From contig NZ_CP019631.1 in the NCBI RefSeq assembly GCF_001999245.1, forward strand, positions 343,153 to 407,152: a DNA stretch of 64,000 nt, written 5' to 3'. The stretch comes from Roseibium algicola (GTDB lineage: Bacteria > Pseudomonadota > Alphaproteobacteria > Rhizobiales > Stappiaceae). Under the pieces are notes generated by a model. That model had not been told where the DNA came from. It made no database searches and saw only the letters and a list, made by a program, of their open reading frames with translations. The number at the start of each line of letters is the position of its first letter. Within the stretch, counting starts at the first letter, position 1. Below are positions 1 to 64,000 of this stretch, in pieces. The translations under genes and the position numbers were made by a program.

Positions 1-1846
1 GGTTGCCGCCATTCCGGAAGGTCTGCCAATCGTGGCGACGTTGTGCCTGGCCAGAGGCATGTGGCGCATGGCGGCCCGCAACGCGCTCGTCACCGAACTT
101 TCGGCTGTAGAGACGCTGGGGGCGACGACACTGATCCTGACCGACAAGACCGGAACCTTGACGGAAAACCGGATGACGGCCGTCCGTTATCTTCTCGACA
201 GCGCGGATATCGACATTCTGCATGAAGGCAACGGCATTCGCTTTTGTTCAGAAGGCCAGGACATCGAACCAGCGTCCACGGAGGGCCTTGCTGTCGCTCT
301 CAGGATTGGTGCGCTGTGCAATTCGGCGGAATATTCAGATGGTCCGGATGAAGTACGGATCGGTGATCCGATGGAGATATCGTTGCTGGCCACTGCATCT
401 GCCGCGGGTCTTGCGAGATCTCGCCTGCTGCAGACAATGAAGCCGGCAGAACAGTATGCTTTCACTCCACAACGCAAGATGATGGCGACGGTCCATCATG
501 GTGACGGGCACTTTCTTTATGCCGTCAAGGGCGCTCCGGAAGCCGTCCTGAACGCGGCTTCAGAGGTTCTAGGAAACGAAGGTATCCGCGCCTTCACGGA
601 TGCGGACCGTGCCGCGTGGCGCGGCCGTCAGGAAGAGGCAGCCCGATGCGGCCAGCGTCTCCTCGCCCTTGCCTTCAAGACGGCAGCAACACCTTCCGAA
701 GATCCCAATGAGGGTCTGACGCTGGTCGCACTGGTCTGCTTTCTTGATCCGATACGGGAAGACGTTCCAGGAGCGATCAGGGCCAGTCAGCAGGCGGGTG
801 TCAGAGTTGTGATGATGACCGGTGACCATGCCGAGACCGCGGCGAAAATCGCACAGGACGCAGGCATCGGACCGTCCGGCCTGAAAGTGCTGTCCGGCCA
901 TGAGTTAAACGGGATCGACATGGCACAGGCGACGACAGAGCAGCGCGAACAGCTCATGGCGACCGATGTCTTTGCAAGGGTGGCACCCGACACCAAGCTG
1001 AACCTGGTTTCACTCTTTCAGGATGGCGGACATGTGGTCGCCATGACGGGCGACGGCGTCAACGACGCTCCGGCGCTCAAGAAAGCGGATATCGGAATTG
1101 CCATGGGTAAGCGCGGCACACAGGTTGCCCGTGAAGCGTCTGACATCGTCCTGAAGGACGACGACTTCGCGACGATCATCGCCGCAATGCGCCAGGGCAG
1201 GATCATTTTCGAGAATATCCGCAAATTCGTCGTTTATCTGATGTCCTGCAACGTCAGCGAGGTGTTGATTGTCGGCATTGCGGTTGGTGTTGGCCTGCCT
1301 GTCCCGCTCCTGCCACTTCAGATCCTGTTCCTCAACCTGGTGACCGATGTCTTCCCCGCTTTTGCCCTGGGGCTCGGAAAGGGGGAAGACGGGGTAATGC
1401 AGCGCCCGCCGCGGGACCCCGGTGAGCCTATCGTCGACGGGTCCCGCTGGATGTTGATCGGTTATATCGGTTGCACGATTACGTTTTCGACGCTTGCTGC
1501 ATTTGTCATCGCGTTGTTTCTGCTTGGTTTGGAAACGGAGAGAGCCATCACGGTTACCTTTCTGACGCTGGCACTGTCACAGCTCTGGAACGTCTTCAAC
1601 ATGCGTGCCGCAACAGGCCCGTTCTGGAAAAGCGATGTCCTTCGCAATGGTTATGTCTGGGGCGCTATCTCGTTGTGCCTCTCACTTGTCGCAATGGCAC
1701 TTCTGAATACGGATCTGTCAGCGCTTCTGGCATTGCCATGGCCAGGACTGACGGGTCTCCTGGTCGCTGGCACGATGAGTTTTCTGCCGTTGGTTCTCGG
1801 ACAGGCCTGGATAAGCCTTGCGGCCCGCAACAGCGGTTCGAAGTAA
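1..1846 (+). CDS. Type II (P2) cation-transporting P-type ATPase, 5' end outside window
   Basis: This is the C-terminal two thirds of a P-type ATPase; the frame is open from base 2, so the true start lies upstream of the window. The first residues read VAAIPEGLPIVAT, the PEGLP signature of membrane helix 4 in P2-type pumps (Ca2+/Mn2+ and related). The phosphorylation motif DKTGTLT follows (Asp codon at 143-145), then MMTGDH and the hinge MTGDGVNDAPALKKADIGIAMG, and a C-terminal block of hydrophobic helices matching the Cation_ATPase_C region. It lacks the CPC motif of heavy-metal P1B pumps, so Ca2+, Mn2+ or another divalent cation is more likely than copper. The exact ion cannot be told from this part. 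It ends in TAA and is followed by a hairpin shared with the convergent fasciclin gene. Confidence 0.93.
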   Translation, partial: VAAIPEGLPIVATLCLARGMWRMAARNALVTELSAVETLGATTLILTDKTGTLTENRMTAVRYLLDSADIDILHEGNGIRFCSEGQDIEPASTEGLAVALRIGALCNSAEYSDGPDEVRIGDPMEISLLATASAAGLARSRLLQTMKPAEQYAFTPQRKMMATVHHGDGHFLYAVKGAPEAVLNAASEVLGNEGIRAFTDADRAAWRGRQEEAARCGQRLLALAFKTAATPSEDPNEGLTLVALVCFLDPIREDVPGAIRASQQAGVRVVMMTGDHAETAAKIAQDAGIGPSGLKVLSGHELNGIDMAQATTEQREQLMATDVFARVAPDTKLNLVSLFQDGGHVVAMTGDGVNDAPALKKADIGIAMGKRGTQVAREASDIVLKDDDFATIIAAMRQGRIIFENIRKFVVYLMSCNVSEVLIVGIAVGVGLPVPLLPLQILFLNLVTDVFPAFALGLGKGEDGVMQRPPRDPGEPIVDGSRWMLIGYIGCTITFSTLAAFVIALFLLGLETERAITVTFLTLALSQLWNVFNMRAATGPFWKSDVLRNGYVWGAISLCLSLVAMALLNTDLSALLALPWPGLTGLLVAGTMSFLPLVLGQAWISLAARNSGSK

Positions 1847-1876
1847 GTTATCGCTGTTCGAGTTTGTTTGGCTTTC

Positions 1877-1927
1877 GGAAGCAGGGTTTGCCGGGGCTTG
1901 GTTGTGCTCCTGCAAACCCTGCGTTCC
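1877..1927. terminator. Bidirectional terminator-like hairpin between convergent genes
   Basis: An 11-bp perfect stem (1881-1891 with 1912-1922) is extended by GGAA/TTCC across a one-base bulge, giving 15 pairs around a 20-nt loop. It lies between the ATPase gene and the convergent fasciclin gene, so it could stop transcription from both. There is no strong T-run, so intrinsic termination is inferred from position and stem only. Confidence 0.5.
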
Positions 1928-1936
1928 ACGACCGGA

Positions 1937-2410
1937 TTACATCGGCGGCATGATGACCTTGTCGATCACGTGAATGACGCCGTTGTCGGCTGCCACATCT
2001 GCTGTCACGACATTGGCGTCGTTAATCATCACGCCATTGTCGAGGTCTACCGTGATTTCGCTGCCTTCCACGGTCTTCGCCATCATTCCATCCGAAAGAT
2101 CTGTCGAGAGAACTTTGCCTGGAACCACATGGTAAGTCAGGATGGCGACAAGCTTGTCCTTGTTTTCGGGTTTCAGAAGGTCGTCAACGGTGCCGGCCGG
2201 CAGCGCGGCAAAGGCTTCGTCGGTGGGCGCAAAAACGGTGAAGGGACCGTCCCCTTTCAGGGTTTCAACAAGGCCTGCGGCCTGAACGGCGGCAACGAGC
2301 GTGCCGAACGAGCCTGCGCCAACAGCCGTGTCGACAATATCGGCGGCTTTCGCCGGAAGAGACACCACGGAAGCAACGATGCCGATTGCAAGATACTTGG
2401 CGAATTTCAT
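1937..2410 (-). CDS. Secreted fasciclin (FAS1) domain protein
   Basis: A 157-residue protein with a Sec signal peptide ([16 protein letters not shown], cleaved after AKA) and one complete FAS1 domain. Diagnostic motifs are the H1 block [17 protein letters not shown] and the H2-like block [13 protein letters not shown], with the central YHVVPG. FAS1 proteins mediate adhesion or act as small periplasmic/extracellular domains; the partner is unknown. The start is chosen at 2410 because AAGGAGGATC sits just upstream. A start at 2455 would add a non-signal leader. It is convergent with the ATPase and downstream of a Crp/Fnr regulator on the same strand, but a 250-bp gap argues for its own promoter. 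Confidence 0.9.
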
Positions 2411-2599
2411 CTGATCCTCCTTGTCACGTTCTGAAGCTGGCTTTGCGCCAGCCACCCCAGTACGCGGACGCCCTGAAAGGGGATCTGCTCAAAAGAGCGG
2501 TCATTGAACACATTAATTTCAGGACGATTTGATGATCCAAAAGTGATCCGGAAGCCGGTTTGCGCAATCACAAAAAGAGCAAGGCGTGACGACATCGGC

Positions 2600-2640
2600 G
2601 CCCGCGATCTGCGCTTTTTTCAAACAAAAGCGGGCTTTTT
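2600..2640 (+). terminator. Terminator-like hairpin with T-run in a non-coding gap
   Basis: GCCCGC (2600-2605) can pair with GCGGGC (2630-2635), followed by five T; an overlapping alternative stem GCTTTT/AAAAGC lies inside. On the plus strand no gene ends here, since both flanking genes are on the minus strand. It may be a bidirectional structure or chance. The rest of 2411-2660 shows only the fasciclin leader. Confidence 0.35.
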
Positions 2641-2660
2641 CCGTCGAACCAATTGGGATT

Positions 2661-3224
2661 TCATTCGAACGAGAGGCCCTTGGCGCTTCGGCGTCGCGCG
2701 ATTTCGCGATAGAGGGCTTCCGGACTGACAGCAATCTGTCGGGCAATCTGGTGCCATTCACCTTTCGGCGGCAATGTGCCGTGCCAGGCGAGCCAGGCAT
2801 CCAGACGTTCCGTGACTGTTCTGAGGGCCAGAATTTCGCTCCTCAGGCGAGTTGTCTGCACCTCGCGGGCAAGCCGTGCCGCCCAGGCTTCTGACAGTTT
2901 CGGGTCAGCGCGAAAAAGGTCGAGGAAGCGCCGCCTCGAGATCCCAAGTACGCAGGCATCTGATCGGACGATCGCGTCGCAGTGATAAGTTTCGGCAAAA
3001 GCAGAGGCTTCAGCCACGACTGCACCTGGAAAAGCGCGTTGTAGAACCAGTGCGGCTCCCCCTGTCTGGTGTCGGACAAGCTGAATTTCACCAGCGGTCA
3101 CCAGAAACAGGTTTTCCACCTTGCTGTTTTGATGGAACAGATACGCTCCCGCCGGCACCCGGCGCTCAAAGGTTCCGGACGTTTCAAAGAAGGAGGGTAT
3201 ATCCATCGACATGATAGCTATCAT
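2661..3224 (-). CDS. Crp/Fnr-family transcriptional regulator
   Basis: The protein has up to 187 residues. Residues about 15-110 form a cyclic-nucleotide-binding-type beta-barrel (FLVTAGEIQLVRHQTGG, FPGAVVAEASAFAE). About 115-140 is the dimer helix, and the C-terminal part is a winged helix (EWHQIARQIAVSPEALYREIARRR). There is no FNR-type Cys cluster at the N-terminus, so direct oxygen sensing by an iron-sulfur cluster is unlikely. Three in-frame ATGs (3224, 3212, 3206) compete and none has a good ribosome site. An 18-bp palindrome of the TGAT-N4-ATCA type overlaps these starts, suggesting autoregulation. It is divergent from the His-rich secreted protein at 3277, a likely target. Confidence 0.85.
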   Translation of the reverse strand: MIAIMSMDIPSFFETSGTFERRVPAGAYLFHQNSKVENLFLVTAGEIQLVRHQTGGAALVLQRAFPGAVVAEASAFAETYHCDAIVRSDACVLGISRRRFLDLFRADPKLSEAWAARLAREVQTTRLRSEILALRTVTERLDAWLAWHGTLPPKGEWHQIARQIAVSPEALYREIARRRSAKGLSFE

Positions 3225-3226
3225 GT
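3209..3226. promoter_or_regulatory. 18-bp perfect palindrome, probable Crp/Fnr-type operator
   Basis: ACATGATAGCTATCATGT is self-complementary over 18 bases. Its core TGAT-N4-ATCA matches the half-site arrangement of FNR-family boxes (TTGAT-N4-ATCAA) with one outer mismatch on each side. It sits at the start of a Crp/Fnr gene and 50 bp upstream of the divergent gene at 3277. Confidence 0.6.
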
Positions 3227-3276
3227 TCTGATTTTAGTTCCTCAGGCAAGATGGGACGCAAAGCAAAGGAGAAACC

Positions 3277-3873
3277 ATGAGCCGGTACATTCTTGCCCTG
3301 ACCGCCGCCATCATCGTGTGCAGCGCTCCGGTCCTGGCCCAGACCGAGACCCAGACAACCCAGCATCATGACCATTCTGCCGCGCAGCATGCGGCACATG
3401 GCACCAAAACATCATCCGCTAAGGCGGTTCCGCGTGAACCGGGACAGTCCGCTTTCGCGGCAATTCAGGAAATCGTGGCGATCCTTGAAGCAGATCCTGA
3501 AACAGACTGGTCCAGGGTCAATATCGAAGCACTACGAAACCATCTTGCCGACATGGACAACGTCACCTTGCGGGCAGATGTAAAAACCTTGCCGGTCGAT
3601 GATGGTTACCGGTTCACCGTTACGGGAGACGGCGATGTCACCAACTCGATCAGGCGGATGTTGACGGCCCATGCCGCCACCATGAACGGAACCCGTGGTT
3701 TCCGCTATGAAGTGGCGGAAGTGCCCGGCGGCGCAATTCTGTCGGTTTACGTCAGTAAGCCCTCAGACCTGCAGAAGCTCTCGGGGCTCGGGTTTATCGG
3801 CGTGTTGACACTGGGAGCGCATCATCAGGAACACCATCTCGCACTGGCGTCCGGCCAATCGCCCCATCACTGA
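3277..3873 (+). CDS. Secreted His-rich hypothetical protein
   Basis: A 198-residue protein with a clear signal peptide (cleavage after VLAQ) followed by a His-rich stretch (TTQHHDHSAAQHAAHG) and a His-rich C-terminal tail (AHHQEHHLALASGQSPHH). This suggests periplasmic binding of a transition metal. The middle part (about 55-170) looks like a compact alpha/beta domain I do not recognise. The start has a good ribosome site (AAAGGAGAAACC). It stands between a Crp/Fnr regulator and the copZ/copA pair, which fits a role in metal handling, but this is context only. Confidence 0.75.
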   Translation: MSRYILALTAAIIVCSAPVLAQTETQTTQHHDHSAAQHAAHGTKTSSAKAVPREPGQSAFAAIQEIVAILEADPETDWSRVNIEALRNHLADMDNVTLRADVKTLPVDDGYRFTVTGDGDVTNSIRRMLTAHAATMNGTRGFRYEVAEVPGGAILSVYVSKPSDLQKLSGLGFIGVLTLGAHHQEHHLALASGQSPHH

Positions 3874-3875
3874 CC

Positions 3876-4197
3876 CCGGTCGTGATTTGGGTTCAAGAGC
3901 CGAAACATATTCTGGAGACGCGGATGCATCGAGGAAAAGACCCCCTCTCCGGACAACCACGGCAGCAAGAGCGTGAGAGGTCGTTTCCGTGAGGTTCACG
4001 ACCGCGGCGCCTTTCGGGAGCCTGTCCTGTGCCTCTTTCGCACCGAGGTCCATCTTCAAGTGCCGGACCCGGTCGGTATCTGTGCCGCCTTTCCTTCAGA
4101 CCAGATAAATCCGGCAATCCGTGTTTTCGTTCAAGAGGTTGACCACCCGGCGACCTACGTCGCCGGGGCCGCCCAGCCGAACAATGGATGAAAACAT
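3876..4197 (-). pseudogene. Remnant of a Rossmann-fold (saccharopine dehydrogenase-like) gene with in-frame stop
   Basis: Read on the minus strand from an ATG at 4197, the frame begins with a dinucleotide-binding motif (IVRLGGPGDVGRRVVNLL). It hits TGA at 4096-4098, then continues in the same frame with plausible protein sequence (AAVVNLTETTSHALAAVVV, GLFLDASASPEYVSALEP) up to the end of the neighbouring gene. The pattern resembles the N-terminal domain of saccharopine dehydrogenase-like oxidoreductases. Only about 110 codons remain, so it is a truncated, stop-interrupted relic. Family assignment is tentative because the catalytic half is missing. Confidence 0.5.
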
Positions 4198-4231
4198 CAG
4201 GCAATGTCCCCGGAGAAGAGGGATAAAATTC

Positions 4232-4438
4232 TTACGGGGTTTGCTGCAACAGTTCGGAGCTGTAGCCGGCCTCCTTGAGAACGCCTGCGATTTCCTGTGC
4301 GGACCGAATGCTCGTCACGGTCACGGTCCTGTTCGCCAAGTCGAATTCGACATGGGCAGATCCGTCCGCCTGCTCAATGGGCTTGCCGATGGTTGCCTTG
4401 CAGTGACCACAGCTCATATCTGGAACGCTGAACTTCAT
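4232..4438 (-). CDS. copZ: CopZ-like copper chaperone (HMA domain)
   Basis: A 68-residue single heavy-metal-associated domain: MKFSVPDMSCGHCK carries the MxCxxC metal site (Cys10, Cys13). The rest fits the ferredoxin-like fold, ending in AGVLKEAGYSSELL. Such proteins carry Cu(I) in the cytoplasm to CopA or to CueR. It is divergent from copA and its own promoter region has a CueR-type operator with TTGACC. The long upstream extension of the frame (to 4723) overlaps copA and is not credible. Ag(I) or Hg(II) binding cannot be excluded. Confidence 0.9.
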   Translation of the reverse strand: MKFSVPDMSCGHCKATIGKPIEQADGSAHVEFDLANRTVTVTSIRSAQEIAGVLKEAGYSSELLQQTP

Positions 4439-4477
4439 GATTGGCTCCGTAGTTGATCGATTTTCTGTTTTTCCCGG

Positions 4478-4498
4478 TTCCAGCGGCTGGAAGGTCAA
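4478..4498 (-). promoter_or_regulatory. CueR/MerR-type operator-promoter for copZ
   Basis: On the minus strand TTGACC (complement of 4493-4498) is followed directly by the dyad TTCCAG-CCG-CTGGAA (4478-4492). A -35 box joined to a dyad lying in a long spacer is the hallmark of MerR-family activators such as CueR. It reads toward copZ, with a 40-base leader to the start codon. The -10 is weak. Confidence 0.7.
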
Positions 4499-4533
4499 GA
4501 AGAAAAACGTTTGAAAAATATCTTGAACGATCC

Positions 4534-4555
4534 TTGACCTTCCAGTGACTGGAAG
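4534..4555 (+). promoter_or_regulatory. CueR/MerR-type operator-promoter for copA
   Basis: TTGACC (4534-4539) overlaps a perfect 7-3-7 dyad CTTCCAG-TGA-CTGGAAG (4539-4555), the typical CueR operator. With a 19-bp spacer the -10 falls near 4558-4564. It drives copA at 4600. Together with the copZ site, the two operators are about 60 bp apart and face away from each other. Confidence 0.75.
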
Positions 4556-4599
4556 CCTCATTTGAGGGAAATCGAACAATCTATGCCGGAGTTGGACCC

Positions 4600-7107
4600 A
4601 TGTCTGGGCAACAGAAATTCTCCTTGTCGGTTCAGGGAATGTCATGCGCATCGTGTGTCGGACGCGTCGAGCGCGGCCTTGCGGCTGTCGAAGGGCTTGA
4701 AGATGTCGGCGTGAACCTGGCAACTGAAAGCGCGCAGTTTACGGCCACCCCTGACAAGATCACCGCAGCGGTCGCCAAACTGGATGATCTCGGCTATCCG
4801 GCGCGAACGCAGACGGTCACGCTGACTATTCAGTCCATGTCCTGTGCCTCTTGCGTCGGACGTGTCGACAAGGCGTTGCAGGCGGTGCCCGGGGTCCTCA
4901 GTGCCAGCGTCAATCTTGCGGCCGAAACGGCAACGATCGTCTTTGCAGAAGGTGCCACAACCGTTCAGGAGCTGGTGAAGGCCAGCACGGATGCCGGCTA
5001 TCCCGCAAGTCTGGCAGACGCAGGAACGTCTCAGGATCGCAGCGAGCGCAAGGCGGAAGAAGCCCGTGAGCTGGCGCGCAAGATGGCGATTGCCGCAGCC
5101 TTTGCCCTGCCCGTGTTCCTGATCGAAATGGGCGGGCATCTGATCCCCGCTTTTCACCACCTGATCGCGGTGACCATTGGTCAGCAAATGAGCTGGATCC
5201 TGCAATTCGCGCTGACGAGCGTGGTCCTTTTCGGTCCGGGCCGGTCGTTCTATCTGAAGGGGGTTCCGGCGCTCTTGAAGGGGGCGCCGGACATGAACAG
5301 CCTGGTGGCCGTGGGAACCGGAGCGGCCTATCTCTATTCGGTGGTTGCCACCTTCCTGCCGGATCTGGTGCCCGCCGAGGTTCGCGCCGTTTATTTCGAG
5401 GCGGCCGCCGTGATTGTCGTCCTGATCCTGCTGGGCCGCTTCCTGGAGGCCAGGGCAAAGGGGCGCACCGGTGCGGCCATCCAGAGCCTGTTCGGCCTGC
5501 AGGTCAAGTCGGCCCGGGTGCTGCGGGACGATGAGATGGTGGAAGTGCCTATCGAAACGCTGGCCATTGGCGACATCGTCGTAGTGCGCCCTGGAGAGCG
5601 TCTCGCGGTTGACGGTGAAGTGGTCGAAGGTTTCTCCCACGTCGATGAAAGCATGATCACCGGCGAGCCCGTGCCTGTCGCGAAATCGGCTGGCAGCGCG
5701 GTGACTGGGGGCACGGTGAATGGCACTGGAGGACTTCAGTTCAAGGCAACGCGTGTCGGCGCCGATACGACCCTTTCGCAGATCATCCGCATGGTCGAGG
5801 AAGCCCAGGGCGCCAAGCTGCCGATCCAGGGGCTGGTGGACCGCATCACGCTGTGGTTCGTTCCCGCCGTCATGGCCGTTGCCGTGGCCACGGTCCTGGT
5901 GTGGCTGACTTTCGGTCCGGACCCGGCATTGACGCTGGCCCTTGTGGCCGGTGTGTCGGTGCTCATCATCGCGTGTCCGTGTGCCATGGGCCTTGCAACG
6001 CCGACATCGATCATGGTGGGCACCGGCAGGGCAGCCGAGATGGGCGTCCTGTTCCGCAAGGGGGACGCTCTGCAGCAGCTTGCCGACGTCGACATTGTTG
6101 CGCTGGACAAGACGGGCACCGTAACTGAGGGCCGGCCGGAACTGACCGACCTCGTCCTGGCGGACGGTTTTGAACGCTCTTTCGTCCTGTCTCGCATTGC
6201 CGCAGTTGAGGCTCGCTCTGAGCATCCTGTTGCCGAGGCCATCGTGCGGGCAGCGGGCAAGGAGAGCGTGGAAAGGTTCGCGGTCAGTGAGTTCAACTCC
6301 ATCACCGGTCATGGTGTTTCCGCTATTGTGAACGGTCAACGGGTGCTCGTCGGCGCTGACCGGCTGATGAAGCGCGAAGGTATTGCGACCGATGCGCTGG
6401 TGGACGAGGAGGTCAGGCTGGCGACCCGTGGGCGCACAGCTCTCTATGCAGCCATTGACGGCAGAATTGCAGCTGTTGTCGGAGTTGCCGACCCGGTCAA
6501 ACCATCGAGCCGTGCCGCAATTGCAGCGCTTCATGGGCTGGGGTTGAAGGTCGCGATGATCACCGGCGACAAACGGGAAACCGCCGAGGCAATTGCCGCG
6601 GAAACCGGGATCGACATCGTCATCGCGGGTGTTCTGCCCGACGGCAAGGTTGACGCCCTGACTGAACTCAAGGGCGACGAGGGCCGTATCGCCTTCGTTG
6701 GAGATGGCATCAATGATGCCCCTGCCCTCGCCCATGCCGATGTCGGTATCGCGATCGGCACAGGTACCGATGTGGCGATTGAATCCGCCGATGTCGTGCT
6801 GATGTCGGGCGATCTGAGAGGCGTCGTGAACGCTTACGAAGTGTCGCGCCGCACCATGCGCAACATCAAGGAAAACCTGTTCTGGGCATTTGCCTACAAC
6901 ACGGCCCTGATCCCGGTGGCCGCCGGAGCGCTTTATCCAGCCTTTGGCCTGTTGCTGTCACCCGTTCTTGCAGCAGGCGCCATGGCGTTGTCGTCGGTGT
7001 TCGTCCTCACCAATGCTTTGCGACTTCGCCGGATCGCGCCAGTGATGGATGAAGCAAGGTCCAGGGTCGCTTTCACGCCAAGTGCCGAAGCCGCGCCTGC
7101 TGAATAG
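4600..7107 (+). CDS. copA: Copper-translocating P1B-type ATPase CopA
   Basis: An 835-residue Cu(I) exporter of the inner membrane. There are two N-terminal HMA domains with MSCASC (Cys16/19 and Cys82/85), eight expected membrane helices, and the actuator motif TGEPVPV. The membrane metal site is CPC (Cys459-Cys461), the phosphorylated Asp503 lies in DKTGTVTEG, the ATP-binding HP motif is SEHPVAEA, and the hinge is [20 protein letters not shown]. The C-terminal helix carries the conserved [10 protein letters not shown] and the MALSS segment (residues Met/Ser of the third site). Full family length, no defects. It is transcribed from a CueR-type promoter and paired with the divergent chaperone copZ. 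A cueR fragment follows it directly. Confidence 0.96.
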
Positions 7108-7118
7108 GAGGGGGTGAC

Positions 7119-7226
7119 ATGAACATTGGAGAACCTTCGCGCCAGTCCGGGCGACCGACCAAGATCATACGCTGCTTTGAGGACATCGGCCTGAGTGCCC
7201 ACAAGACAGCCTCGATCAAGCTTTAA
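7119..7226 (+). pseudogene. Truncated CueR/MerR-family regulator fragment
   Basis: Eleven bases after copA a GGAGGGGGTGAC ribosome site leads into 35 codons: MNIGEPSRQSGRPTKIIRCF then EDIGLSAHKTASIKL and TAA. This matches the first helix-turn-helix of CueR-like proteins (MNIGEAA..SG..AK.IRYYE.IGL). The wing, dimerisation helix and Cys metal loop are absent, and the bases after the stop do not restore the family in any frame I could follow. It is therefore a relic of the regulator normally encoded next to copA. The tyrosine pair at the end of the helix has become CF. Confidence 0.7.
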
Positions 7227-7342
7227 CGGTGCGGATCGGCAATATGCCGACCAGACAAGGGTTGACCGGGGCGCAGGTTCACCGGATTGTGACACAGGTT
7301 CGGGTTCGTTGCTGGCAAACAGGATCCAGTAGGTCATTGCTG

Positions 7343-7702
7343 ATGCGGTTGCAGTCTTGCTTTTGGACGACTTTGAAAATGCTCCTCGTGGCGGCCTTCG
7401 TTGCTGCCGGAGGATCGTTCAGTCATTCGCTTGCCGGAACTGCCCACGAACACTCACATGAAACCGCTGCCGCCTCCGGCGGCGATATTCCCCACGATCA
7501 TGCTTCAAACCATTCCGATCATAATGTGGCAGATCATGAAACCGTGCATTGTGGGGCCTATTTGCTGGCGTTGACGGATGACGAGCATCTGAGCATCCCT
7601 GACCTCATCGAAGACAGCGTCCGTGATACCGTGGTGTCCAATGTGTCCCGGGTGTGGAAGATTGATCCGCCTCCCCCGCGACCGGCTCCTTTATCCGTTT
7701 GA
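7343..7702 (+). CDS. Small secreted His-rich protein (DUF2946-like)
   Basis: A 119-residue protein with an N-terminal hydrophobic segment (MLLVAAFVAAGGSFSHSLAG) followed by a His-rich stretch (HEHSHETAA, HDHASNHSDHNVADHETVHC). It ends in a Pro-rich tail (KIDPPPPRPAPLSV). This layout resembles small metal-linked secreted proteins such as DUF2946, which often end in a proline-rich tail. A second protein of the same plan lies at 12195. ATGs at 7343 and 7379 are both possible; the ribosome site does not decide. It precedes three cytochrome genes on the same strand. Metal binding is inferred from composition. Confidence 0.65.
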   Translation: MRLQSCFWTTLKMLLVAAFVAAGGSFSHSLAGTAHEHSHETAAASGGDIPHDHASNHSDHNVADHETVHCGAYLLALTDDEHLSIPDLIEDSVRDTVVSNVSRVWKIDPPPPRPAPLSV

Positions 7703-7754
7703 AATCGCTTGAGGCGGAATATCCGCCACGCAATCTGGATACAGGACAAGATCA

Positions 7755-8390
7755 ATGAAACTTACGGTTATATCAGTGACTGGCGCGCTGTTGCTTGCAG
7801 GCGTTGCCGGCGCTTTTGCACATGGTGGGGCGTCCGGAATCGTCAAGGAACGCATGGACGCGATGGATGAGATGGGCGACGTGATGAAGTCGCTGACTGC
7901 CATCATGCGTGGAGAAAAGGACTATGATGCGGACGCAGTGCGTGAGGGCGCTGCGGTTATCCAGTCCCATTCCGGCGAGGCCCTGACCAAGCTGTTCCCG
8001 GAACACAGCATCGAAGGCCCATCGGAGGCGAAACCGGAAATCTGGACTGACTGGGAAGAATTCTCTGAGCTCGCAAAACAGCTGGACGTTTTTGCAGCAG
8101 GACTTGGCGCAGCGGCCGAAAACGGCCTGGCACACGGCAAGGGCGGTGCAGGTATGACGGGTCAGTCGGGCATGATGGGGCAAGACACCATGATGGGTGG
8201 AAATTCCATGATGTCCCAGGGTGGTATGATGGGCTCCGGAGGAATGATGGGGTCGGGTGGCATGATGGGGAACGCCGGTCACATGGCCGATCCCGAAATG
8301 CTGGCCCAGATGCCTGCGGACGGGCTTTTCAACATGGTCGCGCAGACCTGTTCGGCCTGTCACTCAAAATTCAGGGTCGAGAAAAACTGA
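7755..8390 (+). CDS. Cytochrome c'-type protein with Met-rich insert
   Basis: A 211-residue periplasmic protein: signal peptide (cut after AFA), then helices typical of the cytochrome c'/c556 four-helix bundle, with the single haem motif CSACH near the C-terminus (Cys199, Cys202, His203), as in that family. Between about residues 130 and 178 a low-complexity segment is built of repeated MMG/GMMGSG units, about a dozen and a half Met residues. Met-rich segments of this type bind Cu(I)/Ag(I) in CopC, CusB and CueO-like proteins. The insert has no place in ordinary cytochrome c'. It lies four bases before a dihaem cytochrome gene, so the set is probably one operon. Confidence 0.85.
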   Translation: MKLTVISVTGALLLAGVAGAFAHGGASGIVKERMDAMDEMGDVMKSLTAIMRGEKDYDADAVREGAAVIQSHSGEALTKLFPEHSIEGPSEAKPEIWTDWEEFSELAKQLDVFAAGLGAAAENGLAHGKGGAGMTGQSGMMGQDTMMGGNSMMSQGGMMGSGGMMGSGGMMGNAGHMADPEMLAQMPADGLFNMVAQTCSACHSKFRVEKN

Positions 8391-8393
8391 TCG

Positions 8394-9284
8394 ATGCGCC
8401 TCTGGCTCATTGTTGCGATCGTTGCTCCCGCGTTGGCGGGAGCGGCGTTCGCCGTGCTGTACCTCTGGCCTGTCGACAAGCCCGAACGGATCGAAGTCCT
8501 TGCCGGCGATCCGGGCCGCGGCGCCTATCTTGCCAGGATGTCGGGATGTATCGCCTGCCATACCAATACGGAAGGTGGCGGGAAACCTCTGGCTGGCGGT
8601 GTCAGGCTGCCGACAGACTTCGGTACGTTCTATTCGCCCAACCTGACGACGGATCCGGATCACGGCATCGGAAACTGGAACTTGCAGGATTTTGCAGCGG
8701 CGGTGCGACAGGGTATTTCGCCGGAAGGAGAGCCCTACTATCCGTCGTTTCCCTATCCGTTTTACGGTTCCTTTACCGACCAGGATATCGCGGACCTGTG
8801 GGCAGCCTTCAAGACGGTTCCCCCCGTTGCTGAAGCATCGACACCACATGACATGTTGCCGCCATTCAATCTCAGAATGGGTCTGAAACTCTGGCGCGGA
8901 CTGTTTTACGTGCCGGAGACATTCGACCCGGATCCTGCGCGCTCTGATCTCTGGAACAGGGGCAAGTTCATTGTTGAGGGACCGGCTCATTGCGGCGCTT
9001 GCCACACCCCTAGAAATGCCGCTGGTGCACGTCAGGCGGAATTGGCTCTGCATGGCGCCAGCGAACTGCCTGACGGCGGCAACTCTCCACCCATCACGAG
9101 TGCCGCGCTGAAGAGACAGGGCTGGACGATAAGTTCTCTTCAGTATGCTCTGAAAACCGGGATCATGCCTGATGGGGATGTCTTTGGCGGCTCCATGGGC
9201 GAGGTCGTGCGCGACGGCACTGCTTTCCTTTCCGAAGAGGACAGGGAAGCAATCGCAACCTTTCTCCTGGAGAGGGACGGCTGA
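8394..9284 (+). CDS. Membrane-anchored dihaem cytochrome c
   Basis: A 296-residue protein with an uncleaved N-terminal anchor (LIVAIVAPALAGAAFAVLYLW) and two haem motifs, CIACH (Cys52-His56) and CGACH (Cys200-His204). GGVRLPTDFGTFYSPNLTTD is typical of the cytochrome subunits of membrane alcohol/gluconate dehydrogenases and related dihaem proteins. It would accept electrons from a periplasmic enzyme or cytochrome and pass them toward a terminal oxidase. The usual dehydrogenase partner is not in the window; its neighbours are two other cytochromes, which points to a special electron chain. Confidence 0.85.
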   Translation: MRLWLIVAIVAPALAGAAFAVLYLWPVDKPERIEVLAGDPGRGAYLARMSGCIACHTNTEGGGKPLAGGVRLPTDFGTFYSPNLTTDPDHGIGNWNLQDFAAAVRQGISPEGEPYYPSFPYPFYGSFTDQDIADLWAAFKTVPPVAEASTPHDMLPPFNLRMGLKLWRGLFYVPETFDPDPARSDLWNRGKFIVEGPAHCGACHTPRNAAGARQAELALHGASELPDGGNSPPITSAALKRQGWTISSLQYALKTGIMPDGDVFGGSMGEVVRDGTAFLSEEDREAIATFLLERDG

Positions 9285-9304
9285 CCGTCTGAAGGAGAGA
9301 AACC

Positions 9305-9793
9305 ATGAGAAGCCGCATCTTGCTCGGTGCACTTTCTGCGGCAGTGGTGATTGTCGTCGCCAGTGCCATTTTCCTTCTGGCACCTCCCGATGTTGACGAA
9401 AGTGTCGTCCGGCTGAAGCCGGGCGACCTCAAGCTTGTGCGTTTGGGAGCAGACATTTACGCGCAGAATTGCGCAGCTTGTCATGGAGACGGCCTGAAAG
9501 GAGAGCGCGACTGGATGGACGCCAATCCGGACGGTTCCCTGAAGGCCCCGCCGCACGATGAAACCGGGCACACCTGGCATCATCAGGACGACCTGTTGTT
9601 CCGTATCACGAAGCATGGCACCGCGAAGGCGGTTGGCCTTGAAAATTTCAATTCGAACATGCCGGCGTTCGAAGGAGTGCTGACAGATACCGAAATCATC
9701 GCCGTCCTGTCCTGGATCAAGGCACAGTGGCCGCAGGAAATTCGTGAAAGGCATGACCTCATCAATGCGCAAGGAGGAGCCCCATCGTCTTGA
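9305..9793 (+). CDS. Membrane-anchored monohaem cytochrome c
   Basis: A 162-residue protein with an N-terminal anchor (residues 5-26) and one haem motif CAACH (Cys56, Cys59, His60). GDGLKGERDWMD and the distal NMPAFEGVLTDTEIIAVLSWIK are typical of class I cytochrome c, where the Met of NMPAF is the sixth ligand. The start has AAGGAGAGAAACC. It closes the cytochrome set 20 bp behind the dihaem protein. Confidence 0.88.
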   Translation: MRSRILLGALSAAVVIVVASAIFLLAPPDVDESVVRLKPGDLKLVRLGADIYAQNCAACHGDGLKGERDWMDANPDGSLKAPPHDETGHTWHHQDDLLFRITKHGTAKAVGLENFNSNMPAFEGVLTDTEIIAVLSWIKAQWPQEIRERHDLINAQGGAPSS

Positions 9794-9888
9794 AGGCCGT
9801 GCGTTTTCGCCATACGGCTATGAAGCATTGCGGTTGCGGCACAGGTTTGATCGCAAGGCGTGGTGAAGCTGGACGGCTGGAGAGTTAA

Positions 9889-11223
9889 GTGATTTCGGTA
9901 CTTGCCAATCAAACCTACCGCCATCTTTTTTTCGCGCAGGTCATCGCGTTGTTCGGCACAGGTCTGATGACGGTTGGCCTGGCGCTGCTGGCCTTCGATC
10001 TTGCAGGCGATGAGGCTGGCGCCGTTCTGGGAACAGCCCTTGCGATCAAGATGATTGTCTACGTCGGCATCAGCCCGATTGCTGCCGCTTATGCGAGCCG
10101 GTTTCCGCGTCGGATGTTTCTCGTCACGTTGGATATCGTCCGGGCTCTGACCGCGGTGGCCCTGCCCTTCGTTGACGAGATTTGGCAGATCTACGTTCTG
10201 ATCGCCCTGTTGCAAACCGCGTCCGCGGCCTTCACCCCTGCCTTCCAGGCCAGCATTCCCGATATCCTTCCGGATGAAAAGGACTACACGAGTGCCTTGT
10301 CGCTGTCGCGCATGGCGTATGATCTTGAAAACCTTCTCAGCCCGATGATTGCAGCCGTCCTGGTTGGCCTTGTCGGCTTCCACTGGTTGTTCGGCGGTAC
10401 CGTTGCCGGCTTCCTGTTCTCTGCCGGGTTGATCCTGACCATTCGGCTCGTCTCGCCGCAGGCCGACGCGGAAGAGCCCGCGTTCCGAAGAACCGTCAAG
10501 GGCCTGCAGATCTATCTGAAGACACCACGCCTGAGAGGATTGCTGGCTCTCAATCTCGCGGTTGCCGCCTCGGGAGCCATGGTGATCGTCAACGGTGTTG
10601 TCATCGTGAAATCGTACCTTGGTCTCGATGACACCGACCTGGCCTTGTCGATGGCGGCCTATGGCGGAGGCTCCATGGTTGTCGCGTTGACGCTGCCAAA
10701 GCTTCTTGCAAGCCGTTCTGAACGGTTCGTCATGCTCGCCGGCGGGGCACTGCTTCCCGTTTCATTGCTGATATTCGCCGGCCTGTTGGCGGTCCTGCCG
10801 GTGCCTTTCGTTTGGCCAGCCCTGCTGCTGGTCTGGTTTGCCATGGGGGCGGGCATGTCGGCGGTGCTCGTGCCCTCTGGACGGCTTCTTAAAAATTCCG
10901 CCCATCCCCAGGACCGTCCATTGGTTTTCGCTGCGCAATTTGCTCTTTCGCACGGTTGCTGGCTGATTGCCTATCCGCTTGCCGGCTGGCTTGGAGCAAG
11001 TTCCTCGATGTCTGTGACAATGGTCGTTCTCGCCGGTTTGGCTGTGCTTGGCTGGGTTGTGGCCGGCAAGTCCTGGCCTGCAGACGATCACAGTATTCTC
11101 GACCATGCGCACCCCGACCTGCCGGCAAACCATCCGCATCTTGCCAAAGCGCATGGAAAACGACACGCACATGCGTTCGTGATCGACAGCCTTCACCACA
11201 CCTGGCCGGATCGCCAACCATGA
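9889..11223 (+). CDS. MFS exporter with His-rich C-terminal tail (NreB/NrsD-like)
   Basis: A 444-residue major facilitator with about 12 membrane helices. Residues near 60-75 (AAAYASRFPRRMFLVTLDIVRA) form the conserved loop 2-3 motif. The last 45 residues are hydrophilic and rich in His (DDHSILDHAHPDLPANHPH, HGKRHAHAF, SLHHTW), like the tails of NreB/NrsD nickel exporters. The start codon is GTG. The stop overlaps the start of a NicO-family gene, so both are translated together and probably export the same ion, Ni2+ or Co2+ (inference). Enterobactin-exporter-like MFS proteins are the other close relatives. Confidence 0.8.
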   Translation: MISVLANQTYRHLFFAQVIALFGTGLMTVGLALLAFDLAGDEAGAVLGTALAIKMIVYVGISPIAAAYASRFPRRMFLVTLDIVRALTAVALPFVDEIWQIYVLIALLQTASAAFTPAFQASIPDILPDEKDYTSALSLSRMAYDLENLLSPMIAAVLVGLVGFHWLFGGTVAGFLFSAGLILTIRLVSPQADAEEPAFRRTVKGLQIYLKTPRLRGLLALNLAVAASGAMVIVNGVVIVKSYLGLDDTDLALSMAAYGGGSMVVALTLPKLLASRSERFVMLAGGALLPVSLLIFAGLLAVLPVPFVWPALLLVWFAMGAGMSAVLVPSGRLLKNSAHPQDRPLVFAAQFALSHGCWLIAYPLAGWLGASSSMSVTMVVLAGLAVLGWVVAGKSWPADDHSILDHAHPDLPANHPHLAKAHGKRHAHAFVIDSLHHTWPDRQP

Positions 11224-11933
11224 TGGATCTTCTCATCTCCTGGCAACGCTGGATCTATGGTGGTGTGCGGGCTTCGTTGCTGGAATTCAGCCAGTCGGGG
11301 GATTTCTGGCTTCTTGCGAGCATGATAGGGACAGGGGTGCTGTTCGGCGCCATTCACGCTTTGACGCCCGGGCACGGAAAGACGATCCTGGCTAGCTATG
11401 TCGCCGGAGCCAGAAGCAGCTTCGCCCGTGCATTTTCGGTCTCGACACTTCTGGCGGCAACGCATGTGCTCACAGCCGTTCTGATCGCCTTCTTTTCCTC
11501 CCAGCTCGTGGAAAGATCCTTTGTTGGTGGCGGCCGGGCCCCGGCCCTCGAGTTGATCAGCCGCGTCACACTGATCGGTATCGGCGCATGGCTTTTTGTC
11601 AGGGCAATCCGCTCAAGGCCGGGCAGGAAGCGAGCCGAAGGCTTCTGGGTGGCCCTTACAGCCGGTCTCGTACCTTGTCCTTTGACATTGTTTGTCGTGG
11701 TGGCAGCCCTGTCGCAAGGCGAACCGGGGGCGGGTCTGATGTTCGCGGCATCGATGCTTGTCGGCATCGCCTTCACGCTTTGTGCAGTGGCAGGATTGGC
11801 GGTTGCCGGCCAGCGCCTGTTTCTCGATGTCGCTCTCAGGAACGGCGCGACCCTCAGCGTGGTTTCCCGAGCGCTCGATGCGACTGCCGGAATTCTAATT
11901 ATCCTTTTCGCCGGTATCCAATTGCTTGAATAG
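11220..11933 (+). CDS. NicO/RcnA-family nickel-cobalt efflux protein
   Basis: A 237-residue integral membrane protein. It carries the NicO signatures HALTPGHGKTILASYVAG in the second helix and GLVPCPLTLFVVVAALS in a central helix; His and Asp/Pro residues of these motifs form the metal path in RcnA. The cytoplasmic His-rich loop of RcnA is very short here; the His-rich part is instead on the tail of the preceding MFS protein. ATG 11220 overlaps the MFS stop (ATGA); 11223 is an alternative. No RcnR/NikR regulator gene is nearby. Confidence 0.88.
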   Translation: MMDLLISWQRWIYGGVRASLLEFSQSGDFWLLASMIGTGVLFGAIHALTPGHGKTILASYVAGARSSFARAFSVSTLLAATHVLTAVLIAFFSSQLVERSFVGGGRAPALELISRVTLIGIGAWLFVRAIRSRPGRKRAEGFWVALTAGLVPCPLTLFVVVAALSQGEPGAGLMFAASMLVGIAFTLCAVAGLAVAGQRLFLDVALRNGATLSVVSRALDATAGILIILFAGIQLLE

Positions 11934-12194
11934 ACGCGACCCTGTTCAGATCCGCATCAATCTCCTTGTCGCAAACGAAAAATTGAAGGGCCGACGCTCA
12001 TATTCGCTTCTGCTTCGGCCTCGCCAGGCGTATTTAGGTCTCAGGTTGTCTTGTGATCGGATGAACTATCGCAGAACCGGGTGTTTCACGGTTCCAGATC
12101 AAGAACGGAAATTTATTAACCGCCCTTCGAAGGCTTGCTCAACAGCACCTATCAGGCACTTGTATTTGTGCTGGACTGGATTATATCGCGCAAC

Positions 12195-12569
12195 ATGACC
12201 CGACCCGTGCATCACATCAGCAGACTGGCCGCGACTATCCTCTTCGCGATTGCCCTGCTGTTTGCCGGATTTGCACCGGCTCACCAGGCAATGATGGCTC
12301 CTGGAGAACATGTTGCGGTCAATGCCGGCATGCCGTGTGAAACAATGATGGGTCATGCCTCGGCAATGATGGGCGATGAGATGCCGGACGACGGACAGGT
12401 GGAATTCGACCTGTGCTGCGGCGGTGCGTTGTGCGCTGCCGACACGGTTCGCGATAGCCAGGAAATGGCACTGGGTTTTGCCCAGGCCCTCGCCTTCACA
12501 CAGTTGCCGCCTGATGCCCTGCACGTCTCGGACATCACCCTTCCCGAACGACCTCCCCGCCTCCTCTGA
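12195..12569 (+). CDS. Small secreted Met/Cys-containing protein (DUF2946-like)
   Basis: A 124-residue protein with a hydrophobic signal (AATILFAIALLFAGFAPAHQ), several Met pairs (AMMAPGEH, ETMMGHASAMMGDEM), a Cys cluster (LCCGGALCAADT) and a Pro/Arg C-terminus (PERPPRLL). It resembles in plan the His-rich protein at 7343 and other small metal-responsive secreted proteins. It directly precedes cusB and may be in its operon. The 11934-12194 gap before it shows nothing I recognise. Role inferred from composition and place. Confidence 0.65.
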   Translation: MTRPVHHISRLAATILFAIALLFAGFAPAHQAMMAPGEHVAVNAGMPCETMMGHASAMMGDEMPDDGQVEFDLCCGGALCAADTVRDSQEMALGFAQALAFTQLPPDALHVSDITLPERPPRLL

Positions 12570-12655
12570 AAACATCGTTCCTCCGCAGATTTTCGCGGAG
12601 CCAGAAGTGATGGACATGCCTTCGGCAAACAGCCGCTGGCAACTCAGAGGTTACT

Positions 12656-14857
12656 ATGCGTGGACGTTATACCGCGCTCAGCATCATCGCCCTTGCCGCA
12701 GGTGTGGCAGGCGGGGTGTTTCTTGAGCGCCTTTATCTGAACCCGGGCGACGGCAATGCGTCGGGGGGACCGGAAATTCTCTATTGGGTCGCCCCCATGG
12801 ACCCGAACTTCCGCCAGCCCGGGCCCGGCAAGTCGCCGATGGGAATGGATCTGATACCGGTTTATGCCGGACAGGAACCTTCCGCTGATCCGGCTGAAGT
12901 CAACCTGTCGGCGGCCGAGGTCAATGCCATCGGCGTACGTACGGCTTTGGCCCGTGTCGGTGAAATCTCCCGGCAAATCGAAACCGTCGGCTTCGTCGGA
13001 TACGACGAACATCTGACCAGTCATGTTCACACCCGGGTGGACGGCTGGATCGAGACGCTGAACATTCGCGCCGTTGGCGACCGAGTGAAAAAGGGCGAAG
13101 TGCTGTTCGAGCTGTTTTCGCCCGAATTCGGCATTGCCAGCTTCGATTTCCTGCGTTCGCTTTCGAACGGCAACGGTCTGTCCCTGGAGGCTGCCCGCAA
13201 CAAGCTGCGCAGTCATGGGGCTTCAGAGGAGCAGATTGCCGAGATCGAGGCAGACGGCAAGGTCGCCCGCAGGATCAAGGTGGTCGCGCCGCGCGACGGG
13301 GTCGTTATTGCCCTTGCGGCCGCCGACGGCATGTTCCTGCAGCCCGGCGCTCAGGCCATGTCCATCACGGATCTCGACAAGGTTTGGCTGATTGTAGATG
13401 TCTTCGAGCGCGACATCGCGCGTTTGACGGAAGACATGCGTGCGGTCGCCCGCTTCGAACATCTGCCGGGACGGACATTCGAAGGCCAGATCGATTACAT
13501 TTACCCGGAACTCGATCCAAAAACGCGAACCCTGCCTGTCAGGCTCCTGTTCGACAACGCCGAAGGTCTGTTGCGGCCGAACATGTTCGGCAACGTCAGG
13601 CTGTTTCCCAACGAGACCCGCACTGCCGTCACCATTCCCTCCGAAGCCGTCATCCGGACGGGAACAGCGGAGCGTGTTGTCATCAAGGTCGGCGAAGGCA
13701 CTTTCAAGCCAAGGCTGATAACCACCGGATTGCGTGACAATTTTGGAGAAAACGGGCGCACGGAGGTTGTTCAGGGGCTTGAGCCTGGTGAAGAGGTTGT
13801 TGCTTCGGCCCAGTTCCTGATCGACAGCGAAAGCGCGCTCAATGCGGGCTTGATGCGCATGGCGCCGACGAACGAGGTTCCTGCGCGCGGAACCGGTGAA
13901 CTGATCGCGCTCGACCGCGAAGCCCGGCTTGCAACCATCCGCCACGACAGTCTGGAAAGTCTCGACTGGCCCGCGATGACAACACGATTTCCTGTTGCGG
14001 CGTCCATCCCTCTCGACCGGTTGAGCGACGGCCAGCAGGTTTCCTTCAAGGCAGCGCGCGGCGCTGATGGCCTGCTGGGGTTGATTGAGCTCGGGTCAGA
14101 CGACGGCATTGCAGCCACGGGGTCGGGAACCGTTCTTGCTGTTACAAGCGACGGCAAACTGACGATGGAACATGGTCCGATCCCGGATCTCGGCTGGCCC
14201 GCCATGCAAATGGACCTGGATGTCTCGGGCTTCGATCCGCAGTCGGTTCCGGTGAATGTTCCGGTCGAATTCGACCTCGCCAAGGGCGACGGCGGTCTCT
14301 TCTCGATCGTGGCAGTAAGGCAGCCGGGCGTTGCCGAGGATCCGGCGGCAGAGCAGGCCGAGGAAGTTGCCGACGACGCGCAAGCAGAAGCCGCACCCAT
14401 CGTGGTGTCGGGAACGATCAACTCGATCGATACCGAAAACGCGAAGGCTACAATCACCCATGGCCCCATTGCCGAAATCGGCATGCCTGGCATGACCATG
14501 GCATTCGCGGTGGAAGAGACCCTGGATCTGGATGCCCTGCCAGTCGGCACGGAAACCACGCTCACCTTTTCAAGGCCGGACGGAATGACGATGGTCCTGG
14601 CAAAGGCAGAGCCGATCACGCCGCCGATGGAAGTCCGCGGCACCATCAATGCCCTTGATCGGGATGCAGGCACGGCCAACATCACTCACGGACCGATGGC
14701 TGAGATCGGCATGCCGGGCATGACCATGGATTTTGCCGTTGATCAGGCCGTTGTCGTTGGTGATTTGCCACTGGATCAGGAGGTAACACTCTTGCTCCAG
14801 CGCAATCCGGATTTCTCCATGACATTGGTCGGCGTCCGGCGTGAGGAGGGCTTGTGA
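12656..14857 (+). CDS. cusB: CusB-type RND periplasmic adaptor with four C-terminal CusF-like modules
   Basis: A 733-residue membrane-fusion protein, nearly twice the usual length (about 400). Residues 1-25 form the anchor. About 42-70 is a heavy-metal-binding segment (YWVAPMDPNFRQPGPGKSPM then GMDLIPVY), and about 95-400 are the barrel, lipoyl and helical parts of CusB. Then come four CusF-like OB modules: 411-478 (His430, Trp438, Met441), 489-555 (His506, Trp514, Met517, Met519), 583-652 (His602, Met610, Met613, Met615) and 658-727 (His678, Met686, Met689, Met691). The His-x7-Trp-x2-Met-x-Met spacing equals the Cu(I)/Ag(I) site of CusF. In modules 3 and 4 Met replaces Trp, and module 1 lacks the last Met. 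It overlaps cusA. Confidence 0.94.
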   Translation: MRGRYTALSIIALAAGVAGGVFLERLYLNPGDGNASGGPEILYWVAPMDPNFRQPGPGKSPMGMDLIPVYAGQEPSADPAEVNLSAAEVNAIGVRTALARVGEISRQIETVGFVGYDEHLTSHVHTRVDGWIETLNIRAVGDRVKKGEVLFELFSPEFGIASFDFLRSLSNGNGLSLEAARNKLRSHGASEEQIAEIEADGKVARRIKVVAPRDGVVIALAAADGMFLQPGAQAMSITDLDKVWLIVDVFERDIARLTEDMRAVARFEHLPGRTFEGQIDYIYPELDPKTRTLPVRLLFDNAEGLLRPNMFGNVRLFPNETRTAVTIPSEAVIRTGTAERVVIKVGEGTFKPRLITTGLRDNFGENGRTEVVQGLEPGEEVVASAQFLIDSESALNAGLMRMAPTNEVPARGTGELIALDREARLATIRHDSLESLDWPAMTTRFPVAASIPLDRLSDGQQVSFKAARGADGLLGLIELGSDDGIAATGSGTVLAVTSDGKLTMEHGPIPDLGWPAMQMDLDVSGFDPQSVPVNVPVEFDLAKGDGGLFSIVAVRQPGVAEDPAAEQAEEVADDAQAEAAPIVVSGTINSIDTENAKATITHGPIAEIGMPGMTMAFAVEETLDLDALPVGTETTLTFSRPDGMTMVLAKAEPITPPMEVRGTINALDRDAGTANITHGPMAEIGMPGMTMDFAVDQAVVVGDLPLDQEVTLLLQRNPDFSMTLVGVRREEGL

Positions 14858-17800
14858 TGATTGCCGAAATCATTCGTGCTTCCATCGCCAACCGCGTGAT
14901 CATGCTGGCAATCGCCGCCATGATCGCCGTCGCCGGTATCTGGGCAATCCGTGAAACGCCTGTCGATGCAATCCCGGACCTTTCGGACGTTCAGGTCATC
15001 GTGCGCACGCCCTACGCCGGCCAGGCGCCTCAGGTGGTGGAGGACCAGGTCACATTCCCCATCGCCACGGCGATGCTTGCCGTGCCAGGTGCCAGTGATG
15101 TGCGCGGTTTTTCCTTCTTTGGCGACAGCTACGTCTACATCGTTTTCGAGGACGGCACCGATCTTTACTGGGCCAGAACCCGTGTTCTGGAATACCTCGG
15201 TCAGATCGCTGCAAACCTGCCTGAAGATGTTTCACCACAGCTTGGCCCGGATGCGACGGGTGTCGGCTGGATTTACCAGTACGCCCTGATAGACCGCACC
15301 GGAAATCATGACCTTGCCCAACTGCGTGCCCTTCAGGACTGGTTCCTGAAATACGAACTTCAGACCGTCGACGGCGTGTCGGAAGTCGCCACGATCGGCG
15401 GCATGGTGAAGCAATACCAGGTGGTCGTGGACCCCAACAAACTCAGGGCCTACGACATAACGCTGTCGCAGATCCGAGGCGCCATCCAGGCTGCGAACCG
15501 GGAGACCGGCGGCAGCGTGATCGAGATGGGCGAAGCCGAATTCATGGTGCGCTCGACCGGTTACGTCGATGAGCTTGCCGATCTTGCCAAGGCGCCGTTG
15601 ATGGTCAACGACCGCGGTGCGCCGCTGACGCTTGGAGACGTTGCCGACATTCGACTCGGGCCGGAAATGCGCCGTGGTGTCGGTGAATTCGGCGGCGAAG
15701 GCGATGCCGTCGGTGGGGTTGTGATCCTGCGCTGGGGCGGCAACGCGCTGGCAGCCATCAAGGCAGTCGAAGCACGGATCGGCGAACTGCGCAGCAGCCT
15801 GCCCGAAGGAGTGGAGATCGTCACGACCTACGACCGCTCCGGCGTTATCGAACGTGCGATTGACAATCTTCAGACAAAGCTGACCGAAGAATTCATCGTT
15901 GTCGTTCTGGTCTGCGCAGCCTTTCTCCTGCACTTGCGTTCCTCGCTCGTCATCCTGTTTTCCCTGCCTCTCGGCATCGCGGCTGCCTTCATCATCATGA
16001 AGCTGCAGGGCGTGAATGCGAACATCATGTCGCTTGGCGGCATCGCCATCGCCATCGGCGCGATGGTGGATGCGGCGATCGTCATGATCGAGGCGATGCA
16101 CCGTCGGCTGGAACATGAAAAACTGACAGCGGATAACCGCTGGCGGATCGTGGGGGAATGTGCCTCGGAAGTGGGCCCTGCCCTCTTCTTCTCCCTGGCG
16201 ATCATCACCGTCAGCTTCCTGCCGGTGTTCGTTCTGGAAAGCCAGGAAGGCAGGCTCTTCAAGCCGTTGGCCTTCACCAAGACCTACGCCATGGCGGCCG
16301 CTGCCATACTCTCCATCACGCTGGTTCCGGTGCTGATGGGGTACTTTGTCCGCGGGCGAATTCTTGCGGAGAACAAGAACCCGCTGAACCGGATTGTCAT
16401 CTGGCTCTACCGCCCCTTTCTGGATGCGGCCGTTGCCTGGCCCTGGGCAACGACCATTCTGGCGGGTGTCCTGGTCGCCTCCATGTGGTGGCCCCTTCAG
16501 AGGATCGGCACGGAATTCATGCCAGCCCTCAACGAAGGTGACTTCCTTTACATGCCGACGCTTTATCCCGGTGTTTCCATCGGCAAGGCGCGTGAGGTTC
16601 TTCAGCAGTCCGACCGTCTTATCGCCACCGTACCGGAAGTAAAGACGGTGCACGGCAAGCTGGGCCGTGCCGATACTGCGACAGACCCTGCCCCGCTGAC
16701 GATGATCGAGACGACCATCCAGCTGAAGCCGCGCGCCGAGTGGCGGGAGGGCATGACGATGGACCGGATCCGGGATGAGCTGGATCAGGCCGTCCAGATA
16801 CCGGGCGTCACCAACGTCTGGATCCAGCCGATCAAGAACCGCATCGATATGCTGGCAACCGGCATCAAGACCCCTGTCGGGGTCAAGATCACCGGGGCCG
16901 ATCTTGGCGTCATCGAGAAGATCGGCATTGAAGTCGAAAACGCGGTCGCAGGAATTGATGGCACTGCATCGGCCTACGCCGAGCGGCCCGTCGGGGGACG
17001 CTTCATCGAGATCGACGTCGACCGGGAGGCGGCTGCCCGCTTCATGATGAGCGTGCGGGACATTCAGGACGTCGTGCAGACCGCGATTGGCGGCATGCAG
17101 GTATCGGAGTCCGTCGAAGGCCTGGAGCGCTTTCCCATCAACCTCCGCTATCCACAGGACTGGCGCAACAGTCCAGAGCGCTTGCGGGAACTTCCGGTGG
17201 TCACGCCGTCCGGTGCCCATATTCCGCTCGGTGCCCTGGCAGAGGTCAGCGTTGTCGACGGACCGGGCATGATCCGGTCTGAAAACGCTCGACGTACCGG
17301 GTTCGTCTTCATCGACATCACAGGCCGAGACCTGGGCGGCTACGTTGATGAAGCTCGCAGGACGGTAGCGGAGAAGGTGCAACTGCCGCCCGGCTATTCG
17401 ATCGCCTGGTCGGGCCAGTATGAGTACATCGAACGCATGCAGGAACGTCTGAAGCTGGTAGCTCCGGCGACCTTGCTGATCATCACGCTCATGCTGTTCA
17501 TGGCGTTCAACAGGGTCATTGAAGTCGGGATCATCCTTGCCGCCCTTCCCGTGGCACTGGCCGGAGGTGTGTGGTTCCTCTGGTATCTCGATTTCGACAT
17601 GTCGGTCGCGGTGATCGTCGGCTTCATCGCCCTTGCTGGCGTTGCGGTCGAGACAGCCATCGTGATGCTGCTCTACCTCAACCTGGCCTGGGAAAAACGC
17701 AAGAAGCTTGCGGCCGCGGAGGCCCGCTCCCTGACGGTTGTCGACGTAGAGGAAGTGGTTTTCGAAGGTGCGCTTTTGCGCGTGCGGCCAAAGGTGATGA

Positions 17801-18039
17801 CCGTTGCGACGATCTTTGCCGGGCTGATCCCGATCATGTACGGCGACGGTACGGGCTCGGAAATCATGCAGCGGATCGCGGCCCCCATGGTCGGTGGCAT
17901 GGCAACCGCCACCCTTCTGACCCTCTTCGTCATTCCCGCCATTTTCACGATCTGGAAGCGGCTTGCTCTCTCGCGGGTCAACCGTGAGCTGAGCACAGCC
18001 ACCCCGGACATCAAAGGTGCGGTGCAGCCGGCCGAATGA
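14854..18039 (+). CDS. cusA: CusA-type heavy-metal RND efflux pump
   Basis: A 1061-residue proton-driven inner-membrane transporter of the HME-RND family. It has the N-terminal helix (ANRVIMLAIAAMIAVAGIWA), the family motif PDLSDVQVIVRTPYAGQAPQ, two large periplasmic loops, and helix 4 with GGIAIAIGAMVDAAIVMIEA (the proton-relay Asp). The C-terminal repeat has GFIALAGVAVETAIVMLLYL. GTG 14854 overlaps the cusB stop; ATG 14857 is equally possible. With cusB and cusF it would remove Cu(I)/Ag(I) from the periplasm. The outer-membrane partner CusC is not in this window. Confidence 0.95.
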   Translation: MMIAEIIRASIANRVIMLAIAAMIAVAGIWAIRETPVDAIPDLSDVQVIVRTPYAGQAPQVVEDQVTFPIATAMLAVPGASDVRGFSFFGDSYVYIVFEDGTDLYWARTRVLEYLGQIAANLPEDVSPQLGPDATGVGWIYQYALIDRTGNHDLAQLRALQDWFLKYELQTVDGVSEVATIGGMVKQYQVVVDPNKLRAYDITLSQIRGAIQAANRETGGSVIEMGEAEFMVRSTGYVDELADLAKAPLMVNDRGAPLTLGDVADIRLGPEMRRGVGEFGGEGDAVGGVVILRWGGNALAAIKAVEARIGELRSSLPEGVEIVTTYDRSGVIERAIDNLQTKLTEEFIVVVLVCAAFLLHLRSSLVILFSLPLGIAAAFIIMKLQGVNANIMSLGGIAIAIGAMVDAAIVMIEAMHRRLEHEKLTADNRWRIVGECASEVGPALFFSLAIITVSFLPVFVLESQEGRLFKPLAFTKTYAMAAAAILSITLVPVLMGYFVRGRILAENKNPLNRIVIWLYRPFLDAAVAWPWATTILAGVLVASMWWPLQRIGTEFMPALNEGDFLYMPTLYPGVSIGKAREVLQQSDRLIATVPEVKTVHGKLGRADTATDPAPLTMIETTIQLKPRAEWREGMTMDRIRDELDQAVQIPGVTNVWIQPIKNRIDMLATGIKTPVGVKITGADLGVIEKIGIEVENAVAGIDGTASAYAERPVGGRFIEIDVDREAAARFMMSVRDIQDVVQTAIGGMQVSESVEGLERFPINLRYPQDWRNSPERLRELPVVTPSGAHIPLGALAEVSVVDGPGMIRSENARRTGFVFIDITGRDLGGYVDEARRTVAEKVQLPPGYSIAWSGQYEYIERMQERLKLVAPATLLIITLMLFMAFNRVIEVGIILAALPVALAGGVWFLWYLDFDMSVAVIVGFIALAGVAVETAIVMLLYLNLAWEKRKKLAAAEARSLTVVDVEEVVFEGALLRVRPKVMTVATIFAGLIPIMYGDGTGSEIMQRIAAPMVGGMATATLLTLFVIPAIFTIWKRLALSRVNRELSTATPDIKGAVQPAE

Positions 18040-18078
18040 TTTTGCAACTCACAAAAAAACCCAAGAAAGGCAACTGAA

Positions 18079-18423
18079 ATGAAGACCCTCATCCTCGCAG
18101 CATTCCTGTCCATGGCGGCCACTCCGGTCGTCCTTGCCCAGTCGTCGCATAGCGGCATGGATCATTCCAACATGCCCATGACCGCCGAACAGATGGACGG
18201 CGCGGTCCACGCCAATGCCGTCGTCAACTCCATCGGTGACGGCACGGCGAATGTCAGCCACGATCCGATTCCGGAAATCGGCTGGCCGGCCATGACGATG
18301 GATCTGCCCCTTCTGGAAGGCGCTCAGATGTCGGATGATCTCACCCCAGGTGACAGCGTGATCCTGATGCTGGTGAAAGGCGACGACGGCATGTATGCCA
18401 TCGGCGGAATGATGCCGAAGTAA
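18079..18423 (+). CDS. cusF: Periplasmic CusF-like copper-binding protein
   Basis: A 114-residue protein with a signal peptide (cut after VLAQ) and one CusF OB domain whose Cu(I)/Ag(I) ligands are all present: His61, Trp69, Met72, Met74 (SHDPIPEIGWPAMTMD). The linker before it is rich in Met/His (SSHSGMDHSNMPM). CusF hands metal to CusB. It is last in the cusBAF operon, followed by a hairpin. Its module is closest to the second module of the CusB fusion, which also keeps Trp. Confidence 0.92.
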   Translation: MKTLILAAFLSMAATPVVLAQSSHSGMDHSNMPMTAEQMDGAVHANAVVNSIGDGTANVSHDPIPEIGWPAMTMDLPLLEGAQMSDDLTPGDSVILMLVKGDDGMYAIGGMMPK

Positions 18424-18437
18424 GATTTCGGACAAAC

Positions 18438-18473
18438 GGCAGCAGCCCATGACACCTGCCTCGGGCTGCTGCC
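18438..18473 (+). terminator. Hairpin after cusF
   Basis: GGCAGCAGCCC (18438-18448) pairs perfectly with GGGCTGCTGCC (18463-18473) over a 14-nt loop, 15 bp behind the cusF stop. There is no T-run, so it may be a Rho-assisted end or a stabilising stem. The remaining bases to 18696 show no gene. Confidence 0.5.
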
Positions 18474-18696
18474 AATACCCTTCCAGTACCCTTCCGCCTT
18501 CCCCAAATAGGGGTTGGTGAAATACGCAATTCCGTTTTCCCCTGATGCCAGTTCAGAAGGCAACAAAGACATCGGGCTTGATAAGACTGGGACCAGAGCG
18601 ATCGTTCTCTTGTCCTGATTTTTCAGGCTCTCTTTAATGGCTTTGTTGTTTTCTCGTTTGACCGACGTTCAGGTCTTACCGGTTCAGGAAAACGAA

Positions 18697-19806
18697 ATGA
18701 AAAAGTCTTTGGGGCGGATTTTTGCCGCACATGGTTGGCGGGTGGCGGCGTTCGCGGTTGTTGCCTTTATTGCATTGTCTCCAGGTGCAGCCCGGGCAGA
18801 AAGCATGACGTTCGAAAACGTCTGCAAGGGCAACAACGCGGCATCCTGTTATGTGCGAGCCGAAGGGCAGATTACCGCGGAAACGCCCGCGCTCTTTTCC
18901 AGCTACCTGAAGAATGAGCATTCCGACGGCAACAAGGTTCTGCTGCACAGCCCCGGCGGTAGTCTGATTGCCGGCCTGGAACTGGGAGAGCTGATCCGTG
19001 CCAGGGGAATGGAGACGGAAATCGGCATCTGGAAGTCCGAGGGCACATTCGGGGACACGGTGGACGGCGGCTACTGCATGAGCGCCTGTTCCTACGCGTT
19101 CCTGGGGGGTGAAGTCAGACGTATTCCAGACGGCAACCGTCTGGGCTTCCACCAGTTCTACCTGTCCGGAGAGAGGGCTGGCCAGGTGCCGTCCAGCCAG
19201 GTGGACCAGGCACTGATGTCCGCGCAGGAATTGTCCAGCCGGATTGTACGTTACCTTCTGGAAATGGGAATCGATGCTCGCATCTTCGTTCTTGGCACGG
19301 GTGCGAAGCCGGACGACATGTTCGTTCCCGACGCGGCGCAGCTTGAGGAATTTGCCCTTGTCACGCCGGAAGGGTTCGGGGCGTTCTTTCTGGAGCCCTA
19401 CAAGCAGGGTCTGGTGGCAGCAAGCAAGCGCAAGAGCGCCACGCGCCTTTATGATCTCGCGAGCCAGTTTTCCAGCTATTGCCGCAAGAACAAGCCCTAC
19501 GTCCTGATCACGACCGATGGCGGTATACTGAACCCTGATAATCTGCCAACGACAAGCATAAACATGTTCTCAAAAGGACGTGGCATCACAGCGACAGCCA
19601 CCAAGGATATCCTTCGGGTTGTCGGTGACAGCAGCGTCGAGGTCGAAATCAACGACAAGGTTGTTGAGCTCCTGTCGGTTAGCGAGCGGATCGAGTTCAG
19701 CCTGTTTCTTGGAATGTCGTCCGGTGGCGAGGTGCGCGGGGCGATCGATCTGAGCGACATGGACCGCAAGATCATCGCCGCCAGCTTCCATTTTTGCATC
19801 GGCTAG
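18697..19806 (+). CDS. Secreted ClpP/crotonase-fold protein (COG3904-like)
   Basis: A 369-residue protein with a signal peptide (VAAFAVVAFIALSPGAARA). The N-terminal domain matches the ClpP/crotonase superfamily: LLHSPGGSLIAGLELGELIR is the SPGGS segment that forms the oxyanion region in ClpP/SppA proteases. GYCMSACSYAFLGGEVRRIP carries the Ser of the SAC..AFLGG motif, followed by GFHQFY with a His. Proteins of this type (COG3904) are periplasmic and of unknown substrate; a Ser-His protease function is plausible but not proven. The ATG at 18697 starts the signal peptide. The C-terminal 120 residues are unassigned. Flanks are unrelated. Confidence 0.75.
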   Translation: MKKSLGRIFAAHGWRVAAFAVVAFIALSPGAARAESMTFENVCKGNNAASCYVRAEGQITAETPALFSSYLKNEHSDGNKVLLHSPGGSLIAGLELGELIRARGMETEIGIWKSEGTFGDTVDGGYCMSACSYAFLGGEVRRIPDGNRLGFHQFYLSGERAGQVPSSQVDQALMSAQELSSRIVRYLLEMGIDARIFVLGTGAKPDDMFVPDAAQLEEFALVTPEGFGAFFLEPYKQGLVAASKRKSATRLYDLASQFSSYCRKNKPYVLITTDGGILNPDNLPTTSINMFSKGRGITATATKDILRVVGDSSVEVEINDKVVELLSVSERIEFSLFLGMSSGGEVRGAIDLSDMDRKIIAASFHFCIG

Positions 19807-20028
19807 GAGGGTGAGCCCGACAAGAGGGCTCATCACATAAACGCGACATTGTTGAACTGGCTTCAAGGTGTTGTTTTCAGCGCATTTTCGCCGAAATTTG
19901 CACGCCTGACGGTCGATCGGGAGTGGCTCAAAGGTGGAGAATGACTGGGTTTGGATAGAGACTGTTAACCTTATTTTCCTACATCTCTCCCAAAGGCGTT
20001 CAACCCGAAACACTAGTCTTCTTTGTCC

Positions 20029-22524
20029 ATGCGTATTTCCCGGAAGAATTTCTCACTTTCGAATTCGAACGATGCCGGCCAGCCAGCTTCAACCGATGAT
20101 TCCAGTCGGAAAGCGCAGGGCGAAAACCCGCTCGGGCAACCCGCCGCCACAGATGGTGAACGGGTGGCTGAGGCGCGCCGGTTGCCACATGTTGCAGGCA
20201 ATCCGCAGCAGCAGACAGGAGATGGAAACCGGGGGGTGGAAACCCCTTCGGACGAATCCTGCCAGAGCTATTTCTACCTTGCACCCAACGTTCGCTTCAC
20301 CCGGACGCCAGACCGCGGTTCAAAGCAGCGATCTGCACCGGTAGAAAACGCGAGCGAAGTCAGCGCCAGTGAAACTGTTTCCCCGGTCGAGGTAGAGCCC
20401 GTTGCGCAGCAGCCGCTGGTCACGCCAAACCCCTCCCCTGTTATGCCCGCAACCATGCCAGTTGCACAGGTGATTGGTCAGCCCGCCGATGGTGGGCCGG
20501 TGAATGTGCAGGCGCCTGCCAATGACGCGCATTCTTCCACGGCGCACCTTGGTTTCCTGTCCGATCACGCCTTCTTTGAATTCATGTCCGACGATGCCAT
20601 CAATCCTCAGCCGGCTGCAGAAGTGCCTGCGCAGAGGGTCGCGGAGCCGGTACGAGCCGTGAGGACGGCTTACGAGGAGGTGCCCGTCGCGGGACAGGGG
20701 GCGCGGCCACCGGAGGGAATCGTGTCGCTGTACAAGGTCGTGGAATGCAACGGTTCTGCATCCCCCACGCCTGCGCCTTCGTCTTCCAGACCGATTGCCG
20801 CAAGGCCAGCAAACCCGTCTCCGCAGCCTACCGGCCAAAGGCCGGCAGCACAGCAAAACCCGGAAGGCAATCAGGACGCTACCGGTCGGGCAAGAGTGTC
20901 GATTTCGATGCCAAGCCCCACACCCCGGTCCTTGTCCTCCAGCACGCAGGCTCTGCCGCCGATCGGAGCGGGATCGGGTCAACAATCGCTGTTCGGCGGC
21001 TACGAGTTTCCGTCAGGCGATCTGCTGCAACTGCCGCAGGATGGTCCGGGCTTCCAGATGACGCAGGAGCAACTGGAACGGAATGCGGGGCTTCTGGAAA
21101 GCGTTCTGGAAGACTTCAAGGTGCGCGGCGAGATCATCCACGTGCGCCCCGGGCCTGTGGTCACCCTTTACGAGTTCGAACCGGCCCCGGGCATCAAGTC
21201 CTCACGCATCGTCAACCTCGCCGATGACATTGCCCGTTCCATGTCGGCCATCTCCGCTCGTGTTGCGGTCGTTCCGGGCCGGAACGTCATCGGGATCGAG
21301 CTGCCGAATACGGAACGCGAAACCGTCTACTTCCGCGAATTGATCGATTCGACCAACTTCCGCGCGACCAGCTGCAAGCTTGCGCTTAGCCTCGGCAAGA
21401 CGATTGGCGGGGAACCGGTTGTTGCCGATCTTGCGAAGATGCCGCATCTGCTGGTCGCCGGAACGACCGGCTCGGGCAAGTCGGTTGCCATCAACACGAT
21501 GATCCTGTCGCTGCTCTACCGCCTGAAGCCGGAAGAGTGCCGCTTGATCATGGTAGATCCGAAGATGCTGGAACTGTCCATCTACGACGACATTCCGCAC
21601 CTGCTGACGCCTGTCGTCACCGATCCGAAAAAGGCCGTGACAGCTCTCAAATGGGCCGTGCGCGAAATGGAGGATCGCTACAGGAAGATGGCACGGCTTG
21701 GCGTGCGCAATATCAACGGTTTCAACCAGCGTGCCGCCGCTGCAAGTCAGAAGGGCGAACCGGTTATCGTGTCCGTGCAAACCGGTTTCGACCGCGATAC
21801 GGGGGAACCGGTCTACGAGCAGCAGGAAATGGACCTCGCTCCGATGCCGTACATCGTCATCATCGTTGACGAGATGGCGGATCTGATGATGGTCGCCGGC
21901 AAGGAGATCGAAGGCGCTATCCAGCGTCTGGCGCAGATGGCCCGTGCCGCAGGCATTCATCTCATCATGGCGACACAGCGTCCTTCGGTCGACGTGATCA
22001 CCGGCACGATCAAGGCAAACTTCCCGACCCGGATTTCCTTCCAGGTCACCTCGAAGATCGACAGTCGCACGATCCTCGGCGAGCAGGGTGCGGAACAGCT
22101 GCTCGGCATGGGCGACATGCTGCATATGTCGGGTGGCGGACGTATCAACCGTGTCCATGGCGCCTTCGTCTCGGACGAGGAAGTCGAACAGGTTGTCGCC
22201 CACCTGAAAAGCCAGGGCCGGCCCGCGTACCTTGAAACCGTGACCGCGGAAGAAGAGGAAGAGCTGGAAGAAGAGGAAGCTGTCTTCGACAAGGGTGCCA
22301 TCGCGTCCGAAGACGGTGATGACCTCTACGACAAGGCGGTGAAGATCGTCCTGCGCGACAAGCGCTGCTCAACCTCGTATATCCAGCGCCGCCTCGGCAT
22401 CGGGTACAACCGTGCGGCTACCCTGGTCGAGAAAATGGAAAACGAAGGCCTTGTCGGTGCGCCCAACCACGTCGGGAAGCGCGAGATCCTGGCCGGCAAG
22501 AGAGAGCAGCCGAGCGAAGAATAG
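20029..22524 (+). CDS. FtsK/SpoIIIE-family DNA translocase without N-terminal membrane domain
   Basis: About 831 residues. The first about 330 are a disordered Pro/Gln/Ala-rich linker. Then comes a complete FtsK motor: the alpha domain ([20 protein letters not shown]), Walker A with Lys484 (GTTGSGKSV), and Walker B ([14 protein letters not shown]). [17 protein letters not shown] follows. After an acidic segment comes the gamma winged helix ([19 protein letters not shown]), which reads KOPS in FtsK. The four membrane helices of FtsK are missing: an in-frame TAG at 20014-20016 precedes the start and only 220 bp separate it from the previous gene. ATG 20029 has no clear ribosome site; TTG 20023 is possible. 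A canonical ftsK is expected elsewhere in the genome. Confidence 0.9.
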
Positions 22525-22551
22525 ATACGCAGTACGATTGGCGATGTCGAT

Positions 22552-23118
22552 CTAGTGCTGCGTCTCCTGGTGCCTGGAAAGACAATCCAGAATGAAATCC
22601 GCTCGCTTCTCGACATCCGTCTTCGGCAAGATGATTTTCTCGTAGCCAAGTTGGCCGTAGGCATCGAGCAATCGCTGGTATTCTCCGATAGCTTCATCCA
22701 GACCGTGCTGCCGGTCGGCGTCTATGGCGTAAATCTCCGGCCAGGGCGGTGTCAGGAATACCTGAAAATGAAATCGGCTCGTTCTGCCGAGGGTGTCTTT
22801 TACGGCCACGCCGGTCGCGAATTCCAGGGCAACAGCTGCGTCGATCAGACCCCGGTCGAAGAAGACCCATCCTTCAGCGCTGTTCAATCGCTCCCTGTCA
22901 CGGAATGACATGTCGATCGCTCTTCTGGCGAAGGCTTCGAGATTGACCCAGGGAAGCGCCCTCCCCTCAGCTTGTTGCTCTTCGGCGACGATCCTCCTGC
23001 CGGGTTCCGGCACGGTTTCGAAACCCCGTCGTTCCAGTTCCGCCAAAAGCGTTGACTTTCCGCCACCCGAACATCCGGACAGGATGACGTGCCGGCGGTA
23101 GGTATCGTTTGGCATCAT
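22552..23118 (-). CDS. P-loop ATPase/kinase-like protein (AAA_28 type)
   Basis: A 188-residue cytoplasmic protein. The Walker A motif is GCSGGGKST near residue 15 (HVILSGCSGGGKSTLLAEL). Then come EPGRRIVAEEQ and a DRGLIDA segment that acts like a Walker B/lid in nucleotide-kinase-like proteins, plus FLTPPWPEIYAIDADR. This layout matches the AAA_28 family of small ATPases of unknown substrate. Start at 23118 (tandem ATG) with GGAAATC upstream; the longer frame to 23244 is unlikely. It is convergent with the FtsK gene, 27 bp apart. Confidence 0.8.
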   Translation of the reverse strand: MMPNDTYRRHVILSGCSGGGKSTLLAELERRGFETVPEPGRRIVAEEQQAEGRALPWVNLEAFARRAIDMSFRDRERLNSAEGWVFFDRGLIDAAVALEFATGVAVKDTLGRTSRFHFQVFLTPPWPEIYAIDADRQHGLDEAIGEYQRLLDAYGQLGYEKIILPKTDVEKRADFILDCLSRHQETQH

Positions 23119-23200
23119 GATTTCCTTATCAGATGCGGGCATCTGGACTGTCAGGCGACACCCTTTGTTGGAGAGCGTCGCCATCACGGCAAAAGCTACG

Positions 23201-24040
23201 TTAAGCCTTGCCCACGTTTTGCCGCTGGACGCCAAGTCCTTCAATGCCCAGCTCGATCACCTCTCCGCCCTTCAGATAGATTGGTGGTTTCTGTCCCATG
23301 CCGACGCCCGGAGGCGTGCCGGTGGAAATGATGTCGCCCGGCTGAAGGCTCATGAACCGGCTGACATAGCTGACCAGGTGGGCGACACCGAAGACCATGG
23401 TCTCCGTCGACCCGTCCTGATAGCGCTTGCCGTCGACTTCCAGCCACATCTTCAGGTTCTGCGGATCGGAAACCTCGTCCCGGGTCACCAGCCAGGGTCC
23501 CGTCGGGCCGAAGGTGTCGCAGCCCTTGCCCTTGTCCCAGGTGCCACCGCGTTCGATCTGGAATTCGCGTTCGGAAACATCGTTGATGACGCAATATCCC
23601 GCGACGTGGTCAAGGGCTTCTGCTTCCTCGATGTAGCTGCCGCCCTTGCCGATCACGACACCAAGTTCGACTTCCCAGTCGGTCTTGACCGATCCGCGCG
23701 GGATCTTCACGTCGTCATTGGGGCCGCAGATTGCGCTTGTCGCCTTCAGGAAGATCACCGGTTCCTTGGGCACTTCCGCACCGGTTTCGGCGGCATGGTC
23801 GGAATAGTTGAGGCCGATGCAGATGAACTTGCCGACATGACCCACGCAGGGACCGATACGGCCTTCCTCGAGCAACGGCAGGGTGGCCGGATCGACGGAT
23901 GCGATTTTCGCCAGCCCGTCCGGCGTCAGCGTGTCGCCGGCAATGTCGGAAACGAGAGCGGAGAGATCCCGCGGCCGGTTATCACTGTCCAGAATGGCGG
24001 GCTTTTCCCGTCCGGCGTCTCCAATGCGGAGAAGTTTCAT
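23201..24040 (-). CDS. Fumarylacetoacetate hydrolase-family enzyme, probable 2,4-diketo-3-deoxy-L-fuconate hydrolase
   Basis: A 279-residue protein. The N-terminal lobe is small, and the FAH fold starts near KFICIGLNYSDHAAE. Metal ligands are expected in TDWEVELGVVIGKGG (the Glu pair) and in the following segment with NDVSEREFQ. The end has DIISTGTPPGVGMG, a signature of the family. In L-fucose oxidation this family splits 2,4-diketo-3-deoxy-L-fuconate into pyruvate and L-lactate. It is the last gene of the sugar operon, next to an L-fuconate-type dehydratase and an SDR, which supports that role over ureidoglycolate lyase or fumarylpyruvate hydrolase. Confidence 0.85.
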   Translation of the reverse strand: MKLLRIGDAGREKPAILDSDNRPRDLSALVSDIAGDTLTPDGLAKIASVDPATLPLLEEGRIGPCVGHVGKFICIGLNYSDHAAETGAEVPKEPVIFLKATSAICGPNDDVKIPRGSVKTDWEVELGVVIGKGGSYIEEAEALDHVAGYCVINDVSEREFQIERGGTWDKGKGCDTFGPTGPWLVTRDEVSDPQNLKMWLEVDGKRYQDGSTETMVFGVAHLVSYVSRFMSLQPGDIISTGTPPGVGMGQKPPIYLKGGEVIELGIEGLGVQRQNVGKA

Positions 24041-24076
24041 GGGGTTATCCTTGGTTTTGATGTGTGGCTTGTGACA

Positions 24077-25372
24077 TCAGGCGGCGCCTGCGCTACCGTC
24101 TCGAAAGATGTGATGTTCGATGGAGGCCGGTTTCATCTCCACGGAAAAGCCCGGCATCTGCGGCGGCATATAGGCGGCATTGCGGATGGTGCAGGGGTCG
24201 ACGAAATGTTCGTGGAGATGATCGACATATTCGATCACGCGCCCTTCCCTGGTTCCGGAAACCGCAACGAAGTCGATCATCGACAGATGCTGCACATACT
24301 CGCAAAGACCGACGCCGCCGGCATGCGGCCAGACGGGAGTGCCGAATTTGGCTGCCATCAGCAGAACGCTGAGAACCTCGTTGAGACCGCCCATCCGGCA
24401 GGCGTCGATCTGCACGATGTCGATGGCACCGCCTGCAATCATCTGCTTGAAGACGATCCGGTTCTGGCACATTTCACCGGTTGCCACCTTCACCGGCGCC
24501 ACCGCTTCGCGGATCGCGCGATGGCCGGCGATGTCATCCGGGCTGGTTGGTTCTTCGATGAAGTAGGGTTTGGCAAACGCGAGTTGTTGTACCCAGTCGA
24601 TGGCCTGTCCGACGTCCCACACCTGGTTGGCATCGATCATGAGGAACCGGTCGGGCCCGAGCTCCTCCCGGGCGATCCTCAGCCGGCGGATGTCATCGGC
24701 GAGATCGCGCCCGACCTTGAGTTTTACGTGGGTATACCCAGCCTCGACCGCTTCCCGGCACAGCCGGCGCAGCTTGTCGTCGGGATAGCCGAGCCAGCCC
24801 GCCGAGGTGGTATAACAGGGATAGCCATGTGCTTCGAGCTGCGCGATCCGTTCCGCCTTGCCCGGTTCCGCCGCTTTCAGGATGGCAAGTGCCTCTTCCG
24901 GCGTGATCGCATCGGTCAGGTAGCGGAAATCAATAATGGAAACGATCTCTTCCGGGCTCATGTCCGCGACAAGACGCCAGACCGGTTTGCCGGCCTGTTT
25001 GGCCAAAAGGTCCCAGACGGCATTGACGACGGCGCCGGTGGCGAGATGCATGGCGCCCTTGTCCGGTCCGATCCAGCGCAACTGGCTGTCCGAGGTCACG
25101 TGACGCCAGAAGCGGCCGGGGTTTTCGGAGATCCAGGCAAGATCAAGCCCTGTCACCAGGTGGCGCATGGCCTCGATTGCGGCAACACAGATGTCATTCC
25201 CGCGCCCGATAGTGAAGGTCAGGCCATGTCCTTCAAGGCCATCGTCGTCGGTTTGAAGAACGACATAGGCCGCGGAATAGTCCGGATCGGGGTTCATGGC
25301 GTCCGAACCGTCAAGGGTTTCGGACGTCGGAAAGCGGAGATCGTACGTCTTCAGACCGGTGATTGTCGTCAC
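24077..25372 (-). CDS. L-fuconate dehydratase (enolase superfamily)
   Basis: A 431-residue enzyme that would convert L-fuconate to 2-keto-3-deoxy-L-fuconate. The N-terminal capping domain has the DGSDAMNPDPDYSAAYVVL segment shared by fuconate dehydratases. The barrel carries the KLKVG base motif (VKLKVGRDL), Mg2+ ligands in LMIDANQ, IEEP and GEMCQN, and the His of FGTPVWPHAGGVGLCEY near the C-terminus. The length equals that of known L-fuconate dehydratases. It sits between the FAH enzyme and the SDR that act next in the pathway. Confidence 0.9.
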   Translation of the reverse strand: MTTITGLKTYDLRFPTSETLDGSDAMNPDPDYSAAYVVLQTDDDGLEGHGLTFTIGRGNDICVAAIEAMRHLVTGLDLAWISENPGRFWRHVTSDSQLRWIGPDKGAMHLATGAVVNAVWDLLAKQAGKPVWRLVADMSPEEIVSIIDFRYLTDAITPEEALAILKAAEPGKAERIAQLEAHGYPCYTTSAGWLGYPDDKLRRLCREAVEAGYTHVKLKVGRDLADDIRRLRIAREELGPDRFLMIDANQVWDVGQAIDWVQQLAFAKPYFIEEPTSPDDIAGHRAIREAVAPVKVATGEMCQNRIVFKQMIAGGAIDIVQIDACRMGGLNEVLSVLLMAAKFGTPVWPHAGGVGLCEYVQHLSMIDFVAVSGTREGRVIEYVDHLHEHFVDPCTIRNAAYMPPQMPGFSVEMKPASIEHHIFRDGSAGAA

Positions 25373-25395
25373 GGGTTCACGTCCTCAATGAAATG

Positions 25396-26130
25396 TCAGA
25401 TGGTCCAGCCGCCGTCGATGGCATAGGCCTGCCCGGTGGTATAGGTCGCGTTGGCAAGATGAACCGCGAGATCAGCGATCTCTTCCGGCGTACCGATCCT
25501 GCCGATCGGCTGGCGTGCGATGAAGGCGGCCCGGGCGGCTTCATAGTCGCCCTGGGCGCGCAGGCGGTCCTGCAGCGAAGGGCTTTCCACCGTGCCCGGG
25601 CAGATCGCGTTGCAACGGATGTTCTGCGCCACAAAATCGGCGGCAACCGCCTTGGTGAGGCCGATCACAGCCGCTTTCGTGGTGGTGTAGACGAAGCGGT
25701 TCGGCACGCCTTTCATGGAACTTGCAACGGATGCCATGTTGATGATGGCGCCGCCTCCCCGTTCCAGCATTGCAGGCAGCACGGCCCGAATGGTCCGGAT
25801 CATGGAGCGCACGTTGAGGTCGACCGCAAAGTCGAAGTCCTCGTCTTTCATGTCAAGGATCGAGCCTGCATGAACGAAACCCGCCCCGTTGAAGAGGACG
25901 TCCACCGGGCCGGTTTCGGCAACGACTGTCTGTACGTCCATATCCTTCAAAACGTCGAGGTGACGGGTTTCGATCCCTGCTGATCCTTCGAGTTCGGAAA
26001 GGGCCGTTTCGTTGATGTCCGTTGCCACAACCTTCGCGCCCCTGGCGGCAAAGGCGAGCGCCGTCGCGCGTCCGATCCCCTGTCCCGCGGCTGTCACCAG
26101 AACGGTCTTGTCCTTCACCCAGTCTGTCAT
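25396..26130 (-). CDS. SDR, probable 2-keto-3-deoxy-L-fuconate dehydrogenase
   Basis: A 244-residue short-chain dehydrogenase. The cofactor motif is TAAGQGIGRA, Asp after KVVATDINE favours NAD+, and the catalytic set is Ser in NMASVASSM with YTTTK. The sequence resembles the DHRS6-like SDRs that include 2-keto-3-deoxy-L-fuconate 4-dehydrogenase. It would feed the FAH-type hydrolase two genes downstream. An alternative is L-fucose 1-dehydrogenase, which is also an SDR in some bacteria, though the Gfo/Idh/MocA protein in the same operon is another candidate for that step. Confidence 0.87.
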   Translation of the reverse strand: MTDWVKDKTVLVTAAGQGIGRATALAFAARGAKVVATDINETALSELEGSAGIETRHLDVLKDMDVQTVVAETGPVDVLFNGAGFVHAGSILDMKDEDFDFAVDLNVRSMIRTIRAVLPAMLERGGGAIINMASVASSMKGVPNRFVYTTTKAAVIGLTKAVAADFVAQNIRCNAICPGTVESPSLQDRLRAQGDYEAARAAFIARQPIGRIGTPEEIADLAVHLANATYTTGQAYAIDGGWTI

Positions 26131-26148
26131 GTCGGCTCCATCTGCCCC

Positions 26149-26601
26149 TTAGGCGGGCTTGTTCTTTCGTTCAACGATGTGGATGTGATCGGCGACGAGA
26201 ACCACTTCGTCGCTTTGATTGAGAACTTCCGTCCGCTCGACCACGCGGCCGAATGCCGGGCGTTTCGGGTCATCGTCCTTGGCAACGATGGTCACGCGCG
26301 AACGGATGGTGTCTCCGATGAAAACCGGCTTCACGAAGCGCATCCGGTCGTAGCCATAGGAGAAGGCAACCGGGTTTATGACGCTGGCGGTCAGGCCGAC
26401 GCCGATGGCGAACACCATGGTGCCGTGGGCAATCCGCTGGCCGAAGGGCTGGGTCTTCATGAACTCTGCGTCCATGTGATGCGGAAAGAAGTCTCCGGTA
26501 TGGCCTGCGTGGACCACGAAGTCGGTTTCGGTAATCGTGCGGCCATAGGTGATGCGCTCATGGCCGAGCTCATAGTCTTCGAAATAGGTCGTTTGTTCCA
26601 T
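26149..26601 (-). CDS. MaoC-family (R)-hydratase-like protein
   Basis: A 150-residue hot-dog-fold protein. [19 protein letters not shown] holds the Asp-x-His type hydratase motif region ([10 protein letters not shown]), followed by [19 protein letters not shown] and [20 protein letters not shown]. It lies in the middle of the deoxy-sugar operon, 18 bases before the SDR. MaoC enzymes hydrate enoyl-CoA or related CoA esters, which the L-fucose route does not use, so its substrate is unclear. A second MaoC protein with the same AFSYGYD motif lies at 37658. Confidence 0.85.
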
Positions 26602-26604
26602 GAC

Positions 26605-27678
26605 TTATGGTCTTTGTGCGAGTGGAGTTGCAGGGGAAGCGGAGGAGGCATAGGCCGCTTCCACCAGAGCCATCGTGTTCCAGGCGTCTTCGACCGAACT
26701 CACCAGCTCGGCGTCCTCGCCGGACGCAAAGCGCTGGAGATTTGCCATGCGGCCGACGAAAGCGTCCGGAAACCAGGCCCCTTTCAGGGGGACGGGGATC
26801 CACTCGTCTCCACCCTTCGGGCGGATCTCCAGGATGTCCGGTTCGCCGTTCGGATAGTCGAGATTGACACCGAGCTGCAGATAGGCAGCGCCTTCCGTGC
26901 CACACACTCGGAACTCGCAAGCCTGGTGCCGGCGGCCGAACTTGTGATCGTGATTGATGGAGAGCGCACAACGCACCTTGTCGCCGTAGTCGAGGATGGC
27001 GCTGGTGCGGGTCTGGGCCATTTCATGGGACGGATGGCCGAGCGATTTCGCGTGCACGCCTTTCGGGTCCCCAAGCACCTGCCGGATCAGGTCGAGATAA
27101 TGGATCGAATGCATGGTGATCTCGATCCGGGGCAGTCCTTTCAAGAAGGCCCAGAGCTCCCAGGGCGTGGCGAGAGCCAGCCAGGCATCGAAATCGACAA
27201 CTTCTCCAAGCCAGCCCTTGGCGATGGCGTCCTTGAGGGCGAGCATCATCGGTGCGAAGCGGAGCTGGAAGTTGACGGCGGCGATCAGTTTGCGGTCGCG
27301 GCAGATCCTGAGAATATCCGTTGCCTGGCGCAGGTCGCTGCCCATGGGCTTCTGGATCAGCACTGAGGCCCCTTCCGGTAGCAGGCCGAGGACATCGGCA
27401 TGCACATGGGGCGGGGTGGCAAGGTCGAAGACCGCGCCCGGCACACTGGCTGCTTCCTCTGCGCTGGCAAAGGCCTTGATGCCCCATTGATCCGCCAGAG
27501 CCTGCGCTTTGCCGGCATCCGGGTCATAAAGTCCCGCAATCGGAAAGCCGCCTTTCCTGTAAGCGGGGAAATGGGCATCACCGACGATGGAGCCTGCGCC
27601 GAAAGTCACGATGGGGCGTGGATTGGCGGGCCTTGGCCAGTCCTGGGAAAGGCTGGCCGGATCGAAAGCTTCAGTCAT
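26605..27678 (-). CDS. Gfo/Idh/MocA-family oxidoreductase, possible sugar 1-dehydrogenase
   Basis: A 357-residue NAD(P)-dependent enzyme with an N-terminal Rossmann fold (IVTFGAGSIVGDAHFPAY). The family lysine lies in SVLIQKPMGSD (usually EKP; here Gln precedes Lys), and the C-terminal alpha/beta domain has ITMHSIHYLDLIR with the active-site His. Members oxidise sugars at C1, so it may be the missing L-fucose (or related) dehydrogenase producing the lactone cleaved by the protein at 34445. Its start overlaps the mutarotase stop by eight bases, pointing to coupling with the sugar anomerase. Confidence 0.82.
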   Translation of the reverse strand: MTEAFDPASLSQDWPRPANPRPIVTFGAGSIVGDAHFPAYRKGGFPIAGLYDPDAGKAQALADQWGIKAFASAEEAASVPGAVFDLATPPHVHADVLGLLPEGASVLIQKPMGSDLRQATDILRICRDRKLIAAVNFQLRFAPMMLALKDAIAKGWLGEVVDFDAWLALATPWELWAFLKGLPRIEITMHSIHYLDLIRQVLGDPKGVHAKSLGHPSHEMAQTRTSAILDYGDKVRCALSINHDHKFGRRHQACEFRVCGTEGAAYLQLGVNLDYPNGEPDILEIRPKGGDEWIPVPLKGAWFPDAFVGRMANLQRFASGEDAELVSSVEDAWNTMALVEAAYASSASPATPLAQRP

Positions 27679-28000
27679 GATGGAAGACCTCTTCCATCAT
27701 CGCCCACCACTCGCCGTCCTTTCGGGTGTCGAGCGGCTTTTGGCAGGGCATGCAGACGCCCCACCATTCCTGCGTTTTCGGATCGGCGGCCATCTTCGCC
27801 GCGTCGGCCTCAAAGTCCGTGCCGTGATATTCCCAGTAGCCGAAGAGCAGATTTTCCGGCTCCTTCAGGAAGATGGAATAATTCCGGATATTGCATTTGG
27901 AGATCATGTCGAGGATCTCCGGCCAAACCGAAGCGTGCAGCCGCTTGTATTCGGCAACTTTCTCCGGCTCGAGACCGATCACCATGCCCATGCGCTGCAT
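27671..28000 (-). CDS. L-rhamnose/L-fucose mutarotase (RhaM family)
   Basis: A 109-residue protein of the RhaM-type dimeric ferredoxin fold: MQRMGMVIGLEPEKVAEYKR, IRNYSIFLKEPENLLFGYWE and the C-terminal MCMPCQKP-like segment (WGVCMPCQKPLDTRKDGEWW). The conserved Tyr and His (HASVWPEI) act in anomer exchange. These enzymes convert alpha and beta anomers of 6-deoxy sugars, which fits the operon for a deoxyhexose. The family does not separate rhamnose from fucose by sequence alone. Confidence 0.9.
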   Translation of the reverse strand: MQRMGMVIGLEPEKVAEYKRLHASVWPEILDMISKCNIRNYSIFLKEPENLLFGYWEYHGTDFEADAAKMAADPKTQEWWGVCMPCQKPLDTRKDGEWWAMMEEVFHHD

Positions 28001-28003
28001 GAC

Positions 28004-29125
28004 CTACGCCTCCTGCCGGGTGATTGTGCTGGTGAACTCGGGAATGCTCTTTCCGCGCACCGCGTCCCAGTCCCAATCGATGCCGATGCCCGGTTCCACG
28101 GGTGCGAGCGCATGGCCGTTTTCAATTGTCATGCGGCTATTGGTCAGTTCGTCGAGTTGCGGAATGTACTCGACGTATTTGCCGTTCTGCACGGCACAGG
28201 TCAGGCTGACGTGCAGCTCCATCAGGAAGTGCGGACAGATCGGCATGTCGAAGGCTTCTGCAGCATGGGCAACCTTCAGCCAGGGGGTGATGCCGCCGAT
28301 CCGTCCGGCATCGACCTGCACCACAGAGCACGCTCCGGCCTGCATGTATTCCCGGAAATGCCGGATCGAATAGAGCGACTCGCCGACAGCGACCGGCGTC
28401 GAGGTTCTCTGCGACAGGCGCACATGGCCACCGATGTCGTCGGCGGGTAGCGGTTCTTCGAACCAGGCAAGGTCCAGGTCCCGCAGGCGGTCGGCGCGCC
28501 GGATGGCTTCATCAACGGTGAAGCCCTGATTGCAGTCGGTCATGATCTCATAACCGTCACCGACGGCGGCACGCACGGCGGCAAGCCGCTCGTAGTCCTC
28601 GGAGACATGCGGGCGGCCGATCTTGACCTTCGATCCGGTAAAGCCCTTTGCCTTGGCTGCAAGAGCATCCTCGACCAGGGCTTCGGTTTCGATATGCAGC
28701 CAGCCGCCTTCGGTCGTATACAGCGGGCAACGGTCCTTGGCTCCACCTGCCAGCTTCCAGAGCGGCAGCCCCATCTTGCGCGCACGCAGGTCCCAGAGGG
28801 CCGTGTCGATGGCGGCAAGCGCAATGGAGGAAATGGCGCCGATCGTGGTGGCGTGGGTGAAGAACTCCAGTTCGTGCCAGATGCCCTCGATCATGTCTGC
28901 GTCACGGCCGATCAGAACCGGGGCGAGATGGTCCGCAAGAAGCCGCATGACCGAGGATCCACCGGTGCCGATCGTATAGCTGTAGCCTGTGCCCGTCGCA
29001 CCGTCCGCATCGGTGATCGTGACGATCGGTGTTTCCTGGCTGACGAAACTCTGGATCGCATCGGTTCGCTTGACCTTCGGAACCAGGTCGACCATGCGCA
29101 GTTCGACTTTTTCAATCCGTGCCAT
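28004..29125 (-). CDS. Mandelate racemase/muconate lactonizing-type enzyme (enolase superfamily)
   Basis: A 373-residue protein. Mg2+ ligands are in IMTDCNQG, WFEEPLPADD and VGESLYS; a KxK base pair is in GSKVKIG; the catalytic His is in PICPHFLMELH. It is a second enolase-superfamily member besides the fuconate dehydratase and belongs to the acid-sugar dehydratase/racemase side. It lies between the ABC transporter and the mutarotase, so it may open a parallel branch for another sugar acid carried by the same importer. Substrate not assignable. Confidence 0.83.
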   Translation of the reverse strand: MARIEKVELRMVDLVPKVKRTDAIQSFVSQETPIVTITDADGATGTGYSYTIGTGGSSVMRLLADHLAPVLIGRDADMIEGIWHELEFFTHATTIGAISSIALAAIDTALWDLRARKMGLPLWKLAGGAKDRCPLYTTEGGWLHIETEALVEDALAAKAKGFTGSKVKIGRPHVSEDYERLAAVRAAVGDGYEIMTDCNQGFTVDEAIRRADRLRDLDLAWFEEPLPADDIGGHVRLSQRTSTPVAVGESLYSIRHFREYMQAGACSVVQVDAGRIGGITPWLKVAHAAEAFDMPICPHFLMELHVSLTCAVQNGKYVEYIPQLDELTNSRMTIENGHALAPVEPGIGIDWDWDAVRGKSIPEFTSTITRQEA

Positions 29126-29129
29126 GCGT

Positions 29130-30227
29130 TCAGCTCCTCAAGGTCTGTTCGGTGGCGGCATCGAAGAGATGTGCCTGGCTGAGGTCGAAACTGAGATCGA
29201 TCTTGTCGCCCGCGTGCAGCGCCTTCGGGTTGAGCATGCGCGCAATCCAGTCCTCACCAGCGAACTCCGCAAAGACCAGGGTCTCGTTGCCGAGCGGTTC
29301 GGTGATCGAGACTGGCACCTGCGTCGTGTGCACGTCATGGGCTTCGCCGGAATGCAGGCCATGTCCCGCGGGATACAAATCGTCCGGTCTCAGGCCGAAC
29401 ACGACCTTCTGGCCAACGCTGACCGCGTTCCGGAATTGCATCGGCAGCGGAAGGCTGGCGCCATTTGCGAAGGCGAGCTTGCCATCGTCGATGACCGCTT
29501 CGCGCAGGTTCATGGTCGGCGAACCGATGAACCCGGCGACAAAGCGGGTCTTTGGGCGCTGGAAGACTTCCTCCGGCGTGCCGACCTGTTCGATATGGCC
29601 GTCGCGCATGATCACGATCCGGTCAGACAGGGTCATGGCTTCCACCTGGTCGTGGGTCACGTAGATGACCGTCGACTGGACCTTGGAATGCAGTTTCTTG
29701 ATCTCCGTGCGCATCTGCATGCGCAGCTTGGCATCAAGGTTGGAAAGCGGTTCGTCGAACAGGAACACATCCGGATTGCGCACGATGGCGCGGCCCATGG
29801 CAACACGCTGGCGCTGGCCGCCGGAAAGTTGGGACGGCCGTCGTTCCAGAAGGGCCTCGAGGCTGAGCGTGCGCGCTGCTTCCGCGACCGCCGCATCGAT
29901 CTCTGCCTGGGATTTTCCGGCGATCTTGAGCGAAAATCCCATGTTCTCTGCAACCGTCATATGCGGGTAGAGCGCATAGGACTGGAAGACCATGGAGATG
30001 TTGCGTTGGCGCGGCGGCAGGTCGTTGACCACCCGGTCGCCGATGTGGATTTCGCCACCCGAGATGTCCTCCAGCCCGGCGATCATGCGGAGCGAGGTCG
30101 ACTTGCCACAGCCGGACGGGCCGACCAGCGCGATGAACTCCCGGTCCTTGACCTCAAGGTTGATGGAATGAACCACCTCCAGTTGCCCGTATTTCTTGAC
30201 CAGGTTTTTCAAAGAGACGGTAGCCAT
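29130..30227 (-). CDS. Sugar ABC transporter ATP-binding protein (UgpC/MalK type)
   Basis: A 365-residue ATPase. Walker A is GPSGCGKST, the signature is LSGGQRQRVAMGRAIVRNP, Walker B is VFLFDEP, and the switch His is in VTHDQVEAMTL. The C-terminal 120 residues are the OB/TOBE regulatory domain typical of carbohydrate importers. Start at 30227 (MATVSLKNLVKKYG) with AAGGGATAGAC upstream; the longer frame to 30332 runs into the permease gene. It energises the two permeases upstream in the operon. Confidence 0.94.
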   Translation of the reverse strand: MATVSLKNLVKKYGQLEVVHSINLEVKDREFIALVGPSGCGKSTSLRMIAGLEDISGGEIHIGDRVVNDLPPRQRNISMVFQSYALYPHMTVAENMGFSLKIAGKSQAEIDAAVAEAARTLSLEALLERRPSQLSGGQRQRVAMGRAIVRNPDVFLFDEPLSNLDAKLRMQMRTEIKKLHSKVQSTVIYVTHDQVEAMTLSDRIVIMRDGHIEQVGTPEEVFQRPKTRFVAGFIGSPTMNLREAVIDDGKLAFANGASLPLPMQFRNAVSVGQKVVFGLRPDDLYPAGHGLHSGEAHDVHTTQVPVSITEPLGNETLVFAEFAGEDWIARMLNPKALHAGDKIDLSFDLSQAHLFDAATEQTLRS

Positions 30228-30229
30228 GT

Positions 30230-31096
30230 CTATCCCTTCACTGCGCCGGAGGTGAGGCCGGAGACGAGGTGTTTTTGTACGATGAATGTCAGGGTGAGTG
30301 CCGGAATGATCATGACCACGGCCAGCGCGCACATGCCCCGCCAGTCGATGGTGAATTCGGCGGTGTAATCCAGCAGACCGACCGGCAGCGTCTTGGAATT
30401 GGTCGACCGGGTGAGCTGGGATGCCAGCGCGAATTCGTTCCAGGAAATCAGGAAGGCGAAGATACCGGCGGAGGCGATGCCTGAACGCGCCAGCGGAAAT
30501 TCAACCTGCCAGAAGGCTTGCCACCGGGTGCAGCCGTCGATCTGGGCCGCTTCCGCAAGATCCCGGGGGACCTGTCGGAAGAAACCGTCGATCAGCCAGA
30601 CCGTGAAGGGCACGTTGAGTGCCACATAGGCAAGAATCAGTCCGAAGTGGGTGTCGATGATGCCGATCTTGGCATAGACGAAGAACAGCGGCAGTGACAG
30701 CGCGATGCCAGGCACGGTTCGCGTGAGCATGAAGCCGAGGAAAATCGCCGACTTGCCGCGGAACCGGTAACGCGCAAACGCGTAACCACCAGCCATACCG
30801 ACCGCCAGGGCAATCACGGTCGAGGTGACCGAGATGATCAGTGAATTGCGGAAATACTCCAGCACCGGAATGCCGCCCTGGCCAACGCCGGAGAACATTG
30901 CCACATAGGCGTCGAACGACAGCTCGCGCGGGATCCAGACCGGAGGTTTGGCCATGATCTCGACTGTCGGGCGGAGCGAGGAAAGAACGATCCAGACCCC
31001 CGGCAGACAGATGATCGTCATGGCGAGGAACAGTCCGATAAGGTGGCCAACCTTCAGGAAACGGCCCTTGAGGCGATGTGCGGTATTCTCGTCCAT
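30230..31096 (-). CDS. Sugar ABC transporter permease (MalG type)
   Basis: A 288-residue inner-membrane protein with six predicted helices (GLFLAMTIICLPGVWIVLSS first). The EAA motif that docks on the ATPase is EAAQIDGCTRWQAFWQVEFPLA. Start at ATG 31096, chosen for GGAG eight bases upstream, overlapping the stop region of the preceding permease; GTG 31105 is an alternative. Second permease of the operon. Confidence 0.92.
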   Translation of the reverse strand: MDENTAHRLKGRFLKVGHLIGLFLAMTIICLPGVWIVLSSLRPTVEIMAKPPVWIPRELSFDAYVAMFSGVGQGGIPVLEYFRNSLIISVTSTVIALAVGMAGGYAFARYRFRGKSAIFLGFMLTRTVPGIALSLPLFFVYAKIGIIDTHFGLILAYVALNVPFTVWLIDGFFRQVPRDLAEAAQIDGCTRWQAFWQVEFPLARSGIASAGIFAFLISWNEFALASQLTRSTNSKTLPVGLLDYTAEFTIDWRGMCALAVVMIIPALTLTFIVQKHLVSGLTSGAVKG

Positions 31097-31098
31097 GA

Positions 31099-31995
31099 TC
31101 ACCACTCCGCGCCGATCTGCTGGCGGGCCTTCGCGAGTTGCCGGAAGAACAGCGCCGTGAACAGGATTGAAAGAAGAATGGCGATGTAGGCCATGGCATT
31201 GGCCAGCCCCATGCGCGCGTCGGAATAGGCGGTGCGGGCAATCATCGTCCAGAGGATCTCGGTACGCCCGGCAGGGCCGCCATCGGTCATGATCTTGACG
31301 ATGTCATAGGCGCGCGCGATGTCGAGCGAGCGGATGGTCATGGCGATATAGGCAAAGGGCATGATGAACGGCCAAGTCACATAGCGGAAGCTCTGCCACG
31401 AGGTGCACCCGTCCACCTTGGCCGCTTCCAGCGGCTCGCGCGGCATGGCCATCAGGCCCGCCAGAATGAAGATCGCGAAGACCGCAGTTGACGACCAGAT
31501 TTCCGCAATCAGGATGGAAATGAAGGCAAGCTGTCCGTCGATCAGCCAGGGAATGGCGATATCCGTGAGCCCGAGCGATTGCAGCGCGTTGTTCACGACG
31601 CCGATGTTGTCGTTGAACATGAACTTGAACTGGAAGCCGACCAGAACCGGCGAGAACATCATGGGAAACATCATGATGGTGCGCAGGATCCGCTGTCCGC
31701 GTGTGGCCTTTTCAACAAGCAGCGCCAGGCCCAGACCGAGCAGCATTTCCAGGTTGAGCGCGAAGGTTAGCAGCAGCACCGTTCGGCCGAAGGCGACCCA
31801 GAAATCCATGTCCGTCAGAAGCCGCACGTAGTTGCGGAAGCCGATGAACGTATAGATCGTGTCCGGCCGGGTCAGCCGGAACGGCGTGAAACTTGAATAC
31901 AGTGACAACAGGAGTGGCACGACCACCACTGCCGCCAGGACGATAAACGCCGGCAGCAGCAGAAGCACATGCGGCGCGGGCTTCCAGCCTCTCAT
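31099..31995 (-). CDS. Sugar ABC transporter permease (MalF type)
   Basis: A 298-residue inner-membrane protein with six helices (LLLLPAFIVLAAVVVVPLLLSL first). The EAA loop is EAAKVDGCTSWQSFRYVTWPFI. It pairs with the MalG-type permease whose gene it overlaps. Upstream lies the solute-binding gene with a 108-bp gap. Confidence 0.92.
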   Translation of the reverse strand: MRGWKPAPHVLLLLPAFIVLAAVVVVPLLLSLYSSFTPFRLTRPDTIYTFIGFRNYVRLLTDMDFWVAFGRTVLLLTFALNLEMLLGLGLALLVEKATRGQRILRTIMMFPMMFSPVLVGFQFKFMFNDNIGVVNNALQSLGLTDIAIPWLIDGQLAFISILIAEIWSSTAVFAIFILAGLMAMPREPLEAAKVDGCTSWQSFRYVTWPFIMPFAYIAMTIRSLDIARAYDIVKIMTDGGPAGRTEILWTMIARTAYSDARMGLANAMAYIAILLSILFTALFFRQLAKARQQIGAEW

Positions 31996-32103
31996 TCTAT
32001 CCTCATATCGTTTTACGAAAGGAGCTAGCCGACCCGCGAATGTCGTGCGCGGGAAACCCGGCGGGATCAGGCGCGGCAGGGCCGCGCCTGTCCTTGAGCG
32101 AGC

Positions 32104-33420
32104 TTAGAGCTCTCCGGCATCCTGCAGGATTTCGGTGGCCTCGGCCGCTGCATCGTCAAGTGCCTGCTGGGGCGTCTTGTCGCCGAGAATGGCAGCCTGC
32201 AGCTGCGGGTAGACCGCGTTAGAGATCTCGATCCAGGACGGAGACTGAGGAACCGGGTAAGCGCCTTTGGCGGCTTCCTGGAAGGCCTGCAGAACTTCCT
32301 TGCGGAACGGGTCGTCGGAGGCTTCCGCGATCACCCAGTCCCAGACGGCGTCGCGCGTTGGCAACGGTCCACCGGCTGCTTCCTGCTTCTGGCTGTCCTC
32401 GTTGGTCAGGAACCAGACGAGGGAAGCTGCGGCTTTCTTGTTCTCGCAGTTTTCGGTGACGGAGAACCCGTGATGTCCCGACCATCCGGTCCGGGCACCC
32501 GAGGACCCCTTGGGCGGTGCAACGACACCAACATCGCCGGCCACCTTGGAAGCACCCGGGTCGTTGAAGAAGCCGGCCCAGCCCGGCCAGTCCAGGTTGA
32601 TGGCAACCGTGCCGGAGGCAAATCCCTGGCCCAGGTCGTCCCACAGGTAGTTGGTTGTACCGGCGGGAACGGCTTTCGCTTTGTAGAGATCCACGAACCA
32701 GTTGAGCGCACGCACACCGGCTTCCGAATTGAACGCAGGCTTGCCATCTGCATCCAGGTATTCGCCACCTTCCGCGCGCAGCATTTCATAGAAACGGCCG
32801 TTGATGGCCTCTTCCTTGCCGGCAAATTGCGTGCCGTAAAAGTCCGGCGGATTGGCGAAGAACTCGGCCTGATCGGTCACCTGCTGCCAGGTGTCCGGCG
32901 GCGTCAGGTCATAGCCGTATTTTTCCTTGAACTTCGCCTTGTTGTCTTCGTCCGCATAAAGGCTCTTCTGGTAGTAGAGCGCGGACACGTCGAACTGGGC
33001 GCGCGGCAGCATCACCAGTTTTCCGTCAAGCGTCGAGGCGGAGATGTTGGCATCAACGAAGGCGTCGATTTCTTCCTTCGGCAGCAGTGCTGCAAGGTCG
33101 GTGTAGATGCCCGGATACTGGGGCGCGAAGGATGAGTGGTTCGAACCCACACACCAGTTCAACGCACCCACGGCGATGTCCGACTTGATCTCCTTGTCGA
33201 GGTCGAAGTGGTTCTTCTTGGAGATGACGTTGACCTTGGCCCCCGTCGCCGCCTCCCATTCGCCGATGCGCGCATAGAGCTTTTCGTACTGCTGGCCACC
33301 GATCAGCTTGGCATCGATCGTGACCCCGTCAAACTTGCCCGGCAGATCCTGCGCGAGCGCAGAGCCAACGGCAAAAAGAGCGATAACGCCGGCGGACGCG
33401 CCGGCCAGTAGATTTTTCAT
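32104..33420 (-). CDS. ABC transporter sugar-binding protein
   Basis: A 438-residue periplasmic protein of the extracellular solute-binding family 1 type. The signal peptide is MKNLLAGASAGVIALFAVGS (cut after ALAQ). The N-lobe has DAKLIGGQQYEKLYARIGEW and the C-lobe GWSGHHGFSVTENCENKKAA, with conserved aromatic residues. Start at 33420 has a strong GGGAGGAGG. It is the first gene of the long sugar operon that runs to 23201. Confidence 0.92.
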   Translation of the reverse strand: MKNLLAGASAGVIALFAVGSALAQDLPGKFDGVTIDAKLIGGQQYEKLYARIGEWEAATGAKVNVISKKNHFDLDKEIKSDIAVGALNWCVGSNHSSFAPQYPGIYTDLAALLPKEEIDAFVDANISASTLDGKLVMLPRAQFDVSALYYQKSLYADEDNKAKFKEKYGYDLTPPDTWQQVTDQAEFFANPPDFYGTQFAGKEEAINGRFYEMLRAEGGEYLDADGKPAFNSEAGVRALNWFVDLYKAKAVPAGTTNYLWDDLGQGFASGTVAINLDWPGWAGFFNDPGASKVAGDVGVVAPPKGSSGARTGWSGHHGFSVTENCENKKAAASLVWFLTNEDSQKQEAAGGPLPTRDAVWDWVIAEASDDPFRKEVLQAFQEAAKGAYPVPQSPSWIEISNAVYPQLQAAILGDKTPQQALDDAAAEATEILQDAGEL

Positions 33421-33560
33421 GAGCCTCCTCCCGAGACTTTCAAAGAAGGCGGGTGCCCGCCCAAACAACTCACTAATGAGTGGTTCATTTATATACAAAC
33501 ATGCTCTTCATTTATGGTCAAGCTGCTCCGGCGCATTCTTGTTTGTTTTTCGAGAAGGGT

Positions 33561-33581
33561 GTGCGTATATGAATATTGCAC
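33561..33581. promoter_or_regulatory. Imperfect palindrome in front of the IclR gene
   Basis: GTGC and GCAC flank a 13-base centre TATATGAATATT-like, 16 bases before the IclR start. The part TATATGAATA (33566-33575) matches nine of ten bases of the arm TATGTGAATA in the perfect inverted repeat before the MaoC gene at 38242, so one regulator might bind both. Confidence 0.35.
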
Positions 33582-33596
33582 TTCATGGAGAAAAGT

Positions 33597-34379
33597 ATGG
33601 AACAAGAAGAGGATCGATACCGGGCACCCGCCCTCGACAAGGGGCTCGATATTCTTGAACTTCTTGCAGGCATTGACGGCGGATTGACCCAGGCGGAGAT
33701 CGCCAAGCATCTCGGCCGCAGCCCCAACGAATTCTACCGCATGCTGGACCGGTTGGTGCGTCGGGGTTACGTCACAAGGATCGACGGTGACCGCTACTCG
33801 CTGACGCTCAAGCTCTTCGGTCTGGCGCAGTCCCATGCGCCGGTCCGCCGTCTCGTTTCCTTTGCAACGCCCTTCATGCGAGACCTTGCGGAAAAGACGC
33901 TCCAGGCAAACCAGCTCTCCGTCTTCGACCGTGGATCGGTCGTCGTCGTCGCGCAGCAGGAGGCGCCGAGCTACTGGGGGATCTCAATCCGCGTCGGCTC
34001 GAATATTTCGCTCTACGACACCGGATCCGGTCACGTTCTTCTGGCCTTCAGGCCGCAAGAGGAACGCCTGATGATGATCAACGAATATTCCCGCAGCACC
34101 GAACATCCGACCGTCGAGAAGGAGTTCTTCGACCGGCTCGACCAGATTTCGGAACGCGGCTACGAAATGATGCCGAGCCTCCAGACTGCCGGTGTCTACA
34201 ACCTGTCCGCTCCGATCCTGAGCCCGGACGGACGGGCCATCGCGGCACTGACTGTTCCTTTCATCACGCTGGTGAACACCCCGCAGGCCCCCGACATCAC
34301 CGGGACGTTGGAACTTCTGACCAGGACCGCGCGACAGTTGTCGGAACTGACCGGAACGGACGGCAAATCGGCCGAATAA
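33597..34379 (+). CDS. IclR-family transcriptional regulator
   Basis: A 260-residue protein. The N-terminal winged helix-turn-helix is ALDKGLDILELLAGIDGGLT then AEIAKHLGRSPNEFYRMLDR. The C-terminal effector domain has GHVLLAF and the ending AALTVPFI. Start at 33597, supported by GGAG six bases upstream; TTG 33576 and ATG 33585 are less likely. It is divergent from the sugar operon and most likely controls it and the lactonase gene behind it. IclR proteins commonly sense a pathway intermediate. Confidence 0.92.
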   Translation: MEQEEDRYRAPALDKGLDILELLAGIDGGLTQAEIAKHLGRSPNEFYRMLDRLVRRGYVTRIDGDRYSLTLKLFGLAQSHAPVRRLVSFATPFMRDLAEKTLQANQLSVFDRGSVVVVAQQEAPSYWGISIRVGSNISLYDTGSGHVLLAFRPQEERLMMINEYSRSTEHPTVEKEFFDRLDQISERGYEMMPSLQTAGVYNLSAPILSPDGRAIAALTVPFITLVNTPQAPDITGTLELLTRTARQLSELTGTDGKSAE

Positions 34380-34444
34380 ATTCTTATTTGAATAATCTAT
34401 TTTCCTGTGGAAGGATTGCCCGGCTATTTGCGAGGAGGAGCAGC

Positions 34445-35281
34445 ATGATCGTCGACACCCATCTTCATGTCATAGACCGGTCGGCTCTGGACTATCCGTG
34501 GCTGGCGGGTGTCGAACCGCTCAATCGGGACTGGACATACGAAACCTATGCCCGTGATGCGCGGCGCGCAGGCATTTCGACCACGCTTCACATGGAGGTC
34601 GATGTCGCTGAACCCCTCATCGAAGCTGAGACAGGATATGTCGGCACTCTGGCAAACCGGCCGGACAGCCTCATCAAGGGGGCAATTGCGTCCTGCCGTC
34701 CCGAGGAGGAAAGCTTTGCTGCCTATCTGGAGCGGCAGCAGGCAAATGAGCTTGTGAAGGGTTTCCGGCGTGTGTTGCACGTCATGCCGGACGAGTTGTC
34801 TGATCAGCCTTTATTCCGGGAAAACCTGAAGCGCCTTGGCGGCACGCGCTTCACCTTCGACCTCTGCGTCCTGCCCCGCCAGCTTGAGCGGGCAATGGAG
34901 CTCGTCGATCTGGCTCCCGACGTCACCTTCATACTGGACCATTGCGGTGTACCGGATATCGCCGCCGACGAACGCCAGCCCTGGCAGGAGCGGGTTACGG
35001 AACTCGCAAAACGCCCCAATGTCTGCGCCAAGATCTCCGGGATCGTAGCCTATGCCGATCCTGAAAGCTGGATTGCCGAGACCCTGCGCCCCTGGGCGGA
35101 GCACACCATTCAGGCATTCGGCTGGGACCGTGTTGTCTGGGGCAGTGACTGGCCGGTCTGCACGCTTGGTGGCGGCTTGCTGGCATGGGTTGCTGCGACC
35201 CACGCCCTGCTGGAAGGCGTCAGCGAGGATGAACGAACAAAGCTGCTGTCCGGAAACGCAAAACGTATCTGGCAGCTTTGA
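34445..35281 (+). CDS. Amidohydrolase-2 family lactonase, probable L-fuconolactonase
   Basis: A 278-residue TIM-barrel hydrolase (COG3618). The metal motif is IVDTHLHVID at the N-terminus, with ILDHCGVPDI and the barrel-end VVWGSDWPVCTLGG, where Asp is the last ligand. Members of this group open L-fucono-, L-rhamnono- or related sugar lactones. Its place behind the IclR regulator and opposite a fuconate operon makes L-fucono-1,5-lactone the leading substrate. Start at 34445 has GAGGAGGAG in front; the longer frame from 34388 is not needed. Confidence 0.85.
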   Translation: MIVDTHLHVIDRSALDYPWLAGVEPLNRDWTYETYARDARRAGISTTLHMEVDVAEPLIEAETGYVGTLANRPDSLIKGAIASCRPEEESFAAYLERQQANELVKGFRRVLHVMPDELSDQPLFRENLKRLGGTRFTFDLCVLPRQLERAMELVDLAPDVTFILDHCGVPDIAADERQPWQERVTELAKRPNVCAKISGIVAYADPESWIAETLRPWAEHTIQAFGWDRVVWGSDWPVCTLGGGLLAWVAATHALLEGVSEDERTKLLSGNAKRIWQL

Positions 35282-35291
35282 CCAACTGAAC

Positions 35292-35318
35292 CGCGCCCCC
35301 AATGTGATTGGAGGCGCG
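35292..35318 (+). terminator. Hairpin terminator between convergent genes
   Basis: CGCGCC-CCCAAT pairs with ATTGG-AGGCGCG (one mismatch, 3-nt loop), ten bases after the lactonase stop and followed by TTT. It can end the lactonase transcript and, read the other way, the convergent solute-binding-like gene. Confidence 0.65.
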
Positions 35319-35357
35319 TTTGGACGGTTGTCCGCAGACGCATTGTCTTGGAAGGGC

Positions 35358-36494
35358 TTACTCAAAACTCCCGGCGAAAAGCGCATTGATGTCGCCGATG
35401 ACGGATTGCGCTGTCTCACCACCTTGCAGGCCCAGGTTCAGCCGTTCTGAAGCTGCTGCCTGAAATGCCATGTAGCCCTTGTGGCGCGGACGGACCCAGG
35501 CGTTGTCCAGGGTCCGGCGGGTGTTGCGGTAAAAGTCGTTTGTCACATCATTGACGGTCTCGTCAGACCAGCCGTCCGCATGACCAGGCTGGCCACCGGC
35601 AGCTGCAAAAGGCCCGCGCTGCACTGGGCCACTTGCAATCCAGAGAGCGAAGTCTGCAGCGTTCGAGACATGGTTCGAAAATGCGGAAACGGCAATGCCG
35701 GTGCCACCAAGTGCGGAGCCCATCGGGCCGTTGTCGCCGGCAGCAGGGATATCGGCAAAGGACAAGCGTTTCGGCCTGAAGCCTTCGATACCGTAGTTGA
35801 CGTAGCCGTAGATCAGGGGAACACAGGCAATCGGGCTGTCCGTCTTGCACATCTCCTCAAAGACCGCGATCGGATCCATGCCATAGCACCGGTCAGGAAC
35901 GTGTCGCATCAGGTGCGAGATCAGCTCATAGACCGGTGCGCCGTTCTCAATCGAAACAAGCTCGCCCGGTCCTGTCGTCGTGCAGGGTGTTCCAAGGTTT
36001 GCCGACAGGGTGAAGAAGGTCATCAGCGAATGGGGCGGGCGCATCGGGATCAGCACCTTGCCCGCTTCCGCCAGTTCAAGGACTTCATCGAAGCGTGTGG
36101 GTGCCGCGCCGACGAGGTCTGCCCGATAGGCCTGGATCTGCGCGGCGGCGTCGATCGGATAGGCCCACTGGTGGCCTTCCCAGAAATAGCTTTCATAAGA
36201 ACCGCCGACACTGCCATTGGCGACGGCCTGCCGGTTTTGCGGGTCCCCGTGTCTGTCGAGTGGAGCAAGACAGTTCTGCGTGGTGATTTCGCCAACGTGC
36301 GGATGGTCGATGACGATCAGATCATACTGGCGCGCGAGATCTTCGACCGGGTAGGATTCGAAGTCCTGAAGCGAGCGCTTGTCCCAGTCGATCCCGACAC
36401 CCGTCTGCTCTTCCCAGAGCTTCGAGCAGGCAACCATGGGCTCGTAGCCGCGCGGGTGGCTCCAGGTCATTCCTTTCAGGCGAACGGCGCTCAT
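35358..36494 (-). CDS. Solute-binding-like protein without signal peptide
   Basis: A 378-residue protein with the fold of extracellular solute-binding family 1 (GMTWSHPRGYEPMVACSKLW, QYDLIVIDHPHVGEI, GWSDETVNDVTNDFYRNTRR). It begins directly with the mature-type sequence and has no hydrophobic leader. Its start overlaps the stop of the CoA-transferase gene (ATGA), so the N-terminus is constrained. A cytoplasmic binding-protein fold translated with a CoA-transferase and a MaoC hydratase is unusual; it may bind or sense a pathway acid in the cell. No permease genes are in this operon. Confidence 0.8.
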   Translation of the reverse strand: MSAVRLKGMTWSHPRGYEPMVACSKLWEEQTGVGIDWDKRSLQDFESYPVEDLARQYDLIVIDHPHVGEITTQNCLAPLDRHGDPQNRQAVANGSVGGSYESYFWEGHQWAYPIDAAAQIQAYRADLVGAAPTRFDEVLELAEAGKVLIPMRPPHSLMTFFTLSANLGTPCTTTGPGELVSIENGAPVYELISHLMRHVPDRCYGMDPIAVFEEMCKTDSPIACVPLIYGYVNYGIEGFRPKRLSFADIPAAGDNGPMGSALGGTGIAVSAFSNHVSNAADFALWIASGPVQRGPFAAAGGQPGHADGWSDETVNDVTNDFYRNTRRTLDNAWVRPRHKGYMAFQAAASERLNLGLQGGETAQSVIGDINALFAGSFE

Positions 36495-37651
36495 AGGCCG
36501 AACTCCTTCTCGATCGCGGCCGTGTGTTCGCCGACGCGCGGTGCAGCCCGGGCGATTTTCGGACGGGCGCCGTTCACTCTCAACGGGGAGCGGGTTGTCA
36601 GGATCGAGACATTGTCTTCACGCTCGACGCGCTGCAGCAGGTCCAGTCCGTTGAACCCTTCGCTTTCCAGCAGGCTATCCCAGTCGAGCACCGGCGCACA
36701 CCAGATGTCGGCGGGTTCGAAAACGGACATCCAGTCCTCGACCGTTCGTTCGGCAATCGCGCCTGCGATCAGCTTCTTGATCGTCTCGCGTTCGGAAAAC
36801 CAGACCGCCGGATCGCCGCAATAAGGCTCGAGAGCTTCCAGCTCCATCAGGTCACGCAGTTTCGGGATCGGCGTCATGGCAACCGCAATGTACCCGTCCT
36901 TTGCCTCATACACGCCGTAAGGCGCGGAGAGATAGGCATGTGCGTTGCGGAAACCGGATCGTTTCGGCATGCGCCTTCCGTCGTTGAGATAAGTGGTCAG
37001 AACCTCGAACTGGAAATCGACCAGAGCTTCGAGAAGGCTGGTCTGGACATGGCTGCCCTTGCCGGTAACACCGCGCCGGACGAGGCCAGCAAGAAGGCCT
37101 TGTGCCAGGGCGGCCCCTGCAAACATGTCGCCGACGGCAAGTCCCATCGGTACCGGGCCGTCACCGTCGTTGCCGCTGAGCCACATGAGGCCCGAACGTG
37201 CCTGGGCAAGCAGATCCTGCCCTGGGCGGGCAACCCATGGGCCGTCTTCCCCGTAACCGCTGATCGAGCCGTAGACCAGACCCGGATTGATTGCCCGTAC
37301 GGTCTCGTAGTCGAGGCCCAGCCGTTCGATCACGCCGGGCCGGAAATTCTGGACCAGCACGTCGGCCTTGGCGATCAGGCGCTTGAGACGGTCTATGTCC
37401 TCCGGCTTCTTCAAGTCGACGGCGAGGCTTTCCTTGCCGCGGTTGATGGCGTGAAAGATGGTCGAATCCCCGCCGATTTCCGTGTCGCTCAGATAGAGGC
37501 TGCGCGACAGGTCTCCGGAGCCTGGCCGTTCGATCTTGATAACGCGCGCGCCAAGATCCTGCAGGCGCAGAGTGGCATAGGGACCGGAGAGAAACTGGCT
37601 CATGTCGAGCACGGTGATCCCGGCGAGCGGTAGTTCTGAAGTGGAGTTCAT
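36491..37651 (-). CDS. Class III CoA-transferase (CaiB/BaiF family)
   Basis: A 386-residue enzyme. The N-terminal GITVLDMSQFLSGPYATLRL and LGARVIKIERPGSGDLSR are family signatures. The catalytic Asp is expected in the GLAVGDMFAGAALAQGLLAG segment. It transfers CoA between carboxylic acids. It overlaps the solute-binding-like gene and lies seven bases behind the MaoC gene, forming a three-gene operon that could activate and hydrate an unsaturated acid. Substrate unknown. Confidence 0.9.
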   Translation of the reverse strand: MNSTSELPLAGITVLDMSQFLSGPYATLRLQDLGARVIKIERPGSGDLSRSLYLSDTEIGGDSTIFHAINRGKESLAVDLKKPEDIDRLKRLIAKADVLVQNFRPGVIERLGLDYETVRAINPGLVYGSISGYGEDGPWVARPGQDLLAQARSGLMWLSGNDGDGPVPMGLAVGDMFAGAALAQGLLAGLVRRGVTGKGSHVQTSLLEALVDFQFEVLTTYLNDGRRMPKRSGFRNAHAYLSAPYGVYEAKDGYIAVAMTPIPKLRDLMELEALEPYCGDPAVWFSERETIKKLIAGAIAERTVEDWMSVFEPADIWCAPVLDWDSLLESEGFNGLDLLQRVEREDNVSILTTRSPLRVNGARPKIARAAPRVGEHTAAIEKEFGL

Positions 37652-37657
37652 GTCGGT

Positions 37658-38224
37658 TCAGGCCCGGTTTTCAGGTTCTGTCCGGTCCGCATGGGCGGCC
37701 GGATTGCGGTATTTCACAGTTTGCAGATGCTCGCAGTAGAGGACGAGTTCCCCTGCCCCCTTGAAGACTTCGTAGGACGCCCGAATGAGGCCCATCTCTT
37801 CGTATTTCGGCTTCTTGTCGAGGTTTGTCCGGACCGTATAGATCGTGTCGCCAATGAAGACCGGCTTGATGAAGCGCAGCTTGTCGTAGCCATAGGAAAA
37901 CGCGTTGACGCAGTTGGTCGCGACAAGGCCGAGGCCTGCGGAGAAGACGAACGCTCCGGCAACCAGTCTCTTGCCGAAGACCCCTTCCGTTTCTGCGAAC
38001 ATCTGGTCCTGCACATAAGGGTGAATGTCGACGACCAGCGTGTTGAAGAGGTGGCTTTCACCTTCGGCTATCGTCCGACGCAGGGAACGTATGCAATGCC
38101 CCGGCTGCCAGTCTTCGTAAAACCAGTTTTCCGAATTCCAGACCGGGATGGCCGCATGTGCCGCCGGCATATCCTTCGGCAGCGTGCTGTCGACCCCGAC
38201 CGTCGGTACGAATGACGTTTCCAT
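37658..38224 (-). CDS. MaoC-family dehydratase/hydratase
   Basis: A 188-residue hot-dog-fold protein: [39 protein letters not shown] and [20 protein letters not shown]. The AFSYGYD(R/K)(M/L)RF(V/I)KPVFIGDTI block is shared with the MaoC protein at 26149. The position of the usual Asp/His pair is altered ([14 protein letters not shown] keeps Asp and His). Start at 38224 has GGGAGGAG in front. First gene of a three-gene operon under a 10-3-10 inverted repeat. Confidence 0.85.
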
Positions 38225-38241
38225 GGCTCCTCCCAATTTCT

Positions 38242-38264
38242 TATGTGAATACTATATTCACATA
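38242..38264. promoter_or_regulatory. Perfect 10-3-10 inverted repeat, probable operator
   Basis: TATGTGAATA-CTA-TATTCACATA lies 17 bp upstream of the MaoC start on the minus strand. Its size and spacing fit a dimeric repressor such as IclR or GntR type. It resembles part of the sequence in front of the IclR gene at 33566. Confidence 0.65.
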
Positions 38265-38724
38265 TGATTTTTAGAAGCAAGGGCTCTGTTCTTCCCGGTG
38301 CATGACTGGAAGGCGCTAGCGCAGGCCCTGCAGGCAATTACCCAACAGCAAAGAAGCTGCAGTGAGCTGGGTGTGCCGATCCATTCAGGGAATTGTTCGG
38401 GTGCGTGCGGGGTTCGTCGGGAATGGAACCGGAAGTGCGGCATCTGTCGTTCGGGCCGAGCGTTCAGCCGGCCATCAACTCAAGGATAAAACGGTCTGGT
38501 GTGCCGCAGCAGCCAACCGCAACCGGAACTGCAGTGCACGCAGAGCCAGGCGATTGCGGTGGGTTAAGTGGGTAATGGGGAGAATGACAGCCGGGCAAGA
38601 CGGCTTGAGCGGCCATTGGCGTCAAGGCGCCGGCGAGGCTGAAGAAGAAGAACCGCGAGACTGCCAGCGATCCTGATGTGCTTTGTCGTCGTCCGTCGCG
38701 ACAAGAACAACCAGCGCCAGACGC
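38265..38724. other. Gene-free stretch of 460 bp
   Basis: No frame here has a ribosome site, a family motif or consistent coding character, and I see no repeat or RNA structure in it. It separates the CoA-transferase operon from the MarR/dioxygenase region. It could be a decayed remnant. Confidence 0.4.
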
Positions 38725-39195
38725 CTATTCGTTGGCGCTGTTCCAGCTGTTGAGGGATGCCAGGAGCCGTTCCAGGGAGGGCTTGATCCGATCCGCATCC
38801 GATTGGTTCAAGGCAGACAGCAGGGTTCTTTCGTGTTCCCTTGCCTCTTCGACCACTTCGGAGCTCAGCTTCTGTCCGGCGTCAGTCAGGTGAACGCGGA
38901 CGCGGCGGCCATCGCCCTTGTCGCTCTTGCGCACGACCAGACCACGCTTTTCCATCTGATCGACGATACGCGTCATTCTGGATTGCTCCAGAAGGGAGTA
39001 TTTCGCCAACTGCGTGATCATCAGTCCGTCCTGATCGAAAAGGCAGGCAAGAACCCGCCATTCCGGAACGCGCAGGCCCAATTCGCGCACGCGGAGGTGA
39101 AACTGGTGGCTTGCCGCTTCGCTTGATGCTGCCAGCAGATACAGCAGGTAAGAAGAAACGAATTTTTCCGGCGTCAGGGTCAACACCCCCTCCAA
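38725..39195 (-). CDS. MarR-family transcriptional regulator
   Basis: A 156-residue protein. The winged helix is LMITQLAKYSLLEQSRMTRI then VDQMEKRGLVVRKSDKGDGR, with the wing basic residues RRVRVHLTDAG. The N- and C-terminal helices form the dimer. It is divergent from the Rieske dioxygenase operon, and a 16-bp palindrome overlaps that promoter, so it most likely represses the operon until a pathway compound binds. Confidence 0.92.
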   Translation of the reverse strand: MEGVLTLTPEKFVSSYLLYLLAASSEAASHQFHLRVRELGLRVPEWRVLACLFDQDGLMITQLAKYSLLEQSRMTRIVDQMEKRGLVVRKSDKGDGRRVRVHLTDAGQKLSSEVVEEAREHERTLLSALNQSDADRIKPSLERLLASLNSWNSANE

Positions 39196-39252
39196 CTATG
39201 CACCTGTTTTCAAAGTGTCATTTATCCCGGACAGATCGGGAAAAAAAGAGGC

Positions 39253-39281
39253 TTGACTCATTTTATATGAAATTTCATATT
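39253..39281 (+). promoter_or_regulatory. Dioxygenase operon promoter overlapped by a 16-bp palindrome
   Basis: TTGACT (39253-39258), a 17-bp spacer and CATATT (39276-39281) form a plausible sigma-70 promoter. ATATGAAATTTCATAT (39265-39280) is a perfect palindrome covering the spacer and the -10, as expected for a MarR repressor site. The ribosome site AGGAGGAGG follows before the GTG at 39304. Confidence 0.7.
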
Positions 39282-39303
39282 TTTTACAGGAGGAGGCATT
39301 GCG

Positions 39304-40236
39304 GTGAAACTTGTTCTTGAAGGTGTAGAACCGGAAACCGATCAGATTCGTGTTTTCAGGTTTCGGGCGGAAGCCGGCGGGTCATTGCCGGGCTATGAGC
39401 CCGGTGCGCATGTCAAATTCGATCTCGGCCCTCTGGGCGAACGGGAGTACTCCCTGATCGACTGGCCGGAGACTGATGACCTCTATACGGTCGCGGTTCA
39501 GCGGGAAGAGAGCGGCCAGGGGGGCTCCAAGGCCATGCATGCCCTGAGCGCAGGCCAAACAATCTCCGTCAGCGAACCGAAGAACGACTTCCCGCTTGCC
39601 GAAGATGCTCCGCACGTCCTGCTTCTGGCCGGCGGCATCGGCATCACGCCGCTCATTTCGATGGCGACCCGGCTAAAATCGCAGGACCGGTCTTTCGAGC
39701 TGCATTATTCTGCACGTTCGGCTGCGCGGATGGGTTTTGCCGACAAGCTGAAGAACGCCTTCGGTGACAGCGCCCGTTTTTACCTTGACGACACGGACCC
39801 GCTCGATCTGGCCGCACTGATGAAAGCCCAGCCCTCCGGAACACATCTTTATATCTGCGGCCCGAAGGGAATGATCGATGCCGCACGCGCTGCCGCGATC
39901 GCAGCCGGACTGGCGGAAGAGGCCATTCATGTTGAACTCTTCACCGCCCCCCAGGCGCAGTCCGGCGATGCGGCATTCGAGGTGGAGGTACACAGCACGG
40001 GACAGGTTGTGACCGTCGCCCCGGACCAGACCATCATCCAGGCACTGGAAGATGCCGGCCTCGACGTCATGTATGACTGTCAGCGCGGTGACTGCGGCAT
40101 CTGCCAGACGGATGTGATCAGCGGTACGCCCGATCATCGCGACGTCGTGCTGTCGGATGCCGAGAAGGCATCGGGAAAGGTCATGCAGATTTGTGTCAGC
40201 CGCGCGAAATCCGCGCGACTTGTCCTCGATCTTTAG
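39304..40236 (+). CDS. PDR/VanB-type ferredoxin-NAD reductase of the dioxygenase
   Basis: A 310-residue iron-sulfur flavoprotein. The FMN site is REYSLIDWP, the NADH part is LLAGGIGITPLISMATRL with YICGPKGMID, and the C-terminal plant-type [2Fe-2S] domain is CQRGDCGICQTDV with the last Cys in MQICVSR. It passes electrons from NADH to the Rieske oxygenase encoded next. GTG start with AGGAGGAGG upstream. First gene of the operon. Confidence 0.92.
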   Translation: MKLVLEGVEPETDQIRVFRFRAEAGGSLPGYEPGAHVKFDLGPLGEREYSLIDWPETDDLYTVAVQREESGQGGSKAMHALSAGQTISVSEPKNDFPLAEDAPHVLLLAGGIGITPLISMATRLKSQDRSFELHYSARSAARMGFADKLKNAFGDSARFYLDDTDPLDLAALMKAQPSGTHLYICGPKGMIDAARAAAIAAGLAEEAIHVELFTAPQAQSGDAAFEVEVHSTGQVVTVAPDQTIIQALEDAGLDVMYDCQRGDCGICQTDVISGTPDHRDVVLSDAEKASGKVMQICVSRAKSARLVLDL

Positions 40237-40263
40237 GGTTTCGCATTCCAGGGAGGAGCCAGC

Positions 40264-41574
40264 ATGCAAACGGCCAGCCAAATCGCCGCTCTGTTCACGG
40301 GGCCGCAGGTGCATCGGGACGTCTACACGAGCCCGGAAATCTACAAGCTGGAAATGCAGCATCTGTTCGCAAACACCTGGGTGTTTGTCGGCCATGACAG
40401 CCAAACCCCGAACAAGGGTGACTATTTCACCACGCAGATCGGCGACCAGCCTGTCATCCAGGTGCGTCACTCCGATGGCGAAATTCACGTTCTTTACAAT
40501 CGCTGCCCGCACAAGGGCACCAAGATCGCGATCGACCGGGAAGGCAACACGGGCAAGTTCTTCCGGTGCCCCTATCACGCCTGGTCGTTCAAGACGGACG
40601 GCTGCCTGCTCGCGATCCCGCTGAAGAAAGGGTACGAGAACACCGGCTTCGAAAACACCGAGAATGCCAAGGGCATGACGGCCGTCGGAGCGGTGCGGAA
40701 CTATCGCGGTTTCGTCTTTGCCCGCCTGGCTGCCGAGGGCATCAGCTTCGAGGATTACTTCGGCGACAGCCTGAGTTCCATCGACAACATGGTCGACCGC
40801 TCGCCGAAAGGACGGCTTGAGATCGCCGGTCCGCCGCTGCGCTACATGCACAAGTGCAATTGGAAGATGCTGGTCGAAAACCAGACCGATACCTGCCACC
40901 CGATGGTCGCCCACGAAAGCTCCGCCGGAACGGCAGTGAACATCTGGAAGGAGATGGGCAACCCGGAACCGCGTCCGCCCGCGATGGAGATCATCGCGCC
41001 CTTCATGTCGCCCTACGAGTTCTTCGAGAACATGGGCATTCGTACCTGGCCGAACGGGCACGGGCATACGGGTGTGCATCATTCGATCCATTCCGACTAT
41101 TCCGCGATACCTGGCTATTTCGAGGCCTTGAGCGAAACCCACGGCGAGGAGCGCGCGAAGGAAATTCTCGGCGAGAACCGGCACAACACGGTCTATTTCC
41201 CGAACATCATGATCAAGGGACCGATCCAGCAGCTGCGCAACTTCATTCCGCTGGGGCCCGACAAGACTCTGGTCGAAAGCTACATCTACCGCCTGGTCGG
41301 GGCTCCGGACGAACTTCTGGCGCGCACCGCCATGTACAACCGGATGATCAACGCTCCGACGTCGATGGTCGGTCACGACGATCTGGAAATGTACGAGCGC
41401 GCGCAGGAAGGCCTCATGTCCAACGGCATGGAATGGGTCAACGTTCAGCGCCTCAGAACGGAAGAGGAAGACTTCGGCAAGGAGGCCGTGGAAAACGGCA
41501 CCACGGAACGGCAGATGCGCAACCAGTTCGATGCCTGGGTGAAATTCATGACAGCTACGATGGAGAATGCGTGA
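40264..41574 (+). CDS. Rieske aromatic-ring-hydroxylating dioxygenase, alpha subunit
   Basis: A 436-residue catalytic subunit. The Rieske [2Fe-2S] ligands are Cys81-Pro-His83 and Cys102-x2-His105 (CPYHAW). The mononuclear iron site is in NQTDTCHPMVAHES with bridging Asp209 and ligands His212 and His217. The stop codon overlaps the start of the beta subunit. It would insert two hydroxyl groups into an aromatic ring (or act as monooxygenase/demethylase). The substrate is not clear from sequence; downstream CoA-ester genes suggest an aromatic acid. Confidence 0.95.
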   Translation: MQTASQIAALFTGPQVHRDVYTSPEIYKLEMQHLFANTWVFVGHDSQTPNKGDYFTTQIGDQPVIQVRHSDGEIHVLYNRCPHKGTKIAIDREGNTGKFFRCPYHAWSFKTDGCLLAIPLKKGYENTGFENTENAKGMTAVGAVRNYRGFVFARLAAEGISFEDYFGDSLSSIDNMVDRSPKGRLEIAGPPLRYMHKCNWKMLVENQTDTCHPMVAHESSAGTAVNIWKEMGNPEPRPPAMEIIAPFMSPYEFFENMGIRTWPNGHGHTGVHHSIHSDYSAIPGYFEALSETHGEERAKEILGENRHNTVYFPNIMIKGPIQQLRNFIPLGPDKTLVESYIYRLVGAPDELLARTAMYNRMINAPTSMVGHDDLEMYERAQEGLMSNGMEWVNVQRLRTEEEDFGKEAVENGTTERQMRNQFDAWVKFMTATMENA

Positions 41575-42047
41575 TGGCGGTTTCCAGGGAAGAGGTCATC
41601 GACTTCATCTATGACGAAGCAAGAATGCTGGACGAGGGCCGCTATAGTGAATGGCTGTCGTTGTGGCTGGAAGACGGCCACTACTGGATGCCGCTCGACT
41701 ACAAGCAGACCGATCCGCATCTGGTGACGTCCCTGCTCTACGAGGACATGTTCATGCTGCGCTTGCGCGTGGAACGGCTGAACGGGGCCAGAACCTTCAG
41801 CCAGAAGCCCAAGAGCCGTTGTCACCATGTCATCCAGCGCCCCTTCATCGACGAGATGGACGGGGATAGGATCGTCACCAACACATCCATGCATTATGTC
41901 GAAACGCGCCTGGACGAGCAGTTTCTGCTGGCGCTGACGGCAACGCACGAACTGAAAGTGGTCGATGGCGAGATCAGGATCGCCAACAAGCGGGTCGACA
42001 TCCTCAATTGCGACGCCGCCTTCGGCAATATTCAGTTGCTGCCATGA
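41574..42047 (+). CDS. Ring-hydroxylating dioxygenase, beta subunit
   Basis: A 157-residue SnoaL/NTF2-like-fold protein that shapes the alpha3beta3 complex: EVIDFIYDEARMLDEGRYSE, WLEDGHYWMPL and CHHVIQRPFI are typical. Start ATG 41574 shares one base with the alpha stop; the longer frame upstream is a shadow. Its stop overlaps the ligase start (ATGA). Confidence 0.92.
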   Translation: MAVSREEVIDFIYDEARMLDEGRYSEWLSLWLEDGHYWMPLDYKQTDPHLVTSLLYEDMFMLRLRVERLNGARTFSQKPKSRCHHVIQRPFIDEMDGDRIVTNTSMHYVETRLDEQFLLALTATHELKVVDGEIRIANKRVDILNCDAAFGNIQLLP

Positions 42048-43657
42048 CAGCCATGACAGTTGAAACAGTTTATGAGGCCTTCGCTGCAACGGCGGAGAAA
42101 TATCCGGACCGGCCGTTTCTGAACGTTCTGCCTGGCACTGCAGATATCTACGGCATACCGCCCGGCGAGCTGACATATGGCGCCGCGCGCCAGGAAGTCG
42201 ACGCGCTTGCGCGGGACTTGATGCAGGCTGGCTATGGTGCAGGCATGCGTGTTGCCCTGCTTCTGGAAAACCGGCCCACGTTCTTCCTGCATTGGCTTGC
42301 GGTAAACCGGATCGGCGGCTCCGTTGTGCCGGTCAATCCGGACCTGAGAGCAGCGGAGCTTGAATATCTCATCGGCCACTCCGAACCGGCGTTGATCATA
42401 TCGATCGAAGACCGCCACAAGGAACTTGAGGCTGCCGTTGCCGCTGCCGGCATCAAGGCGGCCGTGATTGCCCCCGGCGACCCGGTCCCCGGGCCGCGCG
42501 ACCAGGCGGTCACCGCCCGGCCGCTGGAAGGCGAAGCCCGCGAGGCGGCTATCCTCTACACCTCGGGCACGACCGGCAAACCGAAGGGCTGCGTCCTTCC
42601 CAACACCTATTTCCTGCTTGCGGGCCGCTGGTATGCCGGTGTCGGCGGACTGGCAACGCTGACGGAGGACGGCGAGCGCATGATCACGCCCCTGCCCGTC
42701 TTCCATATGAACGCAATGGCCTATTCCTTCATGGCGATGGTCATGGTTGGCGGGTGTCTTACCGTTCTGGATCGCTTCCACCCGCGTGCGTGGTGGCAGG
42801 ACGTTGCCGCGTCCCGGGCAACCTGTCTGCATTACCTGGGCGTGATGCCGTCCATGCTGATGGGGTTCGACCCTTCCCCCGAAGAGCGTGCGCATCAGGT
42901 TCGCTTCGGCTTTGGCGCAGGCGTCGACCCGAAGCTGCAGATTGCCTTCGAGGACCGTTTCGGCTTTCCGCTGGTCGAAGCCTGGGCGATGACGGAAACC
43001 GGTGCCGGGGCAGTAATCGCCGCCTCGGGTAAAGACCGGCTGGTGGCCCAGGCAAGCATCGGCAAGCCAGGCACGGGTGTCGAATGCCGGCTTGTCGACG
43101 ACAGCGGCAGGGGGGCGGCTCAGGGTGAATTGCTGGTGCGCCACGCGGGGCCGGATCCGCGCTACGGTTTCTTCTCGGAATACTACAAGGACGCTGCCGC
43201 GACGGATGAGGCCTGGAAAGACGGCTGGTTCCATACCGGCGACATCGTCCGCCAGGGCAAAGACGGCAACCTGTTTTTTGTCGACCGCAAGAAAAACGTC
43301 ATCCGGCGGTCGGGCGAGAACATCGCCGCCGTGGAGGTGGAATCGATCCTGATGCGCCATCCCGACATCGAGGCGGCCGGTATTGCCCCTGTGCCCGACC
43401 CGGTGCGCGGCGACGAGGTGTTTGCCTGCCTGAAAGTGAAGAACCCGAGCCGAGGCAAGGCCGAGGCGATCACACGCTGGTGCCTGGAGCAGATGGCCTA
43501 TTACAAGGCGCCGGGCTACATCGCCTTTGTCGACAAGCTGCCGTTGACGCCGACCCAGAAGATCCAACGGGCCGCCTTGAAGGAATTGGCCCTGCAGCTT
43601 CTGGAGGATCCCGATACAATCGCCACCGGTCACATGAAAAAGCGGCAGGCCAGTTGA
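42044..43657 (+). CDS. AMP-dependent acyl-CoA synthetase/ligase
   Basis: A 537-residue member of the ANL family. The P-loop is ILYTSGTTGKPKGC, the adenine region EAWAMTETGAGAVI, the hinge FFVDRKKNVIRRSGENIAA and the catalytic Lys segment LPLTPTQKIQRAALKE. It activates a carboxylic acid to its CoA thioester. Within this operon it would act on the acid made after oxygenase attack. ATG 42044 overlaps the beta-subunit stop; ATG 42053 is possible. Confidence 0.92.
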   Translation: MTAMTVETVYEAFAATAEKYPDRPFLNVLPGTADIYGIPPGELTYGAARQEVDALARDLMQAGYGAGMRVALLLENRPTFFLHWLAVNRIGGSVVPVNPDLRAAELEYLIGHSEPALIISIEDRHKELEAAVAAAGIKAAVIAPGDPVPGPRDQAVTARPLEGEAREAAILYTSGTTGKPKGCVLPNTYFLLAGRWYAGVGGLATLTEDGERMITPLPVFHMNAMAYSFMAMVMVGGCLTVLDRFHPRAWWQDVAASRATCLHYLGVMPSMLMGFDPSPEERAHQVRFGFGAGVDPKLQIAFEDRFGFPLVEAWAMTETGAGAVIAASGKDRLVAQASIGKPGTGVECRLVDDSGRGAAQGELLVRHAGPDPRYGFFSEYYKDAAATDEAWKDGWFHTGDIVRQGKDGNLFFVDRKKNVIRRSGENIAAVEVESILMRHPDIEAAGIAPVPDPVRGDEVFACLKVKNPSRGKAEAITRWCLEQMAYYKAPGYIAFVDKLPLTPTQKIQRAALKELALQLLEDPDTIATGHMKKRQAS

Positions 43658-44832
43658 TGGGGAAACGACAGAGCTATGAGGGCGTTGCGGTCACCGCACC
43701 GGTTTCAATTCCCTACCAGCGTTACTCCATCGAAACGGCCCATTGGTGGATCGCAAGCGCATTGCGCGGATCCCTTCAGGCCGCTGGTTTGAGGCCTGCG
43801 GATATTGACGGGTTTTCGGTTGCAAGCTTCACCCTGTTTCCGGATACGGCTGTCGGGCTGACGCAGCATCTGGGCCTGTGCCCCAGGTGGCTGGACAATA
43901 TTCCTATGGGTGGTGCCAGTGGTGTGGTTGCCCTGCGGAGGGCCGCACGTGCAGTCCAGGCGGGCGACGCGGACATCGTGGCCTGCGTTGCCGGAGACAC
44001 CAACCACATCGACAGCTTCAGAAACCTGCTGTCGAGCTTTTCCCGCTTTGCCCAGGATGCCTCCTACCCTTACGGATTTGGGGGGCCGAATGCCAATTTC
44101 GCGCTTCTGACCGACCGGTACATGCAGGAATATGGCGCGACACGCGAGGATTTCGGCAGGATCTGCGTTGCGCAGCGTGCCAATGCCCTGCGCAATCCGA
44201 ACGCGCTGATGAAGAAGCCGCTGACGCTCGAGCAATATCTCGACGCCCGCCCGATCGCAGATCCGATTGCCCTGTTCGACTGTGTCATGCCTTGCGCCGG
44301 GTCCGAGTGTTTTCTCGTCATGTCCATTGAAGAGGCAGAGCGGCGGAACCTGCCCTATGCCGTGATCGGCGGAACAATCGAGCGCCACAACGCCCATGCC
44401 GAGGATCCCGTGCAACTGCGGGGCGGCTGGACGCTCGATGTCGAAGAACTCTACGCCATGGCGGAGTGCTCGCCGGACGACATCGATCTCCTGCAGACCT
44501 ATGACGATTATCCCGTCATTTCGATGATGCAGATCGAGGATCTCGGTTTCTGCGACAAGGGCGGCGGCCCGGATTTCGTCAGAAGCCGGGACCTGACAAT
44601 TTCCGGAGACTTTCCGCACAACACGTCCGGTGGACAACTGTCTGCAGGTCAGGCCGGGGCCGCGGGTGGTTTCATCGGCCTCGTGGAAGCACTGCGCCAG
44701 GTATTGGGCACGGCCGGAGGTACGCAGGTGGCAGATGCGACGACCGCGATGGTTTCAGGCTTCGGCATGATCAATTACGACCGCGGCGTCTGCACGAGTG
44801 CGGCCATTGTGAAAACAGGGAGCCCGGCATGA
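43657..44832 (+). CDS. Thiolase-fold (SCP2/Ltp2-like) protein lacking the nucleophilic Cys
   Basis: A 391-residue thiolase-superfamily protein. Where thiolases have Cys in the first active-site loop, it reads IPMGGASGVVALRR, so there is no nucleophile. Other parts remain: LLQTYDDYPVISMMQIEDLG, NTSGGQLSAGQAGAAGGFIG and the ending GFGMINYDRG. Cys-less members include the Ltp2 aldolase of steroid side-chain loss, which needs a DUF35 partner. The next gene here encodes exactly a DUF35 domain, with overlapping start and stop, so a two-protein retro-aldolase (or thiolase) is a good hypothesis. Confidence 0.85.
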   Translation: MGKRQSYEGVAVTAPVSIPYQRYSIETAHWWIASALRGSLQAAGLRPADIDGFSVASFTLFPDTAVGLTQHLGLCPRWLDNIPMGGASGVVALRRAARAVQAGDADIVACVAGDTNHIDSFRNLLSSFSRFAQDASYPYGFGGPNANFALLTDRYMQEYGATREDFGRICVAQRANALRNPNALMKKPLTLEQYLDARPIADPIALFDCVMPCAGSECFLVMSIEEAERRNLPYAVIGGTIERHNAHAEDPVQLRGGWTLDVEELYAMAECSPDDIDLLQTYDDYPVISMMQIEDLGFCDKGGGPDFVRSRDLTISGDFPHNTSGGQLSAGQAGAAGGFIGLVEALRQVLGTAGGTQVADATTAMVSGFGMINYDRGVCTSAAIVKTGSPA

Positions 44833-46085
44833 GCACACCGCTTTCCCCTCCCCACAAGAAAGATCCGCAAAAGCGCACGCAGTCTCCGCTACGTCCCCCG
44901 GAGGCCCGATCCCGCGCGGCTCTCGGCCTGACCGCGGCTGCGGCGGAAGGCCGTTTCGCTCTTCAGGTCTGTGACGACTGCGGCAGAGTGCAATATCCGC
45001 CCCGGGACGTTTGCGGAAGCTGTCTGTCGGCGGGGCTGGAATGGCAGGACATCTCACCTGCGGGCACACTGCTGGCAGAGACCCGGATCCGCACCTCGAT
45101 CAATCTCTACTTCAGGGAGAGAACGCCCTGGCGCATGGGCTCGGTACAACTGGAGGCCGGTCCTGTGGTCCTGTGCCATGTGCATGGCGACTGCGAGCGC
45201 GGCGGGGAAGTTACACTACTCAACCGTCTTGACGCGTCCGGCCAGGGCGTTTTGCTGGCAGTGCCCAAGGACAGGACAAGCAATATGGAAGACGATCCGC
45301 AAATGCGTGCCCTTTCGGCCGACCCGAAGCACAGGCGCATCCTGATCACGGACCTGCGAAACCCGAACACGCCGGCTCTGGTGACGTCGCTGCTGGAGGC
45401 AGGGGCTTCAACCATCTTTGTCGGCGAGGCCGAAAGCTGGCGTCCGCACGCTAACCGCGATCTCTTGTCCGGGCTCGAAAAGGTCAGCGTGCTGCCGCTT
45501 GACGTCACAGACACCGCTTCGGTAGAGCGGCTTGCCGGGGAAATTGGCGGCAAGACGGATATTCTGGTCAACAATGCCCGGTTTCTGCGGCCGGGCGGTG
45601 TTCTGGCAAGAGGCGATACTGCCTTTGCGCGCGAGGAAATGGAGACCAATTATCTTGGTCTGATGCGTCTTGCGCAGGCCTTCGGGCCGGGCATGTGCGC
45701 TCGCACCAGCGATGGCGTCAACTCGGCGGTGGCCTGGGTGAATATCCTGTCAGTCTTCGCCCTGTCCAACTCACCGGACTTCGGTTGCTTTTCTGCCTCC
45801 AACGCTGCTGCCTATTCGCTGTCGCAGTCCCTGCGCGGAGAATTCCGTGCGTCCGGGCTGCGTGTCATGACCGTCTTCACCGGACCGGACGAAGACGACT
45901 GGACCCAGCCGGTGCCGCCGCCCAAGGTCAATGCAAAGGCTCTGGCAAGGTCTGTGGTCACGGGCCTGCAGCAGGGGCTTGAAGACGTGTGGTGCGGTGA
46001 CGTTGCCATGGAGATACGCGAACGCTGGCGGCGGGACCCGAAAGTCCTGGAACGTGAACTCACGCAAGGGAGAGAAGGCGCATGA
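44829..46085 (+). CDS. Fusion of DUF35 (Zn ribbon/OB) with a degenerate SDR domain
   Basis: A 418-residue two-domain protein. Residues about 35-155 are a DUF35 module: rubredoxin-like Zn ribbon CDDCGRVQYPPRDVCGSC, then an OB fold (GTLLAETRIRTSINLYF). Residues about 170-390 follow the SDR pattern (LPLDVTDTASVERLAGEIGG, DILVNNARFLRPGG). The Gly-rich nucleotide motif is replaced by TDLRNPNTPALV, and the catalytic YxxxK is FSASN (Phe and Asn instead of Tyr and Lys), so it cannot work as a normal reductase. DUF35 proteins pair with thiolase-like enzymes; here the partner is the preceding Cys-less thiolase. Confidence 0.87.
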   Translation: MSTPLSPPHKKDPQKRTQSPLRPPEARSRAALGLTAAAAEGRFALQVCDDCGRVQYPPRDVCGSCLSAGLEWQDISPAGTLLAETRIRTSINLYFRERTPWRMGSVQLEAGPVVLCHVHGDCERGGEVTLLNRLDASGQGVLLAVPKDRTSNMEDDPQMRALSADPKHRRILITDLRNPNTPALVTSLLEAGASTIFVGEAESWRPHANRDLLSGLEKVSVLPLDVTDTASVERLAGEIGGKTDILVNNARFLRPGGVLARGDTAFAREEMETNYLGLMRLAQAFGPGMCARTSDGVNSAVAWVNILSVFALSNSPDFGCFSASNAAAYSLSQSLRGEFRASGLRVMTVFTGPDEDDWTQPVPPPKVNAKALARSVVTGLQQGLEDVWCGDVAMEIRERWRRDPKVLERELTQGREGA

Positions 46086-46855
46086 GCGGTCTGAACCAGC
46101 TGGTCTCCGGCCTTGCCACCGGAGCCGTCAGGATTGTGGATCTGACCCACACGCTCGATCCGGACTTTCCGGTCATCGTGCTGCCACCCGAGTTCGGTCA
46201 GTGCGCGCGTTTCCGGATGGAGGAAATAAGCGCCTACGATCACCGTGGTCCGGCATGGAAATGGCACAACATTTCCATGAGCGAACACACCGGCACCCAT
46301 TTCGATGCGCCTTCGCACTGGATTTCAGGAAAAGACGTGCCGAATGGCTCGGTTGACGAGATCCCGGTCGAGGCTTTTGTCGGGCCTGTGGTGGTAATCG
46401 ATTGCTCAAAAGGCGCTTCGGAGAACGACGACTTCGAACTGACGCCCGAGGTCATCGCAAATTGGGAAAGCGACCATGGCCGCATCCCGGAAGATGCCTG
46501 GGTGCTGATGCGCACCGACTGGTCCAAGCGCAGAGGCGCCGATTACCTGAACATGCGCGCCGACGGACCGCATTCGCCCGGACCGACGCCTGAGGCGATC
46601 CGGTTTCTGATCGAGGAGCGGAACATCCGCGGCTTTGGTACCGAGACCGTCGGAACGGATGCAGGCCAGGGGGCGCACTACGTGCCGCCCTATCCCGCTC
46701 ACTACTTTCTGCATGGCGCGGGAAAATACGGCCTGCAATGCCTGGCCAATCTCGATCAGCTGCCCGCGACAGGTGCCGTGCTGATTGCGGCTCCCCTGAA
46801 AATCAAGAATGGAACCGGCAGCCCGCTTCGGGTTCTGGCGATGGTGACGGAATGA
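46082..46855 (+). CDS. Cyclase-family metal-dependent hydrolase
   Basis: A 257-residue protein of the kynurenine formamidase/cyclase superfamily. The metal-binding motif is SEHTGTHFDAPSHWISG with later Asp/His/Glu positions (GTDAGQGAHYVPPYPAHYFL). Such proteins hydrolyse amides, lactones or cyclic diketones. In this operon it may open a ring or hydrolyse a product of the CoA steps. It overlaps both neighbours by four bases. Confidence 0.87.
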   Translation: MSGLNQLVSGLATGAVRIVDLTHTLDPDFPVIVLPPEFGQCARFRMEEISAYDHRGPAWKWHNISMSEHTGTHFDAPSHWISGKDVPNGSVDEIPVEAFVGPVVVIDCSKGASENDDFELTPEVIANWESDHGRIPEDAWVLMRTDWSKRRGADYLNMRADGPHSPGPTPEAIRFLIEERNIRGFGTETVGTDAGQGAHYVPPYPAHYFLHGAGKYGLQCLANLDQLPATGAVLIAAPLKIKNGTGSPLRVLAMVTE

Positions 46856-47577
46856 GTGAATTTACGGCAGTCGTTACCGGCGGCAACAAGGGAATTGGTG
46901 CCGATCTGGTCGAAAGGCTTCTCGGTCAGGGTTACACGGTGGTGTCGGTGGCACGAACCGCCCCGGAAAAGTCTCACCCGAACCTGCACTCGGTGGAAGC
47001 CGACCTTCTCGATGCACAAGCCGTGGCCGCTGCCGCCGGCACGATCGCGGCGGAGTTCGACGTCACTCATCTGATCCATAATGCAGGGCTCATCTGGCCC
47101 AACCTTGTCGAGGATGCCAAGCCCGAAGACATCACCGGTCTTGCGCAGTTGCACCTGGGATCGGCATTAACACTCCTGCAGGCGGCCTTGCCAAACATGA
47201 AGGCGCGCCAGTTCGGCCGTGTCATGTTCAACGCCTCACGGGCGGCGCTCGGCGCACCGACCCGAACCGCCTACAGTGCCAGCAAGGCCGGCATGATCGG
47301 TATGGCGCGCACCTGGGCCCTGGAGCTTGCCCCGCATGGCATCACCGTCAACGTGGTCGCCCCCGGCCCGATCCTGACCGACAACTTCTGGGGCATCGTC
47401 GAAAAGGACAGCCCCCAACAGGAAGCCCTCGCCAAACGCATCCCGGTCGGGCGCATCGGCAACGTCCGGGACGTGACTAATGCTTTCCTGTTCTTCTGCG
47501 ATCCGGAAAACAGCTTCGTGACCGGTCAGACGCTTTATGTCTGCGGCGGCGCGAGCGTCGGAACGCTGACGATCTAG
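46852..47577 (+). CDS. Short-chain dehydrogenase/reductase
   Basis: A 241-residue SDR with a full active set: GGNKGIGADL cofactor motif, NAG segment (LIHNAGLIW), Ser in MFNASRAAL and YSASK. It contrasts with the degenerate SDR half two genes upstream. It would oxidise or reduce a hydroxy/keto intermediate of the pathway, possibly the cis-diol made by the dioxygenase. Last gene of the operon; its stop lies inside the first of two hairpins. Confidence 0.9.
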   Translation: MSEFTAVVTGGNKGIGADLVERLLGQGYTVVSVARTAPEKSHPNLHSVEADLLDAQAVAAAAGTIAAEFDVTHLIHNAGLIWPNLVEDAKPEDITGLAQLHLGSALTLLQAALPNMKARQFGRVMFNASRAALGAPTRTAYSASKAGMIGMARTWALELAPHGITVNVVAPGPILTDNFWGIVEKDSPQQEALAKRIPVGRIGNVRDVTNAFLFFCDPENSFVTGQTLYVCGGASVGTLTI

Positions 47578-47652
47578 TGTGGTGAATTTGAAATACGCCT
47601 CATTGGTGCTGCAACCGCCAGAGCGTATTTCAAATTCGAAAACCACACTAGA
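47573..47652. repeat. Long hairpin element 1 of a tandem covarying pair
   Basis: The outer stem of 11 bp is TCTAGTGTGGT (47573-47583) with 47642-47652. The inner stem of 14 bp is AATTTGAAATACGC (47585-47598) with 47623-47636. The bulge is 1 base left and 5 right, the loop 24 nt. It overlaps the stop codon of the SDR gene. Twenty-five perfect pairs in 80 bases far exceed chance. Confidence 0.8.
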
Positions 47653-47663
47653 AACATATATTT

Positions 47664-47741
47664 GCTAGTCACCCTTTTGAATCTGAAGTTCGTTCGGAGC
47701 ATGCCGGAAATTGAGACGAACTTCAGATTCGGGTGACTAGC
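47664..47741. repeat. Long hairpin element 2 of a tandem covarying pair
   Basis: The outer stem of 11 bp is GCTAGTCACCC (47664-47674) with 47731-47741. The inner stem of 15 bp is GAATCTGAAGTTCGT (47679-47693) with 47716-47730. The bulge is 4 bases left and none right, the loop 22 nt. It repeats the plan of element 1 eleven bases further on. The inner arms agree in 10 of 14 bases with every difference compensated on the other arm. Confidence 0.8.
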
Positions 47742-47795
47742 GGGAGCCGCGTTTGACGGGAAACCAACGCGATTTGTTCTGAAGCATCTGAGCCG

Positions 47796-48296
47796 TCAGC
47801 TGTCTTCTTGATCTTGCGGCATGCAGGCCAGCAGGGCTGCCTTCACGTCGTCCGGCCAGGGGATGGAGCAATGCTTGTCGAGATCGCTGGCGGCCAGCAC
47901 CTGGGTGCTCGACCAGCGTTTTTCGCCCTTGCAGCTGATCTCGTGATGTATGGTCACCGACGACCGGCCGACCCGCTTCACGGTTACTTCGAACTCCAGC
48001 TCTTCCCCGAAAAAGGAAGGGCTTGAGAAGTCGCTGGAAAGATGGACGGTCGGAGTGCCCCAACGTTCCTCCCAGATAATCTTGTGCCATGGATAGCCGA
48101 GCTTCAGCCAGAATTCCTCGTTCACACCGTTGAGGATGTTCAGATAGGATGGAAAATAGGCTGTGCCGGAGATGTCGCAATCACCGAAGTTGAGCATGCG
48201 GGTGGTTTTGAATGGAACGTCCAAGATGCGTTTCTCCCTGCCACTGGCTGGCTCACCATGGAAAGGTGGCCCAATTTTATTTATTTGATTTTGCAC
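47796..48296 (-). CDS. Acyl-CoA thioesterase-like protein (4HBT hot-dog fold)
   Basis: Up to 166 residues. TRMLNFGDCDISGTAYFPSY then LNILNGVNEEFW matches the 4-hydroxybenzoyl-CoA thioesterase family, with the catalytic Asp in the DCDISGTAYF segment, and HHEISCKGEKRWSSTQVLAA the later strands. It would release an acid from CoA. The GTG start at 48296 has no ribosome site; a TTG at 48224 is preceded by AGGGAG and would give MDVPFKTTRMLNFGDCD, a more usual N-terminus. It lies between the dioxygenase and TRAP/P450 genes on the other strand. Confidence 0.85.
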   Translation of the reverse strand: MQNQINKIGPPFHGEPASGREKRILDVPFKTTRMLNFGDCDISGTAYFPSYLNILNGVNEEFWLKLGYPWHKIIWEERWGTPTVHLSSDFSSPSFFGEELEFEVTVKRVGRSSVTIHHEISCKGEKRWSSTQVLAASDLDKHCSIPWPDDVKAALLACMPQDQEDS

Positions 48297-48491
48297 ATAT
48301 CGCAGAGGGGCTTCAACACGTGGATTGTTCGCCAGGATGTTGACTCCTTGCCTGCGTAACGCGGGCCGTGCGCTGAGAAATCTGGATAAATATCTGAAAT
48401 CAATAAGAATATTCGGAGTTTCGTGAAGCGTTGATCCACCGTGAAAATGATTGCGGAGCGACGGTATTTTCTATTGTCGATTGCAAAAAAT

Positions 48492-48516
48492 ACATGCAGT
48501 TTCATATTTATTGACA
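48492..48516 (+). promoter_or_regulatory. Possible second MarR site and -35 box before the TRAP/P450 genes
   Basis: ACATGCAGTTTCATAT (48492-48507) agrees in 13 of 16 bases with the perfect palindrome at 39265, including one intact half-site TTTCATAT. TTGACA follows at 48511-48516, with a poor -10 near 48535. The rest of the gap upstream of 48607 shows no gene. Confidence 0.4.
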
Positions 48517-48606
48517 AGGCATGCTCATCAATGGAAGTATTCAAAAACGGTCTCGGGCCTGCGGAGGAGCCCAGCCAGACAGACGCATCATTCAAGGGAG
48601 AGGAAG

Positions 48607-49623
48607 ATGAAGTCGCTATTCAAGATTGTTGGCGCTGCCGCAGTTTCACTGAGCCTCAGCGTTTCGGCGCTTTCGGCGGAAACCGTTCTCAAGATTTCCA
48701 GCTGGCTGCCGCCAACCCATAGCGTGAATACCGGCATTTTTGCCAATCTGATCACCATGATGGAAGAAGCTACAGGCGGCGAAGTCTCGGGTGAGCTGGT
48801 CTTTGGCCTCGCCCCGCCACCAGCCCAGATGGATCTGGTTCTCGATGGTGCCGCAGACATGGCTATCATCTTCCACGGGTATCAACCGGGCCGTTTCGTC
48901 GGGACGAAGCTGATTGAACTGCCGGGTTATGAAGGCAACGCAGAAGACGCATCCGTCGCCTATTGGCGCGTTTATGAGAAATACCTCGCTGCCCTGAACG
49001 AGCATCGCGGCGTCAAGGTCATTTCGCTCAACACCCATGGCCCCGGTCAGATCCATTCCAGCAAGGAAGTCAGCAGTCTTGCCGACATGAACGGCCTGAA
49101 GACGCGTATCGGCGGCGGTGTTGCCGGCGATGTGGGATCCGCGCTCGGTCTGATCGGCATCAACGTTCCGGCTCCGAAGGTTTATGAAACGCTGGAATCC
49201 GGTGCCGCCGACGCCGTTGCGATGAATGTCGGCGAGCGTGTCGGCTTCAAGCTGAACGAAGTGGCCAAGTATCTTTATGACATGCCGGGCGGTCTCTATC
49301 GCGGCTCATTTGCCGTGATCATGAGCCAGGAAAAATTCGACAGCCTGCCGGAAGATGTCCAGAAAGCCCTGGACGAGCAAGTGTTTGGTGAGCCCGCGAG
49401 CCGGATGGCAGGTGCATCCTGGGACGAGTCCGACACGATTGCCTATGAAGCGACCAAAAACGCAGAAGGCACGAAGATCACGCCTGCGAGCGACGATGAC
49501 ATCGCCAAGTTCGAGGAAATCAGCAAGGAAGTCACGGACAAGGTTCTGGCGGAACTGCAGGAAGCCGGGGTGGACGCGAAAGCCGCCTACGAAATGGTCA
49601 AGCAGGAAATGGCCGGAAACTAA
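48607..49623 (+). CDS. TRAP transporter substrate-binding protein (DctP family)
   Basis: A 338-residue periplasmic receptor. The signal peptide is KIVGAAAVSLSLSVSALSAE; the body starts ETVLKISSWLPPTHSVNTGI. The family features TRIGGGVAGDVGSALGLIGI and LESGAADAVAMNVGERVGF include the residues around the carboxylate-binding Arg (KTRIGGG). Such receptors bind organic acids, so an aromatic or alicyclic acid is likely. Start at 48607 with GGAGAGGAAG upstream; the longer frame from 48451 is not credible. First of three TRAP genes. Confidence 0.93.
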   Translation: MKSLFKIVGAAAVSLSLSVSALSAETVLKISSWLPPTHSVNTGIFANLITMMEEATGGEVSGELVFGLAPPPAQMDLVLDGAADMAIIFHGYQPGRFVGTKLIELPGYEGNAEDASVAYWRVYEKYLAALNEHRGVKVISLNTHGPGQIHSSKEVSSLADMNGLKTRIGGGVAGDVGSALGLIGINVPAPKVYETLESGAADAVAMNVGERVGFKLNEVAKYLYDMPGGLYRGSFAVIMSQEKFDSLPEDVQKALDEQVFGEPASRMAGASWDESDTIAYEATKNAEGTKITPASDDDIAKFEEISKEVTDKVLAELQEAGVDAKAAYEMVKQEMAGN

Positions 49624-49677
49624 ACGAGTCCGGGCGGTCCGGTTCGTCCGGGCCGCCCGCAGCTGAAGGATCTGGAC

Positions 49678-50175
49678 GTGTCCCGTCTACTCAAGTTTGC
49701 GGCCAGTCTGCCGGCGCTGCTTGCCTCGTTTGCCTTGTTCGTCCTCATGGTCATGACGTTCTGCGACGTGGTGCTCCGGTCGGTGTTCAACGCGCCGATC
49801 GAAGTTGCCGCCGACATGACGCGCCTGCTTATGGCAATCATGGTTTTCTCCGTTCTGCCGGTCGTCTCCGCAAAGGATGGCCACATCTGCGTCGACCTGA
49901 CGGACGGCATGTTCAAGCGCGCCGGACTGACCCGCTGGCGTAATGCATTCACAGATCTCTTTTGCGGCCTGATGCTGGTCCTGCCGGCCATGCGCGTATT
50001 TGATCTGGCCGAACGAAGCCGCTCCTATGGCGACGTCATGGAATATCTGCGCCTGCCCCTGCACTATGTCGGTTGGTTCATTTCCATCGTCACGGCAATT
50101 ACCGCCGCAGTCCTCATTATCCGAGGGCTCGGCCATATTTTCGCACCGAAATTGATGAGCCCCCGGCATGCTTGA
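49678..50175 (+). CDS. TRAP transporter small permease (DctQ family)
   Basis: A 165-residue protein with four predicted membrane helices (SLPALLASFALFVLMVMTFC first; the last near YVGWFISIVTAITAAVLI). DVVLRSVFNAPIEVAADMTR is the conserved DctQ segment. GTG start with AAGGATCTGGAC upstream. It overlaps the large permease by eight bases. Confidence 0.9.
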   Translation: MSRLLKFAASLPALLASFALFVLMVMTFCDVVLRSVFNAPIEVAADMTRLLMAIMVFSVLPVVSAKDGHICVDLTDGMFKRAGLTRWRNAFTDLFCGLMLVLPAMRVFDLAERSRSYGDVMEYLRLPLHYVGWFISIVTAITAAVLIIRGLGHIFAPKLMSPRHA

Positions 50176-51481
50176 AGGACTTCTCGGATTCGCAGCGGTT
50201 CTCGTACTGGTCTTGCTGCGAGTGCCCATCGCCTTCGCCATGGGCTTTGTCGGAATGATCGGCTTCATGATTGAATCGGGCTACCGCGCCTCGATTTCCA
50301 TGACGGCTCGTCTGATCATCGATACCAGTCAGGATTACGGCCTTTCGGTCGTTCCGCTGTTCATCCTCATGGGGTTGTTCGTCAACAAGGCGGGAATCAG
50401 CCGGGAGCTCTATGCCGCCTCCAACGCGTTCCTCGGCCATTTTCGCGGTGGCCTCGCGATGGCAACCATCGTTGCCTGCGGCGGTTTTGCCGCCATATCC
50501 GGATCGTCCCTTGCAACCGCCGCCACCATGTCGAAAGTGGCCATGCCGGAAATGCGTCGGTTCGGCTATGCCGACAAACTGTCGACGGCTTCGATTGCCG
50601 CCGGCGGGACGCTCGGCATCCTCATACCGCCTTCGGTGATCCTCGTCATTTACGGTCTGCTGACCGAAACCTCGATCGGCAAGCTTTTTGTCGCCGGCAT
50701 CATTCCCGGCCTTCTGGGTGTCGTACTCTATCTGGTTGCTGTCCAGTTCACGGTGTGGCGAGATCCGGAAGCCGGTCCGGCAGGTGAACGCATCAACCTC
50801 AGCGGAAGACTGTCCGCCCTGAAGGATGTCTGGGCTGTCCTGTTGCTGTTCTTTCTGGTGATCGGCGGGCTCTATGGTGTCTTCGATGTGCCGCCGATCA
50901 ACTTGAGCTTCTCGCCGACGGAAGCCGCCGGCATGGGCGCCATGGGGGCTTTTCTGATTGCGCTTGCCCGCAGACGCCTGTCGCTTGCAGATGCCCTGGA
51001 AGCCCTGCGCGAAACGGCCATGACCGCAGCCAGCCTGTTTGCAGTTCTGATCGGCGCCTGGATCTTCTCCAACTTCGTCAATATCGCAGGCCTGCCGACC
51101 GCACTTAGCGACATGGTGACCGCCTACAATCTGCCGCCGTGGATGGTCATGGGGCTGATCCTGCTGATCTACATTGCGCTCGGCTGCGTGTTCGAAAGCC
51201 TGTCGATGCTGCTGTTGACCGTGCCGATTTTCTTTCCGGTCGTCACAGGGCTTGGCTATGATCCGATCTGGTTTGGCATCATCGTCGTGGTGGTAACCGA
51301 AATCAGCCTGATCACGCCTCCCGTCGGCCTGAATGTCTTCGTGTTGCGGGCGGTCGTCGGCGACGTGCCGACGGCCACGATCTTCAAGGGTGTCACGCCG
51401 TTCTGGATGGTCGATATCATTCGTCTGATCATCTTGCTGACACTGCCGGGACTAGTGCTCTTGCTGCCAAACCAGATGTAG
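50168..51481 (+). CDS. TRAP transporter large permease (DctM family)
   Basis: A 437-residue Na+-coupled transporter subunit with about 12 helices. Signatures: LRVPIAFAMGFVGMIGF, ACGGFAAISGSSLATAATM, AAGGTLGILIPPSVILVIYG and the C-terminal EISLITPPVGLNVFVLRAVV. It completes the secondary uptake system with DctP and DctQ. The P450 fusion gene begins 118 bp downstream on the same strand, so uptake and oxidation of one compound may be co-expressed. Confidence 0.94.
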   Translation: MLEGLLGFAAVLVLVLLRVPIAFAMGFVGMIGFMIESGYRASISMTARLIIDTSQDYGLSVVPLFILMGLFVNKAGISRELYAASNAFLGHFRGGLAMATIVACGGFAAISGSSLATAATMSKVAMPEMRRFGYADKLSTASIAAGGTLGILIPPSVILVIYGLLTETSIGKLFVAGIIPGLLGVVLYLVAVQFTVWRDPEAGPAGERINLSGRLSALKDVWAVLLLFFLVIGGLYGVFDVPPINLSFSPTEAAGMGAMGAFLIALARRRLSLADALEALRETAMTAASLFAVLIGAWIFSNFVNIAGLPTALSDMVTAYNLPPWMVMGLILLIYIALGCVFESLSMLLLTVPIFFPVVTGLGYDPIWFGIIVVVVTEISLITPPVGLNVFVLRAVVGDVPTATIFKGVTPFWMVDIIRLIILLTLPGLVLLLPNQM

Positions 51482-51598
51482 GATCAGATTTGGTCTGGCA
51501 TCTGCCGGCAAGCCTCTGGCATCGGAGCCGACACAGACCGCAGACGTACCTTTTCAAAGGGGGATGCGGTCCGACCACTTTTCTGGGAGGAGGAGAAA

Positions 51599-53947
51599 AT
51601 GGAACGCACTGCGAGCCCTGCAGACGCGATGGCGGGCGGTAAGTCTTCAAAGGGCAGACCGGACAACCCGGCCGCTGCCGAAGCCCAGTGTCCGTTTTCC
51701 AAAAAGGCTGCCGAATTCGATGCGTTCGCCGGACCCTATCAGGCGGACCCCGCAGAAGCACTGCGCTGGTCGCGGGAGCAGTTGCCCGTCTTCTACAGTC
51801 CCAAGCTCGGCTATTGGGTGGTCAGTCGCTACGATGACATCAAGGCGGTCTTTCGCGACAACATCCTCTTCTCGCCCCGGAACGCCCTAGAAAAAATCAC
51901 ACCGGCAACGCCGGAAGCAATGGAGGTTCTGAAGGGCTACGGCTATGCAATGAACCGGACCATGGTGAACGAGGACGAGCCCGTACACATGGAACGGCGG
52001 CGCGCCCTGATGGACCACTTTCTTCCGGATAATCTGGAAGCCAGGCAGGAGATGGTGCGCCGGCTGACGCGCGAAAAGATCGACGCCTTCATCGACAGCG
52101 GCCGGGTCGATCTGGTCGATGCCATGCTTTACGAAGTGCCGCTGAATGTCGCCCTGCATTTTCTGGGCGTTCCGGAAGACGACATCGCGGTCCTCAAGAA
52201 CTTCTCGGTCGCCCACTCGGTCAATACCTGGGGCAAGCCCACCGACGAGCAACAGGTCGCCATTGCGCATGACGTCGGGCAGTTCTGGAACTACGCGGGC
52301 AAGATCATCGAAAAGATGCGCAAGGAGCCGGACGGAACCGGCTGGATGCATGAGACGATCCGCAAGAACGCGGAAATGCCGGATGTCGTGCCGGACAGCT
52401 ACGTACATTCGATGATGATGGCGATCATCGTTGCCGCCCACGAAACGACGTCGCTTGCCTCGGCAGGAATGTTCAAGACGCTGCTCACCCACAGGCAGGC
52501 CTGGCAGGACATCTGCGAGGATCCGAGCCTGATCCCCAACGCGGTGGAAGAATGCCTGCGCTATTCAGGCTCCATCGTCGCCTGGCGGCGGCAGGCGACG
52601 GCGGCGACCAGCATCGGCGGCGTCGAGATCCCGGAAGGGGCGAAGCTGCTTATCGTTCAGGCGTCCGGCAACCAGGATGAGCGGCATTTCGAAGATGGCG
52701 ACAAGTTCGACATCTACCGCGACAACGCCGTCGATCACCTCACGTTCGGCTACGGCAGCCACCAGTGCATGGGCAAGAACATTGCCCGTATGGAAATGCG
52801 GATCTTCCTGGAAGAAATGACCCGCCGGCTGCCACACCTGCAACTGGCCGAACAGGAATTCACCTACCTTTCCAACACCTCCTTCAGAGGTCCGGATCAT
52901 GTCTGGGTCGAGTGGGATCCGGTGAAGAACCCCGAGCGGGCCACGTCCTCGATTGCAAACGGCAACCATCATTTCCCGGTCGGAGCGCCTGCGCGCCGTG
53001 ACATCGCGCGCAAGATCCGCGTCAAGAATGTCCGCAGGGAAGCAGACGGCATTCTTGGGCTGACGATCGAGGATGCCAAGGGCCGGTCCCTGCCGGGCTG
53101 GAGTGCCGGGGCACATATCGAAGTGTGTCTTGAGGGCTTCGATCGCAAATACTCTCTGTGCGGCAGAGCCGATGGCACCGACTACGATATCGCCGTGCTT
53201 CTTGAAGAAGATGGACGGGGCGGTTCCCGCCGAATTCACGAGGTTGCCGCAGAGGGGCTGGAACTGCGCCTTCGCGGACCCAGCAACCTCTTTCGGCTCG
53301 ACGAACAGGCCAGCTCATACGTCCTGATTGCCGGAGGGATCGGCATCACCCCAATCCTCGCCATGGCAGACCGGCTGAAAGCCTTGGGGCGGGACTACAC
53401 GATCCACTATTGCGGCCGATCCCGCGGAAGCATGGCCTTTCTGGACCGGTTGCAGGCCGACCACCCCGGAAGGCTTGCGATCTATGCCGGGGACGAAGGC
53501 GCACGCGCGGACCTGGCCGCCATTGTCGCCGGCTTGCACGACGGCGGACAGATCTATGCTTGCGGTCCGCAACGGATGATTTCCCAGCTGGAAGACCTTA
53601 CTGCAAGTCACCCGGCCGGAACTTTGCATTTCGAGCATTTCTCCGCGCAGGAGACCGCTCTCGATCCATCGAAGGAAAACGCCTTTCAGGTCGAACTGAA
53701 AGATTCCGGCCTGACGCTTGACGTTGCAGCAGATGTAACGTTGCTCGACGCACTGCTTGCGTCAGGTATCGACATTGCCTGCGATTGTCGGGAAGGTTTG
53801 TGCGGCAGTTGCGAGGTTGAAGTTCTTGAGGGAGAAATCGATCATCGCGACGTGGTACTGACGCGCACCGAACGCGCGGAAAACCGGCGCATGATGTCCT
53901 GCTGCTCGCGGTCTGTGAAGGGCGGCAAGGTCAAGCTGGCGCTGTAG
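51599..53947 (+). CDS. Self-sufficient cytochrome P450 (P450-PDR reductase-[2Fe-2S] fusion, CYP116B-like)
   Basis: A 782-residue soluble fusion. Residues about 30-445 are the haem domain: I-helix IIVAAHETTSLASAG, ExxR in EECLRY and the haem loop FGYGSHQCMGKN with the Cys390 thiolate. About 470-690 is a phthalate-dioxygenase-reductase part: FMN motif RKYSLCGRAD, LIAGGIGITPILAMADRL and IYACGPQRMI. About 700-782 is a ferredoxin: CDCREGLCGSCEVEV and a last Cys in MMSCCSR. All electron carriers are in one chain, as in CYP116B proteins, which hydroxylate or O-dealkylate small aromatics. It follows the TRAP genes. Strong ribosome site (GGAGGAGGAGAAA). Confidence 0.95.
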   Translation: MERTASPADAMAGGKSSKGRPDNPAAAEAQCPFSKKAAEFDAFAGPYQADPAEALRWSREQLPVFYSPKLGYWVVSRYDDIKAVFRDNILFSPRNALEKITPATPEAMEVLKGYGYAMNRTMVNEDEPVHMERRRALMDHFLPDNLEARQEMVRRLTREKIDAFIDSGRVDLVDAMLYEVPLNVALHFLGVPEDDIAVLKNFSVAHSVNTWGKPTDEQQVAIAHDVGQFWNYAGKIIEKMRKEPDGTGWMHETIRKNAEMPDVVPDSYVHSMMMAIIVAAHETTSLASAGMFKTLLTHRQAWQDICEDPSLIPNAVEECLRYSGSIVAWRRQATAATSIGGVEIPEGAKLLIVQASGNQDERHFEDGDKFDIYRDNAVDHLTFGYGSHQCMGKNIARMEMRIFLEEMTRRLPHLQLAEQEFTYLSNTSFRGPDHVWVEWDPVKNPERATSSIANGNHHFPVGAPARRDIARKIRVKNVRREADGILGLTIEDAKGRSLPGWSAGAHIEVCLEGFDRKYSLCGRADGTDYDIAVLLEEDGRGGSRRIHEVAAEGLELRLRGPSNLFRLDEQASSYVLIAGGIGITPILAMADRLKALGRDYTIHYCGRSRGSMAFLDRLQADHPGRLAIYAGDEGARADLAAIVAGLHDGGQIYACGPQRMISQLEDLTASHPAGTLHFEHFSAQETALDPSKENAFQVELKDSGLTLDVAADVTLLDALLASGIDIACDCREGLCGSCEVEVLEGEIDHRDVVLTRTERAENRRMMSCCSRSVKGGKVKLAL

Positions 53948-53957
53948 GGTGCCGGGC

Positions 53958-53982
53958 GACGGTTCGCAATGAGCGAACCGTC
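53958..53982. terminator. Bidirectional hairpin between convergent genes
   Basis: GACGGTTCGC pairs perfectly with GCGAACCGTC over a 5-nt loop, ten bases behind the P450 stop and 18 bases from the end of the convergent SH3-domain gene. No T-run follows. Confidence 0.6.
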
Positions 53983-54000
53983 TGCAGACCGGTAATCGTT

Positions 54001-54678
54001 TCAACGCTGGAAAACCCGCGTTCTGGTGCCGCCGGCAGGTCCCGTCCGGCTGACGGTGCAGGACTGACTGTTGGTGCTGCAGTTGCGACTGCGCGACGCG
54101 GTGCCGCCGTAAGGGCCGACCACGTTTCGGGTGGCATTGCATTCACCATTGGCACAGGTGCGGGACTGGCTGGTCGAGCCGCCGTAGATACCCGTTGTCG
54201 TCCGCGTGGCCGTGCAGCTGTCTCCTGTGCAGGTAACCGCCCTGTCATGCGAAGTAACGCGTGCCGCCGGCGCGACCGGATAACCCGGGCGGTAATAATG
54301 ACCCCAGCGGCCATACCATGGATAAGCGGCGTAGTAGGTGTCCCAATAAGCGCGGTTATAGGCAACGACGGTGAGGCCGACTGCAGGTGCGACCACTGGC
54401 GTGACGATGACCGGGTTGCCGCGGTAAACGACCTGAATGTAGCTGGCCGACACCCAGCCGCGATACGCGCCGAAGCTCACGTCGCACCAGGAATAGCCGG
54501 AAACGCAGCCGTAAGTCGTGATCCGTGTTCCGGCGGGAACAACAGTGACGACGGGATAGCCGGTCGATGGGCCAGCCCTCAGGTTCACGTTTCCGGTAGA
54601 GACGGCAACCGTTGCCGCCGCCGCAAGCGATGGTGCGCCGATCAGGATCGCCAGCGCGAGGTACAGTCGTTTCATCAT
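54001..54678 (-). CDS. Secreted SH3-domain protein with Ser/Thr-rich repeat tail
   Basis: A 225-residue protein. The signal peptide is MKRLYLALAILIGAPSLAAA; residues about 25-85 are a bacterial SH3-type domain (VNLRAGPSTGYPVVTVVPAG, CDVSFGAYRGWVSASYI). A Tyr-rich segment (WDTYYAAYPWYGRWGHYY) follows, then three Cys-paired repeats of the form CTGDSCTATRTTTGIYGG / CANGECNATRNVVGPYGG / CSTNSQSCTVSRTGPAGG. Likely exported and bound to the cell wall or surface. Start at 54678 has GGAG six bases upstream. The gap to 54973 holds only the promoters. Confidence 0.82.
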   Translation of the reverse strand: MMKRLYLALAILIGAPSLAAAATVAVSTGNVNLRAGPSTGYPVVTVVPAGTRITTYGCVSGYSWCDVSFGAYRGWVSASYIQVVYRGNPVIVTPVVAPAVGLTVVAYNRAYWDTYYAAYPWYGRWGHYYRPGYPVAPAARVTSHDRAVTCTGDSCTATRTTTGIYGGSTSQSRTCANGECNATRNVVGPYGGTASRSRNCSTNSQSCTVSRTGPAGGTRTRVFQR

Positions 54679-54973
54679 GGTATTCTCCATATGCGTCGCC
54701 GCCTTGGCAGCGGCCTCTGGAGACCTTCGCCGTGTCGCTTGCACCGGGTCTTTCCGGCGCGTTGCGTTATGTTTCAATTTGTAAAACATGACCGTTCGGC
54801 CGGCGTTGGTCCTGCTGGCGCGTACAGGAAGACAAATGCCGTGGTCGCGGTGGTTCTGCACCGTGCGGCGCTCTGGCAGCCAAGGCATTTCGTTAGATTT
54901 CCGGTTTGTATGATTTTGTAATCGCTGCCTGTTTTCGTTTGATTTCGCAGGGTCGTCATGTGCAATTGAACTC

Positions 54974-55690
54974 ATGGAACCGGATGCAAAGACAATATTG
55001 ATCGTCGACGACGATCATGAAATCCGCCGCCTGGTGGGCGAGTTTCTGAGCCGGGAAGGCTTCGAAGTCGTCTCTGCACAGGACGGCCGGGACATGGATT
55101 CGGCGCTTGAACGCGTCCAGCCGGACCTTTTCATTCTCGACCTCATGTTGCCGGGCGAAGATGGACTGTCCATCTGCCGCAGGCTGCGTGCCCAGGGCAA
55201 TACGCCCATTCTCATGCTGACGGCAAAAGGGGATGAAACCGACCGTGTGGTCGGGCTGGAACTCGGCGCCGATGACTATGTCGTCAAGCCCTTTGGCCCG
55301 CGAGAGCTGCTGGCACGGGTCAGGGCGATGTTGCGCAGGGCCGCCTCCAACCCCTCGCAACCCATGTCGAGACGGTTTGCCTTTGACCGGTTCATTGTCG
55401 ATCTGGACGCGCGCCAGGTCGAGACCGACGATGGAGATCTGGTGTCCATCACCAGTGCCGAATTCGATCTTCTGTCGTGTTTTGTTCTCCGCCCGCGCAG
55501 GGTTCTCTCCCGCGATCAGATCCTGGACTGGACCCGTGGTCGCAGTGCCGGTCCATTCGACCGTACAGTCGATATCCTGGTTTCGCGCATCCGCAAGAAA
55601 CTGGAAAGCTACAGCCCCGGCAGCAGCTTGATAAACACCGTTCGCAACGGCGGCTATCTTCTGACGGCCTCGGTCCGGCAGGTGGCGTGA
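54974..55690 (+). CDS. OmpR-family response regulator
   Basis: A 238-residue two-component regulator. The receiver is ILIVDDDHEIRRL with phosphoacceptor Asp56 in LFILDLMLPGEDG, the Thr/Ser in LMLTAKG and Lys in DDYVVKPF. The C-terminal winged helix is typical of OmpR (DLLSCFVLRPRRVLSRDQIL and VDILVSRIRKKLE). It sits one base before its kinase, so they form one operon. It is divergent from the SH3-domain protein, a possible target. Confidence 0.95.
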   Translation: MEPDAKTILIVDDDHEIRRLVGEFLSREGFEVVSAQDGRDMDSALERVQPDLFILDLMLPGEDGLSICRRLRAQGNTPILMLTAKGDETDRVVGLELGADDYVVKPFGPRELLARVRAMLRRAASNPSQPMSRRFAFDRFIVDLDARQVETDDGDLVSITSAEFDLLSCFVLRPRRVLSRDQILDWTRGRSAGPFDRTVDILVSRIRKKLESYSPGSSLINTVRNGGYLLTASVRQVA

Positions 55691-55691
55691 G

Positions 55692-57029
55692 ATGCGCTTC
55701 GGCCTGGTCGCAAGACTTGTTGCCATCGGCGCGAGCCTGCTTCTGGTCTTGTGGCTGCTGGTGCTGGGCGTCGCCTATCGCGAAGGCAGTCTTTCGCGCG
55801 CAACATCCAACCCCGAACCTGCGCAGCTTGCCGCGATTGCAGAGCTTTTTGCTGGTACTCCTCCCGCGCAGCAGGACACGGTTCTGAAAGCTGTCCGCTC
55901 GCCGGGGATTGATGTTCAACTGGTAGCCGTTTCCGAGGTTCCCGAAACCGACAGCGAACTGCGTGACAGCGGTGTGCTTGAACCCTACCGGGCAATTCTG
56001 GGAGAGCGCCTGCTTGCCGCACAGTCTCGCAAGCTGAACGGACTGGACGGCAGCCGCTGGCGTTTCGGCCCCATGCGCCCGCTCAAGTTCTGGATCACAG
56101 CGGGAGACGGCAAGGCTCTGGCAATCGGGGTTCATCTGCCGTTCCCGGTCACGCCTCTGGGCTTGCCTGTCGGCCTGGGGGCGGGTCTGCTCGGTACGGT
56201 GTTCGCCTTTATCGCGCTGCTTCTGTTCCACCGTGAGATCCGGCCGCTTGCAAGGCTGGCGGCGGCGGTGGACCGCATCGATCCGTCTACCGAACCTGTT
56301 CCCTTGCCGGACACCCGCGCGGGTACGCCGGAAATTTCAGCGCTCGTCCGGGCGTTCGACAGGCTGCAAAAACGGCTTCACACCATGACCCGCTCGCGAA
56401 TGGCACTGATCGGCGGGCTTCAGCACGACGTGCGCAGCTTCGCCACCCGCCTCAGATTGCGTCTGGAAAATCTGCCCGACGCCTCGGAGCGGGAGCGGGC
56501 AACGTCCGATATCACTGACATGATCTCCCTGCTCGACAATGCTCTCCTGATTTCCCGGGCAGGCGTCGGCGTACTCGACGAGGAGTTGCTTGATCTCTGC
56601 GAACTTGTCAGCGCGGAGTTTGCCGAGTTCAGGGAAGCCGGACTGCCTGCCGAAGCGAGTGAGGATTTCGCGCAGAAGCAGGCATGGATCGTCGGCGATC
56701 GTGTCGCGCTCAGGCGCATCATTTTGAACGTGGTCGACAACGCCATAAAATATGGCACCCGCGCGCGGGCAACCTTCGTCCTGGACGAAGAGCGGATAAC
56801 GATCCTGATTGATGATGATGGCCCCGGTTTTTCGGAAGAAGCCAGATCGCTGTTGCTCGAGCCCTTTGTGCGCGCGGAACCATCAAGGTCCCGGGGAACT
56901 GGCGGCGCGGGCCTCGGTCTTTCGGTAGCCCGGTCATTGACCGAAGCCCATGACGGGGCCATCAGTCTGGAAAACACTCCTCGGGGTGGTCGGGTGAAGG
57001 TGACGCTGCCCCTCTTCAAGTCAAGCTGA
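55692..57029 (+). CDS. Sensor histidine kinase
   Basis: A 445-residue membrane kinase. There are two transmembrane segments (LVARLVAIGASLLLVLWLLV and GLGAGLLGTVFAFIALLLF) around a periplasmic sensor of about 120 residues and a HAMP linker. The phospho-His245 is in GGLQHDVRSFATRLRLRLEN (HD rather than HE). The N box is NVVDNAIKYG, G1 DDDGPGFSEEA and G2 GTGGAGLGLSVARSL. It phosphorylates the OmpR-type regulator encoded before it. The signal is unknown. Confidence 0.93.
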   Translation: MRFGLVARLVAIGASLLLVLWLLVLGVAYREGSLSRATSNPEPAQLAAIAELFAGTPPAQQDTVLKAVRSPGIDVQLVAVSEVPETDSELRDSGVLEPYRAILGERLLAAQSRKLNGLDGSRWRFGPMRPLKFWITAGDGKALAIGVHLPFPVTPLGLPVGLGAGLLGTVFAFIALLLFHREIRPLARLAAAVDRIDPSTEPVPLPDTRAGTPEISALVRAFDRLQKRLHTMTRSRMALIGGLQHDVRSFATRLRLRLENLPDASERERATSDITDMISLLDNALLISRAGVGVLDEELLDLCELVSAEFAEFREAGLPAEASEDFAQKQAWIVGDRVALRRIILNVVDNAIKYGTRARATFVLDEERITILIDDDGPGFSEEARSLLLEPFVRAEPSRSRGTGGAGLGLSVARSLTEAHDGAISLENTPRGGRVKVTLPLFKSS

Positions 57030-57134
57030 CCACCGGGCGGGAAACAAAAAGCTACAATTTCCCATCAGTCGGAAAACCGGCGGACATGCGGAATTTGCAG
57101 GATCTCTCCATCGACAACGAGTTGGAGAGTAACC

Positions 57135-57665
57135 GTGAAGAAGCTGATCCCCTTGTCACTTGTGGCCGGCGTCACGCTTGCCGCCGTCATGCCTTTTGCC
57201 GCGGTGTCGCAGGACAATCCCTTCGCCATCAAAGGCCCTGCCTATCCACCCGAATTGCCTATCGTCTTCGGGGGCGTTCCCGACATCTACGACGTTGCGG
57301 AGCGCCTCGATCATCTTCGGCATTTCTATACCGGGAAAGCCGCCAGGTTCAGGCTGGCCGGCGCGTTGAGTTCGCAGGAAACGGCAATCGGCATCCGGGC
57401 CGACCAACAGGACGAATGGCGAGCCTATACCGCTGCAATGCTCGCTCTGGTTCCGGATGCCGGCACGGTGCGCGCCCTTGCAGGAGCGCCGGACGAAGAT
57501 CCGGCAGGTCCGGAAGCCTTCGGCCGGATTGAAGCTCTGGCGGACGTCCTTTCCGTCTATGGCGAAAAGGGTGCAGCGTTGAAAACCGCAGTCGAGAACC
57601 TGCGCGCAGCGCTAACGGAAGAGCAGCTTGAAGCCTCCCGGTTCCCTCGCCTTACCCTCAGATAA
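57135..57665 (+). CDS. Secreted hypothetical protein, Spy/LTXXQ-like
   Basis: A 176-residue protein with a signal peptide (LIPLSLVAGVTLAAVMPFAA, cut near VSQ) and a helical body containing IRADQQDEWRAYTAAMLAL and a terminal LTEEQLEA. This is the LTxxQ pattern of Spy/CpxP-like periplasmic chaperones, though the first copy is degenerate. GTG start with TTGGAGAGTAACC upstream. It follows the two-component operon by 105 bp and could be under its control. Confidence 0.6.
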   Translation: MKKLIPLSLVAGVTLAAVMPFAAVSQDNPFAIKGPAYPPELPIVFGGVPDIYDVAERLDHLRHFYTGKAARFRLAGALSSQETAIGIRADQQDEWRAYTAAMLALVPDAGTVRALAGAPDEDPAGPEAFGRIEALADVLSVYGEKGAALKTAVENLRAALTEEQLEASRFPRLTLR

Positions 57666-57780
57666 CCCGCATCTCAATACGACAGAATTGCCGGTGCTCC
57701 CGCCGCATCGGCAAAGACGGGCGCGTGGCCGCCAATGTTCTACGCGCTCGTCGTCCCCCTCAAGACATAGGAAGATTTTC

Positions 57781-58023
57781 ATGAGATTTTTGATTTCGGC
57801 TCTTTTGCTTCTGGGTGTCTCCGGGGCCAATGCCCAGGAACTGACCCGTCAGCAGATGCGGGAAATCAGGACCGCCTGCGAAGCAGACGTGCGCAGCTTG
57901 TGCTCCGGCATACAGCCGGGCGGCGGCAGACTTCTGCAGTGCCTTCAGGCCAATGCCGCAAGCATGTCGCCGAGTTGCGCGAACAAGCTTCTTGAACTTC
58001 AGGCGTCACGTCCTCCGCAATAA
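57781..58023 (+). CDS. Small secreted cysteine-rich-repeat protein
   Basis: An 80-residue protein: signal peptide (cut after ANAQ) and one Cys-rich repeat unit ACEADVRSLCSGIQPGGGRL then LQCLQANAASMSPSC, with four Cys in a C-x8-C-x11-C-x11-C pattern. This matches the short Cys-rich repeat (GLG1-like) proteins found singly in alphaproteobacteria. Function unknown; disulfide-stabilised periplasmic protein likely. The longer frame from 57628 overlaps the previous gene. Confidence 0.75.
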   Translation: MRFLISALLLLGVSGANAQELTRQQMREIRTACEADVRSLCSGIQPGGGRLLQCLQANAASMSPSCANKLLELQASRPPQ

Positions 58024-58109
58024 CTAAAGCTGCGGCGGCAGGCCCTTCCTGGCAATGCCGCCGCTGCCAATTCAACTTTGCCTTTTGCAGGGCTCTCGCC
58101 CATGTCGTT

Positions 58110-59027
58110 TCATTCGGACGGACTGGTCCAGCCTTTCCATTCCAGCTTGCCGGAAAAGGTCTCGACGAGCGCGTCGATCAGGACCCTGACCTTCCGGGGT
58201 GTATTCGCGCCAGGGGGGCGGAGTACGTAAAGGCCGACTTCAGGTGTTGGATAGTCAAGCAGCAACGGAACAAGGTCACCGCGCTCAACCGCATCGTTGA
58301 CGAGAAACAGGGGCGCGTGAGCAATTCCGAGCCCCGCAACCGCCCAGGCTACGGTTATGTCTCCGTTGTCAGTGCGCAGACGTCCCGACGGGCGTACCGA
58401 GATGTTCCCGTTGCCACTGTGGAAGATCCAGTCCGGAGAAAGCGCAGCTGTGTAAATGAGGCATTCGTGGGCGGTCAGGTCTTCAGGTGTTTGCGGTGTG
58501 CCGTTTTGCTTCAGATAGGTCGGGCTGGCGACGACGATCGAGTTGATCGGTGCGATCTTGCGAGCGACGTAGCTGGAATCGCGCAACTTCCCAATTCGGA
58601 TCGCAGCATCGAACCGCTCGCCGATCAGATCGACAACACGGTCAGAAAATGAGGCATCCACTTTCAACCGCGGGTGACGACAGGCCAGAGATCCGAGGAT
58701 CGGGCCAAGATGTCTTGTCCCGAAGGCAAGAGGGACCGACAGTCGCAATTCTCCGACGATTTCGTTCGAGTGCTCGGATATTGCTTCGAGCGTGTCTTCA
58801 TAGTTGGCCAGAAGATCCTCGCTTCTGGATTTGAATTCCTGGCCAGCCTCCGTGGGGGCAATGCCGCGGGTCGTCCGATCCAGAAGACGGGTGCCGAGCA
58901 GGTCTTCAATCCGCGCAATTCTGCGGCTGACGATGGATTTCGAGATGCCGAGCCGCGTCGCAGCCGCGCTCAGGCTGCCGCATTCCACGACTTCGATGAA
59001 GCATCGCATATCGTCCAGATCAATCAT
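58110..59027 (-). CDS. LysR-family transcriptional regulator
   Basis: A 305-residue protein. The helix-turn-helix is MRCFIEVVECGSLSAAATRL then GISKSIVSRRIARIEDLLG; the effector domain starts near GELRLSVPLAFG. It belongs to the group that controls adjacent oxidoreductases and quinone/azo responses. It is divergent from the azoreductase gene with 111 bp between the starts, the usual LysR arrangement, so it probably activates that gene. Confidence 0.93.
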   Translation of the reverse strand: MIDLDDMRCFIEVVECGSLSAAATRLGISKSIVSRRIARIEDLLGTRLLDRTTRGIAPTEAGQEFKSRSEDLLANYEDTLEAISEHSNEIVGELRLSVPLAFGTRHLGPILGSLACRHPRLKVDASFSDRVVDLIGERFDAAIRIGKLRDSSYVARKIAPINSIVVASPTYLKQNGTPQTPEDLTAHECLIYTAALSPDWIFHSGNGNISVRPSGRLRTDNGDITVAWAVAGLGIAHAPLFLVNDAVERGDLVPLLLDYPTPEVGLYVLRPPGANTPRKVRVLIDALVETFSGKLEWKGWTSPSE

Positions 59028-59138
59028 GCGTTCCTCTCAGAGCAACAATCTGGTGCGGAAAATGACGGTTCCGGAAAATGCATCCGGGAACCAAGTTGAC
59101 GACTGAATTTCTTTCATGAAAAGCAGGACGTACAATCA

Positions 59139-59768
59139 ATGTCTAAAGTTCTCGTACTGACAAGCAGTGTTCTGGGCGATGCCTCCGTATCCAACCAGCT
59201 TACCACCCACATCGTAAACCAGTTGCGTCTCAAGAACGGCAAAAGCAAGGTCATTGCCCGTGATCTGGGGAGCAATCCCGTACCGCATCTGACGCAGGAT
59301 TCCACGATTGCCTTGCGTGTTCCCGAAGCTGAAAACGAAGTGCAGGCCAACGCCCAGGCCCTCTCCGACGAACTCATTGCCGAGTTGAAAGCGGCCGACC
59401 TGCTGGTCATCGGTGCGCCCATGTACAACTTCGGCATTCCGTCCACGCTGAAAGCCTGGTTCGACTACGTGCTGCGCGCCGGAGTAACCTTTTCCTATAG
59501 CGACGCAGGTCCGGAAGGCCTCCTGAAAGGCAAGCTTGCTATCGTCGTCTTGACACGAGGCGGCCTCTACAGCGAAGGACCGGCGCAGCTGATGGATGCC
59601 CAGGAACCTCACCTGCGCACCTTGCTTGGCTTCATCGGCATCACGGACGTCACTTTCATTCGCGCCGAGAAACTTGCCTTCGGTGCCTCTTTCCAGGAAG
59701 AGGCCATCGCCGCAGCCAAGAAGGCAGCCAATGAGGTGGTTGACGAGTTGCAGCTGGTGGCTGCCTGA
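59139..59768 (+). CDS. FMN-dependent NADH:quinone/azo reductase (AzoR-like)
   Basis: A 209-residue flavodoxin-fold enzyme. VLVLTSSVLGDASVSNQLT is the FMN phosphate-binding start, GAPMYNFGIPSTLKAWFDYV the flavin isoalloxazine segment, and LTRGGLYSEGPAQ the later loop. It reduces quinones and azo compounds by two electrons with NADH. It is paired with the divergent LysR gene. Confidence 0.93.
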   Translation: MSKVLVLTSSVLGDASVSNQLTTHIVNQLRLKNGKSKVIARDLGSNPVPHLTQDSTIALRVPEAENEVQANAQALSDELIAELKAADLLVIGAPMYNFGIPSTLKAWFDYVLRAGVTFSYSDAGPEGLLKGKLAIVVLTRGGLYSEGPAQLMDAQEPHLRTLLGFIGITDVTFIRAEKLAFGASFQEEAIAAAKKAANEVVDELQLVAA

Positions 59769-60093
59769 CATCCTTGCAGCGGGCTTCGTCGGTTGCGATA
59801 GCGAAACAGGCATATTTCAACACCGTCGTCCCCCGGCCCTGTCCCCGGCCTTGTCCCCGCCCCTGTCTATGTCAGCGGGCGGGGTTTCCGTTGTGAGCGA
59901 ACGTCTGAAAGCCTGTTTGGTCTCTCCCGTTCGGATTTCTGCATCCACATTCGGAAACACCTGTCCCTTCATGCCCTGCCCGAGATGAAGATCGGCTCAG
60001 TTTGGCTGTGTGATCAACAAAGGTGGACGCGGTGGAGGGAGCCGCCGCGTCCAGACCATGTTTCAATCAGAGATTAAACGTCTCCTGGACGTG
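59769..60093. other. Gene-free stretch of 325 bp with short C-rich direct repeats
   Basis: Only a C-rich tract near 59829-59870 with several copies of a CCCTGTCCCCGG-like unit stands out. No frame has a ribosome site or a motif, and no terminator hairpin is obvious. It separates the azoreductase from the convergent GMC oxidoreductase. Confidence 0.4.
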
Positions 60094-61683
60094 TCAATGG
60101 TCGGTGTTCGGCGCATCGGACAACCCGTGCTGGAGCCGGATCATATCCGCCGCCCGCTCTCCGATGACAACACATGGGGCCATCGTATTGCCGGTCGTGA
60201 TGCGCGGCATGATCGAGGCGTCGGCGAGCCTAAGTCCCTCGATGCCATACACCTTGAGCTGATTATCAACCACCGACATGCTGTCCCGCCCCATCTTGGC
60301 CGTACAGGATTGATGCCAGTAGGTGACAGCGGATTTCCGGATGAAGTCGATCATGCCTGACTTGTTCCGGGACCCCGGTGCCGTCTCGGTTTTGACCAGC
60401 GGCGCGAAGGCTTCACTGTTTCCCGCTTCACGGCATAGTTCCACCGCCGCCAATGCAGCGGTCAGATCTTCCGGTTCACTCAAGGAGTTGGGTTCGATGA
60501 GCATAGGGTCGCGGGCATCCGGCCCGGATAGACGCAGCCGTCCCCGGCTTTTCGGCTGTGCAAGCCCGGCAAACATCGTCCAGCCGTGTTCAGGCGTTTC
60601 CAGGTCCGTTTCAACAGGGCTGGGCACGGCAAACTCAAGCTGGCACTGAAGGATATCGGGTTGCTGAAGACCGGAATTGCTCTTCCAGTAGAGGGTCGCT
60701 TCACAGCCGCCACCGCCGACTTCCTCAGGTTTACGGTACGCCCAGGTACACCCAAACGCGATGTGATCCTGATGATTGCGGCCAACACCGGGAAGATGCT
60801 GGACAACGGGAATGCCGTGAACCCGCAGTTCATCCTCGGGACCGATGCCGGACTGCATCAGAACCTTGGGTGTGTGAACAGCGCCGAGTGACAGCACCGT
60901 TTCATACCGCGCGTGGAACTGCCGATATTCGCCATCGACCAAAGCTTCGACGCCGATCACCTTTTTTCCCTCAAATAGGAGCCGCGTGACCAACGCATTG
61001 GTCAACACAGTCAGGTTTGGTTGCACCATCATCTTGTGGGTGTAGGACCGGAAGACCGACTCCCGCTTGCCATTGCGGATCCTCAGTTCCGCGATCGATG
61101 CACCGCCGGCACTTTCCATCATCTCGCCGTTGGGCGTGTCAAAGACGGGAACACCAATCAGCTCCGCCGCGTCGAGAAGTGCCCTGGCAACCGGCTTTGG
61201 ACTGTCAGGTTGCGCGACGTGGACGGGGCCGCCGGATCCTCTTCGCAGAGGATCCGGTGTTCCGCGCCAGTCTTCAATACGGCGGTAAAATCCCAGCACG
61301 GACTGGTATCCCCAGGCTTCGTCGCCGGATTCTGAGGCGAAATGGTTCCAGTCTTCCTTGTGGCCCCGGGCCCACACCATGACATTGATGCTTGAACCAC
61401 CACCAAGCCCCTTGCCCATGCTTAAGGGAAGCCGGCGGCCGGCGAGCCCAGGTGTTGGTTCACCAACAAAGCCCCAGTCACGGTCACTGCCAAGGTTCAA
61501 CGGCCATTGAGCCGGTTCCATGACACTTTCGGCGAGATCGTCGCCTCCAGCCTCAAGGAGCAGAACCCTGGCATTGCCGTCTTCGGCCAATCTGGCTGCG
61601 ACAACCGACCCGCTGGAACCTGCACCGCATACGATGAAATCGAATTCGGCATTTGTCTTTTCGAGCTGCATGGTCTTGTCCAT
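60094..61683 (-). CDS. GMC-family FAD oxidoreductase (choline/alcohol dehydrogenase-like)
   Basis: A 529-residue flavoprotein. The FAD motif is FIVCGAGSSGSVVAARLAED; the GMC signature 1 is in GKGLGGGSSINVMVWARG; the C-terminal part has YWHQSCTAKMG with the catalytic His and GLRLADASIMPRITTGNTMA. It oxidises an alcohol, passing electrons to oxygen or quinone. Substrate open. Start at 61683 (MDKTMQLEK) with AGAGG nearby; ATG 61671 is possible. It lies behind the alpha/beta hydrolase on the same strand and may share its promoter. Confidence 0.92.
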   Translation of the reverse strand: MDKTMQLEKTNAEFDFIVCGAGSSGSVVAARLAEDGNARVLLLEAGGDDLAESVMEPAQWPLNLGSDRDWGFVGEPTPGLAGRRLPLSMGKGLGGGSSINVMVWARGHKEDWNHFASESGDEAWGYQSVLGFYRRIEDWRGTPDPLRRGSGGPVHVAQPDSPKPVARALLDAAELIGVPVFDTPNGEMMESAGGASIAELRIRNGKRESVFRSYTHKMMVQPNLTVLTNALVTRLLFEGKKVIGVEALVDGEYRQFHARYETVLSLGAVHTPKVLMQSGIGPEDELRVHGIPVVQHLPGVGRNHQDHIAFGCTWAYRKPEEVGGGGCEATLYWKSNSGLQQPDILQCQLEFAVPSPVETDLETPEHGWTMFAGLAQPKSRGRLRLSGPDARDPMLIEPNSLSEPEDLTAALAAVELCREAGNSEAFAPLVKTETAPGSRNKSGMIDFIRKSAVTYWHQSCTAKMGRDSMSVVDNQLKVYGIEGLRLADASIMPRITTGNTMAPCVVIGERAADMIRLQHGLSDAPNTDH

Positions 61684-61713
61684 GTGATCGACCTCTATCG
61701 ATGCTTGTGTTGT

Positions 61714-62502
61714 TTAATGCTGGTTCGAGACCGTTTGTGCGGCTTCGTCGATCGTGTCGGCGACGACTTTCGGCTGGGTCATGAAGAGAGCGTGGCTGGC
61801 GGAGACCTTCGTGATCTTTGCGCCGATACGTTCCGCCAAGTGGATGAGCATGGCCTGGTCGAATGCCTTGTCTTCGGTTGCAATCACCGCCCAACTCGGC
61901 TTGGAGCGCCACGCGGCATTCTTCAGCTTCGTGCCAAACGCTGCCAAGTTGAGGGGAACTTGAGAATCCCGCATGAAAGCGGCGTCCGCGTCGCTGACGT
62001 CATGGGCAAAGCCGGATTTGAATTTTTCCCGGTCGACATAGGCGAAATCGTCTTCCGAAGTGTCGATGACGAACTCGGAAGCCGCTGGGAATCCATCATA
62101 TTGTTGAGCTGTCGTTTCGCCGGCATCCGGTGAAAGCGCCGAGACATAGACCAACCCGGCAACCTTCTGGTCGACCCCAGCTTCGGTAATGACCGTGCCG
62201 CCCCAGGAATGCCCGACAAGAATGGCCGGGCCGTCCTGCCGGTCCAATGCGCGCTTGGTGGCCGCAACATCGTCTTCCAGAGATGTCAGCGGGTTCTGGA
62301 CGATGGTGACCCGGTATCCACGCGTTGTCAGTTCGTCATAGACGCCGCGCCAGCCGGAGCCATCCGCAAAAGCGCCGTGAACAAGCACAACATTCCTGAC
62401 AGTCTGATCCGCCGGAATGGTGTCTGACGCGTTCGCGGACTTCAGTCCGATGACGGCAGCGGCGGCAGCCGCCAGAACAAACATTTTCGTCTTGGATTTC
62501 AT
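61714..62502 (-). CDS. Secreted alpha/beta hydrolase
   Basis: A 262-residue protein with a signal peptide (MFVLAAAAAAVIGLKSANAS). The fold is VVLVHGAFADGSGWRGVYDE (oxyanion HG), nucleophile Ser in LVGHSWGGTV, and the catalytic His in SASHALFMTQP. Proteins of this group are esterase-like or haloperoxidase-like. The gene is divergent from an OhrR-like regulator with several operator half-sites between them, so it is probably induced by an oxidant or similar signal. Confidence 0.88.
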   Translation of the reverse strand: MKSKTKMFVLAAAAAAVIGLKSANASDTIPADQTVRNVVLVHGAFADGSGWRGVYDELTTRGYRVTIVQNPLTSLEDDVAATKRALDRQDGPAILVGHSWGGTVITEAGVDQKVAGLVYVSALSPDAGETTAQQYDGFPAASEFVIDTSEDDFAYVDREKFKSGFAHDVSDADAAFMRDSQVPLNLAAFGTKLKNAAWRSKPSWAVIATEDKAFDQAMLIHLAERIGAKITKVSASHALFMTQPKVVADTIDEAAQTVSNQH

Positions 62503-62522
62503 GGCTTCTCTCCTAGCAAAAA

Positions 62523-62544
62523 GCGATAATAGTTATCGCGATAA
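62523..62544. promoter_or_regulatory. Interlocked TTATCGCGATAA operators, proximal to the hydrolase
   Basis: GCGATAA-TAG-TTATCGC (62523-62539) overlaps the perfect 12-bp palindrome TTATCGCGATAA (62533-62544), followed by GAG-TTAT. Half-sites thus alternate over about 30 bp. It lies 20 bp upstream of the hydrolase start. Confidence 0.7.
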
Positions 62545-62584
62545 GAGTTATTATAGGGATCGAAATTTCAGGTCAAGAGAAATG

Positions 62585-62596
62585 TTATCGCGATAT
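62585..62596. promoter_or_regulatory. Second TATCGCGATA operator, proximal to the regulator
   Basis: A copy of the palindrome (TATCGCGATA perfect, one outer mismatch) centred 52 bp from the first, close to five helical turns. It lies 46 bp upstream of the OhrR-like gene, as expected for autoregulation of both divergent promoters. Confidence 0.7.
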
Positions 62597-62642
62597 TGTT
62601 TCTCGTGATGTGGTTTGATATACGGGGGCAAAGGAGCAGTGC

Positions 62643-63113
62643 ATGACGAATGACCGGAAGAACAGTCCACCGCCTTTGGACGATCAACTCTGCTACGCGA
62701 TCTATTCGGCAGGGATTGCCATTCAGCGCGTATACAAACCCCTTCTTGACGAGCTCGGGGTGACCTATCCGCAGTATCTCGTTCTCAATGTTCTCTGGCG
62801 CGACGACCAGAAGACAGTCGGGGCAATCGCCGAGACCCTGGCGTTGGAATCCAGTACACTCACGCCGCTTCTCAAGCGTCTCGAAACGGCGGGACTGCTG
62901 CAAAGAACCCGAAATCCAAACAACGAGCGACAGGTTGTCGTCGCGTTGACCGACAAGGGCCGTGCGCTTCAGTCCAGGGCAGGATGCCTTGGCGAGGCTC
63001 TGCTGACGGCTTCGATGCAAAGCCCCGAAGACCTCGCGAGTCTCAACAAGAACATCCGAAATCTTCGCGACACGATCTATTCTCAGATCGGCGGGTGGGG
63101 CACTCCCGCCTGA
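62643..63113 (+). CDS. OhrR-like MarR-family redox regulator
   Basis: A 156-residue protein. PLDDQLCYAIYSAGIAIQRV carries the conserved peroxide-sensing Cys (Cys17) of OhrR; YKPLLDELGVTYPQYLVLNV and the winged helix ALESSTLTPLLKRLETAGLL are close to that group. A further Cys (RAGCLGEA) lies near the C-terminus and could form the disulfide partner. It probably represses itself and the divergent hydrolase through the TTATCGCGATAA sites. No ohr gene is visible nearby. Confidence 0.87.
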   Translation: MTNDRKNSPPPLDDQLCYAIYSAGIAIQRVYKPLLDELGVTYPQYLVLNVLWRDDQKTVGAIAETLALESSTLTPLLKRLETAGLLQRTRNPNNERQVVVALTDKGRALQSRAGCLGEALLTASMQSPEDLASLNKNIRNLRDTIYSQIGGWGTPA

Positions 63114-63131
63114 TCCGCGCGTTCGTCATGT

Positions 63132-63914
63132 CTACGTTGTCGGTATGGTGCCCCCGTCAATGACGTATTCGGTGCCGGTGATCGTGGCCGCGCGGTCGGA
63201 CGCCACGAACGCAATCAGGTTCGCGACCTCTTCCGGTTTTGTCGGGCGACCGATCGGTATTCCGCCAAGCGCATCCATGATCATCTTCTTGCCGCCCTCG
63301 TAATCGGTGCCGGCCTGCTTGGCGAGACGGTCGGCAAGGCGCACCGACGCTTCCGTCTCAATCCACCCGGGCGATACACGCAGCACACGCACACCCCTTG
63401 GCGAGACTTCTTTCGACAGGGCCTTGCTGTAGGTGGACAGCGCTGCCTTCGCCGCTGCATAGGCGGTTGTCGATTCAGGCAGCGGCAGTTCCCTCTGGAT
63501 CGACGAAACGTGGATGACGACACCACTTCCCCGTTCAACCATGTCCGGCACGAGTTGCCGGTCCAGGCGAACCGCAGGAAAGAGATTGAGGTAGAGCTCG
63601 TTATGCCACTCGGCATCCGTCAGGGCGACATACCCGCCTCCCGGAGCAGAGGAACCGCCGAGCATATGAACAATGATGTCTACGCCTCCCAGCCTTTCCC
63701 GGACAGCGGCGGCAAGGTCATCGCACCCTTCGGTCGTGGTCAGGTCTGCCGCGACGAACTGGACGCCATCTTCAAGCGTGTCCGGCCTGGTCCGGGCGCT
63801 TGTCAGCACTTCGGCCCCGAGTTCCCGGAATAGTCTGACCGTCGCAGCTCCTGCGCCTCGTGTTCCGGACGTGACAAGCGCCCGTTTGCCTTCAAGACTG
63901 AGGAACTTGCTCAC
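63132..63914 (-). CDS. Short-chain dehydrogenase/reductase
   Basis: A 260-residue SDR. The cofactor motif is [12 protein letters not shown], the active residues Ser in HVSSIQREL and YAAAK, and the end [15 protein letters not shown] start overlaps the stop of the next gene upstream (GTGA), so the pair is co-translated. Substrate unknown. Related proteins in this position are often induced with OhrR or MarR regulators. Confidence 0.9.
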
Positions 63915-64000
63915 GGCAGGATCTCCAGTTCAGCAATCTTCTCGTCCGTCAGGCGGAAAAAATACCTCAGGTCGACCGGGCTGCCGGGAAAGTTCCCGAC
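63911..64000 (-). CDS. C-terminal end of a SnoaL/NTF2-like protein, cut by the window edge
   Basis: The last 29 codons, with stop at 63911-63913, read [20 protein letters not shown] then KIAELEILP. This pattern (DLRY-F-L-D--I--LEI) is the final strand pair of SnoaL-like/NTF2-like small proteins. The rest lies outside. It overlaps the SDR start. Confidence 0.65.

Follow-up and report, generated by a model that had tools for sequence, protein, structure and literature searches.

The described repeats closest to the element analysed here are the CcrM-associated intergenic repeats (CIR) of Caulobacter (Chen and Shapiro 2003). As described in a 2007 review (PMC2229807), CIR are about 110 bp long and consist of two inverted-repeat arms and a linker, with TA termini and a GANTC at or near the terminal loop; according to the review, the mechanism of their mobility needs more information. 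Also described there are the RUP of Streptococcus pneumoniae, small non-autonomous repeats of 107 bp with short terminal repeats, IS630-family-like ends and a TA target, for which IS630-Spn1 is the proposed mover, and the Correia elements (NEMIS) of Neisseria, which have TA termini and long terminal inverted repeats, form a single end-to-end stem, and give stem-loop transcripts. The GTAG/CGTC-tagged REPs, as characterized in PMC3733652, are palindromic repeats of 20-40 bp that often occur as dimers and have an unpaired tag at one end.

Here, we present an analysis of a two-hairpin element in the window, i.e., the whole 64,000-nucleotide stretch of Roseibium algicola DNA that was analysed. Positions 47574-47740 form one 167-bp mobile repeat consisting of hairpin 1, a linker, and hairpin 2, and sequence comparisons suggest that it is probably a non-autonomous IS630-type MITE with hairpin ends. 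The element resembles CIR in its two linker-joined inverted-repeat arms, its TA termini and its alphaproteobacterial range, which includes the Brucella group, and GANTC is enriched in the Roseibium-type repeat too; however, the GANTC lies in the linker or stems rather than at or near the terminal loop, and the kept copies are 163-172 bp long (118-133 bp in a short-loop form) rather than about 110 bp. Because plan, range, and GANTC enrichment fit CIR as the review describes them but the usual length and the place of the GANTC do not, we call the element CIR-like rather than CIR. If it is the same as, or sister to, CIR, the IS630-like ends and CTAG targets described below would provide a concrete and testable mover. 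The element shares with RUP the small size, the lack of autonomy, the IS630-like ends and the TA target, but a two-hairpin plan with inner bulges is not part of the review's account of RUP; from the Correia elements, as portrayed in the same review, it differs in having two separate end hairpins and a linker. Identity with the GTAG/CGTC REPs, for which PMC3733652 gives no IS630-like ends in its description, is ruled out by hairpins of 76-78 nt with paired CTAG feet on both sides, and Br-REP1/2 of Bradyrhizobium are different repeats by their printed consensus (PMC5082802). Among open-access titles, we found none linking CIR to IS630, a weak result because subscription papers mostly lie outside that scope, and the term "IS630" is used 0 times in a 2024 review (PMC10969869). 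The features of the window copy are:

47574..47740, plus strand: whole repeat, CTAG to CTAG, 167 bp, found as a unit in 36 of the 87 genomes of the family
47577-47737: part of the repeat between its two TA dinucleotides
47574..47651, plus strand: hairpin 1 (left end), 78 nt; fold z -10.8, covariation
47652..47664, plus strand: linker between the inner CTAG feet, partly conserved in the family alignment (A2)
47665..47740, plus strand: hairpin 2 (right end), 76 nt; fold z -9.1, covariation
47574..47577, plus strand: left outer CTAG foot, from the sequence and empty sites
47737..47740, minus strand: right outer CTAG foot, from the sequence, family alignment and empty sites
47577..47605, plus strand: IS630-like terminal repeat at the left outer end, about 28-30 bp, extending into the loop; family mean 19.4 of 28, resembling an Azotobacter IS630 end
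47709..47737, minus strand: IS630-like terminal repeat at the right outer end, about 28-30 bp; 96.7% identity to IS630 ends over 30 bases, family mean 24.2 of 28
47638..47641, plus strand: hairpin 1 bulge GAAA, inner arm, where 69 of 69 broad copies have an insertion
47675..47678, plus strand: hairpin 2 bulge TTTT, inner arm, where 68 of 69 broad copies have an insertion
47679..47683, unstranded: GANTC (CcrM-type) site, with a second site at 47726-47730

The CTAG feet pair within each hairpin (47574-47577 with 47648-47651 in hairpin 1; 47665-47668 with 47737-47740 in hairpin 2), the inner stems are 15 bp each, and the hairpins are mirror images of each other with both bulges towards the linker. 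Both GANTC sites lie within the stems of hairpin 2; in other alphaproteobacteria, the linker is usually AATCATANNNTTG. The fold energies are -42.5 kcal/mol for hairpin 1 and -46.5 kcal/mol for hairpin 2, and 0 of 200 shuffles equalled them. Thus, the two hairpins that the original prediction placed here are present far beyond chance, although its ends (47573-47652 and 47664-47741) include one extra pair on each side beyond the CTAG feet. That prediction had also found the differences between the inner arms to be compensated; all four are, but they fall among 15 aligned positions and not 14, and the five differences between the outer stems (GTGGT versus CACCC) are all compensated too. By contrast, the description as two tandem hairpins does not hold: they form the opposite ends of a single element, in mirror order and recurring as a unit. 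The order of left hairpin, linker, and right hairpin also rules out a tandem duplication of one hairpin. As had been proposed, the hairpins do not read as simple terminators, i.e., neither is followed by a T-run after its stem. An Rfam scan of the window gave no family at the gathering score, and a degenerate pattern search within the window gave no match.

The element is set between two convergent gene ends. The left neighbour is a short-chain dehydrogenase gene (46849-47577), whose stop codon TAG (47575-47577) belongs to the left foot and hence lies inside the first hairpin, as originally noted. The right neighbour, thioesterase-like and encoded on the minus strand (47796-48296), ends 55 bases past the right foot. 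The stretch is present whole in eight Roseibium aggregatum/Labrenzia plasmid records with 96.7-99.2% identity.

Searching the family of the source organism with this stretch and scoring no more than nine candidate regions in each genome, we found matches in 36 of 87 genomes and in four of seven genera. There were up to 26 matches per genome, counting opposite-strand matches to the palindromes, and among the matches listed most cover both hairpins. Among 90 fetched loci, which include some copies fetched twice, 87 held a full-length unit and 76 were unique; exclusion of L024, L067 and L080 left 73, and the 53 below 95% identity were kept for the family alignment. The kept copies are 163-172 bp long, dispersed, and without a transposase gene. 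By their flanks, the 87 full-length loci comprise 47 singletons and 40 loci in 17 groups, some of which represent one copy fetched twice or a site common to several genomes. The source genome has one full copy. Elsewhere, copies at separate sites within one genome are up to 99.4% identical (G074), which argues for recent movement there. Of the three options that the original prediction had left open, a mobile palindromic repeat family is the correct one.

The same plan of a CTAG-footed hairpin, a linker, and a second CTAG-footed hairpin occurs with diverged stems in many alphaproteobacteria. A scan with a linker pattern designed to exclude the Roseibium form matched at least 117 stretches, including ones in Brucella (Ochrobactrum group), Mesorhizobium, Bradyrhizobium, Nitrobacter, Hyphomicrobium, Methylocystis, Phenylobacterium, Sphingobium, Novosphingobium, Acidiphilium and Parvularculaceae. 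With 16 locus/strand cases near locus edges dropped, 75 units were parsed. We retained the 69 in which each side had 8 or more of 10 foot pairs; this selects for paired feet but not for the inner stem or the bulge. These 69 broad units are 163-172 bp long with hairpins of 73-81 nt. They carry 2.65 GANTC sites per copy compared with 0.64 in shuffles; GANTC is present in 69 of 69 broad and 48 of 53 family copies, and in the linker of 56 of the 69. A search with a covariance model detected the repeat in at least 23 of the 387 genomes that represent the class, and in at least 18 of 264 genera, source genome included, both being lower bounds with seven candidates scored per genome under strict filters. 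Twelve genomes reached via named loci have from 14 to at least 150 matches each, where both strands of one copy may count.

Both outer ends of the repeat resemble the ends of IS630 elements. The 30 bases at the right end are 96.7% identical to IS630 elements of Rhizobium jaguaris, whose IS630 protein has DDE_3 and helix-turn-helix domains, and of Agrobacterium vitis, and 93.3% identical to IS630 elements on Sphingobium plasmids. For a wider comparison, we used 22 IS630 ends, from the 11 of 15 examined loci with usable end pairs. The outer 28 bases matched these ends at a mean of 18.4 (left) and 19.4 (right) positions in the broad set and 19.4 (left) and 24.2 (right) in the family, compared with 11.7-12.3 of 28 for the inner ends and 10.1-11.1 for shuffled ends. 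In 121 of 122 cases on the left (one tie) and 121 of 122 on the right (one reversed), the outer end matched better than the inner end, and because the comparison was ungapped, part of the inner-arm deficit is due to the bulge itself. The IS630 ends of Martelella and Mesorhizobium start with CTAGTGG, as do the repeats of that group, and the start of an Azotobacter IS630, CTAGTGTGGTGAAT, resembles the left end of repeats from Roseibium and Nitrobacter. The groups of repeats have end types in common with those of IS630 elements.

The distribution of the candidate mobiliser counts against the MITE reading. Our search for proteins of the matching IS630 clade gave finds in no more than 4 of the 87 genomes of the family and 5 of 18 genomes that bear the repeat, several of the finds being fragments, and it gave none in G478 and G483, the genomes with most matches. 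In Nitrobacter, other IS630 ends match the repeat better than those of the resident IS630 do; one IS630 end of G142 is similar to the end of the repeat. Together, the clade-protein searches and the G142 end provide only partial support for a mobiliser in the same genome. It may be that the mobiliser is transient or too distant for the search to reach.

According to PMC2170065, two members of the IS630 family duplicate the TA into which they transpose, and the title of a 1991 paper cited there gives TA in CTAG as the preference of IS630. We queried the 87 family genomes with joined flanks of eight sites. Four of these queries gave a readable empty site, in each case with a single tetranucleotide in place of the two at the filled site: CTAG (L043/L102), CTAG (L064/L103), TTAG (L059/L105), and CTGG (L062/L113). 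Of the remaining queries, L046 and L058 were unclear, and for L070 and L094 no junction was used. Across the alignment of 53 copies, no variation is seen in the G that follows the left TA or in the C that precedes the right TA; conservation is 90% or more for the outermost C and lower for the outermost G. This pattern is what TA duplication inside CTAG would give; however, duplication of CTAG may also account for it, and that the two are indistinguishable is a further point against the MITE reading.

The feet were also examined as gene ends. At 44 of 111 family ends, the TAG of the foot ends a frame that is open for at least 300 nt, compared with 23 and 18 in the other frames, and in the broad set the corresponding numbers are 38 of 124 compared with 27 and 18. 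Calls of gene orientation from GC frame were discarded because the left gene of the window itself was misread. An element that starts with G restores TAG on entering C-TA-G, and such gene ends would therefore be safe landing sites. Accordingly, the stop codon lies in hairpin 1 because the target is CTAG and the initial G of the element restores the TAG.

The pairing of the arms is conserved within the family and beyond. In the 53 family copies, 95.7% of the cells pair compared with 92.2% in shuffles, and 19 of 50 pairs have changed on both sides, giving 83 such cells compared with 17.2; in slid controls, pairing is 22-42%. In a diverse alignment of 59 copies (53 broad and 6 from the family), Watson-Crick pairing is 96.9% and 97.4% compared with 70.4% and 75.8% in shuffles, figures that are raised by the placing of the bulge per copy for most matches. 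These data bear out the original claim that structure rather than sequence has been kept, and with both further copies and covariation in hand, the outcome that would have spoken against it is clearly absent. Double changes in the stems number 39 and 26 within the hairpins (3.5 and 2.5 expected) and 2 to 5 between the hairpins (about 3 expected), while the CTAG feet have some cross-hairpin agreement, e.g., 11 compared with 4.4. Because changes in the stems are matched within but not between hairpins, the arms do not merely track one binding specificity; a shared transposase specificity as the source of covariation is rejected for the stems, in which the arms of separate hairpins change independently. 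We also considered loop-loop pairing between GCNGC motifs and found no consistent complementarity.

Nearly every copy has an insertion on the inner arm, 8-10 bases from the foot and usually of 3-4 nt. In hairpin 1, it is on the inner arm in all 69 broad copies (3-6 nt; two have one outer base too), and in hairpin 2 in 68 of 69 (2-4 nt; the remaining copy has it on the outer arm). Family copies have it on the inner arm in 53 of 53 cases in hairpin 1 (in one of them it is 1 nt long, and 2 nt are inserted on the outer arm) and in 51 of 53 in hairpin 2. Variation in the family bulges is about as low as in the stems and far below that in the loops. The inner-arm bulge is a simple and testable design feature.

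Matched arms can be created and maintained by template switching, as reported in PMC8794818. This raises an alternative that we consider unlikely, namely that the copies are dead, passive remnants whose hairpins are unselected and whose arms are matched only via template switching in replication. The balance of wobble pairs described below is in line with this idea, as is the finding of no clade transposase in most of the repeat-bearing genomes searched. However, template switching should erase the bulges, yet they persist, which counts against correction alone; moreover, the outer ends remain IS630-like, and the occurrence of almost identical copies at separate sites speaks for recent movement. 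We note that the persistence of the bulges also weighs on the MITE reading to the extent that it invokes hairpin-templated correction, which should remove them.

Had selection acted on one transcript strand, G-U pairs should exceed their mirror, A-C. In the family alignment, we counted 56 G-U and 46 A-C (p 0.37), or 37 and 36 with the feet omitted, and in the 53 broad copies 25 and 24. Separated by reading direction, the numbers of G-U and A-C are 21 and 21 for 12 copies read mainly from the left, 4 and 4 for eight read from the right, 20 and 18 for 24 read from both sides, and 11 and 3 for nine with neither. These counts, which are no more than indicative owing to the shared ancestry of the copies and the crude assignment of orientation, give no sign of one-strand RNA selection. 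It is distinctly unlikely, in our view, that the hairpins are primarily kept as RNA for transcript processing or stabilization, as RNase III sites or for protection of 3' ends, with mobility being secondary. The very stable folds, the strong compensatory change, and the location of the window copy between convergent gene ends would agree with such a role, and NEMIS RNA of Neisseria, according to the review of these repeats, has been proposed as an RNase III substrate (PMC2229807). Moreover, among single mismatches in the family alignment, hairpin 1 alone has more G-U than A-C (33 compared with 15), and copies read from both strands or inserted either way could mask an effect in RNA. However, hairpin 2 leans the opposite way (23 compared with 31), and overall G-U does not exceed A-C in the family, in the broad set, or in the copies read from the left. 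The processing element and the small RNA pair contemplated originally are thus unsupported by the wobble counts. Strong compensatory change across orders is usually taken as proof of functional RNA; the present family, in which covarying repeats sit on transposon ends with no sign of one-strand RNA selection, is a warning in this respect.

Returning to the IS630-type MITE reading, we suggest the following model. An IS630-family transposase, resident or passing, would bind both outer ends and move the whole unit by cut-and-paste into a TA within CTAG, with duplication of the TA. The bulge would offset the inner arms relative to the point of cutting; the inner ends would thus be unused, and the two hairpins would travel together. 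The complementarity of the arms may be kept in DNA and not for the sake of an RNA, by hairpin-templated correction during replication together with selection on the structure of the ends, and stop codons ending in CTAG would, judging from the frame counts, serve as safe landing sites. Besides the points raised above, the short-loop forms of 118-133 bp count against this reading in that they have less space for the part of the terminal repeat that lies in the loop.

A related idea, which we regard as decidedly improbable, is that the IS630 (DDE) transposase acts on folded single strands and that the inner bulge marks the true side of the end. The hairpin ends would then keep the terminal repeat double-stranded in single-stranded DNA, as at a replication fork or during conjugation or uptake. 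In a loosely comparable way, the integron integrase acts on folded attC sites. If true, a transposon family kept by structure and not sequence would amount to a novel mode of DDE transposition. Highly improbable is movement by a tyrosine (HUH/Y1) transposase such as those of IS200/IS605 elements or the RAYTs, which would use single-strand end hairpins and insert beside a fixed tetranucleotide, because, although each end has a hairpin and the lone CTAG of the empty site would also fit insertion beside CTAG, both outer ends match those of DDE (IS630) elements and the feet are paired here, whereas PMC3733652 places the tags of the GTAG/CGTC repeats outside the stem.

Several loci depart from the standard arrangement. 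The short-loop form (118-133 bp; L279-L282 in G131, G369 and G364) has the same two hairpins and a GANTC linker, and in G369 the long form is present alongside it. At L071, L074 and L075 (G070) as well as L017 and L079, a similar right flank around GGACCCATAAATGA directly follows the outer CTAG, as if another mobile element occupied the foot. At L199 (1-328) and L216 (11-336 and 2159-2485), tandem copies have one common CTAG, as if one copy had inserted in the foot of another. At L034 (1485-1620), hairpin 1 is reduced to a palindrome of ~30 nt, as expected of a deletion within the hairpin. Finally, L139 (Sphingobium sp. V4) and L039 (Sphingopyxis macrogoltabida) have lone hairpins, one resembling hairpin 2 and one hairpin 1, with the partner absent from the stretch examined.
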